The position numbers were made by a program, and so were the translations under genes. From Polynucleobacter sp. UK-Gri1-W3 (lineage in GTDB: Bacteria > Pseudomonadota > Gammaproteobacteria > Burkholderiales > Burkholderiaceae): a DNA stretch of 64,000 nucleotides. The notes below the pieces were generated by a model that worked only from the letters and a program-made list of their open reading frames with translations, had not been told where the DNA came from and did no database searches. The DNA lies in the NCBI RefSeq assembly GCF_018881595.1, contig NZ_JACVQA010000008.1:352061-416060 (forward strand), in the 5' to 3' direction. Shown here piece by piece: positions 1-64,000 of the stretch (position 1 is the first letter of the stretch; the number at the start of each line of letters is the position of its first letter).

Positions 1-923
1 GACTCAAAAGCTTCCTCAAGGATAGTCTCAAGCAGTTGTCTTACATGGTCCTCGCTTTCATGATCCGAGAGTTCTATCAGAATCGTAAAAGGCGGCTTTC
101 CCTGTAGAGGGTTTGCCATTTGGGGAAAGTGCTTTTCATTTAAATCAAGAGACTCTTGAGTCATCATTTCAAAACCAGTTAGCAAAGAGGTTGCACGTTT
201 TTGAAATAAATTTAAGAGCGCAATTGAAGAGGAAATAGTTTCACATGCAACTAATGTGGTCCATTGTGAAATCGGCAGGGGATATAACTTCATGACAGCT
301 GCAGTGATGATGCCTAACGTACCTTCAGAACCAACAAATAAATCACGTAAATCGTAACCAGTGTTGTCTTTGCGCAATCCTTTGAGACCATTCCAGATTT
401 CGCCTTTGGCTGTGACAACCTCTAGACCCAAGCACAGATCTCGTGCATTGCCGTAGCGCAGAACATTTGTACCGCCGGCATTGGTTGCTAAGTTGCCACC
501 GATCATGCAACTACCTTCAGCACCAAGACTCAATGGAAATAAAAAGCCTTGCTCTGCTGCTTTTTCTTGTACCGTTTGCAAAATACAACCCGCTTCAAGC
601 GTAATAGTTTGATTGGCTACATCGATCTCACGAATTTGGTTCATGCGTTTTAGATTGAGAATGACTTGTTTACCACTGCTATCAGGTGTAGCGCCACCAC
701 AAAAGCCGGTATTACCCCCTTGAGGAACTATAGCAACTTGATTTTCAGCACAGAGCTTGACGATGCTTGATACCTCCGAAATGTTGCCTGGCAATAGAAC
801 TGCTAAAGCCTTTCCGGTGTAGCGTTTGCGCCAGTCTGTTAAGTAGGGCGCTTTATCTTCATCTGTAGTGAGGATATATTTTTGCCCTAGAACCGAAGAC
901 AGTTGGTCAATCAAGTTTTGCAT
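1..923 (-). CDS. FAD-binding oxidase, GlcD/D-2-hydroxyacid dehydrogenase type (C-terminus outside window)
   Basis: Reading the minus strand from an ATG at 923 gives an open frame of about 307 codons that runs off the window edge, so the C-terminus is missing. The N-terminal half is a PCMH-type FAD-binding domain: the conserved PQGGNTGFCGG loop (about residues 67-77), then GAEGSCMIGGNLATNAGG and FVGSEGTLGIIT, which bind the FAD pyrophosphate. The family oxidises D-2-hydroxy acids such as D-lactate, D-2-hydroxyglutarate or glycolate and passes electrons to a quinone or cytochrome; the substrate cannot be told from this part. It lies 2 nt downstream of the DUF2069 gene on the same strand, so it is probably the last gene of a wrbA-DUF2069-oxidase unit. 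Confidence 0.9.
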   Translation of the reverse strand, partial: MQNLIDQLSSVLGQKYILTTDEDKAPYLTDWRKRYTGKALAVLLPGNISEVSSIVKLCAENQVAIVPQGGNTGFCGGATPDSSGKQVILNLKRMNQIREIDVANQTITLEAGCILQTVQEKAAEQGFLFPLSLGAEGSCMIGGNLATNAGGTNVLRYGNARDLCLGLEVVTAKGEIWNGLKGLRKDNTGYDLRDLFVGSEGTLGIITAAVMKLYPLPISQWTTLVACETISSSIALLNLFQKRATSLLTGFEMMTQESLDLNEKHFPQMANPLQGKPPFTILIELSDHESEDHVRQLLETILEEAFE

Positions 924-925
924 GC

Positions 926-1318
926 TTACTTTGCTGAAAGTTTCTTTAGAGCCTTAGCCTCTTTTTTGATTGGCTTCAAATACATCAGCAAACAGACAAA
1001 ACCAATTATTGAGAGAAGGGTTTCAAGTGCTGCGAGCCAAAAGTTAGCGCCTGTTTCTAAAATTCGAACCAACCCTTCAAGCGCGTAAAGCAATATCAAC
1101 ATGGAGGCCCACTGCATGGTGTAAACCTTGCCTTTCCATATCCCCGGAATAGCAAATAGCAAAGGTATTCCTTTCAGAATTAACCAAGAGCCACCAGGGC
1201 GTAAGGGTGAAACGAACCACTCCCAGCAGACGCACAGAATAAATAAATCAATAAAAGCAGCTGTAGCTATCAGTTGGTAAGGATTTTTTTCTAGAATCTT
1301 TTTAAACATGATGAACAC
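926..1318 (-). CDS. DUF2069 family integral membrane protein
   Basis: A 130-residue hydrophobic protein with about four predicted membrane segments (roughly residues 15-35, 45-60, 67-85 and 92-112) and a lysine-rich C-terminal tail. The pattern FVSPLRPGGSWLILKGIPLL near the N-terminus and its position right after a wrbA-like gene are typical of DUF2069 proteins, whose function is unknown. The start is uncertain. GTG at 1318 has an AAGG six bases upstream; the ATG at 1309 would remove three residues. It lies 8 nt after the wrbA stop and 2 nt before the oxidase gene, which suggests a tight three-gene transcript. Confidence 0.85.
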   Translation of the reverse strand: MFIMFKKILEKNPYQLIATAAFIDLFILCVCWEWFVSPLRPGGSWLILKGIPLLFAIPGIWKGKVYTMQWASMLILLYALEGLVRILETGANFWLAALETLLSIIGFVCLLMYLKPIKKEAKALKKLSAK

Positions 1319-1326
1319 TTGGTGCC

Positions 1327-1944
<618 letters not shown>

Positions 1945-1945
1945 T

Positions 1946-1952
1946 TATGATA
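1946..1952. promoter_or_regulatory. Overlapping divergent -10 elements between wrbA and yihY
   Basis: The plus strand reads TATGAT at 1946-1951, six bases before ATG 1958. The minus strand reads TATCAT over 1947-1952, eleven bases before the wrbA ATG. No good -35 is visible on the plus side. The 22-bp gap leaves no space for a normal leader for yihY. Confidence 0.45.
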
Positions 1953-1957
1953 CGGCG

Positions 1958-2806
1958 ATGCGCCTTATTCGTAACCCCCAATTATGGCTCTCCCTGGCTA
2001 AAGAGATCTGGGAGCGTAACCGTGGCCAAAATTTGAAGCAAATTGCGGCTAGCCTCGCTTTTACGACCATTCTATCGATGGTTCCTATGTTGACGATTGC
2101 CACCATTTTGATTGGCTACCTTCCTAGCGTAATTCAGGTTAAAAATGCTTTTAAGGGATGGCTTTTAGATACTTATATGCCTGGGGGTATTAATCAGCAG
2201 GTTTTTATATATTTAGATCAATTCTCCTCCCAAGCAAGAGGCTTAACTTATGTAGGTTTGGCCGGTTTGATTATTACAACGATCATGACACTGGCTGTGA
2301 TTGAGGGTGCCTTTAACCAAATCTTCAAAGTCACTTCCAGCCGACCTTTATATAAGAAGATTGCGATTTATAGTGCGGCAACAATCTTGGGCCCAATACT
2401 GTTAGGTATTGGGATTTATTTAAGTGGTGTTTTATTTAGCGCCTCGGAAGGGTGGATTAGCGCCGTATCCGTTGGCTTTCAGTTAGTCGCAACAATTGCC
2501 CCAATTTGCTTAGCGATTCTTGTTTATGCGGTTGTGTACAAAATACTTCCGTATGCAAAGATTTTGTGGCGCGATGCTTTTGCTGGTGCCCTGGTTGCTG
2601 CGCTTGCATTTGAATTAATGAAATTCGGATTTGCTATTTTCTTAAGTCATACCGCCTTCTACAAAACAGTTTATGGCGCTTTTGCCATCCTCCCTCTGGG
2701 TTTAACGTGGATCTACTTAACCTGGTGGATTACCCTGACAGGAGCAGTTCTAGTTGCAAATTTGCCAGACATCCGTAACGGTGTCATTAGGGTTATTCGT
2801 TACTAA
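1958..2806 (+). CDS. YihY/BrkB family inner-membrane protein
   Basis: A 282-residue polytopic protein of the YihY/virulence factor BrkB family. After an N-terminal amphipathic region (IWERNRGQNLKQIAASLAFTTILSMVPML) there are about six membrane helices. The TWWITLTGAVLVA segment near the C-terminus is typical of the family. BrkB was linked to serum resistance in Bordetella and was once annotated as RNase BN, which was wrong; the real function is unknown. I prefer ATG 1958 over an in-frame TTG at 1937, because the extension would overlap the divergent promoter and adds no conserved residues. The start lies six bases after a TATGAT, so the mRNA may be leaderless. Confidence 0.9.
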   Translation: MRLIRNPQLWLSLAKEIWERNRGQNLKQIAASLAFTTILSMVPMLTIATILIGYLPSVIQVKNAFKGWLLDTYMPGGINQQVFIYLDQFSSQARGLTYVGLAGLIITTIMTLAVIEGAFNQIFKVTSSRPLYKKIAIYSAATILGPILLGIGIYLSGVLFSASEGWISAVSVGFQLVATIAPICLAILVYAVVYKILPYAKILWRDAFAGALVAALAFELMKFGFAIFLSHTAFYKTVYGAFAILPLGLTWIYLTWWITLTGAVLVANLPDIRNGVIRVIRY

Positions 2807-2885
2807 AAGTTAGCTCTAAGCTATTGATTCAAAGAGGTCTTGAGTCTATATTGAGCATTAAGTACATTGTTTTTGTGGAGACCAA

Positions 2886-3341
2886 ATGAAAGTTCGCGAC
2901 ATATTACGCGTTAAGGGAAGCACTCTTTTTACGGTAGCCCCTGATACTGCGCTGCAAACTGCAGTTCTTGTCATGAGCGAACACGATATTGGGTCTTTAG
3001 TAGTTATGGAATACGACAAGCTGGTCGGCATCCTGACTTTCAGGGAAGTTATCGCTGCTTTAGCCAAACATCACGGCAAGCTAGAAGGGCTCCAGGTTAA
3101 TTCTGTAATGAATCAAAAGCCTTTGACATGCAATATGGAAACCGAGATCGATGAAGTCCGCCGCATGATGTTGGTTGACCATGCCCGATATTTACCGGTA
3201 GTTGACCAAAAAATGCTCATGGGCGTTATTTCTTTCTACGACGTTGCAAAATCGGTAGTAGAGGCCCAAGACTTTGAAAATACGATGCTCAAGGCCTACA
3301 TTCGCGATTGGCCGGAAGATACCGAAAAAGCAGCATCCTAG
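2886..3341 (+). CDS. CBS-domain pair protein
   Basis: A 151-residue soluble protein made almost wholly of two CBS domains (about residues 10-65 and 75-130). The first contains IGSLVVMEYDKLVGILTFREV and the second ARYLPVVDQKMLMGVISFYDV, each with the family's G-V/I-hydrophobic-D pattern. Such stand-alone CBS pairs bind adenosyl ligands (AMP, ATP, NAD) and act as energy sensors; no effector domain is present. The start is supported by GGAGA four bases upstream of the ATG, so unlike its neighbours this gene has a normal leader. A possible promoter is TTGAGT at 2840 with TACATT about 16 bp later. Confidence 0.88.
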   Translation: MKVRDILRVKGSTLFTVAPDTALQTAVLVMSEHDIGSLVVMEYDKLVGILTFREVIAALAKHHGKLEGLQVNSVMNQKPLTCNMETEIDEVRRMMLVDHARYLPVVDQKMLMGVISFYDVAKSVVEAQDFENTMLKAYIRDWPEDTEKAAS

Positions 3342-3372
3342 TCTCTTCCAGCCATCATTTGCTGACAAATGA

Positions 3373-3378
3373 CATAAT
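3373..3378 (+). promoter_or_regulatory. Predicted -10 element of aroC
   Basis: CATAAT ends six bases before the aroC ATG at 3385, so the predicted transcription start falls on the start codon. No Shine-Dalgarno sequence precedes the ATG and no clear -35 is seen. Confidence 0.45.
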
Positions 3379-3384
3379 GTTGGT

Positions 3385-4497
3385 ATGTCAGGAAATTCTT
3401 TAGGCCTCCTTTTTACCGTTACCACTTTTGGCGAATCCCATGGTCCCGCAATCGGGGCTGTTGTCGATGGCTGTCCACCCGGTATGAATTTGTCTGAAGC
3501 CGATATCCAGTTCGATTTGGATCGCCGAAAGCCCGGCACTTCACGACATGTCACGCAACGCAAGGAAGAGGATAAGGTTGAAATCCTTTCCGGTGTATTT
3601 GAAGGCAAGACCACTGGAACGCCTATTGCATTGTTGATTCGTAATACAGATCAGCGCAGTCAAGATTATGGCGATATATTGCAGACTTTCCGCCCTGGCC
3701 ATGCAGACTATGCGTACCAAAATAAATATGGAATTCGTGATCCCCGAGGTGGCGGTCGTTCATCTGCTCGTTTAACGGCTCCTGTTGTTGCAGCTGCAGC
3801 GATTGCCAAAAAATGGCTTCACGAGAAATATGGCACTGAGTTTTATGGCTACATGAGCCAATTGGGCGAACTTGAAATTCCTTTTAAAGATGAATCTCAG
3901 ATTGAGCAAAACCCTTTCTTTGCCGCCAACGCGGAAATAATTCCACAGCTAGAAAGCTATATGGATGCTTTGCGTAAGGCAGGGGACTCTTGTGGTGCAC
4001 GTATAGAAGTTCGTGCTCGCAATGTTCCTGCTGGCCTAGGCGAGCCTTTATTTGATAAATTGGATGCCGATATTGCACATGCCATGATGGGCATCAATGC
4101 AGTTAAAGGAGTTGAGATTGGCTCCGGCTTTAAATCAGTAGCACAGCGCGGTAGCGAACATGGGGATGAGCTTCATCCTGATGGCTTCGCAAGCAATAAC
4201 TCGGGCGGCACCCTGGGCGGCATTAGTAGCGGCCAGGATTTGCGCGTTTCAATTGCAATTAAACCAACTTCCAGCATCATGAGCCCCAAGCAATCCGTTG
4301 ACTTAAATGGCAATCCAATTACCGTTCAAACTAAGGGTCGACATGATCCTTGTGTTGGCATTCGCGCTACTCCCATTGCAGAAGCGATGCTGGCTCTTGT
4401 TTTGATGGATCACGCATTGCGTCATCGCGCTCAGTGTGCTGATGTTACGCAGGTCGCCTCTATTCCGGGCGCTCAACCAGGCGCTTACCGCGATTAA
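3385..4497 (+). CDS. aroC: Chorismate synthase
   Basis: A 370-residue enzyme that converts 5-enolpyruvylshikimate-3-phosphate to chorismate with reduced FMN, the last common step to aromatic amino acids and folate. The sequence begins [20 protein letters not shown], the family signature with the catalytic His in GESHG. It also carries [19 protein letters not shown] (around residue 125), [13 protein letters not shown] and the C-terminal [13 protein letters not shown] tail. The length is standard. The MFS transporter gene starts 12 nt after the stop, so the two may be co-transcribed. Confidence 0.98.
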
Positions 4498-4509
4498 CCG
4501 GTTTATTAG

Positions 4510-5664
4510 ATGACGCCATCACTTCGTTGGGCCTTCGGGTCCTTTTTCTTTTTATATTTTGCTTATGTTGGATTGGTATCTCCATATGCCAGCCTCTTTT
4601 TTTTAGACAGAGGTTTTAGCGTCATTGAGATTGCAGCATTAATGTCTATGCTACAGATCACCAGAATTATTGGGCCATTCTCCTGGGGTTGGCTATCAGA
4701 CTATCTCTCTAATCGGGTTGGCATTATTCGAATCTGTGCCTGTCTTGCTGCAGTTGTTTTCTTATGTATCTATTTTCTGCAAAGTTATGTTGGCTTTTTT
4801 ATCTGGATGTTTGTACTGCACACCATCCTCAGTAGCTTAATGCCTCTAGGTGAATCAGCTACGATTCATGCACTTTTTAAGGACAACTCCTTTGATAAAC
4901 GCTATGGCCGTTTACGTCTTTGGGGCTCTATTGGTTTTATTGTTATGGTGCTTGCTGCAGGCGAGTTATTTCAGCGTAAGTCGATTGCAATGTATCCAAT
5001 TGTTGGCACTATTGTTTTGCTAGCCTTAGCCGTAATTACTTTTTGCCTGCACGAGCCAAAGATGGAGCGTCGCAAAATGGTGAAGGGCGAACTTATGGTG
5101 GTTCTCTTTAATCCAGATGTACGGTGGTTCTTATTGTCTGGTTTCTTTATGATCTTTGCTCATGCTGCTTTGTACGTTTTCTATTCTTTATATCTTGCTG
5201 ATCTAGGCTACGATAAATTTCAGATTGGGCTCTTCTGGGCTTTAGGCGTCACGGCAGAAGTTATTTTCTTTTACTTCCAAAGCAAGGTTTTGAGTAAGCT
5301 TGATGCCGAGGTGATATTGCAGGCTGCCTTTGGAATCGGAGTGGTTCGCTTTGTTTTGATTGCCTTTTTACCACTCACCTCGGTGTTGATTATGGCGCAA
5401 CTCTTGCATGCTGGAACATTCGCTGCCCACCATAGTGCTGCTACAAAACTTTTACAGCGCTGGTTTACTGGACCCTTACAAGCCAGAGGCCAGGCCTTAA
5501 TGGCCACTATTTCTTATGGTTTGGGTGGCACGCTTGGAGGATTATGTGCCGGCTGGATATGGGAAGCATCCCAACCAAGAGATGTCTTTGTAATGTCTGC
5601 ATTTGCATGCGGACTGGCGGGTATGGCAATCCAGAAGTTGAGACCGCGAACTAACCCCGCTTGA
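4510..5664 (+). CDS. MFS transporter, HcaT-like (MFS_1_like) family
   Basis: A 384-residue protein with about 12 membrane segments. It resembles the phenylpropionate permease/LacY-related branch of the major facilitator superfamily: the first loop has VSPYASLFFLDRGFSVIEIAAL, loop 2-3 has SWGWLSDYLSNRVGIIR, and a GRLRLWGSIGFIVMV segment follows, which is characteristic of HcaT/MFS_1_like members. The substrate is unknown; an aromatic acid would fit the family but is only a guess. It sits 12 nt after aroC with no recognisable ribosome binding site. The next gene is convergent, 19 nt away. Confidence 0.85.
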   Translation: MTPSLRWAFGSFFFLYFAYVGLVSPYASLFFLDRGFSVIEIAALMSMLQITRIIGPFSWGWLSDYLSNRVGIIRICACLAAVVFLCIYFLQSYVGFFIWMFVLHTILSSLMPLGESATIHALFKDNSFDKRYGRLRLWGSIGFIVMVLAAGELFQRKSIAMYPIVGTIVLLALAVITFCLHEPKMERRKMVKGELMVVLFNPDVRWFLLSGFFMIFAHAALYVFYSLYLADLGYDKFQIGLFWALGVTAEVIFFYFQSKVLSKLDAEVILQAAFGIGVVRFVLIAFLPLTSVLIMAQLLHAGTFAAHHSAATKLLQRWFTGPLQARGQALMATISYGLGGTLGGLCAGWIWEASQPRDVFVMSAFACGLAGMAIQKLRPRTNPA

Positions 5665-5683
5665 TAATACTTTTAATGCCCTC

Positions 5684-6478
5684 TTATTGAATTTTTGCTT
5701 TAGAGCGCAGTTTTTGCATCATCTCAGAGAACTTGGCCTTTTGCCAGTTCTTATCAGACATGATCATTTGTTTTAATTGATCCTTCAACTCTTCCATGCT
5801 TGGGGCTTTAACATCTCGTGTATCAACCGTCTTGATGATGTGCCAGCCAAACTGTGATTTCACAGGCTTTTCAGTGACTTGACCGTTCTTAAGCTGAACC
5901 ATTGCCTTAGAGAACTCAGGGACTAAAGCTTTATCGCTAACCCAGCCAAGATCACCGCCATTTTTAGCCGAGCCTGGATCAAGTGATTTGGCTTTCGCAA
6001 TATCTTCAAAGCTTGCACCGGCTTTTAATTGAGCAGTAATTGCCTTTGCATCAGATTCTTTTTCCACCAAGATATGCTCTACGTGATATTCCTTGCCTGT
6101 GTATTGCGCTTTAACGGATTCATAGGCAGCTTTTAAATCGGCCTCTGCAACACCTTCTTTTTCAACATAGTCTTCAAATACAGCAGCAACCAATACGCCC
6201 ATACGCGCTTGCTCAAGCTGCTCTCGAACTACTTCTTTTTGGATAACGCCACGCTTGTCAGCTTCTTGTAAAACCAATTCACGTGTTACCAACATTTCAC
6301 GAGCCTGATCACGAACTTGTGGATTATCAGGTTGACCAGAGCGTTGCACTAATTTGTCTAATTGAGCTTTAGGTATAGATTTGCCATTTACGATTACCGC
6401 ATTTTGTGCAATCACATTTGCGGAGAGAAGGGCGGCGCTAAGAATGCTTATTGAGAAAATTTGACGTGTATTGAGCAT
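5684..6478 (-). CDS. Exported parvulin-type peptidylprolyl isomerase (PpiC/SurA-like)
   Basis: A 264-residue protein with a signal peptide (about residues 1-24, ending near NVIAQ) followed by a SurA-type N-terminal helical region. A single complete parvulin domain spans about residues 130-225, with YHVEHILVEKESDAKAI, SLDPGSAKNGGDLGWVSD and KSQFGWHIIKTVDTR. These are the strands that form the prolyl isomerase active site, so it should be a periplasmic foldase. It follows yciB and bolA in the order usual in Burkholderiales. The leader is about 30 nt after a TAAAAT on the minus strand and there is no clear Shine-Dalgarno. It contrasts with the window's PpiD, which lacks this domain. Confidence 0.92.
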   Translation of the reverse strand: MLNTRQIFSISILSAALLSANVIAQNAVIVNGKSIPKAQLDKLVQRSGQPDNPQVRDQAREMLVTRELVLQEADKRGVIQKEVVREQLEQARMGVLVAAVFEDYVEKEGVAEADLKAAYESVKAQYTGKEYHVEHILVEKESDAKAITAQLKAGASFEDIAKAKSLDPGSAKNGGDLGWVSDKALVPEFSKAMVQLKNGQVTEKPVKSQFGWHIIKTVDTRDVKAPSMEELKDQLKQMIMSDKNWQKAKFSEMMQKLRSKAKIQ

Positions 6479-6526
6479 GGTAATTTAGTTATTAAGTGAA
6501 GAAGGTAGGGCTATTTTAAGACAGGC

Positions 6527-6811
6527 CTAATGGATTACTTCATCAGGGGCTAGCGCATAAATGGTGAGGGCATGTATTTCAGCGGGAATATGCCTATTTA
6601 ATGCGGCATAGACCGCTCGATGACGAGCTACTGGATTTAAGCCCTTAAATTCTGGAGCAACAATTTCTAATCGAAAGTGACCTCCGCCACTGGCTGCTCC
6701 AACATGGCCGGCATGAAGATGGCTTTCATCAATAATGTTTAAGGCCTCAACCTCAAAAGCCTTACGAAGATCTTCTTCAAATGCAGCTATACGCTGCTGA
6801 TTAATACTCAT
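6527..6811 (-). CDS. BolA family protein
   Basis: A 94-residue BolA/IbaG-fold protein. The central GGGHFRLEIVAPEFKGLNPVARHRAVYAAL segment carries the family helix-turn region with the conserved RHR, and ends with IPAEIHALTIYALAPDE. An invariant His lies in the GGGHF stretch. BolA proteins work with monothiol glutaredoxins in Fe-S trafficking and can bind DNA. The start codon overlaps the yciB stop by four bases, so translation is probably coupled. ppiC follows after 48 nt. Confidence 0.93.
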   Translation of the reverse strand: MSINQQRIAAFEEDLRKAFEVEALNIIDESHLHAGHVGAASGGGHFRLEIVAPEFKGLNPVARHRAVYAALNRHIPAEIHALTIYALAPDEVIH

Positions 6812-7356
6812 TCGCTTGGATGCTCCATATGTTTAGTAAGCCAAATGCCTTGGGCAATAACAAATACCAATAACAACCCTGTGCTGCCAAACAATTTAAA
6901 GTTGACCCAGGTTTCCTCGGAATACTCTAATGCAATATAAAGATTGAGTGCGCCCATAAGGAAGAAGAAAATTGCCCAAGCCATATTCAGACTTCGCCAA
7001 ACAGAATGGGCATTTTTTTCTTTGAGGGTTACCTGTTTACCCATTAATACTTGTATCCAGTTCTTTTGAAAAAACTGAGCGCTGATAAAAAGAGCGCCTG
7101 AGAAAAGCCAATAAAGCGCTGTAGGCTTTAGCTGAATGAATGTTTTGTCATGCAGGAAGATCGTGAGACTGCCAAAAACCAGAATCATCACCAGGCTTAC
7201 CCATTGCATGGCATCAATTTTGCGATGACGGTAATAAACCCAGAGGATTTGACCGATGGTAGCGACCATGGCAACGATGGTCGCGGTATAGATATCGCCA
7301 AACTTAAAGGCGATAAAAAATAGAATGATGGGGAATAGGTCGAATAAAAATTTCAT
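6808..7356 (-). CDS. yciB: Inner-membrane septation protein A (YciB/IspZ)
   Basis: A 182-residue membrane protein with about five helices. The start MKFLFDLFPIILFFIAFKFGDIYTATIVAMVATIGQ and the HSVWRSLNMAWAIFFFLMGALNLYIALEYSEETWVNFKLFG block are the hallmark of the YciB/IspZ family, which links peptidoglycan elongation and division machinery and affects membrane potential. It heads the yciB-bolA-ppiC set. A GATAAT on the minus strand ends six bases before the ATG with no Shine-Dalgarno, so a leaderless start is possible even though msrB lies only 23 nt upstream. Confidence 0.95.
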   Translation of the reverse strand: MKFLFDLFPIILFFIAFKFGDIYTATIVAMVATIGQILWVYYRHRKIDAMQWVSLVMILVFGSLTIFLHDKTFIQLKPTALYWLFSGALFISAQFFQKNWIQVLMGKQVTLKEKNAHSVWRSLNMAWAIFFFLMGALNLYIALEYSEETWVNFKLFGSTGLLLVFVIAQGIWLTKHMEHPSE

Positions 7357-7362
7357 AAAAGG

Positions 7363-7368
7363 ATTATC
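7363..7368 (-). promoter_or_regulatory. Predicted -10 element of yciB
   Basis: GATAAT on the minus strand lies in the 23-nt gap between msrB and yciB, six bases before the yciB ATG. This spacing would put the transcript start on the initiation codon. Confidence 0.4.
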
Positions 7369-7379
7369 CAGCTATTTTC

Positions 7380-7793
7380 TTATTTCTCTGTTTTAGTGGG
7401 CATGGCGTTGGTACCAGGCTCAAAACTCAGAGATGCGGAGTTTATACAATAGCGCAATCCAGTAGGCATTGGACCGTCTTCAAACACATGCCCCAGATGA
7501 GCATCACAATTGGCACATCGGACTTCTGTCCGAATCATGCCATGAGTAGTATCACGGATCTCCTTAATGGAGGATTCAACTTCTGGTGCGTTATAGCTAG
7601 GCCACCCACATCCCGCATCAAACTTGGTATCCGAGAGAAAGAGAGGAGTGTCACAGCAAATACATTTATATCGACCCTGACCCCAATGATCCCAATACTT
7701 TCCTGTGAAAGGTCGCTCTGTTGCAGCCTCACGAGTAACGCGATATTCAATATCGCTTAATGATTGTTTGTATTCTTGATCTGTTTTTTTCAT
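7380..7793 (-). CDS. msrB: Peptide-methionine (R)-S-oxide reductase
   Basis: A 137-residue enzyme that reduces methionine-R-sulfoxide in proteins. It has the zinc-binding pairs CICC and CANC, the GCGWPSY motif and the active-site segment [13 protein letters not shown] near the C-terminus, where the catalytic Cys lies in RYCIN. I start at the ATG at 7793 (MKKTDQEY...), which is preceded by CAGGA and matches family N-termini. An in-frame ATG at 7820 would add nine unconserved residues and begins 9 nt after the selO stop. Context with selO suggests an oxidative-stress pair. Confidence 0.94.
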
Positions 7794-7829
7794 CTTTATC
7801 CTGGGAAAATGATTTGTCATGCCACCAAT

Positions 7830-9296
7830 TTATGATGAACAACTTACTTCAATAGAGTCCAAGTGTGGAGGTGGCGCCAATGCATAGGCCTCGTGCTCTA
7901 ACTGATCATCAAAAGGTTTGCTCAAAATATTGAGAAGTTTGGTCACCTCGGAGAAGTCCTTTTTCTGAGCCTGTTCTATTGCCTTTTGTGCCAGATGATT
8001 TCGCAACACATATTTTGGGTTTATTTGATTCATGGATTTGTGACGTGATAAATCATTGCTGCCTTCTCTATTTAGGCGCGCAAGGTATTCAGAAAACCAC
8101 TGATCAATGACATCGCGGTCAACAAAGTCATTCCGCAATGAAATCTGATCCACAAGAGCATCCGTCTTCAGTTCACCAAGACGTCGAAAGAAGGTTGTGA
8201 AATCTACTTTTGAGTCATGCATGGCCTGCAATAGTCGCTCTATTAGCGTTATATCTCCATCTTCTTCAACAGTAAATCCAAGCTTTTTACGAAATAAAGA
8301 TTGCCAAGTTTGAGCATAGATTATTGGAAATTCTTCAAGCGCTATACGCAGTAGATCTTGCGCCTCTTTTTCTTCACACCCGAGTTCAACCAATGGAATC
8401 ATCGCGCTAGCGAGGCATGCCATATTCCAATGCATGATTTGAGGTTGTCGATGATAGGCATAGCGTCCACCTTGATCACTATGATTGCAAATATGATCGA
8501 TTTGAAAATGATCTAAAAATCCAAATGGGCCATAGTCAATAGTTAAACCTAGGACGCTAATATTGTCGCTGTTGAGAACGCCGTGACAAAAGCCAACCGC
8601 TTGCCACTGCGCTACTAATGTGGCATTACGTTCACAGATTTTTTTGAACAATTCTAGGTATGAGTCCTCAGCTTGAAGACATTCTGGGTAGTGGGCTTGG
8701 ATCAAACAATCGGCAAGTTCTTTTAAACGTGCATGATTTTGTAGCGAAGCAAAATGCTCAAAATGGCCAACCCGCATAAAACTTGGCGCCAACCGCGCAC
8801 AAACCGCCGCAGTCTCCATGGTTTCTCTTCTTACCGGTAAATCTGATCCAACGATTGATAAAGCTCGAGTCGTCGGAATTCCTAATGCATGCATTGCCTC
8901 ACTACATAAAAACTCCCGAATGGAAGAGCGGAGAACGGCTCTTCCATCACCCATTCTAGAGAAGCGAGTTTTACCTGCGCCTTTCAGTTGCAACTCCTGT
9001 CCTGCAATATCACCGAGCAAAATTGCACGTCCATCCCCCAATTGTCCTGCCCACACACCAAATTGGTGACCGCTATAGGCAGTTGCAATAGGGTTTGAAA
9101 AGTAATGATCGCCAGCATTCAATTGATTTCCAGACAAAACTTCTAGCCAAGCTTTATCAGTCGGCAGATTGTTTTCATCCAGAGGGATGCCTGCTAATTT
9201 TGCAGACGACGGTGAAAATGCGATCCAATAGGGGTCAGGTATAGGTGTTGGTAGGGTGGTTTGACAAACGTCATCACCGCTTAAAGTAAAGGCCAT
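7830..9296 (-). CDS. selO: Protein adenylyltransferase SelO (YdiU/UPF0061)
   Basis: A 488-residue pseudokinase-fold enzyme of the SelO family, which transfers AMP from ATP to Ser/Thr/Tyr of target proteins and is tied to redox homeostasis. Diagnostic stretches are YSGHQFGVWAGQLGDGRA, QLKGAGKTRFSRMGDGRAVLRSSIREFLCSEAM (nucleotide-binding Lys and Glu) and GVLNSDNISVLGLTIDYGPFGFLD, with the metal-binding Asn and Asp. The ATG at 9296 is chosen over an upstream in-frame start at 9323, because the extra residues are not conserved and would run through the promoter. A TAGAAT on the minus strand ends seven bases before this ATG. msrB follows closely. Confidence 0.95.
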   Translation of the reverse strand: MAFTLSGDDVCQTTLPTPIPDPYWIAFSPSSAKLAGIPLDENNLPTDKAWLEVLSGNQLNAGDHYFSNPIATAYSGHQFGVWAGQLGDGRAILLGDIAGQELQLKGAGKTRFSRMGDGRAVLRSSIREFLCSEAMHALGIPTTRALSIVGSDLPVRRETMETAAVCARLAPSFMRVGHFEHFASLQNHARLKELADCLIQAHYPECLQAEDSYLELFKKICERNATLVAQWQAVGFCHGVLNSDNISVLGLTIDYGPFGFLDHFQIDHICNHSDQGGRYAYHRQPQIMHWNMACLASAMIPLVELGCEEKEAQDLLRIALEEFPIIYAQTWQSLFRKKLGFTVEEDGDITLIERLLQAMHDSKVDFTTFFRRLGELKTDALVDQISLRNDFVDRDVIDQWFSEYLARLNREGSNDLSRHKSMNQINPKYVLRNHLAQKAIEQAQKKDFSEVTKLLNILSKPFDDQLEHEAYALAPPPHLDSIEVSCSS

Positions 9297-9303
9297 GAGG
9301 ACT

Positions 9304-9345
9304 ATTCTAGGGGGATTTCCCAAATTGCGTTCATGCCTCTAAAAT
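9304..9345. promoter_or_regulatory. Divergent -10 elements for selO (minus) and the thioesterase gene (plus)
   Basis: The minus strand has TAGAAT at 9304-9309, seven bases before the selO ATG (9296). The plus strand has TAAAAT at 9340-9345, six bases before the thioesterase ATG (9352). Neither start codon has a Shine-Dalgarno sequence. Both spacings fit leaderless transcription. Confidence 0.45.
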
Positions 9346-9351
9346 TGACCT

Positions 9352-9834
9352 ATGAACAAACAAGTCCAAATGAATCCGCAAACCCAACTAGCCAATTTAG
9401 GCGAGGAGTTAAACGTTCCTTTTTTAAAGCTTTTAGGTGTTCGCTGCCTAAGTGCCGAAATGGGTAAAGGTGAAATTTTGCTCGCCCTCAAGCCAGAACA
9501 TAACAACACTTGGGAGGTTGCACATGGCGGTGTTTTATTAACGCTTATGGATGTAGCTATGGCTGTAGCAGCCAGATCTGGTGATCCTGGTGACCGAAGT
9601 GTTGTCACAATTGAAATGAAAAATAATTTCATGCAGGCTGCGACTGGTGTGCTGAGGGTTAAGGCGGATACCGTGCGTAGAACAGCAACAATGGCCTTTT
9701 GCGAGGCAAAGCTTTATAACGATCAGGGTGAAGTGTGCTGCATGGCTACAGGCACCTTCAAGTATTTAAAGCGTTTAGCGACTCGCAATGCCGATGGTGA
9801 GCGTGTCATAAACGACGACGGGCGAACCGTTTAA
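9352..9834 (+). CDS. PaaI-type hotdog-fold acyl-CoA thioesterase
   Basis: A 160-residue hotdog-fold protein. The motif NTWEVAHGGVLLTLMDVAMAVAAR carries the HGG and the helix Asp of the PaaI/DUF4442 thioesterase group, followed by VTIEMKNNFMQAATGVLRVKAD, the central strands. The enzyme should hydrolyse acyl-CoA or aryl-CoA thioesters in the cytosol; the natural substrate is unknown. The C-terminal 20 residues (RLATRNADGERVINDDGRTV) are polar and probably disordered. The gene ends 2 nt from the convergent NRDE-family gene, and both stop codons lie in a small palindrome. Confidence 0.88.
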   Translation: MNKQVQMNPQTQLANLGEELNVPFLKLLGVRCLSAEMGKGEILLALKPEHNNTWEVAHGGVLLTLMDVAMAVAARSGDPGDRSVVTIEMKNNFMQAATGVLRVKADTVRRTATMAFCEAKLYNDQGEVCCMATGTFKYLKRLATRNADGERVINDDGRTV

Positions 9835-9844
9835 AGCTAAACGG
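9827..9844. repeat. Palindrome over two convergent stop codons
   Basis: CCGTTTA (9827-9833) and TAAACGG (9838-9844) flank the loop AAGC, and both convergent stop codons fall inside. A seven-bp stem without a T-tract could act as a weak bidirectional end signal. It may equally be chance, since both strands here are constrained by coding. Confidence 0.35.
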
Positions 9845-10694
9845 ATAAATTTGAACCAGATGCCGAACTAAGGGCGCCAGTCACTACATCGTGCCCCACA
9901 GTTCCTGATGCATCAAATCGACGCTCTACAAGTTCAAATTGGCCGTCCTTGCGAACTCTGAGAACGGTGCTTGAGCGCGTTCCATACCCAGCAGTTTTAA
10001 TAAAAGCAGGAGAAAGTGCTTTCTCCCATTCCTTGCTAACGCCGGTATTGGGAAGTTCATTATCACTGGCATGATGACTATCTGCCAATAACTTTAAATA
10101 CAGATCCGCATTTTTAAGCTGACCCTGATCCATTGCCAATGCTTGAGCAAACGCGGCAACGCGATGATTTACTTTTGGCCATGGAGTATCTAGCATTGCG
10201 TTGGATAATCCATACACACCGGGTTCTAGCGCCTGCTTTGGAAAGACTTTACGTGGACGAACACTTTGGCCCATGACTATGCGGTTGCTAACCCAATGCA
10301 TTTCAGCGTTTTCTGGATTACTCAGATCTGCCATTAAAAGATTAAAGCCATTGTATTGCTGAAAACGTTTAGCGTTTTCTTGAATGAAATCAGTAGGCCC
10401 ATCTTTACCGGTGAGATACATCAAAGATAACTCACCACGGGTTCTGGAATCAGGATTTTTTTCACTAGGTGCCCGAACATTCGTTAAGGCTGCAAATTTT
10501 CCGGTCTTTGAGAATCCAAGCCAGGTACCAGGACTGCCCAAGACATCGGCTCGATCTCTGCCCGCTAATACGTGAGGATGCTCTGGCCACCATGCAACCC
10601 CATCTGTATCACGCTCATAAAACTCATCGCGATTCGCCGCCACTACCAGTGAGTAGTCTGGATGAGAATTCCAGGCGAAAAGGATAAGACACAT
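9837..10694 (-). CDS. NRDE family protein (TANGO2-like)
   Basis: A 285-residue protein starting MCLILFAWNSHPDYSLVVAANRDEFYERDT, which contains the Asn-Arg-Asp-Glu signature that names the family. It goes on with GSPGTWLGFSKTGKFAALTNVR and YGLSNAMLDTPWPKV. The N-terminal Cys exposed after Met removal resembles Ntn-hydrolases. Eukaryotic TANGO2 and bacterial relatives have been connected to haem handling, but the activity is not settled. It starts 8 nt after the ygfZ stop, so the two are likely one transcript. Confidence 0.88.
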   Translation of the reverse strand: MCLILFAWNSHPDYSLVVAANRDEFYERDTDGVAWWPEHPHVLAGRDRADVLGSPGTWLGFSKTGKFAALTNVRAPSEKNPDSRTRGELSLMYLTGKDGPTDFIQENAKRFQQYNGFNLLMADLSNPENAEMHWVSNRIVMGQSVRPRKVFPKQALEPGVYGLSNAMLDTPWPKVNHRVAAFAQALAMDQGQLKNADLYLKLLADSHHASDNELPNTGVSKEWEKALSPAFIKTAGYGTRSSTVLRVRKDGQFELVERRFDASGTVGHDVVTGALSSASGSNLSV

Positions 10695-10702
10695 AAGAGT
10701 AA

Positions 10703-11710
10703 TTAAATTTCAATTAACGGGTAGGGCAATAAATCTATTTTTAACACAGGTCCTTGGGCGCTACCAAGATGAATCTCCCCATCCTCAAGCGCATCGAGCT
10801 TGCATTCAATTTGTAGATCAATTCGTTCCAGCTCATTTAGGTTTCTTGCCGATAGAACTACCATGCCTGCGGGCTGACTAGGATCTTTAGAGTTAAAAAG
10901 TTCCGCTCCTGGAACGGCTAAGCTATCGATTAGCTCATTGGTATTGAGGTGGGCAAGTTGTAGCCGTCTTTTAATGGCACCACGATACTGACTTCTAGCG
11001 ATAATTTCCTGACCCGGGTAGCATCCTTTTTTAAAATCAACACCAGCAACAGATTCAAAATTAATCATTTGCGGTACAAACTGCTCCTGCGTTGCCTGCA
11101 CAATTCTCGGAATTGCGCTTAAGACTTCAAGCGCATTCCAAGCTTCAAGAGCTTCACTGGCATGAATCGTGTTAAGCGTATTATCTTTTGGGCCAGCTAT
11201 AAGCAGTCGAGCAACGGCCTGATTCCCCACCAATACATCTGGCATTCGCAATGCTATGCAATTGTCATTAAATTTGAAATCAGAAATTTGCTCATCCGTT
11301 CCAAAAAGTCCAGCAATTGCCCATTCTAAAGAAAGATCAAGAACCTTTACTTTTGAACGCAATACATACATCGACAAACGTTTAGCAATGCTGGCGGCTA
11401 TATCCTTTGAAATGAATAAGACATAGCGTTCTTCACCTTCTGCGCTTGCTGGAAATAGTCCAGCCCAAGCACTTGCCAATAGCCTACCTTTAGGGCTGCA
11501 ATAGCCCACCAGTCGAACTGCATTACTACCCTGGGCAATACTCCCCGGGAATATACGATTGAGCCCAAGAACAGAATTTGTAAGTTGATTTTGCAAAAAG
11601 CTGGCAGCATCGGGGCCCTCAATGAGGATTAAGCCCCATTGTGGCAAATTACAGGGTAGGGAGGAGGGGTTATTCAGCCAGTTTTGCTGAATTTCGGCAT
11701 TATTTGTCAT
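10703..11710 (-). CDS. ygfZ: Folate-binding protein YgfZ, Fe-S cluster biogenesis factor
   Basis: A 335-residue protein of the YgfZ/GcvT-like family. It carries GVDFKKGCYPGQEIIARSQYRGAIKRRL, with the K-G-C-Y-x-G-Q-E motif whose Cys is essential in the E. coli protein. YgfZ binds tetrahydrofolate and helps maturation or repair of certain Fe-S enzymes such as MiaB. The start is the ATG at 11710 (MTNNAEIQ...); the longer open frame to 11758 runs into the divergent mltG gene and is not conserved. It is divergent from mltG with 20 bp between the start codons. Confidence 0.93.
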   Translation of the reverse strand: MTNNAEIQQNWLNNPSSLPCNLPQWGLILIEGPDAASFLQNQLTNSVLGLNRIFPGSIAQGSNAVRLVGYCSPKGRLLASAWAGLFPASAEGEERYVLFISKDIAASIAKRLSMYVLRSKVKVLDLSLEWAIAGLFGTDEQISDFKFNDNCIALRMPDVLVGNQAVARLLIAGPKDNTLNTIHASEALEAWNALEVLSAIPRIVQATQEQFVPQMINFESVAGVDFKKGCYPGQEIIARSQYRGAIKRRLQLAHLNTNELIDSLAVPGAELFNSKDPSQPAGMVVLSARNLNELERIDLQIECKLDALEDGEIHLGSAQGPVLKIDLLPYPLIEI

Positions 11711-11715
11711 CACCC

Positions 11716-11726
11716 TTTTATCATAG
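11716..11726. promoter_or_regulatory. Shared divergent -10 region between ygfZ and mltG
   Basis: Within the 20 bp between the two start codons, the plus strand reads TATCAT (11719-11724), six bases before the mltG ATG. The minus strand reads CTATGATAAAAGGG, giving TATGAT nine bases, or GATAAA six bases, before the ygfZ ATG. The two -10 candidates overlap on opposite strands. Confidence 0.45.
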
Positions 11727-11730
11727 CCCG

Positions 11731-12804
11731 ATGAGCAGAAAAATTCAGAGCAGATCACTATTTAGCAAGAAGAGGTCTAAGGATCGAGATCTGAAGTATT
11801 GGTTAGCCCTCTTGTTTGTATTTCTAGGTCTAGTTTATGGGGGTATTTTTATAATTCCTGTGGTCCCCAACATGTCTAGTGTTGAAAACCCAAATCTATA
11901 CAAGGTAAAGATTAATCCGCAATCAAGCCTATCTAGCATAGCTAATCAACTGAGCGAACAAGGCGTATCAATTAATTCTGTAGTTATGCAGGTTTCAGCC
12001 AGAAGCTTGTTTGTTGGCTCAAAGCTTAAGCCAGGGACTTATTTACTTCCGGCTGGAGGAAGTCTTGGAAAGATCCTCTTGCAAATTGCTCGTGGCGATC
12101 GAGTAAGGGAGAGTATCGCAATTATTCCGGGAATGACTATTTGGCAGCTTCGAGGCATTATCGACTCACATGCAGCGCTTATTCATCTGACTAAAGGCAT
12201 GAGTAATAAAGAATTATTGCAGAGCCTTAATCTGAGCTACCCCAGTGATGAGGGAATTTTTCTACCCGATACCTACGTATTTGATCCAGATGAACCTGAT
12301 ATCAATATTTACCGAAGGGCGGCGCAAGGCATGCAAAAGCAGCTATCGCAAATATGGGGGCAAAAGGAAGGGGGGCTTCCTCTCAAAACGCCTTATGACT
12401 TATTAATCTTATCTTCTATCGTTGAAAAAGAAACCGGGCGGGCTGGTGACCGAGATATGGTTGCGGCTGTATTTATTAATCGTCTTGATAGGGGGATGCC
12501 TCTTCAAACTGATCCTACGGTTATTTATGGAATTGGGCCTAAATTTGATGGTAATTTACGGAAAGCGGATTTGCGCAAAGACACTCCATACAATACCTAT
12601 ATGCATAAAGGTTTGCCTCCCACCCCCATAGCTATGCCCAGTAAAGAATCTATTTTGGCAGCCGCACATCCCGCCAAAAGCAATGCTTTATTCTTTGTGG
12701 CTAAAGGAGATGGCACTAGCCATTTTTCTCAAACACTTAAAGAGCATGAAACAGCAGTAGATCGATATCAACGCAAAATTGCACCTAAAAATAGCGCCAA
12801 CTAA
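11731..12804 (+). CDS. mltG: Endolytic murein transglycosylase MltG (YceG-like)
   Basis: A 357-residue inner-membrane protein with a positively charged N-terminus and one membrane segment (about residues 24-46). A LysM-like/YceG periplasmic region follows. The catalytic Glu lies in LLILSSIVEKETGRAGDRD, followed by AAVFINRLDRGMPLQTDPTVIYGIG and TPYNTYMHKGLPPTPIAMP. MltG cuts nascent glycan strands and ends their elongation. ATG 11731 was chosen instead of the longer open frame from 11641, which would overlap the ygfZ coding strand. tmk follows after 12 nt and then holB, the usual mltG-tmk-holB order. Confidence 0.95.
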   Translation: MSRKIQSRSLFSKKRSKDRDLKYWLALLFVFLGLVYGGIFIIPVVPNMSSVENPNLYKVKINPQSSLSSIANQLSEQGVSINSVVMQVSARSLFVGSKLKPGTYLLPAGGSLGKILLQIARGDRVRESIAIIPGMTIWQLRGIIDSHAALIHLTKGMSNKELLQSLNLSYPSDEGIFLPDTYVFDPDEPDINIYRRAAQGMQKQLSQIWGQKEGGLPLKTPYDLLILSSIVEKETGRAGDRDMVAAVFINRLDRGMPLQTDPTVIYGIGPKFDGNLRKADLRKDTPYNTYMHKGLPPTPIAMPSKESILAAAHPAKSNALFFVAKGDGTSHFSQTLKEHETAVDRYQRKIAPKNSAN

Positions 12805-12816
12805 ATTCATTTAAAA

Positions 12817-13455
12817 ATGACATCAACAAAAAACGGTTATTTCATTAGCTTCGAAGGCATCGATGGCGCTGGCAAAAGTACGCATGTGGATGCATTTCGC
12901 AAGCTCATGCAAGAGCGTTATCCTGAAAAAGAAGTGGTCATGACGCGCGAGCCGGGAGGCACTTCTCTTGGCGAGCAACTGCGTAATCTGCTTTTAGAAG
13001 CGCCTATGAATTTAGAGACAGAGGCATTATTAATGTTTGCTGCACGTCGTGAGCATATTGCCCAGGTAATTGAGCCCGCTCTTGCCTCAGGCAAAATTGT
13101 GATCTCTGACCGCTTTACAGATGCTAGCTTTGCTTATCAGGGCGGGGGTCGTGGTTTAAGTTTGGATAAATTGAATGACTTAGAACGGTGGGTACAGGGC
13201 CGCTCCGATGGCTCGCTCTTACAGCCCAACTTAACGATCTTGTTCGATTTGCCGGGAGAGATTGCAGAAGCGCGACGCTCGAAGGTACGCGCTCCAGACA
13301 AATTTGAAAAGATGGATTTAGATTTTTTCGAAAGAGTTCGCCAGGAATACCTGCGTCGAGCTCGGAATGATTCAGAGCGCTTTCATTTAGTGGATGCCAC
13401 TCAAACCCCTGAGTCCATATGGAATGGCTTGAAATTGATTCAGATTGCACTCTAA
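12817..13455 (+). CDS. tmk: Thymidylate kinase
   Basis: A 212-residue enzyme that phosphorylates dTMP to dTDP. It has the P-loop [11 protein letters not shown] (residues 12-22), the DR(F/Y) motif in [20 protein letters not shown], and a [14 protein letters not shown] substrate-binding stretch. The Arg in the P-loop is absent and a basic lid is present ([21 protein letters not shown]), as in type II enzymes. It sits between mltG and holB, and the holB start codon abuts its stop. Confidence 0.97.
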
Positions 13456-14577
13456 GTGAAACAAGAAAATCAAATAGCACCATGGCTCAAACCCCTATGG
13501 GAGGGATTGGACTTTGCCAACTTTCCTAATGCTATTTTGTTGCATGGCCAATCTGGGATCGGGAAATTTGCCTTTTCGGTAAAGCTTGCAAAGGCCTTGC
13601 TTTGCGAAAGCTCTGGCGCTACGCTAAAGCCGTGCAATCAATGTGAGGCGTGTCACTGGTTTGATACCGGAAATCATCCTGACTTCGTAGCCCTAGTACC
13701 TGAAACGCATCGCAAACTATTGCCTCATGCCGACTATGAGGGTGACGAATTACCCAAGAGAGGAAAGGCTAGGAGCGAGGATGACGGTGAAACAAGCGAA
13801 AAAAAAGAGAAGAAAAATATCTCGATAGAAGAAACACGTCACGCTATTGAAAATCTTTCCATTGGATCTCACCGCGGCGGCAACAGGGTCATTCTGATTT
13901 ACCCATTGGAGATGTTGCGCCCAGACTCGGCTAATACATTATTAAAATCTCTTGAAGAACCTCCAGCAAATACTATTTTTATTTTGCTGGCTGATCGGGT
14001 CGATCGTGTCTTACCCACAATACGATCACGCTGCCGCCTCCTGACCGCTCCTCGCCCAGATCGCGAACAAGGACTGATCTGGTTGAAGGCCCAATTAAAT
14101 CAAGTCAGCGGACTAAAAGCGAGCGATGCAGATATTGAGACTGTCTATGACGAACAAGGTGGGGCTCCCTTTTCAGTTCTCGATTCCCTTATTGCTAGGC
14201 ACAACAAGGATGATAAGGACGAGCTGACCATATCAATCCAGGCTTCACGTTACTTACTCCAATCCATGGCTCAGGGTGTCAGAATAAATTGGCTCGAAAC
14301 GGCCGAGAAGACCCATAAAGCCCAATATTCCTTTTTATTAGCCAGCATGCAGCGCTGGATTTCTGATTTGCAGTCCGTAAGTCAGGGCGGCAATCCGCGT
14401 TATTACCCCAAGCACTTATCAACCCTTCAAGGCTTATCAAAAATGGTCAATGCCCAAAAATTGCTCCAGTTTTGGAAGTCGCTTATTCAGGCTCGCCGTC
14501 ACGAAAACCACCCTTTAGCCAACAGAATCCAGTTAGAGGCATTGCTTTCTCAATATCAGCAGATTTTTGGAGCATAA
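13456..14577 (+). CDS. holB: DNA polymerase III subunit delta-prime
   Basis: A 373-residue AAA+-type clamp-loader subunit. The nucleotide-binding fold shows HGQSGIGKFAFSVKLAKALLC, then a zinc-module Cys cluster (CESSGATLKPCNQCEACHWF, residues about 55-75), and SANTLLKSLEEPP with the family's SLEEPP motif, followed by PTIRSRCR, the arginine-finger segment. A charged insert rich in Lys/Glu (about residues 98-120) lies before the second strand and looks like a disordered linker. Translation starts at a GTG that directly follows the tmk TAA, so it is probably coupled. Confidence 0.94.
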   Translation: MKQENQIAPWLKPLWEGLDFANFPNAILLHGQSGIGKFAFSVKLAKALLCESSGATLKPCNQCEACHWFDTGNHPDFVALVPETHRKLLPHADYEGDELPKRGKARSEDDGETSEKKEKKNISIEETRHAIENLSIGSHRGGNRVILIYPLEMLRPDSANTLLKSLEEPPANTIFILLADRVDRVLPTIRSRCRLLTAPRPDREQGLIWLKAQLNQVSGLKASDADIETVYDEQGGAPFSVLDSLIARHNKDDKDELTISIQASRYLLQSMAQGVRINWLETAEKTHKAQYSFLLASMQRWISDLQSVSQGGNPRYYPKHLSTLQGLSKMVNAQKLLQFWKSLIQARRHENHPLANRIQLEALLSQYQQIFGA

Positions 14578-14594
14578 AACCAGCTTAGGCAGTC

Positions 14595-14600
14595 TAAAAT
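14595..14600 (+). promoter_or_regulatory. Predicted -10 element of tatD
   Basis: TAAAAT in the 31-nt gap after holB ends eight bases before the tatD ATG at 14609. No Shine-Dalgarno sequence is present. It would allow tatD to be expressed separately from the mltG-tmk-holB unit. Confidence 0.35.
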
Positions 14601-14608
14601 AGCGAGTC

Positions 14609-15400
14609 ATGTTTATAGACTCCCATTGCCATCTCGACTTCCCGGAATTTCAATCCCGCTTACCAGAGGTATTGAGCAATATGCAATCCGCCAAAGTAAG
14701 TCACGCTTTGTGCGTCTCGGTTGATTTGCCTGACTTTCCAAATGTATTGAAGTTGGCGCAGGATCATCCAAATTTGTATGCATCAGTGGGTGTCCATCCC
14801 GATTATGAAGACACCCCAGAGCCAACATTTGAATTTTTGGTGGAAACGGCTCTCAAGCACCCCAAAATCGTCGCTATTGGCGAAACAGGGCTTGATTACT
14901 TCCGAATGGGAGATCGCAGCTATGAGTCTATGGAATGGCAGCGAGAGCGTTTTAGAACCCATATTCGGGCTTCGATTGCCTCAAAGAAGCCTTTAATCAT
15001 TCACACCCGGTCAGCATCTGAAGACACGATCAAGATCCTCAAAGAGGAGGGCGCCCAGCAAATTGGTGGGGTGATGCATTGCTTTACAGAGTCTTACGAA
15101 GTTGCAAAGGCGGCGATAGAAATGGGGTTTTTCATCTCTTTTTCGGGGATTGTTACCTTCAAGAGTGCTAAAGATCTCCAAGAAACTTGCAGGCAGGTAC
15201 CTTTGGATCGAATGCTGATTGAGACAGATTCGCCTTACTTGGCTCCAATTCCATATCGCGGCAAGACTAATGAGCCCGCGTGGGTTTCTAAGGTTGGTGA
15301 ATTTGTAGCCGATCTTAAAGGGGTTTCTGTTGAGGTCCTTGCAAACAAGACATCAAATAATTTTTATGAATGTTTTCAAATAGATAGACAATATTCATGA
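14609..15400 (+). CDS. tatD: TatD family hydrolase (metal-dependent DNase/exonuclease)
   Basis: A 263-residue TIM-barrel metallohydrolase. The metal ligands are visible in order: SHCHLDF near the N-terminus, VAIGETGLDYFR (Glu), IIHTRSA (His), GVMHCFTES (His) and MLIETDSPYLAP (Asp). TatD-type enzymes are 3'-5' nucleases with roles in DNA repair and turnover. The gene follows holB, as in many gamma- and betaproteobacteria (the ycfH position). Its TGA overlaps the next start codon (ATGA), coupling it to the exported ankyrin protein. Confidence 0.94.
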   Translation: MFIDSHCHLDFPEFQSRLPEVLSNMQSAKVSHALCVSVDLPDFPNVLKLAQDHPNLYASVGVHPDYEDTPEPTFEFLVETALKHPKIVAIGETGLDYFRMGDRSYESMEWQRERFRTHIRASIASKKPLIIHTRSASEDTIKILKEEGAQQIGGVMHCFTESYEVAKAAIEMGFFISFSGIVTFKSAKDLQETCRQVPLDRMLIETDSPYLAPIPYRGKTNEPAWVSKVGEFVADLKGVSVEVLANKTSNNFYECFQIDRQYS

Positions 15401-16104
15401 TAAATATGTTTAATAAGAAAGCATTTGTCTTAGCCATATTATTTAGCTTCAGTGGCTTTGCTGTAGCGCAATCAGACGAGCAAGTAGCAGAATTTGCTAA
15501 AGCAGCCAAATTTAATGATGTTTCGACCGTTAAAGCACTTGTTTCCAAGGGTGTGAGCCCGAATATCATGGATCCAAAGGGCGAATTAATGCTCAATCTG
15601 GCTATTAGAGATAAATCCAATGATGTTATTTTATTTTTACTGACAAATAACGCTACTGATGTTGATATCTCCAATAAGTTTGGTGAAACTCCGCTCATGA
15701 TTGCATCGATTGATGGCAATTTACCGGTTGTCAAAGCGCTAGTGCAAGGCAGGAAGGCCAAGATAGACCATATAGGCTGGACTCCATTACATTACGCCTG
15801 CGCTAAGGGTAATTTAGAGATTGCCCAATACTTAATCTCTAATGGGGCAATTATTGATTCGTTAAGCCCAAGTAACACAACTCCATTGATGATGGCGGTT
15901 CAATCCGGTAATGAACAGTTAGTTAAGTTATTGCTAGAAAAAGGTGCCGATCTTCAAGCACGTAATTCTCTTGGGCTGTCTGCAATTGATATCGCCATTA
16001 TTTATGAGAAGCCTTGGATTGCAGAAGGCTTGAGCGCACGTTGGTTAAAGCTTTATAAGAAACCGTATGTTGTCCCAAAGAGCGTTGGCCAGCCTAAGTC
16101 CTAA
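15397..16104 (+). CDS. Exported ankyrin-repeat protein
   Basis: A 235-residue protein with a signal peptide (MFNKKAFVLAILFSFSGFAVAQ, about residues 4-25) and then five to six ankyrin repeats. Clear ones are FGETPLMIASIDGNLPVVKALVQ, IGWTPLHYACAKGNLEIAQYLISNG and SNTTPLMMAVQSGNEQLVKLLLEKGADL. It should be periplasmic and act as a protein-binding scaffold; the partner is unknown. The start overlaps the tatD stop by four bases. A second in-frame ATG three codons later is equally possible. Confidence 0.88.
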   Translation: MINMFNKKAFVLAILFSFSGFAVAQSDEQVAEFAKAAKFNDVSTVKALVSKGVSPNIMDPKGELMLNLAIRDKSNDVILFLLTNNATDVDISNKFGETPLMIASIDGNLPVVKALVQGRKAKIDHIGWTPLHYACAKGNLEIAQYLISNGAIIDSLSPSNTTPLMMAVQSGNEQLVKLLLEKGADLQARNSLGLSAIDIAIIYEKPWIAEGLSARWLKLYKKPYVVPKSVGQPKS

Positions 16105-16118
16105 TATATCTATTTGCG

Positions 16119-16124
16119 TATAAT
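16119..16124 (+). promoter_or_regulatory. Consensus -10 (TATAAT) upstream of the channel gene
   Basis: A perfect TATAAT lies 15 bp after the ankyrin gene's stop. Seven bases downstream is an ATG (16132) that opens a nine-codon frame ending at 16161, before the channel gene ATG at 16176. The mRNA of the channel gene would therefore begin at or next to that small ORF. Confidence 0.5.
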
Positions 16125-16131
16125 CATTATT

Positions 16132-16161
16132 ATGTCAAATAAGATATCTTTGTCAAATTAA
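16132..16161 (+). other. Possible 9-codon leaderless upstream ORF
   Basis: ATG TCA AAT AAG ATA TCT TTG TCA AAT TAA encodes M-S-N-K-I-S-L-S-N. It begins where transcription from the TATAAT at 16119 should start, ends 14 nt before the channel start codon, and is in a different frame. Existence as a translated leader is inference from spacing only. Confidence 0.25.
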
Positions 16162-16175
16162 TCCCCCTTGCTCCC

Positions 16176-16733
16176 ATGACAATTAGCTTTCTCCATGATC
16201 ACAATATCCCTGTTATTGATCTGTTTCAGAATGCGGATTTACCCAGCTTGTACACGCTCTTTTCCGAGATCAACACGGATATGGGAAATAGCCAAATCTG
16301 GATCGTATTGATATTAGCCTGTCTAATGCTCACTTTTCATGGTGTGGCAGTTCTGATGATTGCTAGTGCATTTCATGGGCTGGATAAGAAACTAGAAAAT
16401 AAGCGTATCTATGGTGCTAATTTTCTGTCGTATTTCATCGCTATTCTATTGATCATTGCCACTCACTTTATTGAGATCATTGCCTGGGCCTATATTTGCG
16501 TAGCCTTAAAGGTATTTGCCACCAACCCGCAGACCTTTTACTTTGCTGGCGAGATGTACACAACTGTGGGATATGGGGATTACACGCTTTCAGAGCGCTG
16601 GAGAATTCTGCCAATCATCATCTCATTCTCAGGGATCTTTGCTGTATCCATGTCTGGTGCAGCTCTTTACTCAATGATGGGCGCTTTACTAAATCGACCA
16701 ATTCAGAACCCAAAATCAGGATCTGGCTTTTAG
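16176..16733 (+). CDS. Potassium-channel-like (ion channel family) membrane protein
   Basis: A 185-residue membrane protein with three predicted helices (about residues 42-68, 88-114 and 145-168) and a re-entrant pore segment FYFAGEMYTTVGYGDYTLSERWR. This contains a textbook K+ selectivity filter TVGYGD. The order helix-helix-pore-helix fits a small Ion_trans_2-type channel with one extra N-terminal helix; as usual it would need to form a tetramer. No cytosolic RCK/TrkA domain is fused. The cytosine-rich gap just before the ATG has no Shine-Dalgarno sequence. It ends 2 nt from the convergent DUF3108 gene. Confidence 0.87.
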   Translation: MTISFLHDHNIPVIDLFQNADLPSLYTLFSEINTDMGNSQIWIVLILACLMLTFHGVAVLMIASAFHGLDKKLENKRIYGANFLSYFIAILLIIATHFIEIIAWAYICVALKVFATNPQTFYFAGEMYTTVGYGDYTLSERWRILPIIISFSGIFAVSMSGAALYSMMGALLNRPIQNPKSGSGF

Positions 16734-16735
16734 GG

Positions 16736-17665
16736 CTATGGCTTTGTTCCGACTGGAACGGGATTCTTCTGTTTAAAAACAAGCTCAAGCACCCTACCAC
16801 TGGACTCAACAGACCGAATACGTCCAGGAAGCCATTCCAGGTCTTTTGCTAGCCAGATATCAACTTGACGCTTGTATGGATCATTTTCACGCTGCATTAA
16901 GGCATAGTGGCGATTAACGGCTTTACCAAGACTAGGAATATCCTCCGATATAGTCTCGCCATAACTTTTGAAGTTCCACAGCTCTAAGGTGTTGTAGTCA
17001 ACCACTGGGATTGCCCTTATCGAGCCTGCTTCATCCATTTTGCTATCGCCATTTAATAACGAAGCCAGTTGAAACATCAGGCTAAAACGGTCCTGAGTTC
17101 CCCGTAGTAACGCAGGAGTGAACTCGGGCTTTTCTGAAAAGAACATCTGCCCTTCCCCTTTTTCATTACGATCAAAGCGAGAATAGCGGGGTGTCTTTGT
17201 ACCGCGTTGCGTCCAGTAAATGCTGGGAGCAATTCCATAGGAATCTACGGTTCCGCGGGATTCAAAAACAAATGGGCCTACAAATGCATAGGGAATGTTG
17301 ACGTAGAGACGATAGTTGTTAGCTTCAACAATCCAATCAATCTCACCAGTTTGGAGCTTTTGCCCGTCGAGATAGGCATCGTAATAAATAATCCCCGATT
17401 CCGGCAGCTTAAAAGCAACCCCCGATTGATTATTGGATCCACCCTGCTCTCCATCAATATTGGATTTGAGCTCCTCGGAAAGATTGCTTGATGTAGTTTT
17501 TTTTGGGACTCTTTTTGCGGCTTTTGCCATCTGAATTTTTTTAGGCGGCTCGGCCTTTAATTCAGTTTTGATAATTAAATCTTCTGCGATAGGCGGAGCT
17601 ACTGAATATGAAATAAAGGGTAAACCGAAAAACAAAAAGAGATGACCCGCTAAAGACAGCAGCAA
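16736..17665 (-). CDS. DUF3108 domain protein with N-terminal membrane anchor
   Basis: Residues 1-20 form a membrane segment, a Lys/Pro-rich linker follows (KAEPPKKIQMAKAAKRVPKK), and the rest is a beta-rich DUF3108 domain (YYDAYLDGQKLQTGEIDWIVEANNYRLYV onwards). The architecture is that of an inner-membrane-anchored periplasmic protein; function is unknown. The coordinates use the only standard in-frame start, TTG 17665. The frame stays open upstream to about 17752 without ATG, GTG or TTG. A CTG at 17740 overlaps the HNH-gene stop and would add 25 residues with a basic stretch, so the true start may be non-canonical. It is downstream of the HNH gene on the same strand. Confidence 0.8.
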   Translation of the reverse strand: MLLSLAGHLFLFFGLPFISYSVAPPIAEDLIIKTELKAEPPKKIQMAKAAKRVPKKTTSSNLSEELKSNIDGEQGGSNNQSGVAFKLPESGIIYYDAYLDGQKLQTGEIDWIVEANNYRLYVNIPYAFVGPFVFESRGTVDSYGIAPSIYWTQRGTKTPRYSRFDRNEKGEGQMFFSEKPEFTPALLRGTQDRFSLMFQLASLLNGDSKMDEAGSIRAIPVVDYNTLELWNFKSYGETISEDIPSLGKAVNRHYALMQRENDPYKRQVDIWLAKDLEWLPGRIRSVESSGRVLELVFKQKNPVPVGTKP

Positions 17666-17671
17666 AGCTGC

Positions 17672-17684
17672 GAGAATAATTCTC
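17672..17684. promoter_or_regulatory. Fur-box-like palindrome at the 5' end of the DUF3108 gene
   Basis: The minus strand reads TGAGAATTATTCTCG. Its core is two 6-bp arms around one base, GAGAAT-T-ATTCTC, close to the 7-1-7 Fur-type pattern TGAGAATnATTCTCA. It lies just before the TTG start. Overlap with possible coding sequence and lack of an obvious promoter keep confidence low. Confidence 0.3.
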
Positions 17685-17736
17685 AGAGAATTGATCTTGG
17701 GCGGTTGAAAGAAATGTTTTCGCCCTACTCTCAGAC

Positions 17737-18306
17737 TCAGGGCAAGCTCTCTAAAAGGCGGCTATTTTTCGGAAGATTTGCAGCAAGGAAGTCCATCTGA
17801 TCAGCTAGTATATTGCGACCTTTTAGAATCATATCTTCGTAAAGACTAGGTAAATATGGCGTATACAGCAAAGTCATGCCAGCCTGTTCTGGCGTGCAAT
17901 TACCTTTTCTTTGATTGCATGGCCTGCAGGAGATAACCAAATTCATCCAGCTATATTTGCCACCACGACTATTGGGAATGATGTGCTCAGCCTCTGCCTG
18001 ATTTTCTTGAATCGCATCACCGCAATAAGCGCAAAGTCCGCGGTCACGCTTGAAGAGCTTGTGTTTTGTGATAACGGGCACAACATCAAATAAATTTATT
18101 TTGGCGCTACCCTTCACTGCAATAATGGAGTGAAGCTCAATGAGGGATTGTTTTCCAGTAGAGCGAGAAATGCCGCCTCGCATTTGAAAAATAGGATCGC
18201 CTAGAGTCCACAACACACTATTGTCAGCATATTGTTTGGTAGCCTCTTCTGCGTTCACCCAGCCCTGAGGTATTCCACCTGCGTCTAATTTCAAGATGCT
18301 CAGCAC
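17737..18306 (-). CDS. HNH endonuclease family protein
   Basis: A 189-residue protein with a C-terminal HNH domain: KRDRGLCAYCGDAIQENQAEAEHIIPNSRGG, then WMNLVISCRPCNQRKGN. The two Cys pairs (CAYC and CRPC) form the structural zinc site, and the EHIIP and N...N residues form the nuclease centre. The N-terminal 95 residues are not recognised. Similar proteins are common, chromosomal and not tied to phages in Burkholderiales; their target is unknown. The start is GTG with a strong AAAGGGGAG upstream. A 9-bp inverted repeat sits immediately 5' of that ribosome site. Confidence 0.88.
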   Translation of the reverse strand: MLSILKLDAGGIPQGWVNAEEATKQYADNSVLWTLGDPIFQMRGGISRSTGKQSLIELHSIIAVKGSAKINLFDVVPVITKHKLFKRDRGLCAYCGDAIQENQAEAEHIIPNSRGGKYSWMNLVISCRPCNQRKGNCTPEQAGMTLLYTPYLPSLYEDMILKGRNILADQMDFLAANLPKNSRLLESLP

Positions 18307-18318
18307 AAACTCCCCTTT

Positions 18319-18350
18319 CTAAACGGCGCAAATGAGCTGCAGCCGTTTAG
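18319..18350. repeat. Inverted repeat upstream of the HNH gene
   Basis: CTAAACGGC (18319-18327) and GCCGTTTAG (18342-18350) are perfect 9-bp arms with a 14-nt spacer. On the transcribed minus strand the hairpin ends directly before AAAGGGGAG, the HNH-gene ribosome site. There is no T-tract, so it is not a standard terminator. It may be a 5'-UTR hairpin or a protein-binding operator. Confidence 0.5.
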
Positions 18351-18386
18351 ACCATCTTACAGAAGAAGCAAGCGGCAATCAATCTA

Positions 18387-18974
18387 CTACTGAGAGATAA
18401 ACTTTAAGATCCTGGGTAAATGATCTGGATAGTCTGCGATACCATGATCACTTCCTTCTAGGACCAATTGTTCGGCACCTTGGTAAAAATCAACCATTTC
18501 CTGCCAATCTAAGAGTTCATCGCCTTTTGAGGCTAACAGAAAGTAACGTGCGGGATTGCTAATTACTTCAACCTGAAGTGACTTCAATTCTTCGATATAT
18601 TCTGGTCGAAAATCATAAGGCTCATTTGTATCGTAAGACGTTAGCATTCCAACATGCGAAGCTAATTCCTTAGGCGCCCATACTGCCGGGTTTAGTGCTA
18701 CAGCCTTGCAACCATATTTTTCAGCCAAATAATTTGCGTAGTAGCCGCCCAAAGAAGATCCAATAACTACCAGACGATCATGCTTTGATTCTTCAATATG
18801 CTCAATAACCTTATCCATACTAGACTTAGGTGAAGCAACCAGTTGGGGGCAATACCAATCTATTGGATTTTCAACTGTAGATAAGGCCGCAATAGCTTCA
18901 CCAGTCATAACGGCCTTGCTTGATCTTGGTGAAGAGCGAAAACCATGCAAATAAACAATTAAAGTCGATGGCAT
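18387..18974 (-). CDS. YqiA-type alpha/beta-hydrolase esterase
   Basis: A 195-residue alpha/beta hydrolase beginning MPSTLIVYLHGFRSSPRSSKA, the oxyanion-hole region of the YqiA/YcfP family. The nucleophile elbow is VVIGSSLGGYYANYLAE (Ser in GSSLGG), the acid is probably in SKGDELLDW, and the His is in EGSDHGIADY. Cytosolic esterase activity on small acyl esters is known for E. coli YqiA. It starts 9 nt after the glxR stop, so hyi-glxR-yqiA is probably one transcript. Confidence 0.88.
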   Translation of the reverse strand: MPSTLIVYLHGFRSSPRSSKAVMTGEAIAALSTVENPIDWYCPQLVASPKSSMDKVIEHIEESKHDRLVVIGSSLGGYYANYLAEKYGCKAVALNPAVWAPKELASHVGMLTSYDTNEPYDFRPEYIEELKSLQVEVISNPARYFLLASKGDELLDWQEMVDFYQGAEQLVLEGSDHGIADYPDHLPRILKFISQ

Positions 18975-18983
18975 AGGGCTATC

Positions 18984-19883
18984 TTAGGCCTTTTGTCCGA
19001 TTTCAAAATTCGCTAACTTCTCTAAGGCTCGAACCATTGCAGAGTGATCCCAGGCTTTACCGCCATGTGCGGCGCAAGAGTTAAATAACTCCTGCGCAGT
19101 CGCAGTGTTAGGCAAAGAAACACCAAGAGCCCTGGCGCTACTGAGAGCAAGATTCAGATCTTTCTGGTGTAACTCTATTCTGAAACCTGGATCAAAGGTA
19201 CGCTTCACCATTCTTTCGCCATGCACTTCTAATATCTTAGAGCTTGCAAAACCACCCATTAAAGCTTGACGCACTTTTGCAGGGTCTGCGCCAGCCCTAG
19301 AAGCAAATAAAAGAGCCTCAGCTACTGCCTCAATATTTAAAGCAACAATAATTTGATTGGCAACCTTTGCGGTTTGGCCATCGCCATTTCCACCCACCAG
19401 ATTAATATTTTTACCCATCAAATCAAATATAGGCTTCACTTTCTCAAAGACCTTCTCATCTCCACCAACCATAATAGAAAGGGTTGCATTTTGGGCGCCT
19501 AACTCACCACCAGATACCGGAGCATCTAGGTAATCGCAGCCCAAAGCATTAATTTTCCGAGCAAACTCTTTAGTGGCAATTGGTGATATGGAACTCATAT
19601 CAACTACGATCTTGCCTTTAGACAGGCCAGCGGCAATTCCCTTATCACCAAACAATACTTTTTCAACATCTGGTGTATCTGGCACCATGGTGAAAATAAT
19701 GTCAGCTTTACTTGCAACCTCTTGAGGTGAGGCGCATTGCACAGCAGATGAAGAGGCCAACGCTTCTGGCACCTTGCTGCGAGTATTGATAAACACCTCA
19801 TGTCCAGCATTTGCAAGATGGCCGGCCATAGGTCCACCCATTATTCCCAAACCAATAAAACCCAGCTTTAGTTGATTACTCAT
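18984..19883 (-). CDS. glxR: 2-hydroxy-3-oxopropionate (tartronate semialdehyde) reductase
   Basis: A 299-residue beta-hydroxyacid dehydrogenase. The N-terminal NAD(P)-binding motif is GFIGLGIMGGPMAGHLANAGHEV, the substrate loop is DAPVSGGELGAQNATLSIMVGG, and the catalytic Lys is in GNGDGQTAKVANQIIVALN. GlxR reduces tartronate semialdehyde to D-glycerate. Its neighbour hyi supplies this substrate by isomerising hydroxypyruvate, so together they would feed C2/C3 acids into glycerate. No glyoxylate carboligase gene is in the window. A CGGAGA Shine-Dalgarno precedes the ATG. Confidence 0.9.
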   Translation of the reverse strand: MSNQLKLGFIGLGIMGGPMAGHLANAGHEVFINTRSKVPEALASSSAVQCASPQEVASKADIIFTMVPDTPDVEKVLFGDKGIAAGLSKGKIVVDMSSISPIATKEFARKINALGCDYLDAPVSGGELGAQNATLSIMVGGDEKVFEKVKPIFDLMGKNINLVGGNGDGQTAKVANQIIVALNIEAVAEALLFASRAGADPAKVRQALMGGFASSKILEVHGERMVKRTFDPGFRIELHQKDLNLALSSARALGVSLPNTATAQELFNSCAAHGGKAWDHSAMVRALEKLANFEIGQKA

Positions 19884-19908
19884 TTTGTCTCCGTATCGTA
19901 TTTTTAAT

Positions 19909-20691
19909 TTAATTGCTGTTAAGCGCTTTAATCCAACCTAATCCAGCTTCAGTATTTGATGCGGGTTTATATTCACAGCCGATCCAACCTTTATAGCCAA
20001 TCTGATCGATAAACTGAAAGAGATGAGGGTAATTAATTTCCCCAGTTCCCGGCTCATTGCGACCCGGGTTATCCGCTAATTGAATGTGAGCAATTTTTGA
20101 AAGATTTGCTTCTATAGTTTTGCAGAGCTCACCTTCCATTCTTTGGGCATGATAAATATCGTATTGAATGAACAAATTATCTGAGCCCACTTCATCAAGA
20201 ATATCAATGGCTTGCTGTGTCTTAGATAAATAGAAACCTGGAATATCAAAGGTATTAATTGGCTCAATAAGAAGTTTGATATTCGCTTTTTTAAGCTCGG
20301 CTGCTGCGTAACGCAAATTGGAAGCAAAGGTTTCTTTAAGCGAGGCAGCATCCACATTAGCGGGAATCTTTCCCGCTAAACAATTTAACTGTTTTACATC
20401 AAGCACTTTTGCATATTCAATTGCCTTTGCAACGCCAGCCTTAAATTCAGCAACACGATCTGGAAGGCATGCTATGCCTCTCTCGCCTGCATCCCAATCG
20501 CCAGCTGGTAAATTATGGAGAACTAGCTGAAGATTATGCTGCTCTAATTTTTGCTTAATTTCTTGAGCTGAAAATGCATAAGGAAAAAGAAACTCAACGG
20601 CCTGAAATCCAGATTTAGCCGCTTTTTCAAATCGATCCAAAAATAAGGTCTCATTAAATAGCATGGTCAAATTTGCGGCAAATTGTGGCAT
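19909..20691 (-). CDS. hyi: Hydroxypyruvate isomerase
   Basis: A 260-residue TIM-barrel protein of the xylose-isomerase-like superfamily. MPQFAANLTMLFNETLFLDRFEKAAKSGFQAVEFLFPY is the standard Hyi start. Metal-binding acidic residues are visible in LLIEPINTFDIPGFYL, QYDIYHAQRMEG and IGCEYKPASNTEAGLGW. It interconverts hydroxypyruvate and tartronate semialdehyde; some relatives (OtnI) act on 2-oxo-tetronate, which cannot be excluded. The start has AAGGATTTGAA upstream, and it is the first gene of hyi-glxR-yqiA. Confidence 0.9.
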   Translation of the reverse strand: MPQFAANLTMLFNETLFLDRFEKAAKSGFQAVEFLFPYAFSAQEIKQKLEQHNLQLVLHNLPAGDWDAGERGIACLPDRVAEFKAGVAKAIEYAKVLDVKQLNCLAGKIPANVDAASLKETFASNLRYAAAELKKANIKLLIEPINTFDIPGFYLSKTQQAIDILDEVGSDNLFIQYDIYHAQRMEGELCKTIEANLSKIAHIQLADNPGRNEPGTGEINYPHLFQFIDQIGYKGWIGCEYKPASNTEAGLGWIKALNSN

Positions 20692-20852
20692 TTCAAATCC
20701 TTATAAACAGAATCAGGCGTTACATTGGGAACGATGATCTTAACAAAAGTTATCTAATTAAGCCTCGCTATTAAAAATCAGGGCAATAGACCATTTACGC
20801 CCCTAAAAGTAGGCTAAGATTGGATCTAGTAGCTTTTTATATAAGGAAAATA

Positions 20853-21458
20853 ATGAAAACAAAATATGCCCCAATTGCCTTGGTTATTACAGCCCTATTT
20901 GCGGGATCTTCCGCAGCCATTGCCCAATCAATGCCATCGTCAAGCACAGCTAAGCCAGCAGTGATCGATGCTGCCGTCACCGATAATCGTTATCAGCTTT
21001 ATGAAGGTGAAGTAGTCAAGATTGACAAAAAGACTCGCACCATTACCTTTAAGAATAAAGAGGGTGAATCTAAATTTGTTGCAGGTCCTGATATCACTAA
21101 CTTTGCCCAAATCAAAAAAGGCGATCGCGTAAATGTAAATTACGAGCTAGCCGTAGCTATCGAACTCATTAAGACCAAGAGTGATGGTGTTCGCTCTAAG
21201 GTGGAGACCAACACAGTAACCAAATCCAAGGCGGATGAGAAGCCATCTGAATCGATTACAAACAAGACAACCATTGTTGCCGACATTGTGGAAGTTAATC
21301 GTGAAAAGAAATTGGTTTCTGTTAAGGGTCCAAGCGGGAAGATCACTACAGTGACTGTGAAGAACCCTGCTCTTTTGGCAGATATCAACGTAGGTGAGCA
21401 AGTTAAAGTGATTTACTATGACGCTATGGCTGCATCCATCACCACCCCTAAGAAGTAA
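20853..21458 (+). CDS. Exported protein of unknown function with two tandem homologous domains
   Basis: A 201-residue protein with a signal peptide (cleavage near residue 25, AAIAQ). I do not recognise the family. Residues 50-105 and 141-196 look like copies of one beta-rich unit: each starts with a VxxI/VxxV-[DN]-[KR]-x-[KT] strand, runs through a K-x-V/F-x-V-x-x-P-x-I/L core, and ends with a [GK]-[DE]-x-V-x-V-x-Y-x-x-A/M pattern. A Lys/Ser/Thr-rich linker joins them. The ATG at 20853 is chosen over an open frame from 20820, because AAGGA lies five bases upstream and it directly starts the signal peptide. Periplasmic location is inferred. Confidence 0.8.
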   Translation: MKTKYAPIALVITALFAGSSAAIAQSMPSSSTAKPAVIDAAVTDNRYQLYEGEVVKIDKKTRTITFKNKEGESKFVAGPDITNFAQIKKGDRVNVNYELAVAIELIKTKSDGVRSKVETNTVTKSKADEKPSESITNKTTIVADIVEVNREKKLVSVKGPSGKITTVTVKNPALLADINVGEQVKVIYYDAMAASITTPKK

Positions 21459-21466
21459 GTCATAAA

Positions 21467-21826
21467 TTGATACAGCTATTACTGGGCATTCAGGCGGCTA
21501 TTTCGGCGCTGTACTATTTAACTGCACCTTTCCCCCTGAGTGTGCCGGTAATTGTATTTTGGCTTCTCAATACTTTCAGCATCCTCTTATTGCTGAAAAA
21601 CTACAGCGGATTAGTTGGGCAGCTTTCGTCAAATTTAAAACGTTATCGACTCGTATTTACCGCAACCCTAATCATTTCCGAAATTATTATTAATGTCACC
21701 GCCGAAAACTACCAGGTGGATAACCTACATGGTTTAATTAGCGACACTGAGGTGCTATTCACCGGAATGACGCTTGGGGTCCTGTGGCACTACGAAATTA
21801 CCAACAAATTCAAGAAACCGTTTTAA
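21467..21826 (+). CDS. Small hydrophobic membrane protein, unknown
   Basis: A 119-residue protein with three to four predicted membrane helices (about residues 2-20, 24-46, 62-82 and 92-112) and no recognised domain. The only reasonable start is TTG at 21467, 8 nt after the preceding gene's stop, with no clear ribosome site, so translation may depend on the upstream gene. Its stop codon and that of the convergent ketoacyl synthase share the bases TTAA (21823-21826). It could be an accessory of either neighbour. Confidence 0.6.
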   Translation: MIQLLLGIQAAISALYYLTAPFPLSVPVIVFWLLNTFSILLLLKNYSGLVGQLSSNLKRYRLVFTATLIISEIIINVTAENYQVDNLHGLISDTEVLFTGMTLGVLWHYEITNKFKKPF

Positions 21827-23079
21827 GTTTTTCGCAGCTTTGATATTAGGATGCTTGCATTAGAGCCTCCAAACGCAAATGAATTACTCATTGCAAGAGG
21901 AATATTTAAGTCGATCGACTTAAGTGGAAGGTAGTTAAGATTGCATTCCGGATCTGCAATGTCTAAAAAAGCAGTCCCTGGAGCAATATTGTTCTGCAAT
22001 GCCTGAAACGTAATAACCAGCTCTAATGCGCCCGCCGCACCTAAAGTATGGCCATGAATTGCTTTGGTGGAGCTGATAGCAGTCTTTTGTGCGGCATCTA
22101 GTCCGAATGCAGATTTAATGGAGTTTGTCTCTGAAATATCGCCTACGCCTGTAGCAGTTCCGTGAGCGTTAATGTAAGCAATATCCAATGCATTAACTTC
22201 TGCCTCCGCCATAGCGGCTTTCATGGCTTTGGCCTGGCCTACTGAGTCTGGTCTGGTAATGTGAATCGCATCAGTGGTTGCGCCATACCCAACGATTTCA
22301 CCAAGAATGGTTGCCCCTCTATTAAGCGCGCTGTCTAGTGACTCTAAAACTAGGGCAGCCGCACCCTCACCTAGAACAAAGCCACTCCGATTTTTTGAAA
22401 AGGGTTTGCAGGAGCCGGCAATATTTTCTGGGTCAGGCGTTGCAAGAGTCCGTAAAGCCTCCCATGCTTTAATGGGTCCGGCATTAAAAAGGCTTTCAGA
22501 TCCGCCGGCAATCGCCCTATCGCAAATCCCATACTTAATACTTCTAAATGCTTCTCCAATAGCGTGACTTGAGGATGCACATGCAGTCGAATAGGTTAAG
22601 GATGGGCCTCTAAAGCAGGTTTGCATCGACAACAATCCAGCCGATCCGTTAGCCATTACACCAATAACAGTAAATGGACGAACGCGCTGCTTATCATTCT
22701 GATAGATTTCTTGATAGGCGCCATCAAGGGTGTTGGAGCCGCCAAAACCTGTTCCCCAGAAAATACCGCTCTTATCTAGATCATCCTCACTTAGATTTCC
22801 TAGGCCCGACTGTTGTAGCGCCTCTTTTGCCACAAGCCATGCCAGATGGGCGGTTCTATCGAACAAGCCCAGAGAGGTTGCATCCAGATCAAAATCCAGC
22901 CTTTCTTTAATGGCAGAAGCGCAAGGGAGATCAACAGGGATAGCAGTTGGTGAAATGAAGCTTGATATGCCGGATTTGCATTCAATAGCTTTCTGAAATT
23001 GAACGCCGGCACCTACTCCAAGTCCTGAAACGGCGCCTAGGCCAGTTACAACGACTCTTCTAATGTCATTCCCGCTCAA
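21823..23079 (-). CDS. Beta-ketoacyl-ACP synthase (FabF-like)
   Basis: A 418-residue thiolase-fold condensing enzyme. The full Cys-His-His triad is present: STACASSSHAIGEAF (Cys), YINAHGTATGVGDISETNSIK (His) and ISSTKAIHGHTLGAAGALELV (His), with the terminal FGGSNAS. It condenses an acyl chain with malonyl-ACP. The gene overlaps its own dedicated acyl carrier protein gene by four bases, and a DUF4118-like membrane protein precedes both. The normal fab cluster is not here, so this is likely a secondary or specialised system and not housekeeping fatty acid synthesis. Confidence 0.93.
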   Translation of the reverse strand: MSGNDIRRVVVTGLGAVSGLGVGAGVQFQKAIECKSGISSFISPTAIPVDLPCASAIKERLDFDLDATSLGLFDRTAHLAWLVAKEALQQSGLGNLSEDDLDKSGIFWGTGFGGSNTLDGAYQEIYQNDKQRVRPFTVIGVMANGSAGLLSMQTCFRGPSLTYSTACASSSHAIGEAFRSIKYGICDRAIAGGSESLFNAGPIKAWEALRTLATPDPENIAGSCKPFSKNRSGFVLGEGAAALVLESLDSALNRGATILGEIVGYGATTDAIHITRPDSVGQAKAMKAAMAEAEVNALDIAYINAHGTATGVGDISETNSIKSAFGLDAAQKTAISSTKAIHGHTLGAAGALELVITFQALQNNIAPGTAFLDIADPECNLNYLPLKSIDLNIPLAMSNSFAFGGSNASILISKLRKT

Positions 23080-23312
23080 TGAGTTGGCTTCGCAGTATCA
23101 AGCAAAGCGGCAACCTCCGCCAAGGTATCTACTTTCGCATCCTCATTGGGTATGCGTACATCAAAGTGGTCCTCTAGATCAAAAATGAGTTCAATCTTTC
23201 CAAGGGAATCAACGCCAAGACTTTCTAGGGTGGTGTCCGGACCCAACTCTTCAATTTTTTTATCAAACTTTTGAGAAACCAGTTCCATAAGCGTATTAAG
23301 GGTGTTTGACAT
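23076..23312 (-). CDS. Acyl carrier protein, paralogue dedicated to the adjacent ketoacyl synthase
   Basis: A 78-residue four-helix carrier protein. The phosphopantetheine attachment site is the Ser in LESLGVDSLGKIELIFDLEDHFDVRIP (a GVDSLGK variant of the usual DSL motif). The protein is acidic, as expected. Its ATG overlaps the stop of the membrane-protein gene (TAATG), and its stop overlaps the synthase start (ATGA). These overlaps indicate one translationally coupled operon of three genes. Confidence 0.93.
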   Translation of the reverse strand: MSNTLNTLMELVSQKFDKKIEELGPDTTLESLGVDSLGKIELIFDLEDHFDVRIPNEDAKVDTLAEVAALLDTAKPTH

Positions 23313-23761
23313 TATTGCTTTCTCTTTAATTCCTGCAAAAGCTGATTATCTCTATGAAGCAATGTTAGGTAGCGTGATTCCGATACCAGCAGTAATAGCT
23401 TGGTCTTGTAACGCTGTCTTTGTAAAATTTCAATAAAGAAAATAGCGACGCCACCAAATAAAAGATTAATTACGAATCTTTCCGCTTCTTCTGGTGTCAG
23501 GGAAAAAACCCCAAAGGGAGGTACAAAATACAAATTGGCGTAAATACTTGAGACTAGGATATAAATGCTTGCTGTTATATAACCAAAAAAGTAGGCCAGT
23601 ACAGTAGCGGCAAAAAAATAAAACTTATAAGGATGGGCGCCATAAAAATTAGAGCCCATCACATGCATCCACGCGCTAATGATCACAAAGGAGGAGAAAG
23701 CCCAAATCAGCGCCTCAAGTGCGCTGTGAGATGACCAATTATTGGCATTTTTGATAATCAT
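23312..23761 (-). CDS. DUF4118-like (KdpD-type) four-helix membrane protein without a kinase
   Basis: A 149-residue protein with about four membrane helices followed by a charged coiled-coil-like tail (LQRQRYKTKLLLLVSESRYLTLLHRDNQLLQELKRKQ). The loop ANLYFVPPFGVFSLTPEEAERFVINLLFGG resembles the NFFFxPPxxTFxxxxxxD motif of the DUF4118 sensor domain in KdpD-type histidine kinases. No kinase or receiver domain is fused, and none is nearby. It is the first gene of the operon with the acyl carrier protein and ketoacyl synthase, divergent from a lipase gene by 38 bp. Similarity is by eye only. Confidence 0.6.
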   Translation of the reverse strand: MIIKNANNWSSHSALEALIWAFSSFVIISAWMHVMGSNFYGAHPYKFYFFAATVLAYFFGYITASIYILVSSIYANLYFVPPFGVFSLTPEEAERFVINLLFGGVAIFFIEILQRQRYKTKLLLLVSESRYLTLLHRDNQLLQELKRKQ

Positions 23762-23785
23762 GACTAGCTTTGTCTCTAATGGGTC

Positions 23786-23795
23786 TAAAATTATG
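23786..23795. promoter_or_regulatory. Divergent -10 candidates between lipase and KAS/ACP operons
   Basis: TAAAAT (23786-23791, plus) ends eight bases before the lipase ATG at 23800. CATAAT on the minus strand (23790-23795) lies 28 bases before the membrane-protein ATG. Both operons thus appear to be read from one 38-bp gap. Confidence 0.4.
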
Positions 23796-23799
23796 AGTT

Positions 23800-24669
23800 A
23801 TGAATGACCTTGCACATAATGATAATAGCAGCCCGTTGATTGTACTATTCCATGGTCTTTCCTCATCTCCTATGGAGTTCAATTTCCTAGCCTCCCAGCT
23901 TACCGCAGCAGGCTATAGGGTAAATACCCCAACTATTCCAGGGTATACCTTTGGCGACAAGGCGAGTAGTTGGAAGTTTTGGCTTAGCGAAGCAATCAAG
24001 CATATAGAAGGATTGCAGAAAACTGAATCCAAGCCAATATCCCTGGGCGGAATTTCCCTGGGGTCCACATTGGCTCTGGCTGTTGCATCAGAGCTCAATG
24101 ATATTTTGGGTGTAATGGCCCTCTCAACCACTCTGAAATACAACGGCTGGGCCGTTCCCTGGTATCGACACCTCATTCCGTTGGGAATGATGCTTGGGTT
24201 GGGTGATCGCTTCAAATATAAGGAGCGAGATCCCTTTGGCATTAAAAATCCGCAAATTCGAGCTTACATTAAAAGAGTGCTTTCGAGCCAAGAGCTGTCA
24301 GCCGTTGGTGGTTCGTATATGTCTTTGAGACATATGCATGAGGGCAATAAGCTTTGTAAACATACGATTGAAAATCTTTCGCAAGTTGGCTCCTCCATAT
24401 TAACAATTCATGCAATTGATGATGAAATTGCCAATGTACTGAATCCGCAAATGGTTGGAGATCTATCAAGCGCAACACTATTGAGGCAGGTATTCCTGGG
24501 AAACAGTTATCACATGATTACCGTTGATAATGAGAGGGAGACTGTTGCGGCGGAAGCTCAAAATTTTCTGGATTTAATCTATGGAAAAATTAAACCCATA
24601 CCAGAAGAAGAGAAAATTGTGGCCCCTGAATTACAGCGTTTTTTGAGAAATCTCAACAGAATTGATTAA
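23800..24669 (+). CDS. Alpha/beta-hydrolase, carboxylesterase/monoacylglycerol lipase type
   Basis: A 289-residue serine hydrolase. The oxyanion segment is VLFHGLSSSPMEFNFLASQL, the nucleophile elbow GGISLGSTLALAVA (Ser in GISLGS), the acid in IHAIDDEIANVLN and the His in LGNSYHMITVD. This matches the Est30/EstL carboxylesterase and monoacylglycerol lipase group. It has no signal peptide, so it should act in the cytosol on acyl esters. It is divergent from the KAS/ACP operon and followed 53 nt later by a fatty-acid hydroxylase gene, which supports a lipid-related cluster. Confidence 0.87.
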   Translation: MNDLAHNDNSSPLIVLFHGLSSSPMEFNFLASQLTAAGYRVNTPTIPGYTFGDKASSWKFWLSEAIKHIEGLQKTESKPISLGGISLGSTLALAVASELNDILGVMALSTTLKYNGWAVPWYRHLIPLGMMLGLGDRFKYKERDPFGIKNPQIRAYIKRVLSSQELSAVGGSYMSLRHMHEGNKLCKHTIENLSQVGSSILTIHAIDDEIANVLNPQMVGDLSSATLLRQVFLGNSYHMITVDNERETVAAEAQNFLDLIYGKIKPIPEEEKIVAPELQRFLRNLNRID

Positions 24670-24722
24670 ATTAGCATCGTTGAGCCCAATCACGCAGGGC
24701 TCAGGCATTTAGGAGACTTGAA

Positions 24723-25457
24723 GTGGATTCATTCATTCCCTACTTACTCTCCCCCCTAGTCCTGCTTGCGCTCAGTATATGGGAGCGTAAATACCCCCTA
24801 TATGCATATGAAGCAGATAGTGCTTGGCGTATACGCCTTCTGATTTATGCGATTCTTGGTATAGCTGCCACAGCCCTTGTTGGCCTTTTAGTTGAGCCCT
24901 ACCTACACGATATAAGTCCATTTACTCGAATCTCAGAATCATTGAATGCCAGACCTAGCTGGCTAAGTGGGTTTTACGCCTATCTACTGATCACTTTTTT
25001 TGTCTACTGGTGGCATCGCTATCGACACTACAACCATTTTGCATGGAAAGTATTTCATCAAATCCATCACAGCACTTATCGCCTCCAGGCCTTCACGGCT
25101 TTTTATGCTCACCCCTCTGACTTTATTGCCAATGTATTAATCATTAGCTTGGTGAGCTATGGAATACTGGGTTTGAATATTGAAGCCGCCTCTTGGGCTA
25201 CTTTGTGGGTTGCAGTGTTTGAATATTGGGAGCATACAAACATCCGCACGCCTCATTGGTTGGGATATTTTGTAGTCCGCCCTGAAATGCATCGCATTCA
25301 TCACGAGCGCAAACAACATCGCAATAACTATGGCTTACCGATCTGGGATATGGTGTTTGGTACCTATGAGAATTCCAGCCGACCAGTGAAATGTGGTTTT
25401 GATTTAAGCCAAGAAAAGAAGGTTGCAGAAATGCTTGCTTGCAAACAAGTTGAATAA
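24723..25457 (+). CDS. Sterol desaturase/fatty-acid hydroxylase superfamily protein
   Basis: A 244-residue integral membrane di-iron enzyme with about five helices. The histidine boxes are present in order: WWHRYRHYNHFAWKVFHQIHHS and EMHRIHHERKQHRNNYGLPIWDMVFGTYE. These are the HX3-4H, HX2-3HH and C-terminal HX2HH clusters that bind two irons and hydroxylate or desaturate lipid chains with O2. The start is GTG, with AGGAG seven bases upstream, which makes it one of the few clearly Shine-Dalgarno-led genes here. It is followed by a strong terminator. Confidence 0.9.
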   Translation: MDSFIPYLLSPLVLLALSIWERKYPLYAYEADSAWRIRLLIYAILGIAATALVGLLVEPYLHDISPFTRISESLNARPSWLSGFYAYLLITFFVYWWHRYRHYNHFAWKVFHQIHHSTYRLQAFTAFYAHPSDFIANVLIISLVSYGILGLNIEAASWATLWVAVFEYWEHTNIRTPHWLGYFVVRPEMHRIHHERKQHRNNYGLPIWDMVFGTYENSSRPVKCGFDLSQEKKVAEMLACKQVE

Positions 25458-25487
25458 AAAAAGCCCCCAATTAAGGGGGCTTTTTAA
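25456..25487. terminator. Bidirectional intrinsic terminator
   Basis: A7 GCCCCC, a short AATTAA loop, then GGGGGC T5 lies between the plus-strand desaturase gene and the minus-strand tRNA cluster. The A- and T-tracts on both sides let it work in both directions. Confidence 0.9.
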
Positions 25488-25493
25488 TTGTCT

Positions 25494-25570
25494 TGGCGGA
25501 ACGGACGGGACTCGAACCCGCGACCCTCGGCGTGACAGGCCGATATTCTAACCAACTGAACTACCGCTCC
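25494..25570 (-). tRNA. tRNA-Asp (GTC)
   Basis: A 77-nt cloverleaf on the minus strand from GGAGCGG to an encoded CCA. The anticodon loop reads CCTGTCACG with anticodon GTC, and the T-arm is GTTCGAGTC. It is the last gene of a three-tRNA group, ahead of the intrinsic terminator. Confidence 0.97.
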
Positions 25571-25622
25571 AAATACATCGCGTAACGCAACATCATACAT
25601 CTTTACTGCAACCAGAAGAATC

Positions 25623-25698
25623 TGGCGTCCCCAGGGGGATTCGAACCCCCGTACTCACCGTGAAAGGGTGATGTCCTAGGCCTCTAGACGATGGGGAC
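25623..25698 (-). tRNA. tRNA-Glu (TTC)
   Basis: A 76-nt cloverleaf from GTCCCCA to an encoded CCA. The anticodon stem-loop CACCCTTTCACGGTG gives anticodon TTC, and the T-arm is GGTTCGAATCC. Confidence 0.97.
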
Positions 25699-25733
25699 CT
25701 GGACTAAAACTAACTACTATTGTTTTAAATGCT

Positions 25734-25809
<76 letters not shown>

Positions 25810-25887
25810 GAAATCTCGCGATAAAACTACAAGACACTCAAAACAATCCAAGATTTTATCCTATTTTTGTGCAGGTGCGCAAATTCC

Positions 25888-27285
25888 TTACTGAATTACC
25901 TTGGAGAGCCTCTTTACAACCTCTTCCTTACCCAAAACTACCAATACAGAATCAATGGCTGGCGTCTGTGTGGTGGCAAATAATGCGTATCTGACAGGCA
26001 TTGCTAAAGCAGGCATTTTAATTTGATATTTTGCTAGCACTTGCTTAAAAACAGCAGCATATGCCTCTTTAGTTGGCTCAGCCGCAGAGATGCCATCGGT
26101 TAAATCCTTCAATGCAGGAATAACGGCATCAGCAATATTTTCTTTAATTTGATCTGCACTTAAATTAGGAGCCGGCGAGTAAAACAACTTGGCCCCTTCA
26201 GCAATTTCAATCAAAGTATTGGCGCGATCTTTTAGCAATCCAACAACCTGCACAAAGTCTGGACCAGATTCAGTATCCATACCAAGTTGATGTGCAAATG
26301 GTTTTGTTGCTATCGCTAATTTAGCTGGATCTGCGTTTTGAATGTATTGGTGATTTAACCAAAGTAATTTTTCCGGATTGTGTTGCGCTGGTGAGCGCCC
26401 TAAACTTTCTAGGTCAAACCAATCCACAAATTGTTCTTTGGTAAACACTTCAGCATCGCCATGAGACCACCCAAGGCGTGCCAGATAATTGAGGATGGCC
26501 TCAGGTAGATATCCTACTTTTTGGTAATCGCGCACACTCATCGCCCCATTGCGCTTGCTCATCTTTTCGCCGGAATCATTTAGTACCGTTGGCAAATGGG
26601 CATATACAGGCGGTATGCCACCAAGCGCCTTCATGATATTGATTTGCCTAGGTGTATTGTTCACGTGATCATCACCCCGAATGACATGGGTAATATTCAT
26701 ATCCATGTCATCTATCACTACGCAAAAGTTATAAGTAGGCGTTCCATCTGGTCTGGCAATCACCAGATCATCAAGCTCATCATTGCTGATTTCTATTTGA
26801 CCTTTGACGGCATCATTCCAAATGACGGACCCGCCAATTGGATTCTTAAAACGAATGACCGGACTCACGCCTTCTGGAACGGGAGGTAATACCTTTCCAG
26901 GTTCGGGCCTCCATAGGCCGTTATAGCGAGGCTTTTCTTTATTGGCCATTTGTTGATCACGCAGCCGATTGAGCTCTTCCTCACTCATGTAGCAGGGATA
27001 GGCTAATCCAGCATCCAGCATTTGTTTTACGACCTCACGATATCGATCAATGCGTTGCATTTGATAGATTGGGCCCTCATCTAAATCAAGGCCAAGCCAT
27101 GCCATTCCCTCGATGATGACGTCGACCGCCTCTTGGGTAGAACGCTCTAAATCGGTATCCTCAATTCTGAGAATAAAGTCGCCTTTATTGTGGCGAGCAA
27201 ATGCCCACGGATAAAGAGCGCTGCGAAGGTTTCCCAGATGAATAAAGCCCGTGGGACTAGGGGCGAATCGTGTACGAATATGCAT
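25888..27285 (-). CDS. gltX: Glutamyl-tRNA synthetase
   Basis: A 465-residue class I synthetase. The N-terminal [21 protein letters not shown] has the HIGH-type motif (HLGN), and the second signature is [10 protein letters not shown] (KMSKR). [21 protein letters not shown] and the C-terminal helical anticodon-binding region follow. It sits just upstream of three tRNA genes on the same strand, one of them tRNA-Glu. A GATAAT on the minus strand ends seven bases before the ATG and no ribosome site is visible. Confidence 0.97.
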
Positions 27286-27292
27286 AAATCAC

Positions 27293-27343
27293 ATTATCTC
27301 AGGTCGTGAATGATGGGACTAAATCTGAAAAAAAGTGGATACT
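27293..27343. promoter_or_regulatory. Divergent -10 elements for gltX (minus) and hslO (plus)
   Basis: GATAAT on the minus strand (27293-27298) is seven bases from the gltX ATG. GATACT on the plus strand (27338-27343) is seven bases from the hslO ATG. Neither start codon has a Shine-Dalgarno sequence. Confidence 0.45.
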
Positions 27344-27350
27344 TTGAGCT

Positions 27351-28316
27351 ATGAACGAATTACTTGTCTTTATGTGTGATGGCGCCCCGGTACGCGGTGA
27401 GATTGTGTCAATTGGCAGCGCCTGGCAGGCTGTTTTAGAGCGTCGAAATGACCCCCCTGCCATCCGCCGCATTCTGGGCGACTTTGTAGGTGCAGCCACC
27501 CTTTTAAGCGCTAGTCTGAAATTTGATGGAACTCTGATTATTCAAGCCCAAAGCAAGGGCCCAATCCAACTGCTTGTGGTGGAATGTAAATCGGATTTAT
27601 CGATGCGCGCGACGGTTAAGCTCTCGGTTGACCCTTCAGACATTGCCCTTGATGCATCCCTGGCAGACCTATTAGACGTAAGCTCCAGCGGAAGATTGGT
27701 TATTACCCTCGACCCTGCTGATCGTGAGCCTGGGCAAGCCCCCTATCAAGGTATAGTCGCCCTTCAGGACCATCAGGGATCCGTAATAAAGCCCGTTACC
27801 AGCGCTGCTGAAGCGATAGCGCTATATATGCAAAATTCTGAGCAGCTAGATACGCGTATATGGCTTGCCTCAAGTGACACCCATGTCGGTGGCTTGTTGT
27901 TGCAACGCTTGCCAAATTCAGGTGGCCATGCCCATTTGGACCCACAGATTGCTACTGAAGGTTGGTCGCGCATTCAAACGCTTGGCGAAACAATTACCAA
28001 TGAAGAATTACTTACCCTCCCCCCAGAAACCATCTTAAGGAGGCTCTTTTTAGAGGAGTCCGCCGAGAATGGTGTGAGAAGTTTCCCCGCCATACCCATT
28101 CGCTTTGCATGTCGCTGTTCTCGTACCAAGGTTGCTGATATTTTACGAATGCTCGGTGAGCAAGAGGTTCAAAGCATACTGGCAGAACAAGGCGCCGTTG
28201 AGACCATTTGCGATTTCTGCGCAAAGCCCTATCGCTTTGATGCAGTTGATTGCTTGCAAGTATTTAAGACTGATTTATTAAGTGATGCTACAAGACCGCC
28301 ATCCAGCGGTCATTAG
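27351..28316 (+). CDS. hslO: Redox-regulated chaperone Hsp33
   Basis: A 321-residue protein of the Hsp33 family, slightly longer than the E. coli protein. The C-terminal redox switch has four zinc-binding Cys in the expected spacing: FACRCSRTK (CxC) and, about 30 residues later, ICDFCAKPYRF (CxxC). The N-terminal chaperone domain includes RRILGDFVGAATLLSASLKFDG. Oxidation releases the zinc and activates holdase activity. It is divergent from gltX. Confidence 0.95.
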   Translation: MNELLVFMCDGAPVRGEIVSIGSAWQAVLERRNDPPAIRRILGDFVGAATLLSASLKFDGTLIIQAQSKGPIQLLVVECKSDLSMRATVKLSVDPSDIALDASLADLLDVSSSGRLVITLDPADREPGQAPYQGIVALQDHQGSVIKPVTSAAEAIALYMQNSEQLDTRIWLASSDTHVGGLLLQRLPNSGGHAHLDPQIATEGWSRIQTLGETITNEELLTLPPETILRRLFLEESAENGVRSFPAIPIRFACRCSRTKVADILRMLGEQEVQSILAEQGAVETICDFCAKPYRFDAVDCLQVFKTDLLSDATRPPSSGH

Positions 28317-28320
28317 ACAA

Positions 28321-28626
28321 TCATTGCTTTGTAGCTTGCGCATCTGATGATTTATCCGCTGGCAAGATTTGTACAAAAAACTCGCCCTCTTTGATTAAGC
28401 CATGCTCAACACGAGCACGCTCTTCAATTGCTCGAGTACCATCCTTGAGATCTTTCACATCCCCAGATAACTTGGCATTACGCAGAGCCAAGAGGCTATT
28501 TTTAGCCTCTTGAAGCTCCACCTGGCGCTCCATCTCATAAACTTTTAACCATCCACCCTTCCCCAGCCAAAGGGGGTACTGGATTGCTATTAGCAAAACC
28601 AGCATGGAGTAGATGACTATTCGCAT
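28321..28626 (-). CDS. ftsB: Cell division protein FtsB (septum formation initiator family)
   Basis: A 101-residue bitopic protein with a short cytoplasmic N-terminus, one membrane helix (about residues 3-22, [17 protein letters not shown]), then a coiled coil ([33 protein letters not shown]) and the conserved tail [22 protein letters not shown]. FtsB joins FtsL and FtsQ in the divisome. It follows eno, as in most proteobacteria. Confidence 0.93.
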
Positions 28627-28652
28627 ATGCTATTCAATAAGCCGGAAATATC

Positions 28653-29978
<1,326 letters not shown>

Positions 29979-29997
29979 TTAACTAATTTGCTTCAAG

Positions 29998-30861
29998 TTA
30001 CACAAAGCTATCTTCTAAAAATGAACCAGCTGACTTTACAGCGCTGTCTATGGCTACTAATGACTCTAGGAGCTCTTTCATGCGATCCAATGGAACAGCA
30101 TTAGGACCATCAGATAAAGCTTTTGCTGGATCTGGATGAGTTTCCATAAAGAGTCCACTAATACCTACCGCTACAGCTGCACGAGCTAGAACTGGTACAA
30201 ATTCGCGTTGACCACCGCTTGAGTTACCTTGGCCCCCTGGCAACTGAACAGAATGAGTTGCATCAAAAACAACCGGTGCTTTTGACTCACGCAAAATTGC
30301 TAAGCTGCGCATGTCCGAGACTAGGTTGTTATAGCCAAAAGATGCGCCGCGCTCACAAACCATAAATTGATCAGCAAGGCCCTTTTCAGTGGCGGCTACA
30401 CGTGCTTTTTCAATCACGTTGAGCATCTCATGCGGTGAAAGAAACTGACCTTTTTTAAAATTCACAGGCTTACCACTTTGAGCGCAGGCTCTAATGAAGT
30501 CGGTTTGTCTGCACAAGAATGCTGGGGTTTGCAATACGTCCACAACGCTAGCGACAGCAGTGATTTCACTGATATCGTGAACGTCGGTCAATACAGGAAC
30601 ATCGACTTGCTTTTTGACTTTAGCCAAAATCTCTAAGCCTTTATCCATTCCAAGACCACGAAAAGACGTGCCTGAAGAGCGATTCGCTTTATCAAACGAA
30701 GACTTGTAGATAAATGGAATCTTTAAAGCGGTAGTGATTTCTTTTAACTGGCCGGCGATATCAATAGCAGACTGCTCTGATTCAATAACACAAGGACCGG
30801 CAATCAAAAAGAAGCGGTGATCTAAACCAACATCAAAACCACATAGTTTGAATGTGCTCAT
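29998..30861 (-). CDS. kdsA: 3-deoxy-8-phosphooctulonate (KDO-8-P) synthase
   Basis: A 287-residue TIM-barrel enzyme that condenses arabinose-5-phosphate with phosphoenolpyruvate for lipopolysaccharide core synthesis. Motifs are [64 protein letters not shown] and [13 protein letters not shown]. It is preceded by AAGGAAGA and lies 9 nt after the pyrG stop. Confidence 0.98.
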
Positions 30862-30870
30862 ATTCTTCCT

Positions 30871-32535
<1,665 letters not shown>

Positions 32536-32557
32536 TTAAGCTCTGTTGGAAAAAGTA

Positions 32558-32563
32558 ATTATA
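32558..32563 (-). promoter_or_regulatory. Predicted -10 of the pyrG operon
   Basis: TATAAT on the minus strand, with TTGCTT 15 bp upstream as a weak -35. The resulting leader of about 19 nt is too short for an attenuator, so the Gram-positive type of pyrG control is unlikely here. Confidence 0.5.
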
Positions 32564-32644
32564 ACGACAGAGAGACGTAAGCAATCAATTTCAAATTCGG
32601 TAACATGGCAAGAACATTCATTTATCTGAGCTAATTTAGACCAT

Positions 32645-32833
32645 ATGCGCCTTATATTTGCAGTCCTCCTCACCCTTCTATCCCTCTTTTATTTCCTACC
32701 TTTTGCGATTGCCTTCAGTAAGAAAAGGGCTAATTCCGGGGCTATTTTTGCCCTAAATCTCTTTTTGGGCTGGTCCCTCATTGGCTGGGTTGTTGCACTA
32801 GTGTGGGCAATGAAGGATGAGCAGACCCTGTAA
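32645..32833 (+). CDS. Superinfection-immunity-type small membrane protein
   Basis: A 62-residue protein with two membrane helices (about residues 2-23 and 33-56) joined by a short basic loop. The second half, ALNLFLGWSLIGWVVALVWA, matches the conserved pattern of the superinfection immunity family named after phage T4 Imm, which blocks entry of a second phage's DNA. Such proteins are also common in bacterial chromosomes, where the role is not proved. It stands alone between pyrG and acnB. A TAATTT ends seven bases before the ATG. Confidence 0.78.
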   Translation: MRLIFAVLLTLLSLFYFLPFAIAFSKKRANSGAIFALNLFLGWSLIGWVVALVWAMKDEQTL

Positions 32834-32966
32834 GCAGCTAGGATTGGCTGCGCCTGAAGTGCAAATCTTGAGGTTAATTACGTAAAAACCCTAATATTTC
32901 TATTAATAGCCCATTTTTGAGCGAAATTAGGGCTTTAAACTCTTATATAAGACTTAAATAAGCAAC

Positions 32967-32972
32967 TATAAT
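32967..32972 (+). promoter_or_regulatory. Predicted -10 of acnB
   Basis: A perfect TATAAT lies in the 206-bp gap before acnB and predicts a leader of about 60 nt. Upstream in the same gap CCCTAAT and ATTAGGG form an inverted repeat (about 32888-32932), and the leader contains GGGA...TCCC. No regulator can be named from these. Confidence 0.5.
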
Positions 32973-33039
32973 TTGGACAATCGGGAGAAAATTCCCTTTT
33001 GGCCTTTCTATTGACCACTTTTACCTCATAGGAAACACA

Positions 33040-35625
33040 ATGTTAGAAGCCTATAACGCCCAAGTTGCCGAACGTGCAGCCCTTGGAATTCCAGCTCTTC
33101 CTCTAACCAAAGACCAAACTGCTGATTTGGTGAAGTTACTGAAAAATCCTCCTGCTGGCAAAGAAGCCGAGCTTGTTGAATTAATTACCGACCGCGTTCC
33201 TGCTGGCGTAGATGAAGCAGCCAAAGTAAAAGCTGAATTTTTAGATGCTGTTGCCAAAGGCACAGAAAAATCTCCATTAATTTCCCGCATACGCGCTACC
33301 GAATTGTTGGGTACGATGCTCGGCGGTTACAACATTAAGCCATTAGTAGAGCTACTTTCTGACGCGGAATGTGGCGCAGCAGCAGCTGAAGCACTCAAGA
33401 AAACACTCTTGATGTTTGATTACTTTAATGACGTGCAAGAGCTTGCCGAAAAAGGCAATGCGAACGCTAAAGCAGTCATGCAAAGTTGGGCAAATGCAGA
33501 GTGGTTTACTGCTCGCCCTGCTGTACCAGAAAGTATGAAGCTCACTGTATTCAAAGTCACTGGTGAAACAAACACCGACGATCTTTCTCCTGCACCAGAT
33601 GCATGGAGTCGTCCTGATATTCCATTGCATGCAACGATCATGCTAAAGAACCCGCGTCCTGGCATTGAGCCAGATGAGACTGGTGTTCGCGGACCAATGA
33701 AACAAATTGCTGCACTCCAGAAAAAAGGCAATCAAATTGCTTACGTTGGAGACGTGGTTGGAACAGGATCTTCACGTAAATCCGCCACCAACTCCGTTCT
33801 CTGGTGGACAGGTCAAGACATTCCATTCGTTCCAAACAAGCGTTATGGTGGTGTGTGCTTAGGCACTAATATTGCCCCAATCTTCTTTAATACTATGGAA
33901 GATTCAGGAGCGCTACCAATTGAATTAGATGTCTCCCAAATGAACATGGGCGATGAGATTGAGCTTCGTCCATACGAAGGCAAAGTATTTAAAAATGGTA
34001 GCGAGATCACGAGCTTTACATTGAAATCCCCAGTGATCTTGGATGAAGTCCGTGCAGGTGGTCGTATTCCTTTGATTATTGGTCGCGGATTAACTGCTAA
34101 AGCGCGTGCTGCCCTTGGATTACCTGCTTCTACTGAGTTCCGCTTGCCTGTTAATCCTGTGGACAACAAAAAAGGTTTCAGCTTGGCGCAAAAGATGGTT
34201 GGTCGCGCATGCGGCTTACCCGAAGGCCAAGGCGTTCGCCCCGGCACATACTGTGAGCCACACATGACTACTGTTGGCTCACAGGACACTACTGGTCCTA
34301 TGACCCGTGATGAGCTAAAAGATTTGGCTTGCCTTGGCTTCTCATCTGATCTTGTAATGCAGTCCTTCTGCCACACTTCAGCTTATCCAAAGCCAGTAGA
34401 TATTCGGACTCAACATGAACTGCCACCATTCATGACCAATCGTGGCGGGGTTGCCCTACGTCCAGGCGATGGTGTGATCCATAGCTGGTTAAACCGCTTA
34501 CTCCTCCCAGACACATGCGGCACCGGTGGCGACAGCCATACACGCTTTCCAATTGGTATCTCCTTCCCTGCAGGTTCAGGCTTGGTGGCCTTTGCTGCCG
34601 CCACTGGTGTAATGCCGTTGGATATGCCTGAGTCTGTATTGGTTCGCTTCAAGGGCAAGATGCAACCTGGTATTACTTTGCGTGATCTAGTGAATGCCAT
34701 TCCTTTGTATGCAATCAAGAAAGGTTTGCTCACCGTTGAAAAGCAAGGCAAAAAGAATATTTTCTCTGGCCGCATTCTCGAAATCGAAGGTCTACCTGAC
34801 CTTAAAGTTGAACAAGCATTTGAATTGTCTGATGCTTCTGCTGAGCGTTCTGCTGGTGGTTGTACGGTTCACCTGAACAAAGAGCCAATCATCGAGTACA
34901 TGACATCAAACATCACATTGATGAAATGGATGATTGCTAACGGTTACGAAGATAAGCGTACTCTTGGTCGCCGAATTAAAGCCATGGAAGCTTGGATTGC
35001 CAATCCACAACTTCTCAAAGCGGATGCAAATGCTGACTATGCAGAGATTATCGAAATTAATATTGATGAAATCAAAGAACCTATCCTTGCATGCCCTAAC
35101 GATCCAGATGACGTCAAGATATTGTCTGAAGTAGCTGGTGACAAAATTGATGAGGTGTTTATTGGCTCATGCATGACTAACATTGGCCACTTCCGTGCAG
35201 CCGGTCAGGTTTTGCAGGGTAAGAAAGATATGCCAACCCGCTTATGGGTAGCACCTCCAACTAAGATGGATGCAATGGTTTTAATGGAAGAAGGCTACTA
35301 CGGTATGTTGGGTGCTGCTGGTGCGCGTATGGAAAGCCCAGGCTGCTCACTATGTATGGGTAACCAAGCTCAAATCCGTAAAGGATCAACAGCCGTTTCA
35401 ACCTCTACACGCAACTTCCCTAATCGCTTGGGTATTGATACTCGCGTGTATTTGGCTTCTGCTGAATTGGCATCTGTTGCAGCCCTTCTAGGTCGTCTAC
35501 CTACTCCTGCTGAGTATTTAGAGCAAGTGAAGGCGCTTGATGCCAAAGCTGGTGATGTTTATAAATACATGAGTTTTGATAAGCTCAAGTCGTTTAGCGA
35601 TGTTGCAGATACAGTAACGGTTTAA
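33040..35625 (+). CDS. acnB: Aconitate hydratase B
   Basis: An 861-residue aconitase of the AcnB type, with the N-terminal HEAT-like domain and the swivel domain ahead of the catalytic core ([27 protein letters not shown], then [18 protein letters not shown]). The 4Fe-4S ligands are in [15 protein letters not shown] and [13 protein letters not shown]. It interconverts citrate and isocitrate in the TCA cycle and may bind mRNA when the cluster is lost. The ATG has AGGAAACACA upstream. A bidirectional terminator follows. Confidence 0.98.
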
Positions 35626-35663
35626 TTGGGCATGACCCTCAGTCTTTAATGAGGCTGAGAAAT

Positions 35664-35693
35664 AAAAAAGGCGATCAAACGATCGCCTTTTTT
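35664..35693. terminator. Bidirectional intrinsic terminator after acnB
   Basis: AAAAAGGCGATC, loop AAAC, GATCGCCTTTTTT: a perfect stem with A- and T-tracts, placed between convergent acnB and the spermidine-synthase-like gene. It should end both transcripts. Confidence 0.92.
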
Positions 35694-35709
35694 ATTGTCT
35701 AGGATATAT

Positions 35710-36483
35710 TTAGATAGAAAGCTTTAATTCTTGCCTTGCATTCTCACGGCTGATACCGGACACCCACTTATTAGTTGGCAATCCCGTCTTCTCAAGAATG
35801 AGCTTTGCACGTTTAGATACATCCTTCCATTCTGCCTCGAGTTTGGGTCCTTTGAATGCAATCGCCACGACATTGCAATCATGGGACTCTGGAAATAAGA
35901 GCACCCTGTTATCAAAAGCCTCACAGATATTCCGAAGGTTTACGTCAAAGCTTTTGTGCCTTGAAAAAAGATTAACCGTCATCACTCCTGGACCTTTGAG
36001 GATGTTGTAGCAGCCTTTGTAGAAATCTAAGGAGCTTGCTGAAGGCCCATCACAGATTGCATCATAGAGATCAACCTGCACTGCATCAAACTGTTCTATG
36101 TATTTTTTGTCTTGAACGAAAACTTTAGCATCCATTTGAAGTGTTTCAAGCCTGCGATCATCATTGGGCGTAAAAAACATCGATCTTGCAGAAACGATTA
36201 CCGCAGGATTGAATTCGACAACAGTGGTTTTAACTGCTGGACAATAACTATGCTGAAATTTAGTTAAGGCACCAGTACCTAAGCCAAGCTGAGCAACGCG
36301 CATTCCCGGCTTAGTCTCCAAGAAGAGTAACCATGCCATCATTTGCTGGTTGTACTCAAGATAAATCTCTTCGGGATCCCGCAAGCGCATCGCACCCTGA
36401 ATCAATTCAGTTCCAAAATGAAGGTATCGAATGCCGCCACTTTCTGAAAAAGTAACTGGTTCCACTAAGTGCTTAGTGGACAA
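35710..36483 (-). CDS. Spermidine synthase-like (polyamine aminopropyltransferase family) protein
   Basis: A 257-residue Rossmann-fold methyltransferase-like protein. The cofactor loop is VAQLGLGTGALTKFQ, the acidic strand end is TTVVEFNPAVIVSAR, and VQVDLYDAICDGPSASSLDFYKG resembles the catalytic loop of the SpeE family. Several of these short proteins are not true spermidine synthases, so the substrate is open. The frame continues 57 nt further into purL, but a TTG at 36483, one base after the purL stop, is a more sensible start. A 9-bp dyad covers codons 2-8. Confidence 0.8.
   Translation of the reverse strand: MSTKHLVEPVTFSESGGIRYLHFGTELIQGAMRLRDPEEIYLEYNQQMMAWLLFLETKPGMRVAQLGLGTGALTKFQHSYCPAVKTTVVEFNPAVIVSARSMFFTPNDDRRLETLQMDAKVFVQDKKYIEQFDAVQVDLYDAICDGPSASSLDFYKGCYNILKGPGVMTVNLFSRHKSFDVNLRNICEAFDNRVLLFPESHDCNVVAIAFKGPKLEAEWKDVSKRAKLILEKTGLPTNKWVSGISRENARQELKLSI
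36461..36480. repeat. Perfect 9-bp dyad at the start of the speE-like gene
   Basis: TCCACTAAG (36461-36469) and CTTAGTGGA (36472-36480) are separated by two bases. It lies just downstream of the purL stop and covers the first codons of the speE-like gene. It could be an operator, an RNA hairpin that limits translation, or an end-of-purL processing signal. Confidence 0.5.
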
Positions 36484-36484
36484 C

Positions 36485-39400
36485 TTAATTTGCCCAGCGA
36501 CGCGCGTTTCGGAAAAGACGTAACCAAGGGCTCGCGCCATCTGGTGTATTCAGCCATTCCGGTGGACACCAGCTCATCTGAGCAGCTCTAAATACTCGCT
36601 CAGGATGAGGCATCATGACCATAAAGCGACCATCTGGAGTGGTTACCCCAGTCAATCCTTCTGGCGATCCATTTGGATTCATTGGATAGATTTCGGTAGG
36701 ATTGCCTTGATGATCAACAAAACGGAAAGCAGCTAAACCCTGCTTTTGGATCTGATCTAGATTGCCTTGCTGACTGAAATTGGCAAATCCCTCACCGTGC
36801 GCAATCGCAATAGGAATCTGACTACCCTCCATGCCTTGTGTGAATATGGATGGTGAAGCCATTACTTCGGCCATAACCAAACGTGCTTCGTATTGCTCTG
36901 ATTGATTGCGGGTAAATTTAGGCCAAGCCTCAGCACCAGGGATGATTCCCGAGAGATTGCTCATCATTTGACATCCATTGCAAACACCTAGCGCAAAGCT
37001 ATCTTGACGATTAAAGAAGGTTGAAAATTGATCACGCAGTTGTTGATTAAAGAGAATCGTTTTGGCCCAACCTTCACCAGCACCCAATACATCTCCGTAA
37101 CTAAAACCACCGCAGGCAATAAGCCCTCTGAAATCATCTAATTTAGCTTTCCCGCTGAGCAAATCAGACATATGCACGTCATAACTATCAAATCCAGCCC
37201 AATTCACCGAGTAAGCCATTTCTACATGAGAATTAACGCCCTGCTCACGCAAGATGGCAACCTTAGGTCTAGCATTCTTGGCGATGTAAGGTGCTGCAAT
37301 ATCTTCAGCCACATCAAATGTGAGCTTTGGACTCATGCCTGGATCAGAAATATTCTCTAAGAGTGCAAATTCACTATCAGCACAGGCAGGGTTGTCACGC
37401 AAGCGTGCAATTTGATAGCTAGTATTAGTCCATATTTTCTGCAGAACTTCGCGAGGCTCGGCGAAAATGTTTTTTGCGTCACGCCAAATCTCGATACGAC
37501 CATTGGCATTAGGTTTGCCAATGACATGACTAAATGCACTTAAGCCTAATTTTCTCAATACTGCAAAGACGGCATCACGATCTTCTTTTCGAACCTGAAT
37601 AACGGCGCCAAGCTCTTCGTTGAATAATGCTCGCATTGTTTGTTCGTGACGACGACCTGAAACCTGCTGCGCCCAATTTTTAGCATCGCCATAATCTGGC
37701 TCTTGCCCTGCATCCATGGCAATGATATCCACATTGAGAGAAATGCCGCAATGTGAAGCAAATGACATTTCTGCAACACAAGCCAGCAAGCCGCCGTCCG
37801 ATCGGTCATGGTATGCCAATAGCTTATCTTGCTTGCGAAGCTCAATAATGGCTGTAGCCAACGCCTTTAGATCCTCTGGATGATTAAGATCTGGTGCAAT
37901 TTTTCCTGATTGATCCAAAACTTGGGCCAAGATACTGCCAGCCATACGATTTTTGCCGCGACCCAAATCAATCAAAATCAATTCAGTTTCTTGAGGGGAT
38001 CCGTCTTTGCCTTTTAATTGAAGAAGTGGCGTTAACGTTTTTCGCGCATCAAGTACTGAGGCAAAAGCAGAAATAATTAAGGAAACTGGAGCTACTACTT
38101 TTTTATCTTCCTTGTGATCTTTCCATGTAGTCGACATAGACAGCGAATCTTTGCCTACCGGAATAGAAATTCCGAGCGCAGGACACAATTCCATGCTAAC
38201 AGCTTTTACAGAATCGTATAACTTGGCATCTTCACCGGGTGCACCGCATGCTGCCATCCAGTTAGCAGAGAGTTTTACGCTATCGAGGCTCGCGATATCT
38301 GCAGCCAATAGATTGGTAATCGCCTCACCAACCGCCATGCGCGCTGCCGCAGGCGCATCAATTACTGCCAATGGGGCTCTTTCACCCATAGACATAGCTT
38401 CGCCGCGATAACTTTGATAGTCCATCATCGTGACCGCACAGTCGGCTACGGGAACTTGCCATGGCCCAACAAATTGGTCGCGTGCATTTAAACCGCCAAC
38501 AGTTCTATCGCCGATCGTAATTAGAAATGATTTGCTTGCTACGGTAGGCTGTTGCAATACCCAGGCAATCGATTGCGCTAAATCAGCATCTGTAACATCC
38601 AACTCTTTAAATTCTTGAGCCACTCTCGTGACATTGCGATGCATTTTAGGAGGCTTGCCCAATAGAACTTCCATCGGCATATCTATTGGTGATGCAGCAT
38701 CAGCCCCAGCAGCTTGCTTGGTATCGCTCAGTTTAAGTTGGCGCTCTGCTGTTGCTTCGCCAACTACGGCAAAGGGGCAACGTTCGCGTTCGCAAAACGA
38801 TTTAAAGAGATCTAAATCCTTTTTATCGATTGCTAATACATAACGCTCTTGAGATTCATTGCACCAAATTTCTGCAGGGCTCATGCCACTCTCTTCAAGC
38901 GGCACGCTACGAAGCTTAAATGAAGCTCCTAAACCAGCACCATCAGCCAGCTCAGGGAATGCATTTGATAAACCACCTGCACCAACATCATGAATAGAAA
39001 CGATTGGATTGTTTTCACCAAGCGCACGGCAGGCATTAATCACTTCTTGTGCACGACGTTCCATTTCTGGGTTTCCACGTTGCACAGAATCAAAATCAAG
39101 ATCGGCCGTATTTGTACCGGTTGCAACAGAGCTACCAGTTGCACCACCCATACCAATGCGCATGCCAGGGCCACCTAGCTGAATTAACAGGTGACCTGCT
39201 TGTATTGCCTTTTTCTCAGTATGGATCGAATCAATACTACCGATACCGCCAGCGATCATGATGGGCTTGTGATAACCACGACGAACTCCATCCAGGGTTT
39301 GCTCAAAGACGCGGAAGTATCCACCCAATATTGGGCGGCCAAATTCATTATTAAATGCAGCGCCACCGAGCGGACCATCAATCATGATTTGCAAAGGTGT

Positions 39401-40522
39401 TGCGATACGCTCAGGCTTGCCATATGTCTCAATCTCCCATGGAAGATCTGTACCAGGGATATTGAGATTGGAAACAGAGAAGCCTGTGAGACCTGCCTTA
39501 GGGCGACCGCCAATACCGGTGGCACCCTCATCACGAATCTCACCACCAGCGCCTGTAGATGCCCCGGGAAATGGCGCAATCGCTGTTGGGTGATTATGTG
39601 TCTCGACCTTCATTAAGGTGTGAACTAAACGTGTATCTTTTTCGTAACGATGATTGTCGCCCTGGGGAACCCAGGTTTCGGCTTCGCAACCAACCATGAC
39701 TGCAGAGTTATCTGAGTAAGCAACAATCGTGCCTTCTGGTTGCAATTGATGAGTATTGCGGATCATGGCGAACAAAGAACGCTCTTGATCGTCACCATCA
39801 ATAGTCCAACTGGAGTTAAATATTTTATGACGACAATGCTCACTGTTCGCCTGAGCAAACATAATCAACTCAACATCGGATGGATTACGCTTGAGCTTAG
39901 TAAAGTTTTCAGCGAGGTAAGCTACTTCATCGTCAGACAGGGCTAGGCCTAAGTCTTGGTTGGCTTTATCAAGAGCCGCCCTACCTTCTGTCATTACAGG
40001 GATTCGCGCTAAAGGCTTATCCTCCAATGATTGATATAAGTTATTGGCATCATCAGTTGAATCAATAACCGCTTCTGTCATTCTGTCATGCACAGCAGCA
40101 AGCACTAATTGTGTTTGCTCTGGAGTTAGCACTTTTTTTCCCTTCCATGCAAACTGAACTCCACGCTCGAGACGTAAAACATCCAGTCCACATTGACGAG
40201 CAATATCAGTTGCCTTGCTGGCCCAAGGAGAAACGGTTCCAAATCTTGGGATAACAATCGCGCCTTGGCTATCTGCCTTGCTATTGCCAAACCAAGACTT
40301 GCCTGGATTTATTTTGGAATTAAAAGGCTGGCCATAGGTCAATAAGCTTGCCATGACCTCTTGGTTTTTAGGGCTAGGTTCAGCCGTCGACCAAATGAAA
40401 TGAAGGTACTGAGCTTCGATGGACTCAAGATCAACCCCTTGTGCCGCCAATGTAGCTAAAAGTCGCTGTTGGCGGAAAGAGGAAAGCGCATCAGCGCCGG
40501 GCAAAAAGTGGAAGAAAGACAT
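36485..40522 (-). CDS. purL: Phosphoribosylformylglycinamidine synthase
   Basis: A 1345-residue single-chain enzyme of purine synthesis that converts FGAR, ATP and glutamine to FGAM. The synthetase half has [35 protein letters not shown] and [15 protein letters not shown]. The C-terminal amidotransferase has [12 protein letters not shown] (nucleophile Cys), [10 protein letters not shown] and [10 protein letters not shown]. The length is normal for the large proteobacterial type. A perfect TATAAT on the minus strand ends six bases before the ATG, with no ribosome site. Confidence 0.98.
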
Positions 40523-40528
40523 CCCTAG

Positions 40529-40534
40529 ATTATA
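40529..40534 (-). promoter_or_regulatory. Predicted -10 of purL
   Basis: TATAAT on the minus strand matches the consensus at six of six positions and ends six bases before the purL ATG (40522). A leaderless transcript is the simplest reading. The -35 region is weak, and no PurR-like operator was recognised. Confidence 0.55.
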
Positions 40535-40543
40535 AGGTTTTGC

Positions 40544-41218
40544 CTACACTAAGCGCCCGCCCTGAAGGTGGAATTGCCGCTGGCACCGATCAGCCAAGGC
40601 CTGGTCATGGGTCACCAAAACCAGGGTTGAATGGTTGGCTCGATTTAGCTCAAAAAGGAGCTCAATAACCCGGTTTCCACTGACCTCATCCAGGCTGCCA
40701 GTAGGCTCATCCGCAAAAAGGATGGCAGGCCTCATGATGAATGCTCTGGCCAAGGCTACACGTTGCTGCTCTCCACCAGATAGGGTTTTGGGGAAATGGT
40801 TGGCACGCTCACCTAAACCCACTTGCTCAAGACACATTAGGGCATTTTCTTTGGCCATCTTTAGACCATTCAGCTCGGCTGGCAGCATCACGTTTTCAAG
40901 TGCCGTTAAATGCGGCAGCAATTGAAAGGATTGAAAAACAAAGCCTACTTTTTGACCCCGTAACTTGGCCCGTCCGTCCTCATCCAACAGATTCAGATTT
41001 TGATTGGCCAATTCAACATGCCCGCTTGTTGGAGTATCTAACCCAGCCAATAGCCCAAGCAGGGTACTTTTGCCAGAACCAGATGCGCCCGTTATAGCAA
41101 TACTTTCACCCCCGCAGACATCAAAGCTAATGTCGTGCAAAATAGTTAACGATCCATCGCTAGATAAAACTTGTTTACCTAGATGTATCGCACTAAGGAC
41201 TTTTTCTGGAACACTCAT
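40544..41218 (-). CDS. ABC transporter ATP-binding protein, YbbA/LolD type
   Basis: A 224-residue ATPase with ITGASGSGKSTLLGLLAG (Walker A), FVFQSFQLLPHLTALENVMLP (Q-loop), LSGGEQQRVALARAF (signature) and ILFADEPTGSLD (Walker B). This is the MacB/LolD/YbbA group. As in E. coli it is divergent from tesA, where YbbA pairs with the permease YbbP. No permease gene is adjacent: the next gene downstream is purL. ATG 41218 is chosen because the longer frame to 41275 runs into tesA. Its partner may be encoded elsewhere. Confidence 0.9.
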   Translation of the reverse strand: MSVPEKVLSAIHLGKQVLSSDGSLTILHDISFDVCGGESIAITGASGSGKSTLLGLLAGLDTPTSGHVELANQNLNLLDEDGRAKLRGQKVGFVFQSFQLLPHLTALENVMLPAELNGLKMAKENALMCLEQVGLGERANHFPKTLSGGEQQRVALARAFIMRPAILFADEPTGSLDEVSGNRVIELLFELNRANHSTLVLVTHDQALADRCQRQFHLQGGRLV

Positions 41219-41220
41219 AA

Positions 41221-41892
41221 ATGAATCAAATTGTTTGGTTGAGCTTCTTGAATAAAAAACTGAGGGCCATAACACTGGCAGCTGCCCTATTTTGCCTGTT
41301 TATTCCTTTTGGCACACAAGGTCAAACGAACCCTACTATTTTGGTCTTGGGCGATAGCCTATCGGCTGAGTACGGTTTAGCGCGTGGAACTGGCTGGGTA
41401 AGGCTGCTGGAGGAACAACTAAAAATAGAATCTAGTCCTTGGAATATTTTTAATGCCAGCATTAGCGGTGAAACCAGTTCAGGCGGCCTGTCTAGATTGC
41501 CAAAATTACTAGAGCAAAAGAAGCCAGGTATTGTTCTTTTAGAGCTCGGCGCAAATGATGCATTGCGCGGACTCTCCATTCAAGAGTCAGAAAATAATTT
41601 GCGCAAGATGATTCGATTGAGCAAACAATCTGGAGCAAAAGTGCTTTTGTTTGGCATGCAGATTCCACCAAACTATGGGCAAACTTACACAAAGCAATTT
41701 CAGAATTTATTTCCAGAGCTAGCTCAACAGGAGAAAGTTCAACTGCTCCCCTTCTTTTTACAGGGTGTAGCCTCGGACCCAGCACTATTTCAGGCCGATC
41801 GCATGCATCCCAATGAAAAAGCACAAACGATTCTTTATAAAAATGTATGGGGCGCTATGGCCCCATATCAATCAATACTGAAGAGTAAATAA
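41221..41892 (+). CDS. tesA: Periplasmic SGNH esterase/thioesterase I (TesA)
   Basis: A 223-residue SGNH hydrolase with a signal peptide (NKKLRAITLAAALFCLFIPFGTQG). Block I is LVLGDSLSAEYGLARGTGWV (Ser), block III LLELGANDALRGL (Asn) and block V QADRMHPNEKAQ (Asp and His). The E. coli enzyme acts on acyl-CoA, aryl esters and lysophospholipids. ATG 41221 leaves only two bases to the divergent start codon. A TTG at 41248 would give a more typical signal peptide start (MNKKLRAI...) and room for a promoter, so the start is uncertain. Confidence 0.9.
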   Translation: MNQIVWLSFLNKKLRAITLAAALFCLFIPFGTQGQTNPTILVLGDSLSAEYGLARGTGWVRLLEEQLKIESSPWNIFNASISGETSSGGLSRLPKLLEQKKPGIVLLELGANDALRGLSIQESENNLRKMIRLSKQSGAKVLLFGMQIPPNYGQTYTKQFQNLFPELAQQEKVQLLPFFLQGVASDPALFQADRMHPNEKAQTILYKNVWGAMAPYQSILKSK

Positions 41893-41893
41893 C

Positions 41894-43357
41894 TTAGCTA
41901 CCCGAACCAGATGATGGCGGCTTAAGTGGATTAATCACTTTAACGCCGGCAACATCGCGCCAATAAGCCATAAAACCAGCAAATTCAGATTGAGCAGCCA
42001 AAGCTTGAATCTGTTGAGCTTGTGCTTTATGCACCTTTGCATCGATACCGGTAGGTTGGCGTACTTGATCTACGCGATACAAGATCGTACCAACACCAGG
42101 ATTTTGTACGGAAACAAGTGCAGGGAATTTATCGGGGTTAACAGACATTACATCATCTAGCGCCCCGCCTACTAAATTACCAGGTTTATTGCGAGAAACC
42201 CAAATAGGGCTTGCAAATCCAGTTGCACTTTTAGGATCTTTCTCCAATGCAGCATACCGATCTGCGGCAGCGCTTACAGCAAGCTTTTCGGCCATGCGCT
42301 GACTCACTTGACGTTTCACTTCTGCCGCAACATCTTTAAATGGCAAAGTTTGTGCTGGGTGGAAAGTGATTACACGCGCTGAAACAAATACGCCGGGGGC
42401 TGTTTGTACTGCCTCAATATTGCGCTTGTTCTTAATAGCTTCATCGCCAAATAAAGATTGGACTACCTTGGGATTGGCCAATGGATGATCTTTTGCAACG
42501 CCCGTTGCGCCAGCGCGAGTGACACCTTTCTGGGTTTGTACGTTGAGCTTTAATTTATCTGCAGCCGGCTTAAGACTATCTGACTGGTCATATGTCATAT
42601 TAGCAAATTGGTCTGCTTTTTCACTAAATACCTTAGCATCATCCTTTGGATCAGCCTTAAGAACGATGTACTCAACGTCAACGTATTCAGGACTTTCAAA
42701 GAGTTTGGCATTTGCGTTATAAAAGGTCTGAAGCTCTTCTTGCGATGGGTTTACCTTAGATAAGTAATCTTTCGCATCAAACGATAGAGTCTGAACTTGA
42801 CGCTCAGTCTCGTAAAGGGTTGATACGATTTCAGATAATTTTGGACTACCAATTTCAGTGCGGGCAACCGAGTTAACAAGTTGACTGATCTTTAAATCAA
42901 ATGCTTGGCTTGCATAAAACTGCTCTTCGTTCAATCCATTGCTAGCTAACAATTGTTTAAATCGTGCGTCATCAAAACTTCCATCTTGTTTATAAAGAGC
43001 ACGAATTTGTGGAATATTTTGCAAGCTTTTGATTAGGGCTTCTTTACCAACCTGCAATCGCAGATTGCTTACGGCAAATCCAAGAATGCGTTGTTGCAAT
43101 AACTCATTCAAGATTGCCTGTCTAAATTGAAGGCTTTGTGCAATCTGAGCATTTCCACCAACACGTTCTGCTTGACGTTTCGCAGCAGAGTCAACCTCTT
43201 GGGCAGTAATGGGTTTGCCATTAATTTTGACGAGATCGGTCTCTTTATCCAAAAAGCTGGAATAGCTTGAGATTCCAAAAAATGCAAAAGACGGAACAAT
43301 CAAAAGCATTAAGGCAAGCTGCAAAATTCGTTGGTGCTTACGGACGGTATCAAACAT
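41894..43357 (-). CDS. ppiD: PpiD-like periplasmic foldase, apparently lacking the parvulin domain
   Basis: A 487-residue membrane-anchored protein: cytoplasmic N-terminus MFDTVRKHQR, one helix (about residues 11-30), then the SurA_N-type chaperone region with KINGKPITAQEVD and QQRILGFAVSNLRLQVGKEALIK. At about residues 227-250 the sequence passes straight from YVDVEYIVLKADP to KVFSEKADQFANMTYDQSDSLKPAADKLKLNVQT. In ordinary PpiD these segments flank the parvulin PPIase domain (VSHIL...GGDLG...FGYHI), and no such motifs occur here. The usual length is about 620-640 residues. It lies after lon and tRNA-Val, the usual place for ppiD. It probably remains a chaperone at the Sec translocon exit. 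Confidence 0.88.
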   Translation of the reverse strand: MFDTVRKHQRILQLALMLLIVPSFAFFGISSYSSFLDKETDLVKINGKPITAQEVDSAAKRQAERVGGNAQIAQSLQFRQAILNELLQQRILGFAVSNLRLQVGKEALIKSLQNIPQIRALYKQDGSFDDARFKQLLASNGLNEEQFYASQAFDLKISQLVNSVARTEIGSPKLSEIVSTLYETERQVQTLSFDAKDYLSKVNPSQEELQTFYNANAKLFESPEYVDVEYIVLKADPKDDAKVFSEKADQFANMTYDQSDSLKPAADKLKLNVQTQKGVTRAGATGVAKDHPLANPKVVQSLFGDEAIKNKRNIEAVQTAPGVFVSARVITFHPAQTLPFKDVAAEVKRQVSQRMAEKLAVSAAADRYAALEKDPKSATGFASPIWVSRNKPGNLVGGALDDVMSVNPDKFPALVSVQNPGVGTILYRVDQVRQPTGIDAKVHKAQAQQIQALAAQSEFAGFMAYWRDVAGVKVINPLKPPSSGSGS

Positions 43358-43464
43358 GTAAAAGTTCGCTAATTAAAAATATCAATACCACGAGTGTACT
43401 AGGGGTGTAGCAGATGGGTATTGGAAAGCCTGAGTAGGCCAAGAAAGAACAAAACGTAATAGTT

Positions 43465-43540
43465 TGGTGGGCGCTGAGAGGCTCGAACTCCCGACATTCT
43501 GCGTGTAAGGCAGACGCTCTACCAACTGAGCTAAGCGCCC
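43465..43540 (-). tRNA. tRNA-Val (TAC)
   Basis: A 76-nt cloverleaf on the minus strand from GGGCGCTTAGCTCAG to an encoded CCA. The anticodon stem-loop TCTGCCTTACACGCAGA gives TAC. It sits between lon and ppiD, a common position in betaproteobacteria. Confidence 0.97.
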
Positions 43541-43589
43541 CAAAATATTACAGGTGAGATTGTAACCTAAGCGCGGGTTTCGGGTGGGG

Positions 43590-43634
43590 TTTCCGCTAAA
43601 CCGACCTCAATTGACGAGGTTCATTTAGCGGAAA
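43590..43634. repeat. Nested inverted repeat between lon and tRNA-Val
   Basis: Outer arms TTTCCGCTAAA (43590-43600) and TTTAGCGGAAA (43624-43634) are perfect over 11 bp and enclose inner arms ACCTC/GAGGT. The inner loop is AATTGAC. The element begins 12 bp past the lon stop. There is no T-tract, so a simple intrinsic terminator is unlikely. It resembles an extragenic palindrome. Confidence 0.6.
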
Positions 43635-43646
43635 ATCACCCTATTT

Positions 43647-46079
43647 TCAGTGCTTAAGTACGTCTGCTGCTGCACCCTTTTCGTTTACCTTGCTGGCTTC
43701 TGCAGCCTTTTTAGCCAGCTCTTCAGGTGTCGGATCAGGCAATGCATCTGGCATGCGCTCTAATGCCAACTCTAGAACCTTATCAATCCAACGAACCGGG
43801 ATGATCTCAATAGCATTTTTGACATTATCTGGAATATCAATCAGATCTTTCACGTTCTCCTCCGGAATTAAGGCCAGCTTAATACCGCCACGATGGGCCG
43901 CTAAAAGCTTTTCTTTTAATCCACCAATTGGAAGAACTTCACCACGTAAAGTAATTTCACCAGTCATAGCAACGTCAGAGCGGATTGGTATGCCTGTAAA
44001 GACGGATACTAAGGCTGTTGTTATTGCAATACCAGCTGATGGGCCATCTTTTGGGGTTGCGCCATCTGGGAAGTGAATATGAATATCTTTCTTCTCAAAA
44101 GCTTCATCAGTAATACCAAGTCGCTTGGATCTTGAGCGAACCACAGTACGCGCAGCCTCAACAGACTCCTTCATCACATCACCAATAGAGCCTGTACGTG
44201 TAATTACACCTTTGCCCGGCATAACCGCTGCCTCAATAGTGAGCAAATCTCCACCTACCTCAGTCCACGCCAAACCAGTTACTTGACCAACTTGGTTTTC
44301 TTTACCCGCTAAACCAAAATCGTACATGCGTACTGATAAAAATTTCTCTAAGTTATCTGCATTCACAACTACGGGCGCAGCCTCTTTCTTTAGAAGCAAG
44401 AGCTTGACCACCTTACGGCAAATTTTGCTGATTTCACGCTCTAAAGAACGCACCCCGGCTTCACGCGTGTAATAACGAATCATATTGCGCACAGCACTGT
44501 CTTCAATCTTGAGTTCGTCTTTTTTCAGACCGTTATTTTTGATTTGTTTTGGAATCAAATAATTCACAGCAATACTGGTCTTTTCATCTTCTGTGTAACC
44601 AGCCAAGCGAATAATCTCAAGACGATCTAGTAATGGGCCAGGGATATTCAAGGAATTCGAGGTGGCCACAAACATCACATCTGAAAGATCAAAGTCCACT
44701 TCAACATAGTGATCTTGGAAAGTGTGGTTTTGCTCTGGATCTAAAACCTCTAACAGGGCGCTAGCTGGATCTCCGCGGAAATCCATACCCATCTTATCTA
44801 CTTCGTCCAAGAGGAATAAAGGATTGCGGACACCCACTTTAGTGAGGCTGCTCAAAATCTTGCCAGGCATGGAACCAATATAGGTGCGACGGTGACCACG
44901 AATCTCAGACTCATCGCGCACACCACCTAAGGCCATGCGTACAAATTTTCTATTGGTTGCACGTGCAATAGATTGCCCAAGAGATGTCTTACCAACACCG
45001 GGAGGGCCTACTAAACAAAGAATGGGGGCCTTGACACGATCAACACGTTGTTGGACTGCGAGGTACTCCAAAATACGTTCTTTGACTTTATCTAAGCCAT
45101 AGTGATCTTCATCCAATACTTTTTCAGCATTGGTAAGGTCATTGTTGATTTTGGTTTTCTTCTTCCAAGGAAGATTAACCAGTGTATCGATAAAGTTTCG
45201 GATGACCGTAGCCTCTGCAGACATCGGTGACATCAACTTGAGTTTCTTAAGCTCAGATTCTGCTTTCTTTAAAGCCTCCTTAGGCATTCGCGCAGCTTTA
45301 ATGCGCTTCTCGAGTTCCTCGAGATCAGCGCCCTCTTCGCCTTCACCTAATTCTTTCTGAATTGCTTTTACCTGTTCGTTGAGGTAGTACTCGCGTTGAC
45401 TCTTTTCCATTTGACGTTTAACACGTCCACGAATACGCTTCTCCACTTGCAGAATATCAATCTCACTTTCGAGATCAGCAAGCAAACTCTCCAAGCGTTG
45501 CACCACGTCCATCATTTCGAGTAAACGTTGTTTCTGCTCAAGCTTGACAGGCAAGTGCGCGCAGATGGTATCGGCTAAACGACTTGGATCATCAATGCCG
45601 CCTAGTGAAGATAAAATTTCCTGTGGAACTTTTTTATTGAGTTTTACGTATTGATCAAACTGCGCCATGATCGCGCGACGCAAGGCTTCAGTTTCATGAG
45701 CATCAATTGCATTGATAGCAGTCGGCGTTGCTTCGCAATTGAAGTAACCAAGGCTATCTTCAATTTGACTGACTTCTGCGCGCTGTACACCCTCAACCAG
45801 TACTTTGACAGTGCCGTCCGGCAATTTGAGCATCTGTAGGATATTTGCAATACAGCCGACCTCGTACAGGTCCTCGATGACAGGCTCATCCTTAGCAGCC
45901 GTTTTTTGGGCCACCAAAAGGACGTTCTTGCCAGTTTCCATGGCTGCCTCTAGGGCCTTAATTGATTTTGGGCGACCCACAAACAGTGGAATCACCATAT
46001 GAGGAAATACAACTACGTCCCGCAAAGGGAGCAAAGGTAGTTGAATCGGTTCAGAGGGCAGTAATAAGTGGCCAGGCAT
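43647..46079 (-). CDS. lon: ATP-dependent protease Lon
   Basis: An 810-residue LonA. It has the N-terminal substrate-binding domain (LPLLPLRDVVVFPHMVIPLFVGR), Walker A GPPGVGKTSLGQSIARAT, Walker B LFLLDEVDKMG, and the Ser-Lys dyad in PKDGPSAGIAITTALVS and IGGLKEKLLAAHRGG. It degrades misfolded and regulatory proteins. A GGAGG lies nine bases before the ATG, and a probable sigma-32 promoter lies about 105 bp upstream of the start codon. It follows clpX, separated by a terminator. Confidence 0.98.
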   Translation of the reverse strand: MPGHLLLPSEPIQLPLLPLRDVVVFPHMVIPLFVGRPKSIKALEAAMETGKNVLLVAQKTAAKDEPVIEDLYEVGCIANILQMLKLPDGTVKVLVEGVQRAEVSQIEDSLGYFNCEATPTAINAIDAHETEALRRAIMAQFDQYVKLNKKVPQEILSSLGGIDDPSRLADTICAHLPVKLEQKQRLLEMMDVVQRLESLLADLESEIDILQVEKRIRGRVKRQMEKSQREYYLNEQVKAIQKELGEGEEGADLEELEKRIKAARMPKEALKKAESELKKLKLMSPMSAEATVIRNFIDTLVNLPWKKKTKINNDLTNAEKVLDEDHYGLDKVKERILEYLAVQQRVDRVKAPILCLVGPPGVGKTSLGQSIARATNRKFVRMALGGVRDESEIRGHRRTYIGSMPGKILSSLTKVGVRNPLFLLDEVDKMGMDFRGDPASALLEVLDPEQNHTFQDHYVEVDFDLSDVMFVATSNSLNIPGPLLDRLEIIRLAGYTEDEKTSIAVNYLIPKQIKNNGLKKDELKIEDSAVRNMIRYYTREAGVRSLEREISKICRKVVKLLLLKKEAAPVVVNADNLEKFLSVRMYDFGLAGKENQVGQVTGLAWTEVGGDLLTIEAAVMPGKGVITRTGSIGDVMKESVEAARTVVRSRSKRLGITDEAFEKKDIHIHFPDGATPKDGPSAGIAITTALVSVFTGIPIRSDVAMTGEITLRGEVLPIGGLKEKLLAAHRGGIKLALIPEENVKDLIDIPDNVKNAIEIIPVRWIDKVLELALERMPDALPDPTPEELAKKAAEASKVNEKGAAADVLKH

Positions 46080-46183
46080 GGGGCAAATCCTCCAAAGTAA
46101 TCAAACCTCAAAAAGTCTTAGTTAGTGGCAATTTAAACAACAACCACTAAATAGATACATTATTCATGAGTAGCATACTACCT

Positions 46184-46211
46184 ATATGGGTAGGCTTTAG
46201 AGAAAAACAAG
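46184..46211 (-). promoter_or_regulatory. Probable heat-shock (sigma-32) promoter of lon
   Basis: On the minus strand CTTGTTT (46205-46211) and CCCATAT (46184-46190) are 14 bp apart. The established sigma-32 consensus is CTTGAAA, 13-15 bp, CCCATnT; the -10 matches fully and the -35 keeps CTTG. lon is a classic sigma-32 target. Confidence 0.55.
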
Positions 46212-46223
46212 GGGTAAAAAGAC

Positions 46224-46250
46224 AAAAAAGGGGCAAAAATGCCCCAAAAA
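46224..46250 (-). terminator. Intrinsic terminator after clpX
   Basis: On the minus strand GGGGCA, loop TTTT, TGCCCC is followed by TTTTTT. It lies 20 bp past the clpX stop and separates the tig-clpP-clpX transcript from lon. Confidence 0.9.
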
Positions 46251-46269
46251 TGTCGAAAACCTTAAGAAA

Positions 46270-47631
46270 TTAGGCTTTTTTGCTTAAATCGACCTGTTCT
46301 GCATCTTGTTTGTAGACCAAAAGTGGTTTTCCGCCATCAGCAATACTGCTTTCATCGATAACCACCTTTTGCACATTCTTGAGAGATGGCAAGTCATACA
46401 TCACATCCATTAATGAGCCTTCAAGAATAGATCGAAGACCACGCGCACCAGTTTTACGGGCAATGGCCTTTTTAGCTATAGATGAGAGTGCTTCAAGGCG
46501 GACTTCAAGCTCAGAGCCCTCCATCTTGAGGAGTGCCTGATATTGCTTAACTAAGGCATTTTTTGGCTCTGTCAGAATCTGGATTAAAGCCGCTTCATCC
46601 AACTGAGCCAAAGTTGCAACAACTGGCAAGCGGCCAATCAACTCTGGGATCAAGCCAAACTTGATTAAGTCTTCTGGCTCCACTTCAATTAACAGGTCAC
46701 TTACACCGCGATCATCTTTACCGGGAACGGTTGCATTAAAACCGATGCCTGTTTTGGCAGTACGCTGCTGAATAACTTTTTCCAGACCATCAAATGCGCC
46801 ACCGCAAATAAACAAAATATTCGTTGTATCTACTTGCAAGAAGTCTTGGTTTGGATGCTTACGGCCACCTTGGGGTGGTACGGCTGCCATCGTTCCCTCA
46901 ACCAGCTTTAACAATGCTTGTTGAACGCCCTCACCGGATACATCACGAGTAATGGAAGGGTTATCTGACTTACGTGAAATCTTATCGATCTCATCAATAT
47001 AAACAATACCGCGTTGCGCTTTTTCTACGTTGTAGTCGCAAGCCTGTAATAACTTCTGAATAATGTTTTCCACATCTTCGCCAACATAACCCGCTTCGGT
47101 GAGCGTGGTTGCATCAGCCATTACAAAGGGCACATCCAACATACGAGCCAAAGTCTGAGCTAACAACGTTTTGCCTGAACCCGTAGGGCCGATCAAGAGA
47201 ATATTACTCTTTGCCAATTCCACGCCATCAACCATTGCTTTAGCTGGAAGCTTAGATTCTTTTTTATCCGCACCCTCTGCTGGCTTGCCATCTTTGTCAA
47301 GCTTCTCTTTCTTAGGCTTGGGCAAATACTGTAAGCGTTTGTAGTGGTTATAAACAGCTACCGCCAGGGTTTTCTTTGCGTGATCCTGACCAATCACATA
47401 TTGATCTAGATTCTCGCGAATTTGGTGGGGCGTTGGCAAAGAATCATCGCCCTCTTCCTTCGGAAGCTTGGCAATTTCTTCTTGAATAATGTCGGTACAG
47501 AGATCAATACACTCATCACAAATAAATACAGATGGTCCAGCAATGAGTTTTTTAACTTCATGCTGGCTCTTGCCGCAAAAAGAACAATGTAGAACTTTAT
47601 TTGTTGAATTAGTGGTGTTGGTATCGCTCAA
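46270..47631 (-). CDS. clpX: ClpX, ATPase subunit of the ClpXP protease
   Basis: A 453-residue AAA+ unfoldase. The N-terminal C4 zinc finger is [12 protein letters not shown] with [10 protein letters not shown], Walker A is [18 protein letters not shown], Walker B is [11 protein letters not shown], and [19 protein letters not shown] is the sensor/pore region. A Lys-rich insert ([20 protein letters not shown]) lies before Walker A, slightly longer than in E. coli. The start is a TTG that matches the family N-terminus. clpP ends 28 nt upstream. Confidence 0.97.
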
Positions 47632-47659
47632 AGTATGCTCAATATATATCTATAACGAT

Positions 47660-48289
47660 TTAAGGACGCTTCTCAATAACCTTGTCGATCAGGCCGTAGT
47701 CACGCGCTTGATCTGCAGACATGAAGTTATCGCGATCTGTATCCTTAGCGATGGTTTCAATTGATTGACCAGTGCGATCAGCCAAAATTTTGTTGAGTCG
47801 CTCACGTAAGTACAGAATCTCGCGGGCTTGAATCTCAATATCGGATGCTTGACCGCGAGCACCGCCTAATGGCTGATGAATCATTACTCGCGAGTTTGGC
47901 AAGGCATAACGTTTGCCCTTCTCGCCTGCGCATAGTAGAAATGCGCCCATGCTTGCAGCCATACCCATGCACAAAGTGCTCACGTGAGGCTTGATAAATT
48001 GCATAGTGTCGTAAATGGCTAGGCCAGCTGAAACGGAACCACCTGGTGAGTTGATATACAGAGAAATTTCTTTATCTGGATTTTCGCTCTCAAGGAACAG
48101 TAACTGCGCAATAACCAAATTAGCGGTTTGATCATTTACTTCACCTACCAAGAAGACAACGCGCTCACGCAACAATCTGGAGTAGATGTCATAAGCGCGC
48201 TCACCTCTACCAGAGGTTTCAATCACCATTGGAACTAAGCCCAAGCCTTTTGGTTCTAAATTTTCAGACTGAGAATGGTTGTAGATCAT
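47660..48289 (-). CDS. clpP: ClpP protease proteolytic subunit
   Basis: A 209-residue serine peptidase. The catalytic residues are in [17 protein letters not shown] (Ser) and [18 protein letters not shown] (His), with the Asp further downstream ([23 protein letters not shown]). The N-terminus [23 protein letters not shown] is the usual processed region. It forms the double-heptamer chamber served by ClpX. A GAGG lies seven bases before the ATG. Confidence 0.98.
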
Positions 48290-48331
48290 TTTGAAACCTC
48301 TTATGGGTAAATGGGTGACTTTGTTAATAAC

Positions 48332-49669
48332 TTAGTTTAGCTTGCTGAGTTCTTCGAAGGTAACTGCCTTATCGATTACCTTAGCCTGTGATGTGAAATA
48401 CTGAATCACATTGTCTTCAAGCACAACATTTTCGATATCTTTCAAGCGGCTTGGATTGCTATAGAACCAGCGAACCACTTCTTTTGGATCTTCGTAAGTA
48501 GCAGCCTGCTCATCAATTTCAGCTTTGATTTGATCAGCAGTAGCAGCCAAGTTTTGCTGCTTAACTAACTCGCTCAAGATCAAACCAAGGCGTACGCGCT
48601 TGGTAGCTTGTTCTGCAAAAATCTCAGCAGGAATCGGAGCATCTTTAGCATTAGGAACACCGCGCTGCATCAAATCTTGACGAGCAGTTTCAACTAAGCG
48701 ATCTTGCTCAGAGGCAACCAATGACTTTGGAACATCAAGCTCACACAAATCATTGAGCTTATCCATCACTTCATTTTTCATCAATGATGTGATGCGACGC
48801 TTTACTTCACGATCTAAATTCTCTTTTACTTCAGCACGCATTTTTGCAACACCGCCTTCAGCAACACCCAAAGATAGAGCAAACGCATCATCAACAGCTG
48901 GTAAATGCGGCCAATTGACAGACTTCACAGTAATAGTGAACTCTGCTGTCTTACCAGCAACATCTTTACCGTGGTAATCGGCTGGGAAGCTTAATGGGAA
49001 TGATTTGCTCTCACCCGCTTTAAGGCCTAAAGTAGCCGCTTCGAACTCAGGAAGCATGCGACCTTCGCCCAATACGTACTCAAAGTTTTCTGCTTTACCG
49101 CCAGCAAATTCAACACCATCAATTTTGCCAACAAAGTCGATAACCACTTGATCGCCGTTTTGAGCTGCCGCATTGGAGCCGCCATCACCATGGGCGCTAG
49201 CCACACCACGAGGGTGGTAATGAACTTGCTGTTTGCGCAATACATCTAAAGCACGATCAATTTCTGCTTCACCGATATCCGTTGCGTACTTAGTCACTTC
49301 TGCTTTGCTAAAGTCGCCGATCTTTACTTCCGGCAATACTTCAAAGAAAGCATCAAAAACAACTTTGTCAGCATCAATTTCGCTCTTTGGCTCAAGACGT
49401 GGTTGTCCAGCTAATGCAACGCCTTCTTTTTGAGCTTGCTCATAAAAAAGTTCAGCCGCTTTATCAAACTGGAGCTCAAAATCCACTTGCATGCCATGTT
49501 GTTTTTCAACGAGGTTCTTCGGAACTTTACCTGGGCGAAAGCCTGCCATTTTCATGGTCTTACCTACTTTTGCCAAACGGGCTTCACGCGCTTTTGCTAA
49601 ATCAGCACGAGCGAATTCCAAAGTCATTTTGCGGTCTAGTGAACCTAAATTTTCTATCTGCACAGCCAT
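48332..49669 (-). CDS. tig: Trigger factor
   Basis: A 445-residue ribosome-bound chaperone. The N-terminal ribosome-binding domain has the loop GFRPGKVPKNLVEKQHG, the FKBP-like PPIase domain is about residues 155-240 (NGDQVVIDFVGKIDGVEFAGG, FPADYHGKDVAGKTAEFTITV), and a long helical C-terminal domain follows. It works on nascent chains and heads tig-clpP-clpX. The ribosome site is weak (GAGACGAG). Confidence 0.97.
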   Translation of the reverse strand: MAVQIENLGSLDRKMTLEFARADLAKAREARLAKVGKTMKMAGFRPGKVPKNLVEKQHGMQVDFELQFDKAAELFYEQAQKEGVALAGQPRLEPKSEIDADKVVFDAFFEVLPEVKIGDFSKAEVTKYATDIGEAEIDRALDVLRKQQVHYHPRGVASAHGDGGSNAAAQNGDQVVIDFVGKIDGVEFAGGKAENFEYVLGEGRMLPEFEAATLGLKAGESKSFPLSFPADYHGKDVAGKTAEFTITVKSVNWPHLPAVDDAFALSLGVAEGGVAKMRAEVKENLDREVKRRITSLMKNEVMDKLNDLCELDVPKSLVASEQDRLVETARQDLMQRGVPNAKDAPIPAEIFAEQATKRVRLGLILSELVKQQNLAATADQIKAEIDEQAATYEDPKEVVRWFYSNPSRLKDIENVVLEDNVIQYFTSQAKVIDKAVTFEELSKLN

Positions 49670-49725
49670 TCTCGTCTCTTAATTGAAGATCTGGAAATGT
49701 GAAGTCCAAGCCAAGTAGCAATCTA

Positions 49726-49812
49726 TGGTGCGAGGAGGGGGACTCGAACCCCCACACCATTTCTGGCGTCAGGACCTAAACCTGGTGCGTCTACCAATTT
49801 CGCCATCCTCGC
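49726..49812 (-). tRNA. tRNA-Leu (TAG)
   Basis: An 87-nt class II tRNA on the minus strand from GCGAGGATGGCGAAATTGG to an encoded CCA, with a long variable arm. The anticodon loop GGTTTAGGTCC gives TAG. It is 56 bp upstream of tig on the same strand. Confidence 0.96.
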
Positions 49813-49890
49813 GAATTTCCGCAAACTGCCAAGCCTAGACTTCACTCTAAAGACCGTAATTCTACAATGCCTAGGGTTTTAGAGAATCTT

Positions 49891-50394
49891 TTAGGCCTTA
49901 TAGAGCAAAGCTACTGCGTGAACGGCAATACCCTCGCCTCTGCCTAAGTGACCCAAAGATTCATTGGTCTTAGCCTTGAGGTTGACGTGGCTGGGGGTTA
50001 CAGCCAAATCAACGGCAATATTGCGGACCATTTCCGGCAAAAAATCCGCCAATTTAGGCTTTTGGCAAATAATGGTTGCATCGACATTACCGATCTGAAA
50101 TCCTGCCGCTTGCACCTTTTGTAGAGCAGCTCTGAGCAAAATTCGACTATCCATACCCTTAAATTGAGGGTCAGTATCTGGAAATAACTGTCCAATATCG
50201 TTTAAGCCAGCAGCACCAAGTAAGGCATCTGTTAAGGCATGAAGAAGAGCATCGGCATCTGAATGACCTAAAAGGCCCTTATCAAAAGGCACATGAACGC
50301 CGCCCAAAATGAGTTTTCTGTCAGCGACTAAAGCATGGACATCGTAGCCTTGGCCAATACGAAATTGTGGAATATGAGGATTGCTTTGAGTCAT
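49891..50394 (-). CDS. ispF: 2-C-methyl-D-erythritol 2,4-cyclodiphosphate synthase
   Basis: A 167-residue trimeric zinc enzyme of the non-mevalonate isoprenoid pathway. [12 protein letters not shown] (Asp and His metal ligands), [34 protein letters not shown] and [22 protein letters not shown] are all standard. It starts 13 nt after the ispD stop, forming an ispD-ispF operon. Confidence 0.98.
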
Positions 50395-50407
50395 TTTGTA
50401 TCTCTCA

Positions 50408-51157
50408 TTAAATAGCGCTTGTAGATAAGAGCAATTGCATTAATTCCCAATCTGCAGGATGGGTCACCTTGAAATTGCGCGCAGCGCCTTCAATTAATAA
50501 AGGCTTGGCACCGGTGAGTTCTACAGCACTAGCCTCATCCGTAACATCCGCCTCAAGACGGATTGCACTTTCAAGTGCATCATGCAATTGCTTTAATCCA
50601 AACATTTGTGGTGTTTGCGCTTGCCAAAGATGTTCGCGTGAAATGGTTCTTTCTGCGTGTGGAATATTTCCGGCAACAACTGAATCCAGGTCCGCCTGCT
50701 TTAGGGTATCAGCTAAAGGCACGGCTAATATGCCGCCAACATGAGATTCTTTTACTGAATCAATTAACTTAGTAATTAATGTGGGCGTGATTCCTGGCCG
50801 AGCTGCATCATGGACCAATATCCAATCATCCCCAGGAATGCCTGACTGCATCATTGCAGCCAAGGTATTACGGACGGTTTCCTGTCGGGTTGGGCCACCA
50901 GTTGGCACAGCATGAATATCTGCCCCGATATTAGCGATGCTTCTCAAAATAGGGTTTTCAATAAAACTAGGGCTCACGCCAATCCAAATAGATTGAATCT
51001 GTGGAGATTCCTTAAAGGCTTCAAGCGCATAAGAGACCATAGGCCTTCCGGCTAGCTGCTGAAACTGCTTAGGCAACTCCCCGCCTAGGCGCGAGCCTGT
51101 ACCTGCTGTTGGCAAAAGCGCATGACATTTTCTATTCGAATGTTTTCCAGAACCCAT
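50408..51157 (-). CDS. ispD: 2-C-methyl-D-erythritol 4-phosphate cytidylyltransferase
   Basis: A 249-residue nucleotidyltransferase. [29 protein letters not shown] is the CTP-binding loop; [16 protein letters not shown] and [20 protein letters not shown] follow. It joins CTP to MEP. I use the ATG at 51157 ([10 protein letters not shown]...), because the open frame to 51220 overlaps mfd and adds unconserved residues. A TAGAAT or TATAGA on the minus strand ends five or seven bases before this ATG. Confidence 0.95.
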
Positions 51158-51162
51158 GCCTG

Positions 51163-51172
51163 ATTCTATAAT
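51163..51172. promoter_or_regulatory. Symmetrical bidirectional -10 between ispD and mfd
   Basis: The 10-bp ATTCTATAAT holds TATAAT on the plus strand (51167-51172, eight bases before the mfd ATG). On the minus strand it holds TAGAAT/TATAGA, five or seven bases before the ispD ATG. The start codons are only 23 bp apart. Confidence 0.5.
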
Positions 51173-51180
51173 GAGCGCAG

Positions 51181-54100
51181 ATGTCTGACGCATTAAATCT
51201 AGCACCCCCCATACCCGCACCCCGGGCTGGGCAGCGCTTTACTTTTTCAGGGCTAATCGGCTCAGCCGATGCCGCTCTAATTGCTCAGACCGCCTTACGC
51301 TATCGCAGTCAGTTTTCAGTCATGGTCATTTTCTGCGCTCAAGCCCAGGAAGCCCAACGACTTTTAGAAGAAATTCCTGCTTTTGCTCCACAACTCAAAA
51401 CCAGGCTTCTTCCGGACTGGGAGATTCTCCCCTACGACCATTTTTCACCGCATCAGGATTTAGTCTCAGAGCGGCTAGCAACTCTTTATGAGTTACTCAA
51501 CGGCAGCTGCGACATTGTTTTAGTTCCAGTAACCACTGCATTACAAAGACTAGGGCCTCCGAACTTTTTATCCGGACATACTTTTTTCTTCAGGCAAGGT
51601 GACAAGCTAAACGAGGCTGCATTAAAGCTGCAGCTACAACAAGCAGGCTATGACCCAGTCAGCGCAGTGATGCGCCCAGGCGAATACAGCATTCGTGGCG
51701 GTCTGTTTGATTTATTTCCCATGGGATCTAGCCTACCTTACCGCCTCGATTTATTTGGCGATGAGATTGAACAAATTCGGGCGTTTGATCCCGATACCCA
51801 ACGCAGCCTCTACCCTGTAAAGGAAGTCCGACTTCTCCCGGGCCATGAGTTTCCATTTGATGATGCTTCACGCACTGCCTTTAGAGGTCGTTGGCGAGAG
51901 GTCTTTGAGGGTGACCCTACCCGTTGCTCGATTTATAAAGACGCTAACTTAGGAATACCCAGTGCAGGTATCGAATCCTATTTGCCCCTCTTTTTTGAAG
52001 AGCAATCCAATCTCTTTGATTATTTCCCTCGCTCAGGCGACCCTGTTTGGCTAGTATCTATTGGTGATGTAGAAGAAACCATCAAAGGCTTCTGGAAAGA
52101 CACGCTCTCTCGCTATGAATTTCTTAAGCACGATCTTGATCGACCTATTCTTCAACCAAAAGAACTATTCCTAGACGTTGATGAATTTTTTACTAGCTCT
52201 AAATCCTATGCGCGACTAACGCTTGAAAAAGACGCCGCAGAGAAGGGTCAGTTTCTAGCAGTTCCCGACATTGCGGTTCATCGTCGAGATGCCGACCCGA
52301 TAAGCCTCCTTCGCAAAGTAGTCGCATCTGAAAAGGTTCGTGTTTTAGTTTGCAGCGATAGCGCCGGACGCAAAGAATCGATTCGTCAACTCTTTGAAGA
52401 GAGTAATTCGGTCGCTGGGCAGGATGGCAAACCACTCTACCCCCTTAAGCCTGAGGGCTTTGAAAGTATTGCGGAGTTTATAAAAAGTAATTCTTTATTT
52501 GGCTTGGTAACCGCTCCACTCTTCAATGGATTTTCATGGCCAGCAGAAAATCTGCTTGTCATCACAGAAGCCGAGCTGTTCACCACAACAGCAAGACAGC
52601 GACGCAAAGGCAAGGCTAATGAGAGCTCAGATCCTGACATGTTGTTTAAGGATCTTTCTGAGCTCAAGATCGGCGACCCTGTAGTACATGCAGAGCATGG
52701 TATTGGGCGCTACCAAGGCTTGGTACTACTCAATTTAGCTCCGCCAAAAGAGGCCCCTATTTTTGAGGAATTTCTTCATCTGCAATATGCGGGTGAAGCA
52801 ACCTTATATGTTCCTGTTCAACAGCTGCAGATGGTCACCCGCTATGCAGGTTCTGACCCTGACTCAGCGCCACTGCACCAACTAGGCTCAGGTCAGTGGG
52901 ATAAAGCGAAACGTAAAGCAGCTCAACAGATTAGAGATACCGCTGCAGAACTATTAAGTCTTTATGCGGCTAGAGCCATTCGCAAAGGCCATGCTTTTGA
53001 ATTTTCAGCTCATGACTATGCGGCTTTTGCAGAGAGCTTTGGCTTCGAAGAAACGCCAGATCAAGCCAACGCAATTGCGGCTGTGATTGGCGATATGACT
53101 AGCGGCACGCCTATGGATCGTCTGGTTTGCGGTGATGTTGGCTTTGGAAAAACAGAGGTGGCATTGCGCGCAAGCTTTGTTGCTGTAATGGGTGGTAAGC
53201 AAGTCGCTATTCTGGCTCCCACCACCCTTCTTGCTGAACAACATGTGGCCACCTGGAAAGACCGCTTTGCAGATTGGCCAGTACGTATAGTTGAACTCTC
53301 TCGCTTTAAAACCACCAAAGAAATTAACGCCGCCTTAGAAGCCATTGCCAAAGGCGATGCTGACATCATTATTGGTACGCATAAGCTTCTTTCCAAAGAA
53401 ACTCAATTTGCCAATCTTGGCTTGGTGATTGTTGATGAAGAACATCGCTTTGGTGTTAGGCAAAAAGATGCTCTAAAAGCATTGCGTGCGGAGGTCGATA
53501 TCCTGACACTGACCGCTACCCCTATCCCTAGAACGTTAGGCATGGCTATGGAAGGCCTCCGGGAGCTATCAATCATTGCTACTGCACCACAGAAGCGTCT
53601 TGCCATTAAAACTTTTGTAAGACGCGAGGGAGATGGCGTCATTCGCGAAGCTATCCTGCGAGAAATTAAACGTGGCGGTCAGGTCTACTTCTTGCACAAT
53701 GAAGTAGAAACCATTCAGAATCGTAAGCATGCATTACAAGAACTTATTCCTGAGGCTCGTATTAGCGTAGCGCATGGACAAATGCATGAACGTGAGCTGG
53801 AATCCGTCATGCGTGAGTTTGTAACGCAACGTACCAATATTTTGCTATGCACCACCATTATTGAAACTGGTATTGACGTACCAACAGCTAACACCATCAT
53901 CATGCATCGCGCTGATAAATTTGGTTTAGCCCAACTACATCAATTACGAGGTCGTGTGGGTCGATCTCACCATCAGGCTTATGCCTATTTACTGGTTCCT
54001 GATCCGGAAGCCTTAAGCAAACAAGCGCAGTTGCGTCTCAATGCCATTCAAGCCATGGAGGAGCTTGGCTCGGGCTTCTATTTGGCCATGCATGATTTAG

Positions 54101-54723
54101 AGATTCGTGGTGCTGGTGAAGTGTTGGGCGACAAACAGTCTGGTGAAATCCATGAGATTGGTTTTCAGCTATATACCGAGATGCTCAATCGCGCAGTCAA
54201 ATCGCTTCGTAGCGGCAAAGAACCAGATTTGCTTTCGCCACTCCAAGCAACCACCGACGTTAACCTTGGTGTACCCGCGTTATTTCCTGAAGATTACTGC
54301 CCTGATGTCCATGAGCGCTTATCCCTTTACAAACGTTTTGCTGGAACAAATGATTTCTCAGAGCTTATGGGATTGCGTGAAGAATTAGTGGATCGTTTTG
54401 GTGATTTACCCGATCAAGCTAAGTCGTTTTATGAAACTCATCGCCTGAGACTGGAAATGACTGGGTTTGGTATTAAGAAAATTGACGCAACCCCTGCCTC
54501 GATACAAATACAATTCATCCCAAACCCACCAATTGATCCCATGAAGATCATTCAGCTTATTCAGTCATCAAAATTTATCCAACTCAATGGCCAAGATAAG
54601 CTCAAAGTACTCCCCCAAAAGGAGCGTGAATTTGAGAAGCTAGAACAACGTCTTGACGCTATACGCAATATCTTGCGTCGCCTCAATGATTCAGCAGTGT
54701 TAAGCACGGCAAAAATAAGTTAA
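51181..54723 (+). CDS. mfd: Transcription-repair coupling factor
   Basis: An 1180-residue DNA translocase that removes stalled RNA polymerase and recruits UvrA. It has the UvrB-homology region (LPDWEILPYDHFSPHQDLVSERLATL, then GEYSIRGGLFDLFP), the RNA-polymerase-interaction domain (GDPVVHAEHGIGRYQGL), helicase motifs RLVCGDVGFGKTEVALRA (Walker A), GLVIVDEEHRFGVRQKD (DEEH) and LTLTATPIPRTL, and a C-terminal TRCF domain. Length is normal. It is divergent from ispD and followed by serB. Confidence 0.98.
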   Translation: MSDALNLAPPIPAPRAGQRFTFSGLIGSADAALIAQTALRYRSQFSVMVIFCAQAQEAQRLLEEIPAFAPQLKTRLLPDWEILPYDHFSPHQDLVSERLATLYELLNGSCDIVLVPVTTALQRLGPPNFLSGHTFFFRQGDKLNEAALKLQLQQAGYDPVSAVMRPGEYSIRGGLFDLFPMGSSLPYRLDLFGDEIEQIRAFDPDTQRSLYPVKEVRLLPGHEFPFDDASRTAFRGRWREVFEGDPTRCSIYKDANLGIPSAGIESYLPLFFEEQSNLFDYFPRSGDPVWLVSIGDVEETIKGFWKDTLSRYEFLKHDLDRPILQPKELFLDVDEFFTSSKSYARLTLEKDAAEKGQFLAVPDIAVHRRDADPISLLRKVVASEKVRVLVCSDSAGRKESIRQLFEESNSVAGQDGKPLYPLKPEGFESIAEFIKSNSLFGLVTAPLFNGFSWPAENLLVITEAELFTTTARQRRKGKANESSDPDMLFKDLSELKIGDPVVHAEHGIGRYQGLVLLNLAPPKEAPIFEEFLHLQYAGEATLYVPVQQLQMVTRYAGSDPDSAPLHQLGSGQWDKAKRKAAQQIRDTAAELLSLYAARAIRKGHAFEFSAHDYAAFAESFGFEETPDQANAIAAVIGDMTSGTPMDRLVCGDVGFGKTEVALRASFVAVMGGKQVAILAPTTLLAEQHVATWKDRFADWPVRIVELSRFKTTKEINAALEAIAKGDADIIIGTHKLLSKETQFANLGLVIVDEEHRFGVRQKDALKALRAEVDILTLTATPIPRTLGMAMEGLRELSIIATAPQKRLAIKTFVRREGDGVIREAILREIKRGGQVYFLHNEVETIQNRKHALQELIPEARISVAHGQMHERELESVMREFVTQRTNILLCTTIIETGIDVPTANTIIMHRADKFGLAQLHQLRGRVGRSHHQAYAYLLVPDPEALSKQAQLRLNAIQAMEELGSGFYLAMHDLEIRGAGEVLGDKQSGEIHEIGFQLYTEMLNRAVKSLRSGKEPDLLSPLQATTDVNLGVPALFPEDYCPDVHERLSLYKRFAGTNDFSELMGLREELVDRFGDLPDQAKSFYETHRLRLEMTGFGIKKIDATPASIQIQFIPNPPIDPMKIIQLIQSSKFIQLNGQDKLKVLPQKEREFEKLEQRLDAIRNILRRLNDSAVLSTAKIS

Positions 54724-54732
54724 TAATCCGAT

Positions 54733-54738
54733 TATGAT
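54733..54738 (+). promoter_or_regulatory. Predicted -10 of serB
   Basis: TATGAT lies in the 21-nt gap after mfd and ends six bases before the serB ATG at 54745. No ribosome site is visible. The spacing fits a separate leaderless transcript. Confidence 0.4.
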
Positions 54739-54744
54739 TAAGTC

Positions 54745-55635
54745 ATGGCCAAACACCAAGTCCTTGTAGCAATATCTAGAGATCCAATCGCGGAAAAGCT
54801 AATCTTTTCATTAAAAGATCATGCGCTGAAATTTGGCGTCTCCTTGCATTCTATCGGCGGGCAAACCAGCAATGGAAGTTATTATGTCGAGCGCTTTGAA
54901 TCCAACTTTCACCTGGATACTACCCAACGTGAACAACTTCGAAGTATTGCTGCTAGCTCCAATGCTGACCTTTGCTTTATAAAGCCTGATTTATTGCCTC
55001 AAGATATTCGTGTATTGGCCATGGATATGGATTCCACACTTATTAATATTGAATGCATTGATGAGATTGCTGATTTCACAGGAAAGAAATCTGCTGTAGC
55101 TGAAATTACCGAAGCCACTATGCGCGGTGAGATCAAAGACTTTAAAGAGAGCTTAAGAAGACGTGTCGCCCTTTTAGAAGGAGTACATGCTGATGCACTG
55201 GAATCAGTTTATCGTGAACGCCTTCGCCCCAATCCTGGTGCTGCAGAGCTTCTAGCTGGAGCTAACGAGCGAGGGATTTATACACTTCTTGTCTCTGGTG
55301 GGTTTACTTTCTTTACTGAAAAACTTCGTCAGCAATTAGGTTTTAAGCAAACTCAAGCAAATACCTTAGAAATCATTGATGGGAAACTAACTGGCCAGGT
55401 GCTTGGCGATATTGTCGATGGCGCAGCGAAGGCTGCTCACCTAGATGAGGCTTGCGCCCGCATTGGATGCACTAAGGCTAACGCAATCACAATGGGTGAT
55501 GGTGCAAACGACCTCATCATGATGAACGGCTCAGGCATTAGCGTTGCTTATAAAGCCAAACCTGTCGTCAAAGAAAAAGCCGACGCGGCTTTTGACCGGG
55601 TCGGCTTAGATGCTGCCTTACTACTGATCTCTTAA
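54745..55635 (+). CDS. serB: Phosphoserine phosphatase
   Basis: A 296-residue HAD-family enzyme for the last step of serine synthesis. The catalytic loop is LAMDMDSTLINIECIDEIADF (nucleophile and acid Asp), motif II is TLLVSGGFTFFTEKL, the Lys follows, and motif III is AITMGDGANDLIMM. The N-terminal 90 residues are a divergent ACT-like region. It is transcribed away from mfd, and the convergent thiolase gene follows. Confidence 0.95.
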   Translation: MAKHQVLVAISRDPIAEKLIFSLKDHALKFGVSLHSIGGQTSNGSYYVERFESNFHLDTTQREQLRSIAASSNADLCFIKPDLLPQDIRVLAMDMDSTLINIECIDEIADFTGKKSAVAEITEATMRGEIKDFKESLRRRVALLEGVHADALESVYRERLRPNPGAAELLAGANERGIYTLLVSGGFTFFTEKLRQQLGFKQTQANTLEIIDGKLTGQVLGDIVDGAAKAAHLDEACARIGCTKANAITMGDGANDLIMMNGSGISVAYKAKPVVKEKADAAFDRVGLDAALLLIS

Positions 55636-55683
55636 GTTTTTACCCTAGAGATCGAGGTAATCATTACGCGTTTATATAAAGAT

Positions 55684-56868
55684 TTATAAGCGCTCAAAAA
55701 TAGTTGCAATACCTTGGCCACCACCAATACACATGGTTACCAAAGCATATTTACCTTGAACACGATGAAGCTCATGAATAGCTTTGGTAGCAATCGCTGC
55801 ACCTGAACAACCAATTGGGTGCCCTAAAGCGATTGCACCGCCATTTACGTTGGTCTTGGCTGGATCTAAACCCAAACCTTTAGCAACTGCTAACGCTTGC
55901 GCAGCAAAAGCCTCGTTAGATTCAATTACATCCATTTGATCTAATTTAAGACCAGCACGCTCAAGAGCTATATTGGTTGCAGGTATTGGGCCTTCACCCA
56001 TGATGTGGTTTGGCACACCAGCTACCGCATAAGATACCAAACGAGCAATTGGCTTATGACCTGCTTTCTTGGTAGTTTCAGCATCGGCCAATACAAAGAA
56101 AGCAGCGCCATCATTAATGCCAGAAGCATTACCGGCAGTAACAGAGCCACCCTCTTTTTTGAAAACAGCCTTCATCTTGGCTAGTGTTTCCATAGTGGTT
56201 TCAGGCTTAACATGCTCATCGGTATCAAACACTACGTCACCCTTACGAGTTTTAATAGTGATTGGCACGATCTGAGATTTAAAACGGCCTTCTTTAATGG
56301 CATGTGCTGCACGACGATGAGATTCCACCGCCAGAGCATCTTGCTCATCGCGTGTGAGCCTCCACTTTTCAACAAGATTTTCTGCTGTAACGCCCATATG
56401 ACCAACACCAAATGGGTCAGTCAAAATACCAACCATCAAGTCAATCATCTTGGTATCGCCCATACGTGCGCCACTGCGCATCGCTGGAGAACCGTACATA
56501 CCGCGGGACATTACCTCTACACCACCGCCAATACCGTAATCACAATCACCCAACATAATTTGCTGCGCAGTTGTAACGATCGCTTGTAAACCCGAACTAC
56601 ATAAACGATTTAATGCCATAGCCACTGATTCCATTGGCAGGCCAGCTTGAATCGATGCAACGCGTGCAACATAACCGTAACGGCTATCTGTTGGAATGGT
56701 ATTGCCTACAGTGATGTAATTAATCAATGCAGGATCAACGCCTGAGCGGGCAACCGCTTCTTTCATTACGATACCGCCGAGCTCAGACGGCTCAAAACTG
56801 CTGAGAGCGCCGTTAAAGGTACCAATTGCAGAACGAACTGCACTTAAGACAACGACATCACGACTCAT
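55684..56868 (-). CDS. Acetyl-CoA C-acyltransferase (thiolase; PhaA/BktB type)
   Basis: A 394-residue thiolase. The acyl-accepting Cys is in MALNRLCSSGLQAIV, the His in NVNGGAIALGHPIGCSGAA and the second Cys in VTMCIGGGQGIATIF. Biosynthetic thiolases condense two acetyl-CoA to acetoacetyl-CoA. With phaB and phaC on the same strand about 2 kb upstream it probably feeds PHB synthesis, though a beta-oxidation or ketothiolase role is possible. The ATG has AAAGGGGATTGAT upstream, and three 11-bp phased repeats lie 42 bp before it. Confidence 0.93.
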   Translation of the reverse strand: MSRDVVVLSAVRSAIGTFNGALSSFEPSELGGIVMKEAVARSGVDPALINYITVGNTIPTDSRYGYVARVASIQAGLPMESVAMALNRLCSSGLQAIVTTAQQIMLGDCDYGIGGGVEVMSRGMYGSPAMRSGARMGDTKMIDLMVGILTDPFGVGHMGVTAENLVEKWRLTRDEQDALAVESHRRAAHAIKEGRFKSQIVPITIKTRKGDVVFDTDEHVKPETTMETLAKMKAVFKKEGGSVTAGNASGINDGAAFFVLADAETTKKAGHKPIARLVSYAVAGVPNHIMGEGPIPATNIALERAGLKLDQMDVIESNEAFAAQALAVAKGLGLDPAKTNVNGGAIALGHPIGCSGAAIATKAIHELHRVQGKYALVTMCIGGGQGIATIFERL

Positions 56869-56909
56869 ATCAATCCCCTTTGCTAAGCCCCTTTATAGAG
56901 CTGACACTG

Positions 56910-56942
56910 CACTAAATAAGCACTAAATAAGTACTAAATGAA
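56910..56942. repeat. Three tandem 11-bp repeats upstream of the thiolase gene
   Basis: CACTAAATAAG (56910-56920), CACTAAATAAG (56921-56931) and TACTAAATGAA (56932-56942) follow each other without gaps. A period of 11 bp is close to one helical turn, so a protein could bind the same DNA face three times. The region is the only space between rimO and the thiolase gene. Confidence 0.7.
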
Positions 56943-56971
56943 TATTCCAACCATCAGTTTTATTCTATTCG

Positions 56972-58330
56972 TCAAGTTTCGGCTATTAGGTCATGCCCTT
57001 GGGAGTTAATGACAGTAACCTTGATGATGTCGCCAGCACGATAGCGTTTAGAGGGCTTACTTGCGGGCAAAACCTTAACCAGACCATCAATTTCAGGGGC
57101 ATCACCAATAGTTCTACCGATTCCACCAGAATCATCTACTCGATCAATAATCACCTGAATACGCTTGCCTATTTTTTTAGCAAGCCGCTTAATGGAGATA
57201 TCTTCCGCCTTGGCCATAAATCTAGCCCGACGATCTTCCCGCAGCTCACTTGGCACTGGATTATCTAATTGATTGGCGGTAGCACCCTCAACAGGCGAAT
57301 AGGCAAAACAACCGGCCCTATCAATTTGCGCTTCATCTAGGAAATTGAGGAGATATTCAAACTCTTCCTCAGTCTCTCCGGGAAAGCCTGCAATAAAGGT
57401 ACTGCGAACCACCAAATCAGGACAAGCCTCACGCCATGCCAAGATACGCTCCAAATTCTTTTCGCCACTGGCTGGTCGCTTCATCCTCTTTAGAACATCT
57501 GGATGGGCATGTTGCAGCGGAATATCCAAATACGGCAACACGCCATAGCCATGCTCTGCGAACTCCGCCATCAAGGGCAAGACATCATCTACATGTGGGT
57601 ATGGATAGACATAGTGCAATCGAACCCAAGCCTGATGTTCCCGCGCAATTTGATTTAAGGCATTTACCAAATCAAACATTTTGGTTTTAACTGGTTTGCC
57701 TTCCCAAAAGCCGGTGCGATATTGAATATCAACACCATAAGCACTCGTATCCTGCGAGACTACTAACAACTCTTTTACTCCGGACTCAAATAAGCGCTTA
57801 GCTTCAAGCAGCACTTCACCAATCGGTCGTGAAACTAAATCACCACGCATATTGGGGATGATGCAAAAAGTACAGCGATGATTACATCCCTCACTAATTT
57901 TGAGATATGCGTAATGCTTTGGTGTGAGCTTGACTCCGGCTGGAGGAACTAAATCTATGAATGGATCATGCGGTTTAGGCAGATGCAAATGAATTGCCTG
58001 CATTACTTCGGCTGTGGCATGCGGCCCAGTAACAGCAAGGACCTTAGGGTGAATGCTTGTAATAAGGTCACTACCATCCGCATTTTTTCTGGCACCTAGA
58101 CAGCCAGTTACAATCACTTTACCGTTTTCAGATAAGGCTTCACCAATAGCAGACAGACTTTCCTCAACCGCTGAATCGATAAAGCCACAGGTATTAACGA
58201 CTACGAGATCCGCGCCAGAGTAATCTTTGGCAGTCTTGTATCCTTCAGCACTGAGTTGCGTCAGGATAAGCTCAGAGTCTACAAGCGCCTTAGGACAACC
58301 TAAGGATACAAATCCAATTTTTCCAGCCAC
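56972..58330 (-). CDS. rimO: Ribosomal protein uS12 methylthiotransferase RimO
   Basis: A 452-residue radical-SAM enzyme that methylthiolates Asp89 of ribosomal protein S12. The N-terminal cluster Cys are in [28 protein letters not shown] and VTGCLGARK; the radical-SAM motif is [18 protein letters not shown]; and a C-terminal TRAM domain is present. The start is a GTG 2 nt after the phaR stop, which inserts this translation gene between phaR and the thiolase gene. Confidence 0.96.
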
Positions 58331-58332
58331 AA

Positions 58333-58893
58333 CTATTCTTTTTCAGTTTTATTGGGCTGTGGTGAAAATGGAAAGTTTCCAAAGATATTTTGCGAGCCCT
58401 GCACTTGCTCTTGCATCTTGATGAAAAGATCCTTGCTCTGTTCCATGTAGTTACCCATCAAGCCTTGCATGAGGGGATTTTGCAGATTCATCATCTGAGA
58501 CCAGGCTTCTGGAGTACTACCTGTACCCAATCCCTTGGTTTGATCACCCAGTTTGTTGTGGATATCCACGAAAGATTGCATGGTCTTCTCAAGATAGTTA
58601 CCCATCAAACCTTGCATGGAGTTTCCATAGAAGCGAATGATTTGCGAGAGCATTTGTGTGGAGAACACCGGGGCGCCACCAGCTTCTTCCTCAAGAATAA
58701 TTTGCAGCAAAATATTGCGCGTTAAATCCTCTTCGGTTTTAGCATCAACCACCTTAAAGACTTCAGTCGCCATGACCAGATTCTTGATATCTGACAAAGT
58801 GACATACGTGCTTGTCTGTGTGTCATAAAGACGACGATTAGGATACTTCTTAATGAGCCGATCTTCGCCAGCTCGTTTAGCGCGGGTAACCAT
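58333..58893 (-). CDS. phaR: Polyhydroxyalkanoate synthesis repressor PhaR
   Basis: A 186-residue regulator. The DNA-binding region is [29 protein letters not shown], and the PHB-accumulation region includes [24 protein letters not shown]. Two similar blocks follow, each starting MQGLMGNY and continuing [LM]E-[KQ] with an amphipathic helix (about residues 92-116 and 137-160), which looks like an internal duplication. PhaR represses phasin genes and leaves the DNA when it binds PHB granules. AAGGA precedes the ATG. Confidence 0.95.
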
Positions 58894-59013
58894 TTATTTT
58901 CCTTACTTTTTTACTGCATCGCAACATCAGCGTAGTTTAGCCTTAAGTTGACCAAAAGGTAAATACGCCAAGTTGCGCAATACAAGAACTGCTCTAATTG
59001 CTGCAGTGCAATA

Positions 59014-59754
59014 TTAACCAGTGTGAATACCACCGTTTAATGAGAAGTCTGCACCAGTGGCATAACCACCATCATCGGATGCAATCCAGCAGCAGATTGA
59101 AGCAATCTCTTCAGGGGTACCTAAGCGTTTAACTGGAATACCAGAAACAATCTTCTCAAGAACATCCTCTCGAATAGCTTTAACCATATCAGTGCCGATG
59201 TAGCCTGGGGATACTGTATTCACGGTGACGCCCTTGGTAGCAACTTCTTGGGCTAAAGCCATCGTAAAGCCGTGTAAGCCTGCCTTAGCAGTGGAATAGT
59301 TTGCTTGGCCAAATTGGCCTTTTTGACCATTCACAGAAGAGATATTGATGATTCGACCCCAGTTGTTTTCAACCATGCCATCAATCACTTGTTTGGTAAC
59401 GTTAAACAAGGAGTTCAAGTTGGTATCAATCACCGCCTTCCAGGCATCTGGCGTCATTTTGCGGAATACGCTATCACGGGTAATGCCTGCATTGTTTACC
59501 AAAACATCTACGCGCCCTACTTCAGCCTTGACCTTCTCAAAGGCAGTAACAGTGCTGTCCCAATCAGAAACGTTACCTTCAGAAGCAATAAAGTCATAGC
59601 CAAGCGCTTTTTGTTCGCCAATCCAGCGATCTTTTCGTGGTGAATTCGGGCCACAACCTGCAATCACTTTAAAGCCGTCTTTAGCAAGACGTTGACAAAT
59701 AGCGGTACCAATACCACCCATACCACCAGTTACATATGCGACTTTTTGAGACAT
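59014..59754 (-). CDS. phaB: Acetoacetyl-CoA reductase
   Basis: A 246-residue short-chain dehydrogenase. The NADPH loop is VTGGMGGIGTAICQRLAKDGF, the Asn-Asn-Ala-Gly motif is VLVNNAGITRDSVFRKM, and the catalytic Ser, Tyr and Lys are in INISSVNGQKGQFGQANYSTAKAG. It makes (R)-3-hydroxybutyryl-CoA from acetoacetyl-CoA. It starts 32 nt after the phaC stop with AAGGGGA upstream, so phaC-phaB form an operon. Confidence 0.96.
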   Translation of the reverse strand: MSQKVAYVTGGMGGIGTAICQRLAKDGFKVIAGCGPNSPRKDRWIGEQKALGYDFIASEGNVSDWDSTVTAFEKVKAEVGRVDVLVNNAGITRDSVFRKMTPDAWKAVIDTNLNSLFNVTKQVIDGMVENNWGRIINISSVNGQKGQFGQANYSTAKAGLHGFTMALAQEVATKGVTVNTVSPGYIGTDMVKAIREDVLEKIVSGIPVKRLGTPEEIASICCWIASDDGGYATGADFSLNGGIHTG

Positions 59755-59786
59755 TGAATTCCCCTTTTAAAAACCTTCGTTAATTG

Positions 59787-61421
59787 TTATTGAATTTCTG
59801 GTGTTGCTTTTTCTTTTACATAGACTCCAGGTGCAGCTTCCATTTTTTTGTACTTAGCATTACCAAAATTAGAGCTTGCCTGCCTCTTCTCGCCACCAAA
59901 TTGTTCTAGCCACTTGGTGTAGTCAGGCCACCAGCTACCTTGAATTTTTTTTGCATCGTCTAGCCATTCTTGAGCTGTTGGTGCAATCTTGTTATTTTCA
60001 AAGTAATAGCGCTTATTTTTAGCGGGTGGATTAATAACGCCAGCAATATGTCCAGATGCGCCCAGAACGAAGCGGTTTTTGCCTTTGAGAAGATGGGTAG
60101 ATTCGTAAGCAGACTTCCAAGGAACAATATGGTCTTCCTGCGAAGCATACAAATAAGCGGGACATTTAATTTTTCCGAGATCAATCTTTTCGCCGCAAAT
60201 TTTGACCTTGTCAGGCTTTACTAAATCATTTTGCAAATAGGTGTGACGCAGATACCAGCAGTACATTGCACCAGGAAGATTGGTGGAGTCACCATTCCAA
60301 TAGAGCAAATCAAATGGTGGCGGTGAATTTCCTTTGAGGTAGTTTTCTACTACGTAATTCCAAACCAAGTCATTGGGGCGCAAGAATGAAAAGGTGTTAC
60401 CTAAGTCTAAGCCCGACATCATGCCGAACTTACCGCCCTTGCCGCCAATGGAGCTCTCGCGCATTTCGACCATGCCTTCGTCGATAAACACGTCCAAAAT
60501 ACCGGTATCAGTAAAATCCAGCAATGTAGTCAACAACGTCAAACTTGCGGCCGGATGTTCGTCCCGCGCCGCTAATACCGCTAACGCTGAACTAGTTAAG
60601 GTACCACCAACGCAGAATCCCAAGATATTGATTTGCTTGGTATCGCCGATCTCTTTAACTACATCAATCGCTTTGATTACACCTTTGCCGACATAATCAT
60701 CCCAACTCACTTGAGCCATAGAGGCATCTGGGTTCTTCCAAGAAACTAAAAACACAGTATGGCCCTGGCTCACCATATGGCGCACCACTGAGTTATCAGG
60801 CTGCAAATCGAGAATGTAATATTTATTGATGCATGGCGGTACCATCAAATATGGGCGCTCGAACACTTGCTCAGTTAATGGTGTGTATTGAATTAATTCG
60901 AACAACTCATTACGAAACACTACATGACCTTCAGTAGTGGCAATATTTTTACCCACTTCAAATGCAGACTCATCTGTTTGTGAGACCTTGCCTTTTTTCA
61001 TATCTCCCAACAAATTCACAATCCCTTTTTGAATGGATTGTCCCTGGGAGCTAATAATGCTTTCTAGTACCTCTGGATTCGTGGCAATAAAGTTTGATGG
61101 TGAAAGCGCATCAATCATCTGCTCAGTAGTAAATAGAATTTTTTGCTTTGACTTTTCATCCGTCTCAACTGATTTTGCCAACTCCATTAAATATTTGGAA
61201 TTGAGTAAATAGGTAGCAGCAATGACTTTGCTCCAGGAAGAGTGCCAAGCATGACCTCCGAAACGACGGTCTTTAAGCTCAATCGCCTCAGGATTGGTTG
61301 CAATGTGCGCTAACTCTGTGAAATATTCTTTTTGGATTTCAGATAAACGCTCTGGCGGAATTAGTGCCATATGGTGCGGTGCCAAAGATGGCGTTGCACC
61401 GGTATTCATGCCTGCAAACAT
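59787..61421 (-). CDS. phaC: Class I poly(3-hydroxybutyrate) synthase
   Basis: A 544-residue PHA synthase. The lipase-like box with the catalytic Cys is NILGFCVGGTLTSSALAVL; the Asp and His are in SQEDHIVPWKSAY and VLGASGHIAGVINPP. The conserved YLMVPPCINKYYILDLQPDNS and the PDYTKWLEQFGGE tail are also present. It polymerises (R)-3-hydroxybutyryl-CoA on granules. It is slightly shorter than the Ralstonia enzyme (about 590 residues), mostly at the N-terminus. Ribosome site AAGAGA. Confidence 0.97.
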   Translation of the reverse strand: MFAGMNTGATPSLAPHHMALIPPERLSEIQKEYFTELAHIATNPEAIELKDRRFGGHAWHSSWSKVIAATYLLNSKYLMELAKSVETDEKSKQKILFTTEQMIDALSPSNFIATNPEVLESIISSQGQSIQKGIVNLLGDMKKGKVSQTDESAFEVGKNIATTEGHVVFRNELFELIQYTPLTEQVFERPYLMVPPCINKYYILDLQPDNSVVRHMVSQGHTVFLVSWKNPDASMAQVSWDDYVGKGVIKAIDVVKEIGDTKQINILGFCVGGTLTSSALAVLAARDEHPAASLTLLTTLLDFTDTGILDVFIDEGMVEMRESSIGGKGGKFGMMSGLDLGNTFSFLRPNDLVWNYVVENYLKGNSPPPFDLLYWNGDSTNLPGAMYCWYLRHTYLQNDLVKPDKVKICGEKIDLGKIKCPAYLYASQEDHIVPWKSAYESTHLLKGKNRFVLGASGHIAGVINPPAKNKRYYFENNKIAPTAQEWLDDAKKIQGSWWPDYTKWLEQFGGEKRQASSNFGNAKYKKMEAAPGVYVKEKATPEIQ

Positions 61422-61535
61422 ATTAGTCTCTTCTATAAGTTAGGGACATTCTCCGCCCTTAAGTACTATAGAGTTATACGCAAATACCCTAGCCCTTTGG
61501 ATAAGCTAGTACTAACCCGTATATTTGCTACAAAA

Positions 61536-62297
61536 CTATTTTGTAATCCAGATAGCTGATGCAAATCTTCCGGTTTCACCATCGCGGCGATAAGAAAAAA
61601 ACTGCTCTTGGTCTTTGACGGTGCAATATTGGCCACCAAAAATCATCTGTAAACCACAAGTCTCTAAACGCGCGCTCGCTAACTGGTAGATATCAGCCAG
61701 AAACTTTCCAGGCTTATGGGGGATAGCTTTAAATGCATTCAAAGGAGTGGCTAAGCCTGAATCTTTAAAGGCAATCACTACATCTTCCCCAACCTCAAAT
61801 GAATCAGGGCCAATCGCCGGACCCATCCAAGCAATTAAATTACTCGGATTTTTATCTTCAGAGATTTTGAGTAGCGCTGTGATCGTATTTTCTAAAACAC
61901 CAGCGCAAAGACCTCGCCAACCAGCGTGAGCGGCGCCAACTGCGCTACCGCTTTGATTGGTAATTAACACTGGCAAACAATCGGCCGTCATGATGGCCAA
62001 CACCTCTCCTGGAATATTGGTCACTGAAGCATCTGCTTGAATATACCCATTGAGGCTTGTTTGTCGATTTTGCGGGGTGCTAACTACAGTGCCATGGATT
62101 TGTTTGAGCCAAACGGGTTCTGATGGCAGCGCTTTAGCAAAGATGGCTCTGTTCTGTGAAACATCTCCATCTTTGTCACCCACATGATCCCCAAGATTGA
62201 GAGAATCAAATGGCGCCTTGCTGACCCCTCCCAAACGGGTGCTTACCAAGGCATTAATAGCTCTTGGTGCCGGCCATTGAGGAGTAATAAAGCTCAT
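61536..62297 (-). CDS. pgeF: Purine nucleoside phosphorylase/polyphenol oxidase family protein (PgeF/YfiH)
   Basis: A 253-residue protein of the YfiH (multicopper polyphenol oxidoreductase, laccase) family. Zinc ligands are in IMTADCLPVLI (Cys) and VGAAHAGWRGLCAGVLEN (His), with an earlier His in LKQIHGTVV. Members have been shown to be purine nucleoside phosphorylases/adenosine deaminases, and the E. coli protein edits peptidoglycan precursors. The ATG overlaps the rluD stop by four bases. Confidence 0.93.
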   Translation of the reverse strand: MSFITPQWPAPRAINALVSTRLGGVSKAPFDSLNLGDHVGDKDGDVSQNRAIFAKALPSEPVWLKQIHGTVVSTPQNRQTSLNGYIQADASVTNIPGEVLAIMTADCLPVLITNQSGSAVGAAHAGWRGLCAGVLENTITALLKISEDKNPSNLIAWMGPAIGPDSFEVGEDVVIAFKDSGLATPLNAFKAIPHKPGKFLADIYQLASARLETCGLQMIFGGQYCTVKDQEQFFSYRRDGETGRFASAIWITK

Positions 62298-63334
62298 GCA
62301 CGCAGTTCATTTTCGATTGAGGCCAATACAACCGCCTCCTTAGGAAGAACCTCTTCATCCATTCCAAGTTGTGGCAATAAATCCAATAAGTCTTGTGGAG
62401 GCAAGCGGAACCAAGTCATCAACTCCTGTTTAACTGGATGCTGAAGACTCAGAGCAAAGGCATGTAAGGCTTGGCGGTTGAAAGAAAGATTTTTGGCGGC
62501 ACCCGGTGCTTTTTTGCGATAAACCGGATCGCCGACCAAGGGGAAGCCAAGCGACTCTAAATGAACGCGGATTTGATGGGTGCGCCCTGTCTCCAGGCGA
62601 CACTCTAGGAGCGCAACAGCGGACTCTCCGACCAAACCCTTGGATAGACGACGGAACAAGGTGGCAGCAGGTTTACCTTGAGGGCTACCAGCTGCCATCT
62701 TCAGGCGATCTCGTTGATCTCGACCTACGGATGCAAGAACTTTGCCCTGACTTGGGGCATCGCCCCACACCCATGCTAAATAACGACGCCCCACCGTTCT
62801 CTCTTGAAGCTGGCGAACTAATGAAGTCTGAGCCTGAGATGTTCTTGCCACAACCATTAATCCGGATGTATCTTTATCTAGCCGATGAACGATTCCAGCC
62901 CTGGGAAGCAACTTTAGCTCGGGGTAGCGAAATAAGAGTCCATTTAATAGTGTTCCCGACCAATTTCCAGCCGCAGGATGAACTACCAGGCCAGGTGCCT
63001 TATTCACCACGATGATGGTGTCATCTTCAAAGACCACGTCTAAAGGGATGTCTTCTGGGCTAAAGGCAAATTGCTCAGGCATTTCTTGTGGAAATACCTT
63101 AATGTTCTCGCCACCATGGAGCAAATAACGGGCTTTGGTTACCTTACCATCGACCATAACCGCCCCAGCCTCAACCCAAGCCTTTAGGCGATTACGCGAA
63201 TAATCGGGCAAAGACCCTGCCAGCACCTTGTCCAAGCGCTCACCAGCCATCTCCAAAGGAATGTCTAGGGAGATGAAATCCTCATCATCGATATAATCAA
63301 TGGGATTCGATTCAGGAGTTTGCGGCAATGCCAC
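62294..63334 (-). CDS. rluD: 23S rRNA pseudouridine synthase RluD
   Basis: A 346-residue RluA-family enzyme. An N-terminal S4 domain (ERLDKVLAGSLPDYSRNRLKAWVEAGAVMVDG) is followed by the catalytic GIVHRLDKDTSGLMVVART with the essential Asp, and by LETGRTHQIRVHLESLGFPLVGDPVYR. RluD modifies helix 69 of 23S rRNA. The start is a GTG, 20 bp from the divergent bamD ATG. It is coupled to pgeF downstream. Confidence 0.95.
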   Translation of the reverse strand: MALPQTPESNPIDYIDDEDFISLDIPLEMAGERLDKVLAGSLPDYSRNRLKAWVEAGAVMVDGKVTKARYLLHGGENIKVFPQEMPEQFAFSPEDIPLDVVFEDDTIIVVNKAPGLVVHPAAGNWSGTLLNGLLFRYPELKLLPRAGIVHRLDKDTSGLMVVARTSQAQTSLVRQLQERTVGRRYLAWVWGDAPSQGKVLASVGRDQRDRLKMAAGSPQGKPAATLFRRLSKGLVGESAVALLECRLETGRTHQIRVHLESLGFPLVGDPVYRKKAPGAAKNLSFNRQALHAFALSLQHPVKQELMTWFRLPPQDLLDLLPQLGMDEEVLPKEAVVLASIENELRA

Positions 63335-63354
63335 GCTTAGAGAGCCTTTCAGTT

Positions 63355-64000
63355 ATGTCCGACGTAATATCAGACGCCAGTTTAAGGCTTGCTGGGAATT
63401 CTTCCCTACAAAAAAGGAACCCCCGCTTTTATAGCGTTCCGTTCACACTACTTTTTACTCTGATCATTGCATTAATGCTTTTAAGTGGATGCGCAGGTAG
63501 TGACGGTAGTAAAGATGACACTGATATATGGTCTGAGGCAAAACTCTATTCAGAAGCTACTGACAAACTCAATGATGCTGATTTTGCTAAATGCGGCAAA
63601 TACTTTGAAAAATTAGAGGCGCGCTTTCCGTTTAGTCCTTACTCACAACAAGCTCAAATCAATGCTGCCTATTGTTACTGGAAAGCCCAAGAGCAAACTC
63701 AAGCGCTAGTTGCAATTGATCGCTTTATTAAATTACATCAAGGAAGTCCAAGCTTAGATTACGCCTACTATTTAAAAGGCCTCATCACTTTTAATGATGA
63801 TTTGGGTTGGCTAGGTAAATTTACCGGCCAGGATTTAAGTGAACGTGACCCGAAAGCTGCTAAAGAAGCTTTTGAATCCTTCAAGGTAGTTGTAGAGCGC
63901 TTCCCTGATAGCAAATACGCACCTGATGCCTTAGATCGTATGCGCTATATCGTGAACTCCCTTGCAGAAGCTGATGTTATCGTTGCGCGTTTTTATTATC
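63355..64000 (+). CDS. bamD: Outer-membrane protein assembly lipoprotein BamD (C-terminus outside window)
   Basis: An open frame of about 215 codons from ATG 63355 to the window end. A long polar N-terminal stretch (about 28 residues) precedes the hydrophobic part of a lipoprotein signal, and the lipobox LLSGC puts the lipidated Cys at residue 46. TPR repeats follow: WSEAKLYSEATDKLNDADFAKCGKYFEKLEARFPFSPYSQQAQINAAYCYWK and YAYYLKGLITFNDD. BamD is the essential partner of BamA in inserting outer-membrane barrels. It is divergent from rluD, as in many proteobacteria. Confidence 0.93.
   Translation, partial: MSDVISDASLRLAGNSSLQKRNPRFYSVPFTLLFTLIIALMLLSGCAGSDGSKDDTDIWSEAKLYSEATDKLNDADFAKCGKYFEKLEARFPFSPYSQQAQINAAYCYWKAQEQTQALVAIDRFIKLHQGSPSLDYAYYLKGLITFNDDLGWLGKFTGQDLSERDPKAAKEAFESFKVVVERFPDSKYAPDALDRMRYIVNSLAEADVIVARFYY

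Follow-up and report, generated by a model that had tools for sequence, protein, structure and literature searches.

Organization of the locus

What could a membrane protein of the sensor type be doing beside a separate acyl carrier protein and ketoacyl synthase, and do these three genes form the whole functional unit? In the window, by which we mean the whole stretch of 64,000 nucleotides of Polynucleobacter sp. UK-Gri1-W3 analysed here, three minus-strand genes encode a DUF4118 membrane protein of 149 aa (23312..23761; PF13493), an acyl carrier protein (ACP) of 78 aa with a DSL motif (23076..23312; PF00550) and a ketoacyl-ACP synthase (KAS) of 418 aa (21823..23079). Rechecking of the coordinates placed all three genes where the first-pass annotation had put them. 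The overlaps of one and four bases that it had reported were correct in length, and so was the TAATG between the DUF4118 and ACP genes, but the overlap between ACP and KAS reads TTGA and not ATGA, since KAS starts with TTG. It had also treated the trio as a unit; the three genes do co-occur in other genomes, but the real unit is larger and the DUF4118 gene goes mainly with a gene absent from that description, the key partner in our analysis. This gene starts divergently from the DUF4118 gene across a gap of 38 bp (23762..23799) and encodes an alpha/beta-hydrolase (ABH) of 289 aa (23800..24669, plus strand; PF12146) with a proposed triad S86, D208 and H238 and a YNGW motif. A membrane fatty-acid hydroxylase family protein (FAH) of 244 aa is encoded on the same strand from 53 bp downstream of ABH (24723..25457; PF04116), with the motifs HRYRH, HQIHH and HRIHH. 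On the other side, the gene of a conserved hydrophobic protein of 119 aa (21467..21826, plus strand) converges with KAS and overlaps its end by 4 bases. The unit therefore comprises at least DUF4118, ABH, ACP, KAS and the hydroxylase. A promoter and terminator scan gave 5 and 3 sites, respectively, no more than in shuffled sequence. A role in anti-phage defence was considered and dropped, as PADLOC returned no match for five cassette proteins.

Distribution and conservation of the cassette

The arrangement seen in the window, here called type A, was found in 11 of 151 Polynucleobacter genomes, with ten complete loci and a partial one (L066). The same six genes, FAH among them, are present in all ten complete loci, and the gene of the 119-aa protein, for which no family match above any cut-off was obtained, is found in the partial locus as well; it overlaps the KAS end by 4 bases in eight of the ten. 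Taking longest-frame starts, the DUF4118 and ACP genes of the complete loci overlap by 1 base in six cases and by 8 bases in four, while the ACP/KAS junction is an overlap of 4 bases in five, an overlap of 17 bases in one and a 1-base gap in four. The starts of DUF4118 and ABH are separated by 34-38 bp in six loci, and in the remaining four the longest-frame starts lie anywhere between a spacing of 8 bp and an overlap of 41 bp. The dN/dS ratios (YN00) between the window and locus L037 were 0.04-0.15 for five genes (DUF4118, ACP, KAS, ABH and FAH) and reached 0.28 for that of the 119-aa protein, and those between loci L043 and L044 were 0.07-0.34; the 14 of 24 gene-pair comparisons that yielded a value were all below 0.35. 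Recurrence in 11 of the 151 genomes of the genus, together with these low ratios, indicates that the arrangement goes beyond chance.

The ACP-KAS pair and housekeeping fatty acid synthesis

The ACP and KAS had been taken as a dedicated pair, and the equivalog cut-off, the tree and the active-site motif all set the KAS apart from FabF. The ACP matches PF00550 with 47.9 bits and stays below the cut-off of the housekeeping ACP model TIGR00517 (40.9 vs 70.45). Against the FabF equivalog TIGR03150 (cut-off 493.75), the window KAS scored 399.8, compared to 648.0 for the genome's own FabF, with which it shares 38% identity, and 650.9 for Escherichia coli FabF; this cut-off was also missed by NodE (432.6) and by an order-level KAS (L170; 492.8). 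Against the broader NCBIfam 'beta-ketoacyl-ACP synthase II' subfamily PRK07314 (NF005589), the window KAS stayed just below the cut-off (385.3 vs 387), which was passed by the type A KAS of locus L041 (395.8), by NodE (420.3) and by the order-level KAS L121 (406.0) and L170 (494.2); the separation from FabF therefore holds at the level of equivalog, motif and tree but not at that of the superfamily. In the tree, FabF/FabB are separated from the remaining 56 KAS (support 100/99), with the housekeeping side represented by only three sequences and the bootstrap not fully settled. Each of the 42 order-level loci of the subfamily that were opened has the HGH motif (STKAIHGH in the window), and each of the 18 FabF loci has TGH. 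The Cys-His-His triad of KAS is complete, as first proposed (C167, H306 and H344), and invariant in nine aligned type A proteins.

With FabF and AcpP, the window pair thus shares the fold families (PF00109/PF02801 and PF00550) and the catalytic triad, but it differs in scoring below the equivalog cut-offs, in its active-site motif and in its neighbours. The common superfamilies and the near miss at PRK07314 are what could be said for a redundant housekeeping copy, that is, a spare set of FabF and AcpP whose neighbour is there by accident. We consider such a copy highly improbable: a housekeeping fabF with its own ACP is found separately on contig C2, the equivalog cut-off, the tree and the motif are all contrary to it even though the KAS of L041 passes PRK07314, and among the 140 genomes of the genus lacking type A, 138 are devoid of such a KAS at E≤1e-110, the two exceptions being a remnant in G106 and a different cluster in G127.

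In its basic design the cassette resembles NodFE from root-nodule bacteria. NodF and NodE, annotated only as 'ACP' and 'KAS' among the rhizobial nod genes, serve the synthesis of Nod-factor acyl chains with the help of enzymes of primary fatty acid synthesis. In both systems the dedicated ACP and KAS genes are adjacent. No ketoreductase or dehydratase of its own was seen in the 7-kb stretch around one NodFE pair (L210), and likewise the search of open reading frames and families bore out that none is encoded among the cassette genes. At another NodFE locus (L212), there is a MaoC-family dehydratase about 3.4 kb further on. NodE and the window KAS both carry Trp and Thr in the acyl pocket, at the places of F202 and F133 of E. 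coli FabF, and both have a His before the catalytic GH/AH (HAH in NodE, HGH in the window); these shared residues are widespread in the order-level subfamily. They differ in that NodE groups with a KAS of Xanthomonas sacchari (support 100/98), type A standing elsewhere in the tree, and in that no nod genes are among the annotated neighbours in the window, where ABH, DUF4118 and FAH accompany the pair. The window KAS has F112 where E. coli FabF has I108, and Phe is found there in nine of nine aligned type A proteins and in one of two NodE. In E. coli FabF this residue limits chain length, but relatives carry M, L, I or F there, so a chain-length reading is kept as a hint only.

Association of ABH with ACP-KAS and with DUF4118

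ACP adjoins KAS on the same strand in every one of the 42 order-level loci of the HGH subfamily that were opened. ABH was recognised in 27 of these loci and DUF4118 in 2; in 21 of the 27, from 11 families, ABH has the same orientation and is no more than about 0.7 kb distant, whereas it was found in none of the 18 FabF control loci, which reach about 1.5 kb to either side. The other 15 KAS-ACP loci, some of them on short contigs, have no recognised ABH, and in L177 another protein occupies its place, so ABH is not obligatory. The window fits this order-level operon, having ACP beside a KAS of the HGH subfamily and ABH in the locus, but there ABH is divergent and DUF4118 is placed between ABH and ACP. 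A class-level search with ABH gave matches at E≤1e-45 in 3 of 274 genomes, including the window's own; in the other two, no ACP or KAS was recognised in a locus of roughly 3.8 kb.

The DUF4118 protein had been regarded primarily as a partner of the elongation pair, a view that did not stand, as its steady companion is the divergent ABH. At E≤1e-110, the KAS is absent from all 41 further genomes of the genus with a DUF4118 match, and ABH is present in all 22 opened loci of those genomes (type C), in one case recognised only with a wider query set. Outside the genus, among the 15 best-scoring DUF4118 loci that were opened, a set that leaves out the weak order-level matches L102-L120 (E 1.9e-6 to 5.9e-4), ABH occurs within about 1.5 kb in 12 and KAS in 2, and 3 have no nearby ABH. 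All DUF4118-linked ABHs of the tree form one group (support 98/99). In G608 and G770, which belong to another family, ACP-KAS likewise has DUF4118 and ABH next to it, in two further gene orders. The type A cassette is thus an ABH-ACP-KAS and a DUF4118-ABH association combined, plus FAH and a small membrane protein. As side observations, the weak matches L102-L120 are open frames of 370-1180 aa, of which L103 looks like KdpD; ABH is split over two frames in G023; and a search of the genome's own contigs with the DUF4118 protein returned two loci.

The ABH of the window matches PF12146 with 34.9 bits (cut-off 27). In the aligned set, D208 and H238 are invariant and S86 is replaced only by Cys, which takes the place of the nucleophilic Ser in 18 of 26 ABH relatives from KAS loci. 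Its nearest solved relatives are of the LipS, monoacylglycerol lipase and Est30 types, which are ester lipases and not thioesterases; ABH shares the Hydrolase_4 family and the lipase-type triad with the bacterial monoacylglycerol lipase and Est30, but differs in its YDGW/YNGW motif and in the genetic link to ACP-KAS. An AlphaFold model built on a two-sequence alignment was poor (pLDDT 35.3).

Most DUF4118-ABH pairs occur without ACP-KAS, and ABH must accordingly have another acyl source or another role there. This agrees with a reading in which two modules share one locus, DUF4118-ABH being a sensing envelope lipase pair that acts on phospholipid or monoacylglycerol, and ACP-KAS-FAH independently making or repairing an acyl chain, so that their adjacency would reflect shared regulation and not a single pathway. 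The kinship of ABH to monoacylglycerol lipases, the PAS domain in two DUF4118 relatives and the MipA/OmpV-like proteins near several loci also point that way. We nevertheless hold this reading to be rather unlikely, because in 11 families of the order ACP-KAS is accompanied on its own strand by an ABH of this family, for the most part with a Cys nucleophile, and because ACP-KAS is found in two separate lineages of the DUF4118-linked ABH group, type A and G608/G770.

The DUF4118 membrane protein

The proposed relation of the 149-aa protein to DUF4118 was confirmed by an HMM search (PF13493, residues 24-118; 32.4 bits, Pfam cut-off 28.4), and a profile of eight type A members found the membrane domain of KdpD (PDB chain 2ksf, E=5e-4), its only PDB match. 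DUF4118 is the sole family match of the protein, which has a conserved charged helical tail and, as the first-pass annotation had it, no kinase. The domain match is shared with KdpD, but the N-terminal, USP and kinase parts of KdpD are absent, and the protein is not a sensor kinase of the KdpD type. A KdpD remnant with a broken kinase was also considered; none was seen, and the gene is bounded by a start and a stop codon of its own. The AlphaFold model, again from a two-sequence alignment, was poor (mean pLDDT 62.7).

The KdpD match raises the question of whether the protein is a true signal receiver, a shortened descendant of DUF4118-PAS proteins that senses the membrane or an acyl product and controls ABH or KAS by feedback. 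In L121 and L122, PAS_3 follows DUF4118 (45.3 and 50.2 bits, cut-off 25.6), but L128 and L130, the other two long DUF4118 proteins that were tested, have no PAS according to Pfam, and the Polynucleobacter protein, with its 149 aa, has no such extra part. Moreover, no kinase, cyclase or regulator lies within the cassette, and conservation within type A is lowest for DUF4118 and the 119-aa protein (44-46% identity from one type A group to the other, vs 65-66% for KAS). We thus regard a receiver of this kind as quite improbable.

Proposed function of the cassette

What is established for this locus is its gene content, conservation, catalytic motifs, co-occurrence and divergence from FabF. To judge by these sequences, we see about an even chance that the cassette is a NodFE-like side branch of fatty acid synthesis associated with the membrane, which would yield a special and probably hydroxylated acyl group; its product, every reaction step and the contact between ABH and DUF4118 are what we infer. 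In this NodFE-like branch, the dedicated ACP would receive an acyl primer from primary metabolism and KAS, whose Cys-His-His triad is intact, would condense it with malonyl units. Since the cassette encodes neither a ketoreductase nor a dehydratase, any reduction and dehydration of the keto group would be the work of the ordinary enzymes of the cell. ABH, frequently found beside ACP-KAS in the order, may remove the chain from the ACP thioester and either hydrolyse it or pass it to an acceptor. The DUF4118 protein, which follows ABH even where ACP-KAS is lacking, may hold or gate ABH at the inner membrane. Finally, FAH would hydroxylate either the acyl chain itself or the lipid that bears it. 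FAH matches PF04116 with 88.7 bits and shares the FA_hydroxylase family with the ornithine-lipid hydroxylase OlsE, but it scores only 46.6 bits against the equivalog NF052566 (cut-off 475), and its partnership with the cassette is one of co-occurrence only.

A bolder and more doubtful proposal is that of an acyl-transfer module of Burkholderiales so far undescribed, in which the lipase-fold ABH, often with a Cys nucleophile, would be the acyl-ACP transferase of a NodFE-like pair, DUF4118(-PAS) a kinase-less membrane receptor directly controlling ABH, and versions swapped by Polynucleobacter at the tRNA-side slot would make envelope lipids differ between close species. No description of this system was seen in titles and abstract openings, in a narrow search that covered few subscription journals and is weak evidence of absence. 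If the NodFE-like side branch is real, it would join the few dedicated ACP-KAS branches of fatty acid synthesis on record, and DUF4118 would gain a partner that is not a histidine kinase. It would also provide a culturable test case, as the slot of closely related Polynucleobacter species may carry type A or a diverged DUF4118/ABH pair, be reduced to remnants or stand empty, and given these differences comparative lipidomics alone could reveal the product.

The slot is bordered in the window by the genes of tRNA-Asp, tRNA-Glu and tRNA-Ala (25494..25809, minus strand) on one side and by that of a conserved flanking protein (20820..21458, plus strand), with weak, sub-threshold similarity to CusF_Ec, on the other. 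No recombination repeats flank the cassette, and its GC content is not unusual. In relatives, the place beside the tRNA genes is empty, decayed or occupied by the diverged DUF4118/ABH pair.

Gene content and layout of the cassette

The three minus-strand genes described in the first-pass annotation, encoding a DUF4118 membrane protein, an acyl carrier protein (ACP) and a ketoacyl-ACP synthase (KAS), are present in the window as reported. Pfam upheld the relation of the membrane protein to DUF4118 (32.4 bits against a cut-off of 28.4) as well as the identities of the ACP and the synthase. With a profile built from eight such DUF4118 proteins, the sole PDB match at E<=0.1 was the KdpD membrane domain 2ksf (E=5e-4), and the DUF4118 gene is matched in two Polynucleobacter strains at 100% and 83% identity. 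The four-base overlap between the ACP and KAS genes had been given as ATGA, but it reads TTGA, with TTG as the KAS start codon; such overlaps vary by a few bases across the other loci of this kind. Beyond the trio, an alpha/beta-hydrolase gene (ABH, 23800-24669) diverges from the DUF4118 gene, their starts 38 bp apart, and is followed after 53 bp by the gene of a fatty-acid hydroxylase family protein with three histidine motifs (FAH, 24723-25457), while a gene for a hydrophobic protein of 119 aa runs towards the end of KAS from the opposite direction. The cassette is bordered on one side by tRNA genes for Asp, Glu and Ala (25494-25809) and gltX, and on the other by the gene of a conserved protein weakly similar to CusF (20820-21458). 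Elsewhere in the window (16176-16733), a gene encodes a 185-aa membrane protein whose TVGYGD segment resembles a potassium channel selectivity filter.

Distribution in Polynucleobacter

The DUF4118 protein was matched in 52 of 151 Polynucleobacter genomes. Eleven of them, including that of the window, carry the cassette with DUF4118-ACP-KAS, the divergent ABH-FAH pair and the convergent 119-aa gene (type A), counting G124, whose contig stops inside the locus and leaves the DUF4118 end alone visible; all six genes occur in 10/10 complete loci. At E<=1e-110 the KAS profile matched 13/151 genomes, namely the 11 type A genomes, G106 and G127. The remaining 41 DUF4118-positive genomes gave no match, though weaker relatives may lie below this cut-off there. 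Six genomes with a diverged DUF4118/ABH pair (type C; G004, G007, G011, G016, G088 and G132) were searched to 1e-50 and gave one KAS each, at about 1e-92, with an adjoining ACP and the FabF motif TGH. Decayed cassettes were also found: G106 retains, in the same slot, a disrupted KAS, parts of an ACP and a remnant of DUF4118, and in G421 the DUF4118 gene has five stops and KAS, ABH and FAH are in fragments, the ACP frame and the 119-aa gene being still open. A mixed locus of G011 (L060) carries the FAH and 119-aa genes of type A together with a DUF4118/ABH pair of type C, and lacks ACP-KAS. In G023 (L031/L080), the ABH next to the type C DUF4118 gene is split over two open frames and may be broken.

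A variable slot between conserved flanks

Among close relatives, the slot that holds the cassette (21467-25457) contains type A, at least two kinds of diverged DUF4118/ABH, type A in decay (G106, G421) or different genes, or it is empty. The flanks of G007 are 94% (gltX), 93% (glxR) and 87% (hyi) identical to those of the window, and its slot (L048) has an ABH and a DUF4118 protein of 38% and 32% identity, without ACP-KAS; G004 (L053) shows the same pattern with a different variant (gltX 94%, ABH 36%, DUF4118 25%). Type A itself is found in a more distant species (L038; gltX and glxR 88%) and in one still more distant (L041; yqiA and hyi 75%). Of the 99 DUF4118-negative genomes, 16 were opened at the slot: the flank protein directly adjoins the tRNAs/gltX in G024 and G053 (L274 and L275; gltX 94% and 92%), leaving the slot empty, a single 152-aa protein occupies the slot in L276, and the others have different genes there or have lost the flank. 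Since the contents differ in close relatives and type A recurs in distant species, the distribution of the cassette is at odds with species relationship, and would be most simply explained by exchange, or by losses that recurred, at one fixed site. Of 12 loci scanned, 11 have the tRNA Ala-Glu-Asp row at this border of the slot; the exception (L036) has Glu and Asp genes, and a Gly gene elsewhere. A search around the cassette found no flanking repeats, and its GC content is not odd.

Relation of the synthase to FabF and NodE

The window KAS scored 399.8 bits against the FabF equivalog of NCBIfam, below the cut-off of 493.75, whereas the genome's own FabF and E. coli FabF reached 648.0 and 650.9. 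Against a separation from FabF counts the broader KAS II subfamily PRK07314 (cut-off 387), which the window KAS misses by less than 2 bits (385.3) and which is passed by L041 (395.8), L121 (406.0), NodE (420.3) and L170 (494.2). In a tree of 59 KAS, whose bootstrap is not fully settled, three FabF/FabB rows split from the other 56 (support 100/99), and the type A synthases form one group (100/100) with weakly supported nearest neighbours (81/88). NodE, which has a role in making special Nod-factor acyl chains, shares with type A a Thr and a Trp where E. coli FabF has Phe, at positions 133 and 202 (numbering anchored on Cys163). The active-site motif is HGH in type A and HAH in NodE, against TGH in FabF. 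In the tree NodE joins the Xanthomonas sacchari KAS (100/98), apart from type A; the likeness to NodFE is one of working principle, not of tree membership. HGH occurs in 42/42 order-level KAS loci and TGH in 18/18 FabF loci, the former being those opened, with a spread over families rather than at random, from 79 non-window genomes with E<=1e-100 among 399 searched.

Partners of the elongation pair and of the DUF4118 protein

An ACP adjoins the KAS on the same strand in all 42 order-level loci. An ABH, recognised by a profile built from ABHs including those of KAS loci, is present in 27/42, of which 21 have it no more than about 0.7 kb away on that strand (11 families by tree labels). The genes typically follow one another as ABH, ACP and KAS, overlapping or separated by short gaps. 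The ABH was not recognised in the other 15, some on short contigs, nor in any of 18 FabF loci spanning about 1.5 kb either side. The partners of the elongation pair are its ACP and, often, the hydrolase family that also accompanies DUF4118. Other clusters of the wider group (L257 of G127, L181, L182 and L211, an X. sacchari plasmid) hold ABH, ACP and KAS with SMR/EamA-type transporters, a class III aminotransferase and a HAD phosphatase, as named in the L211 annotation. The G127 cluster has ABH-ACP-KAS, two SMR-like transporters and class III aminotransferase-like and HAD-like proteins, so called by likeness to L211, and is possibly contamination because the assembly is fragmented (170 contigs, 3% contamination).

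The DUF4118 profile matched 138/398 Burkholderiaceae genomes, in 10/25 genera including Polynucleobacter, and 31/399 order-level genomes, most of the weak matches falling in long open frames similar in size to KdpD. At the 15 top-scoring non-Polynucleobacter loci that were opened, an ABH lies within about 1.5 kb in 12 and a KAS in 2; longer stretches from overlapping genomes gave 14/17 and 2/17. In the midpoint-rooted ABH tree, every DUF4118-linked ABH (9 of type A, 20 of type C, 12 others and 2 from G608/G770) lies on the same side of one branch (98/99). The first-pass annotation was partly right: the cassette is real, conserved and unusual, but the steady partner of DUF4118 is the hydrolase rather than the elongation pair. 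G608 and G770, of another family, combine ACP-KAS with DUF4118 and ABH in two additional gene arrangements, with a PAS_3 domain continuing the DUF4118 protein; a Pfam search found no PAS in two other long DUF4118 proteins (L128, L130), and the Polynucleobacter protein ends without such an extra part. In PMC10663231, DUF4118 is named as a component of a kinase architecture. The ABH/DUF4118 genes repeatedly have MipA/OmpV-like outer-membrane proteins nearby, in L040 (PF06629, 79 bits) and, by eye, in L049, L050, L054, L062, L122 and L131.

Proposed role of the cassette

The cassette is best read as a dedicated ACP-KAS side branch, a kind already known, in a new form. Gene content and conservation are established, and every reaction of the possible pathway is inferred: an acyl primer would sit on the dedicated ACP, the KAS would perform the condensation and housekeeping enzymes would process the chain, which the ABH, tethered to the membrane by DUF4118, would release or transfer, and FAH would hydroxylate. 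The nucleophile motif has Ser in 40 of 41 aligned DUF4118-linked ABHs (Cys in L137). Among 26 aligned ABHs from KAS loci, the presumed nucleophile is Cys in 18 (L170-L176, L178, L179, L183, L185, L186, L188, L192, L193, L198, L204 and L209), the motif of ABH-ACP-KAS loci being mostly GLCIG/GLCMG, and Ser in 8, which come from G608, G770 and six loci neighboured by aminotransferase- or HAD-cluster genes. Cys at this position is also seen in enzymes that transfer acyl groups, PHA synthase among them. By analogy, the Cys hints that the ABH of the order-level operons may act in transfer rather than simple hydrolysis, a hint that is not applicable to the Ser enzyme of the window.

Dispensable dedicated ACPs have an example in a relative, Ralstonia solanacearum: according to PMC9542644, one of its five ACPs alone serves fatty acid synthesis, two more can work in polyketide-type synthesis, and a strain without four ACPs grows normally and is less virulent on tomato. 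On the Caballeronia sp. SBC2 plasmid pSBC2-3 (L068), a KAS relative (44%) with an overlapping ACP neighbours a KAS III-like protein, a methyltransferase and an FAD-dependent oxidoreductase, in what looks like a small biosynthetic cluster.
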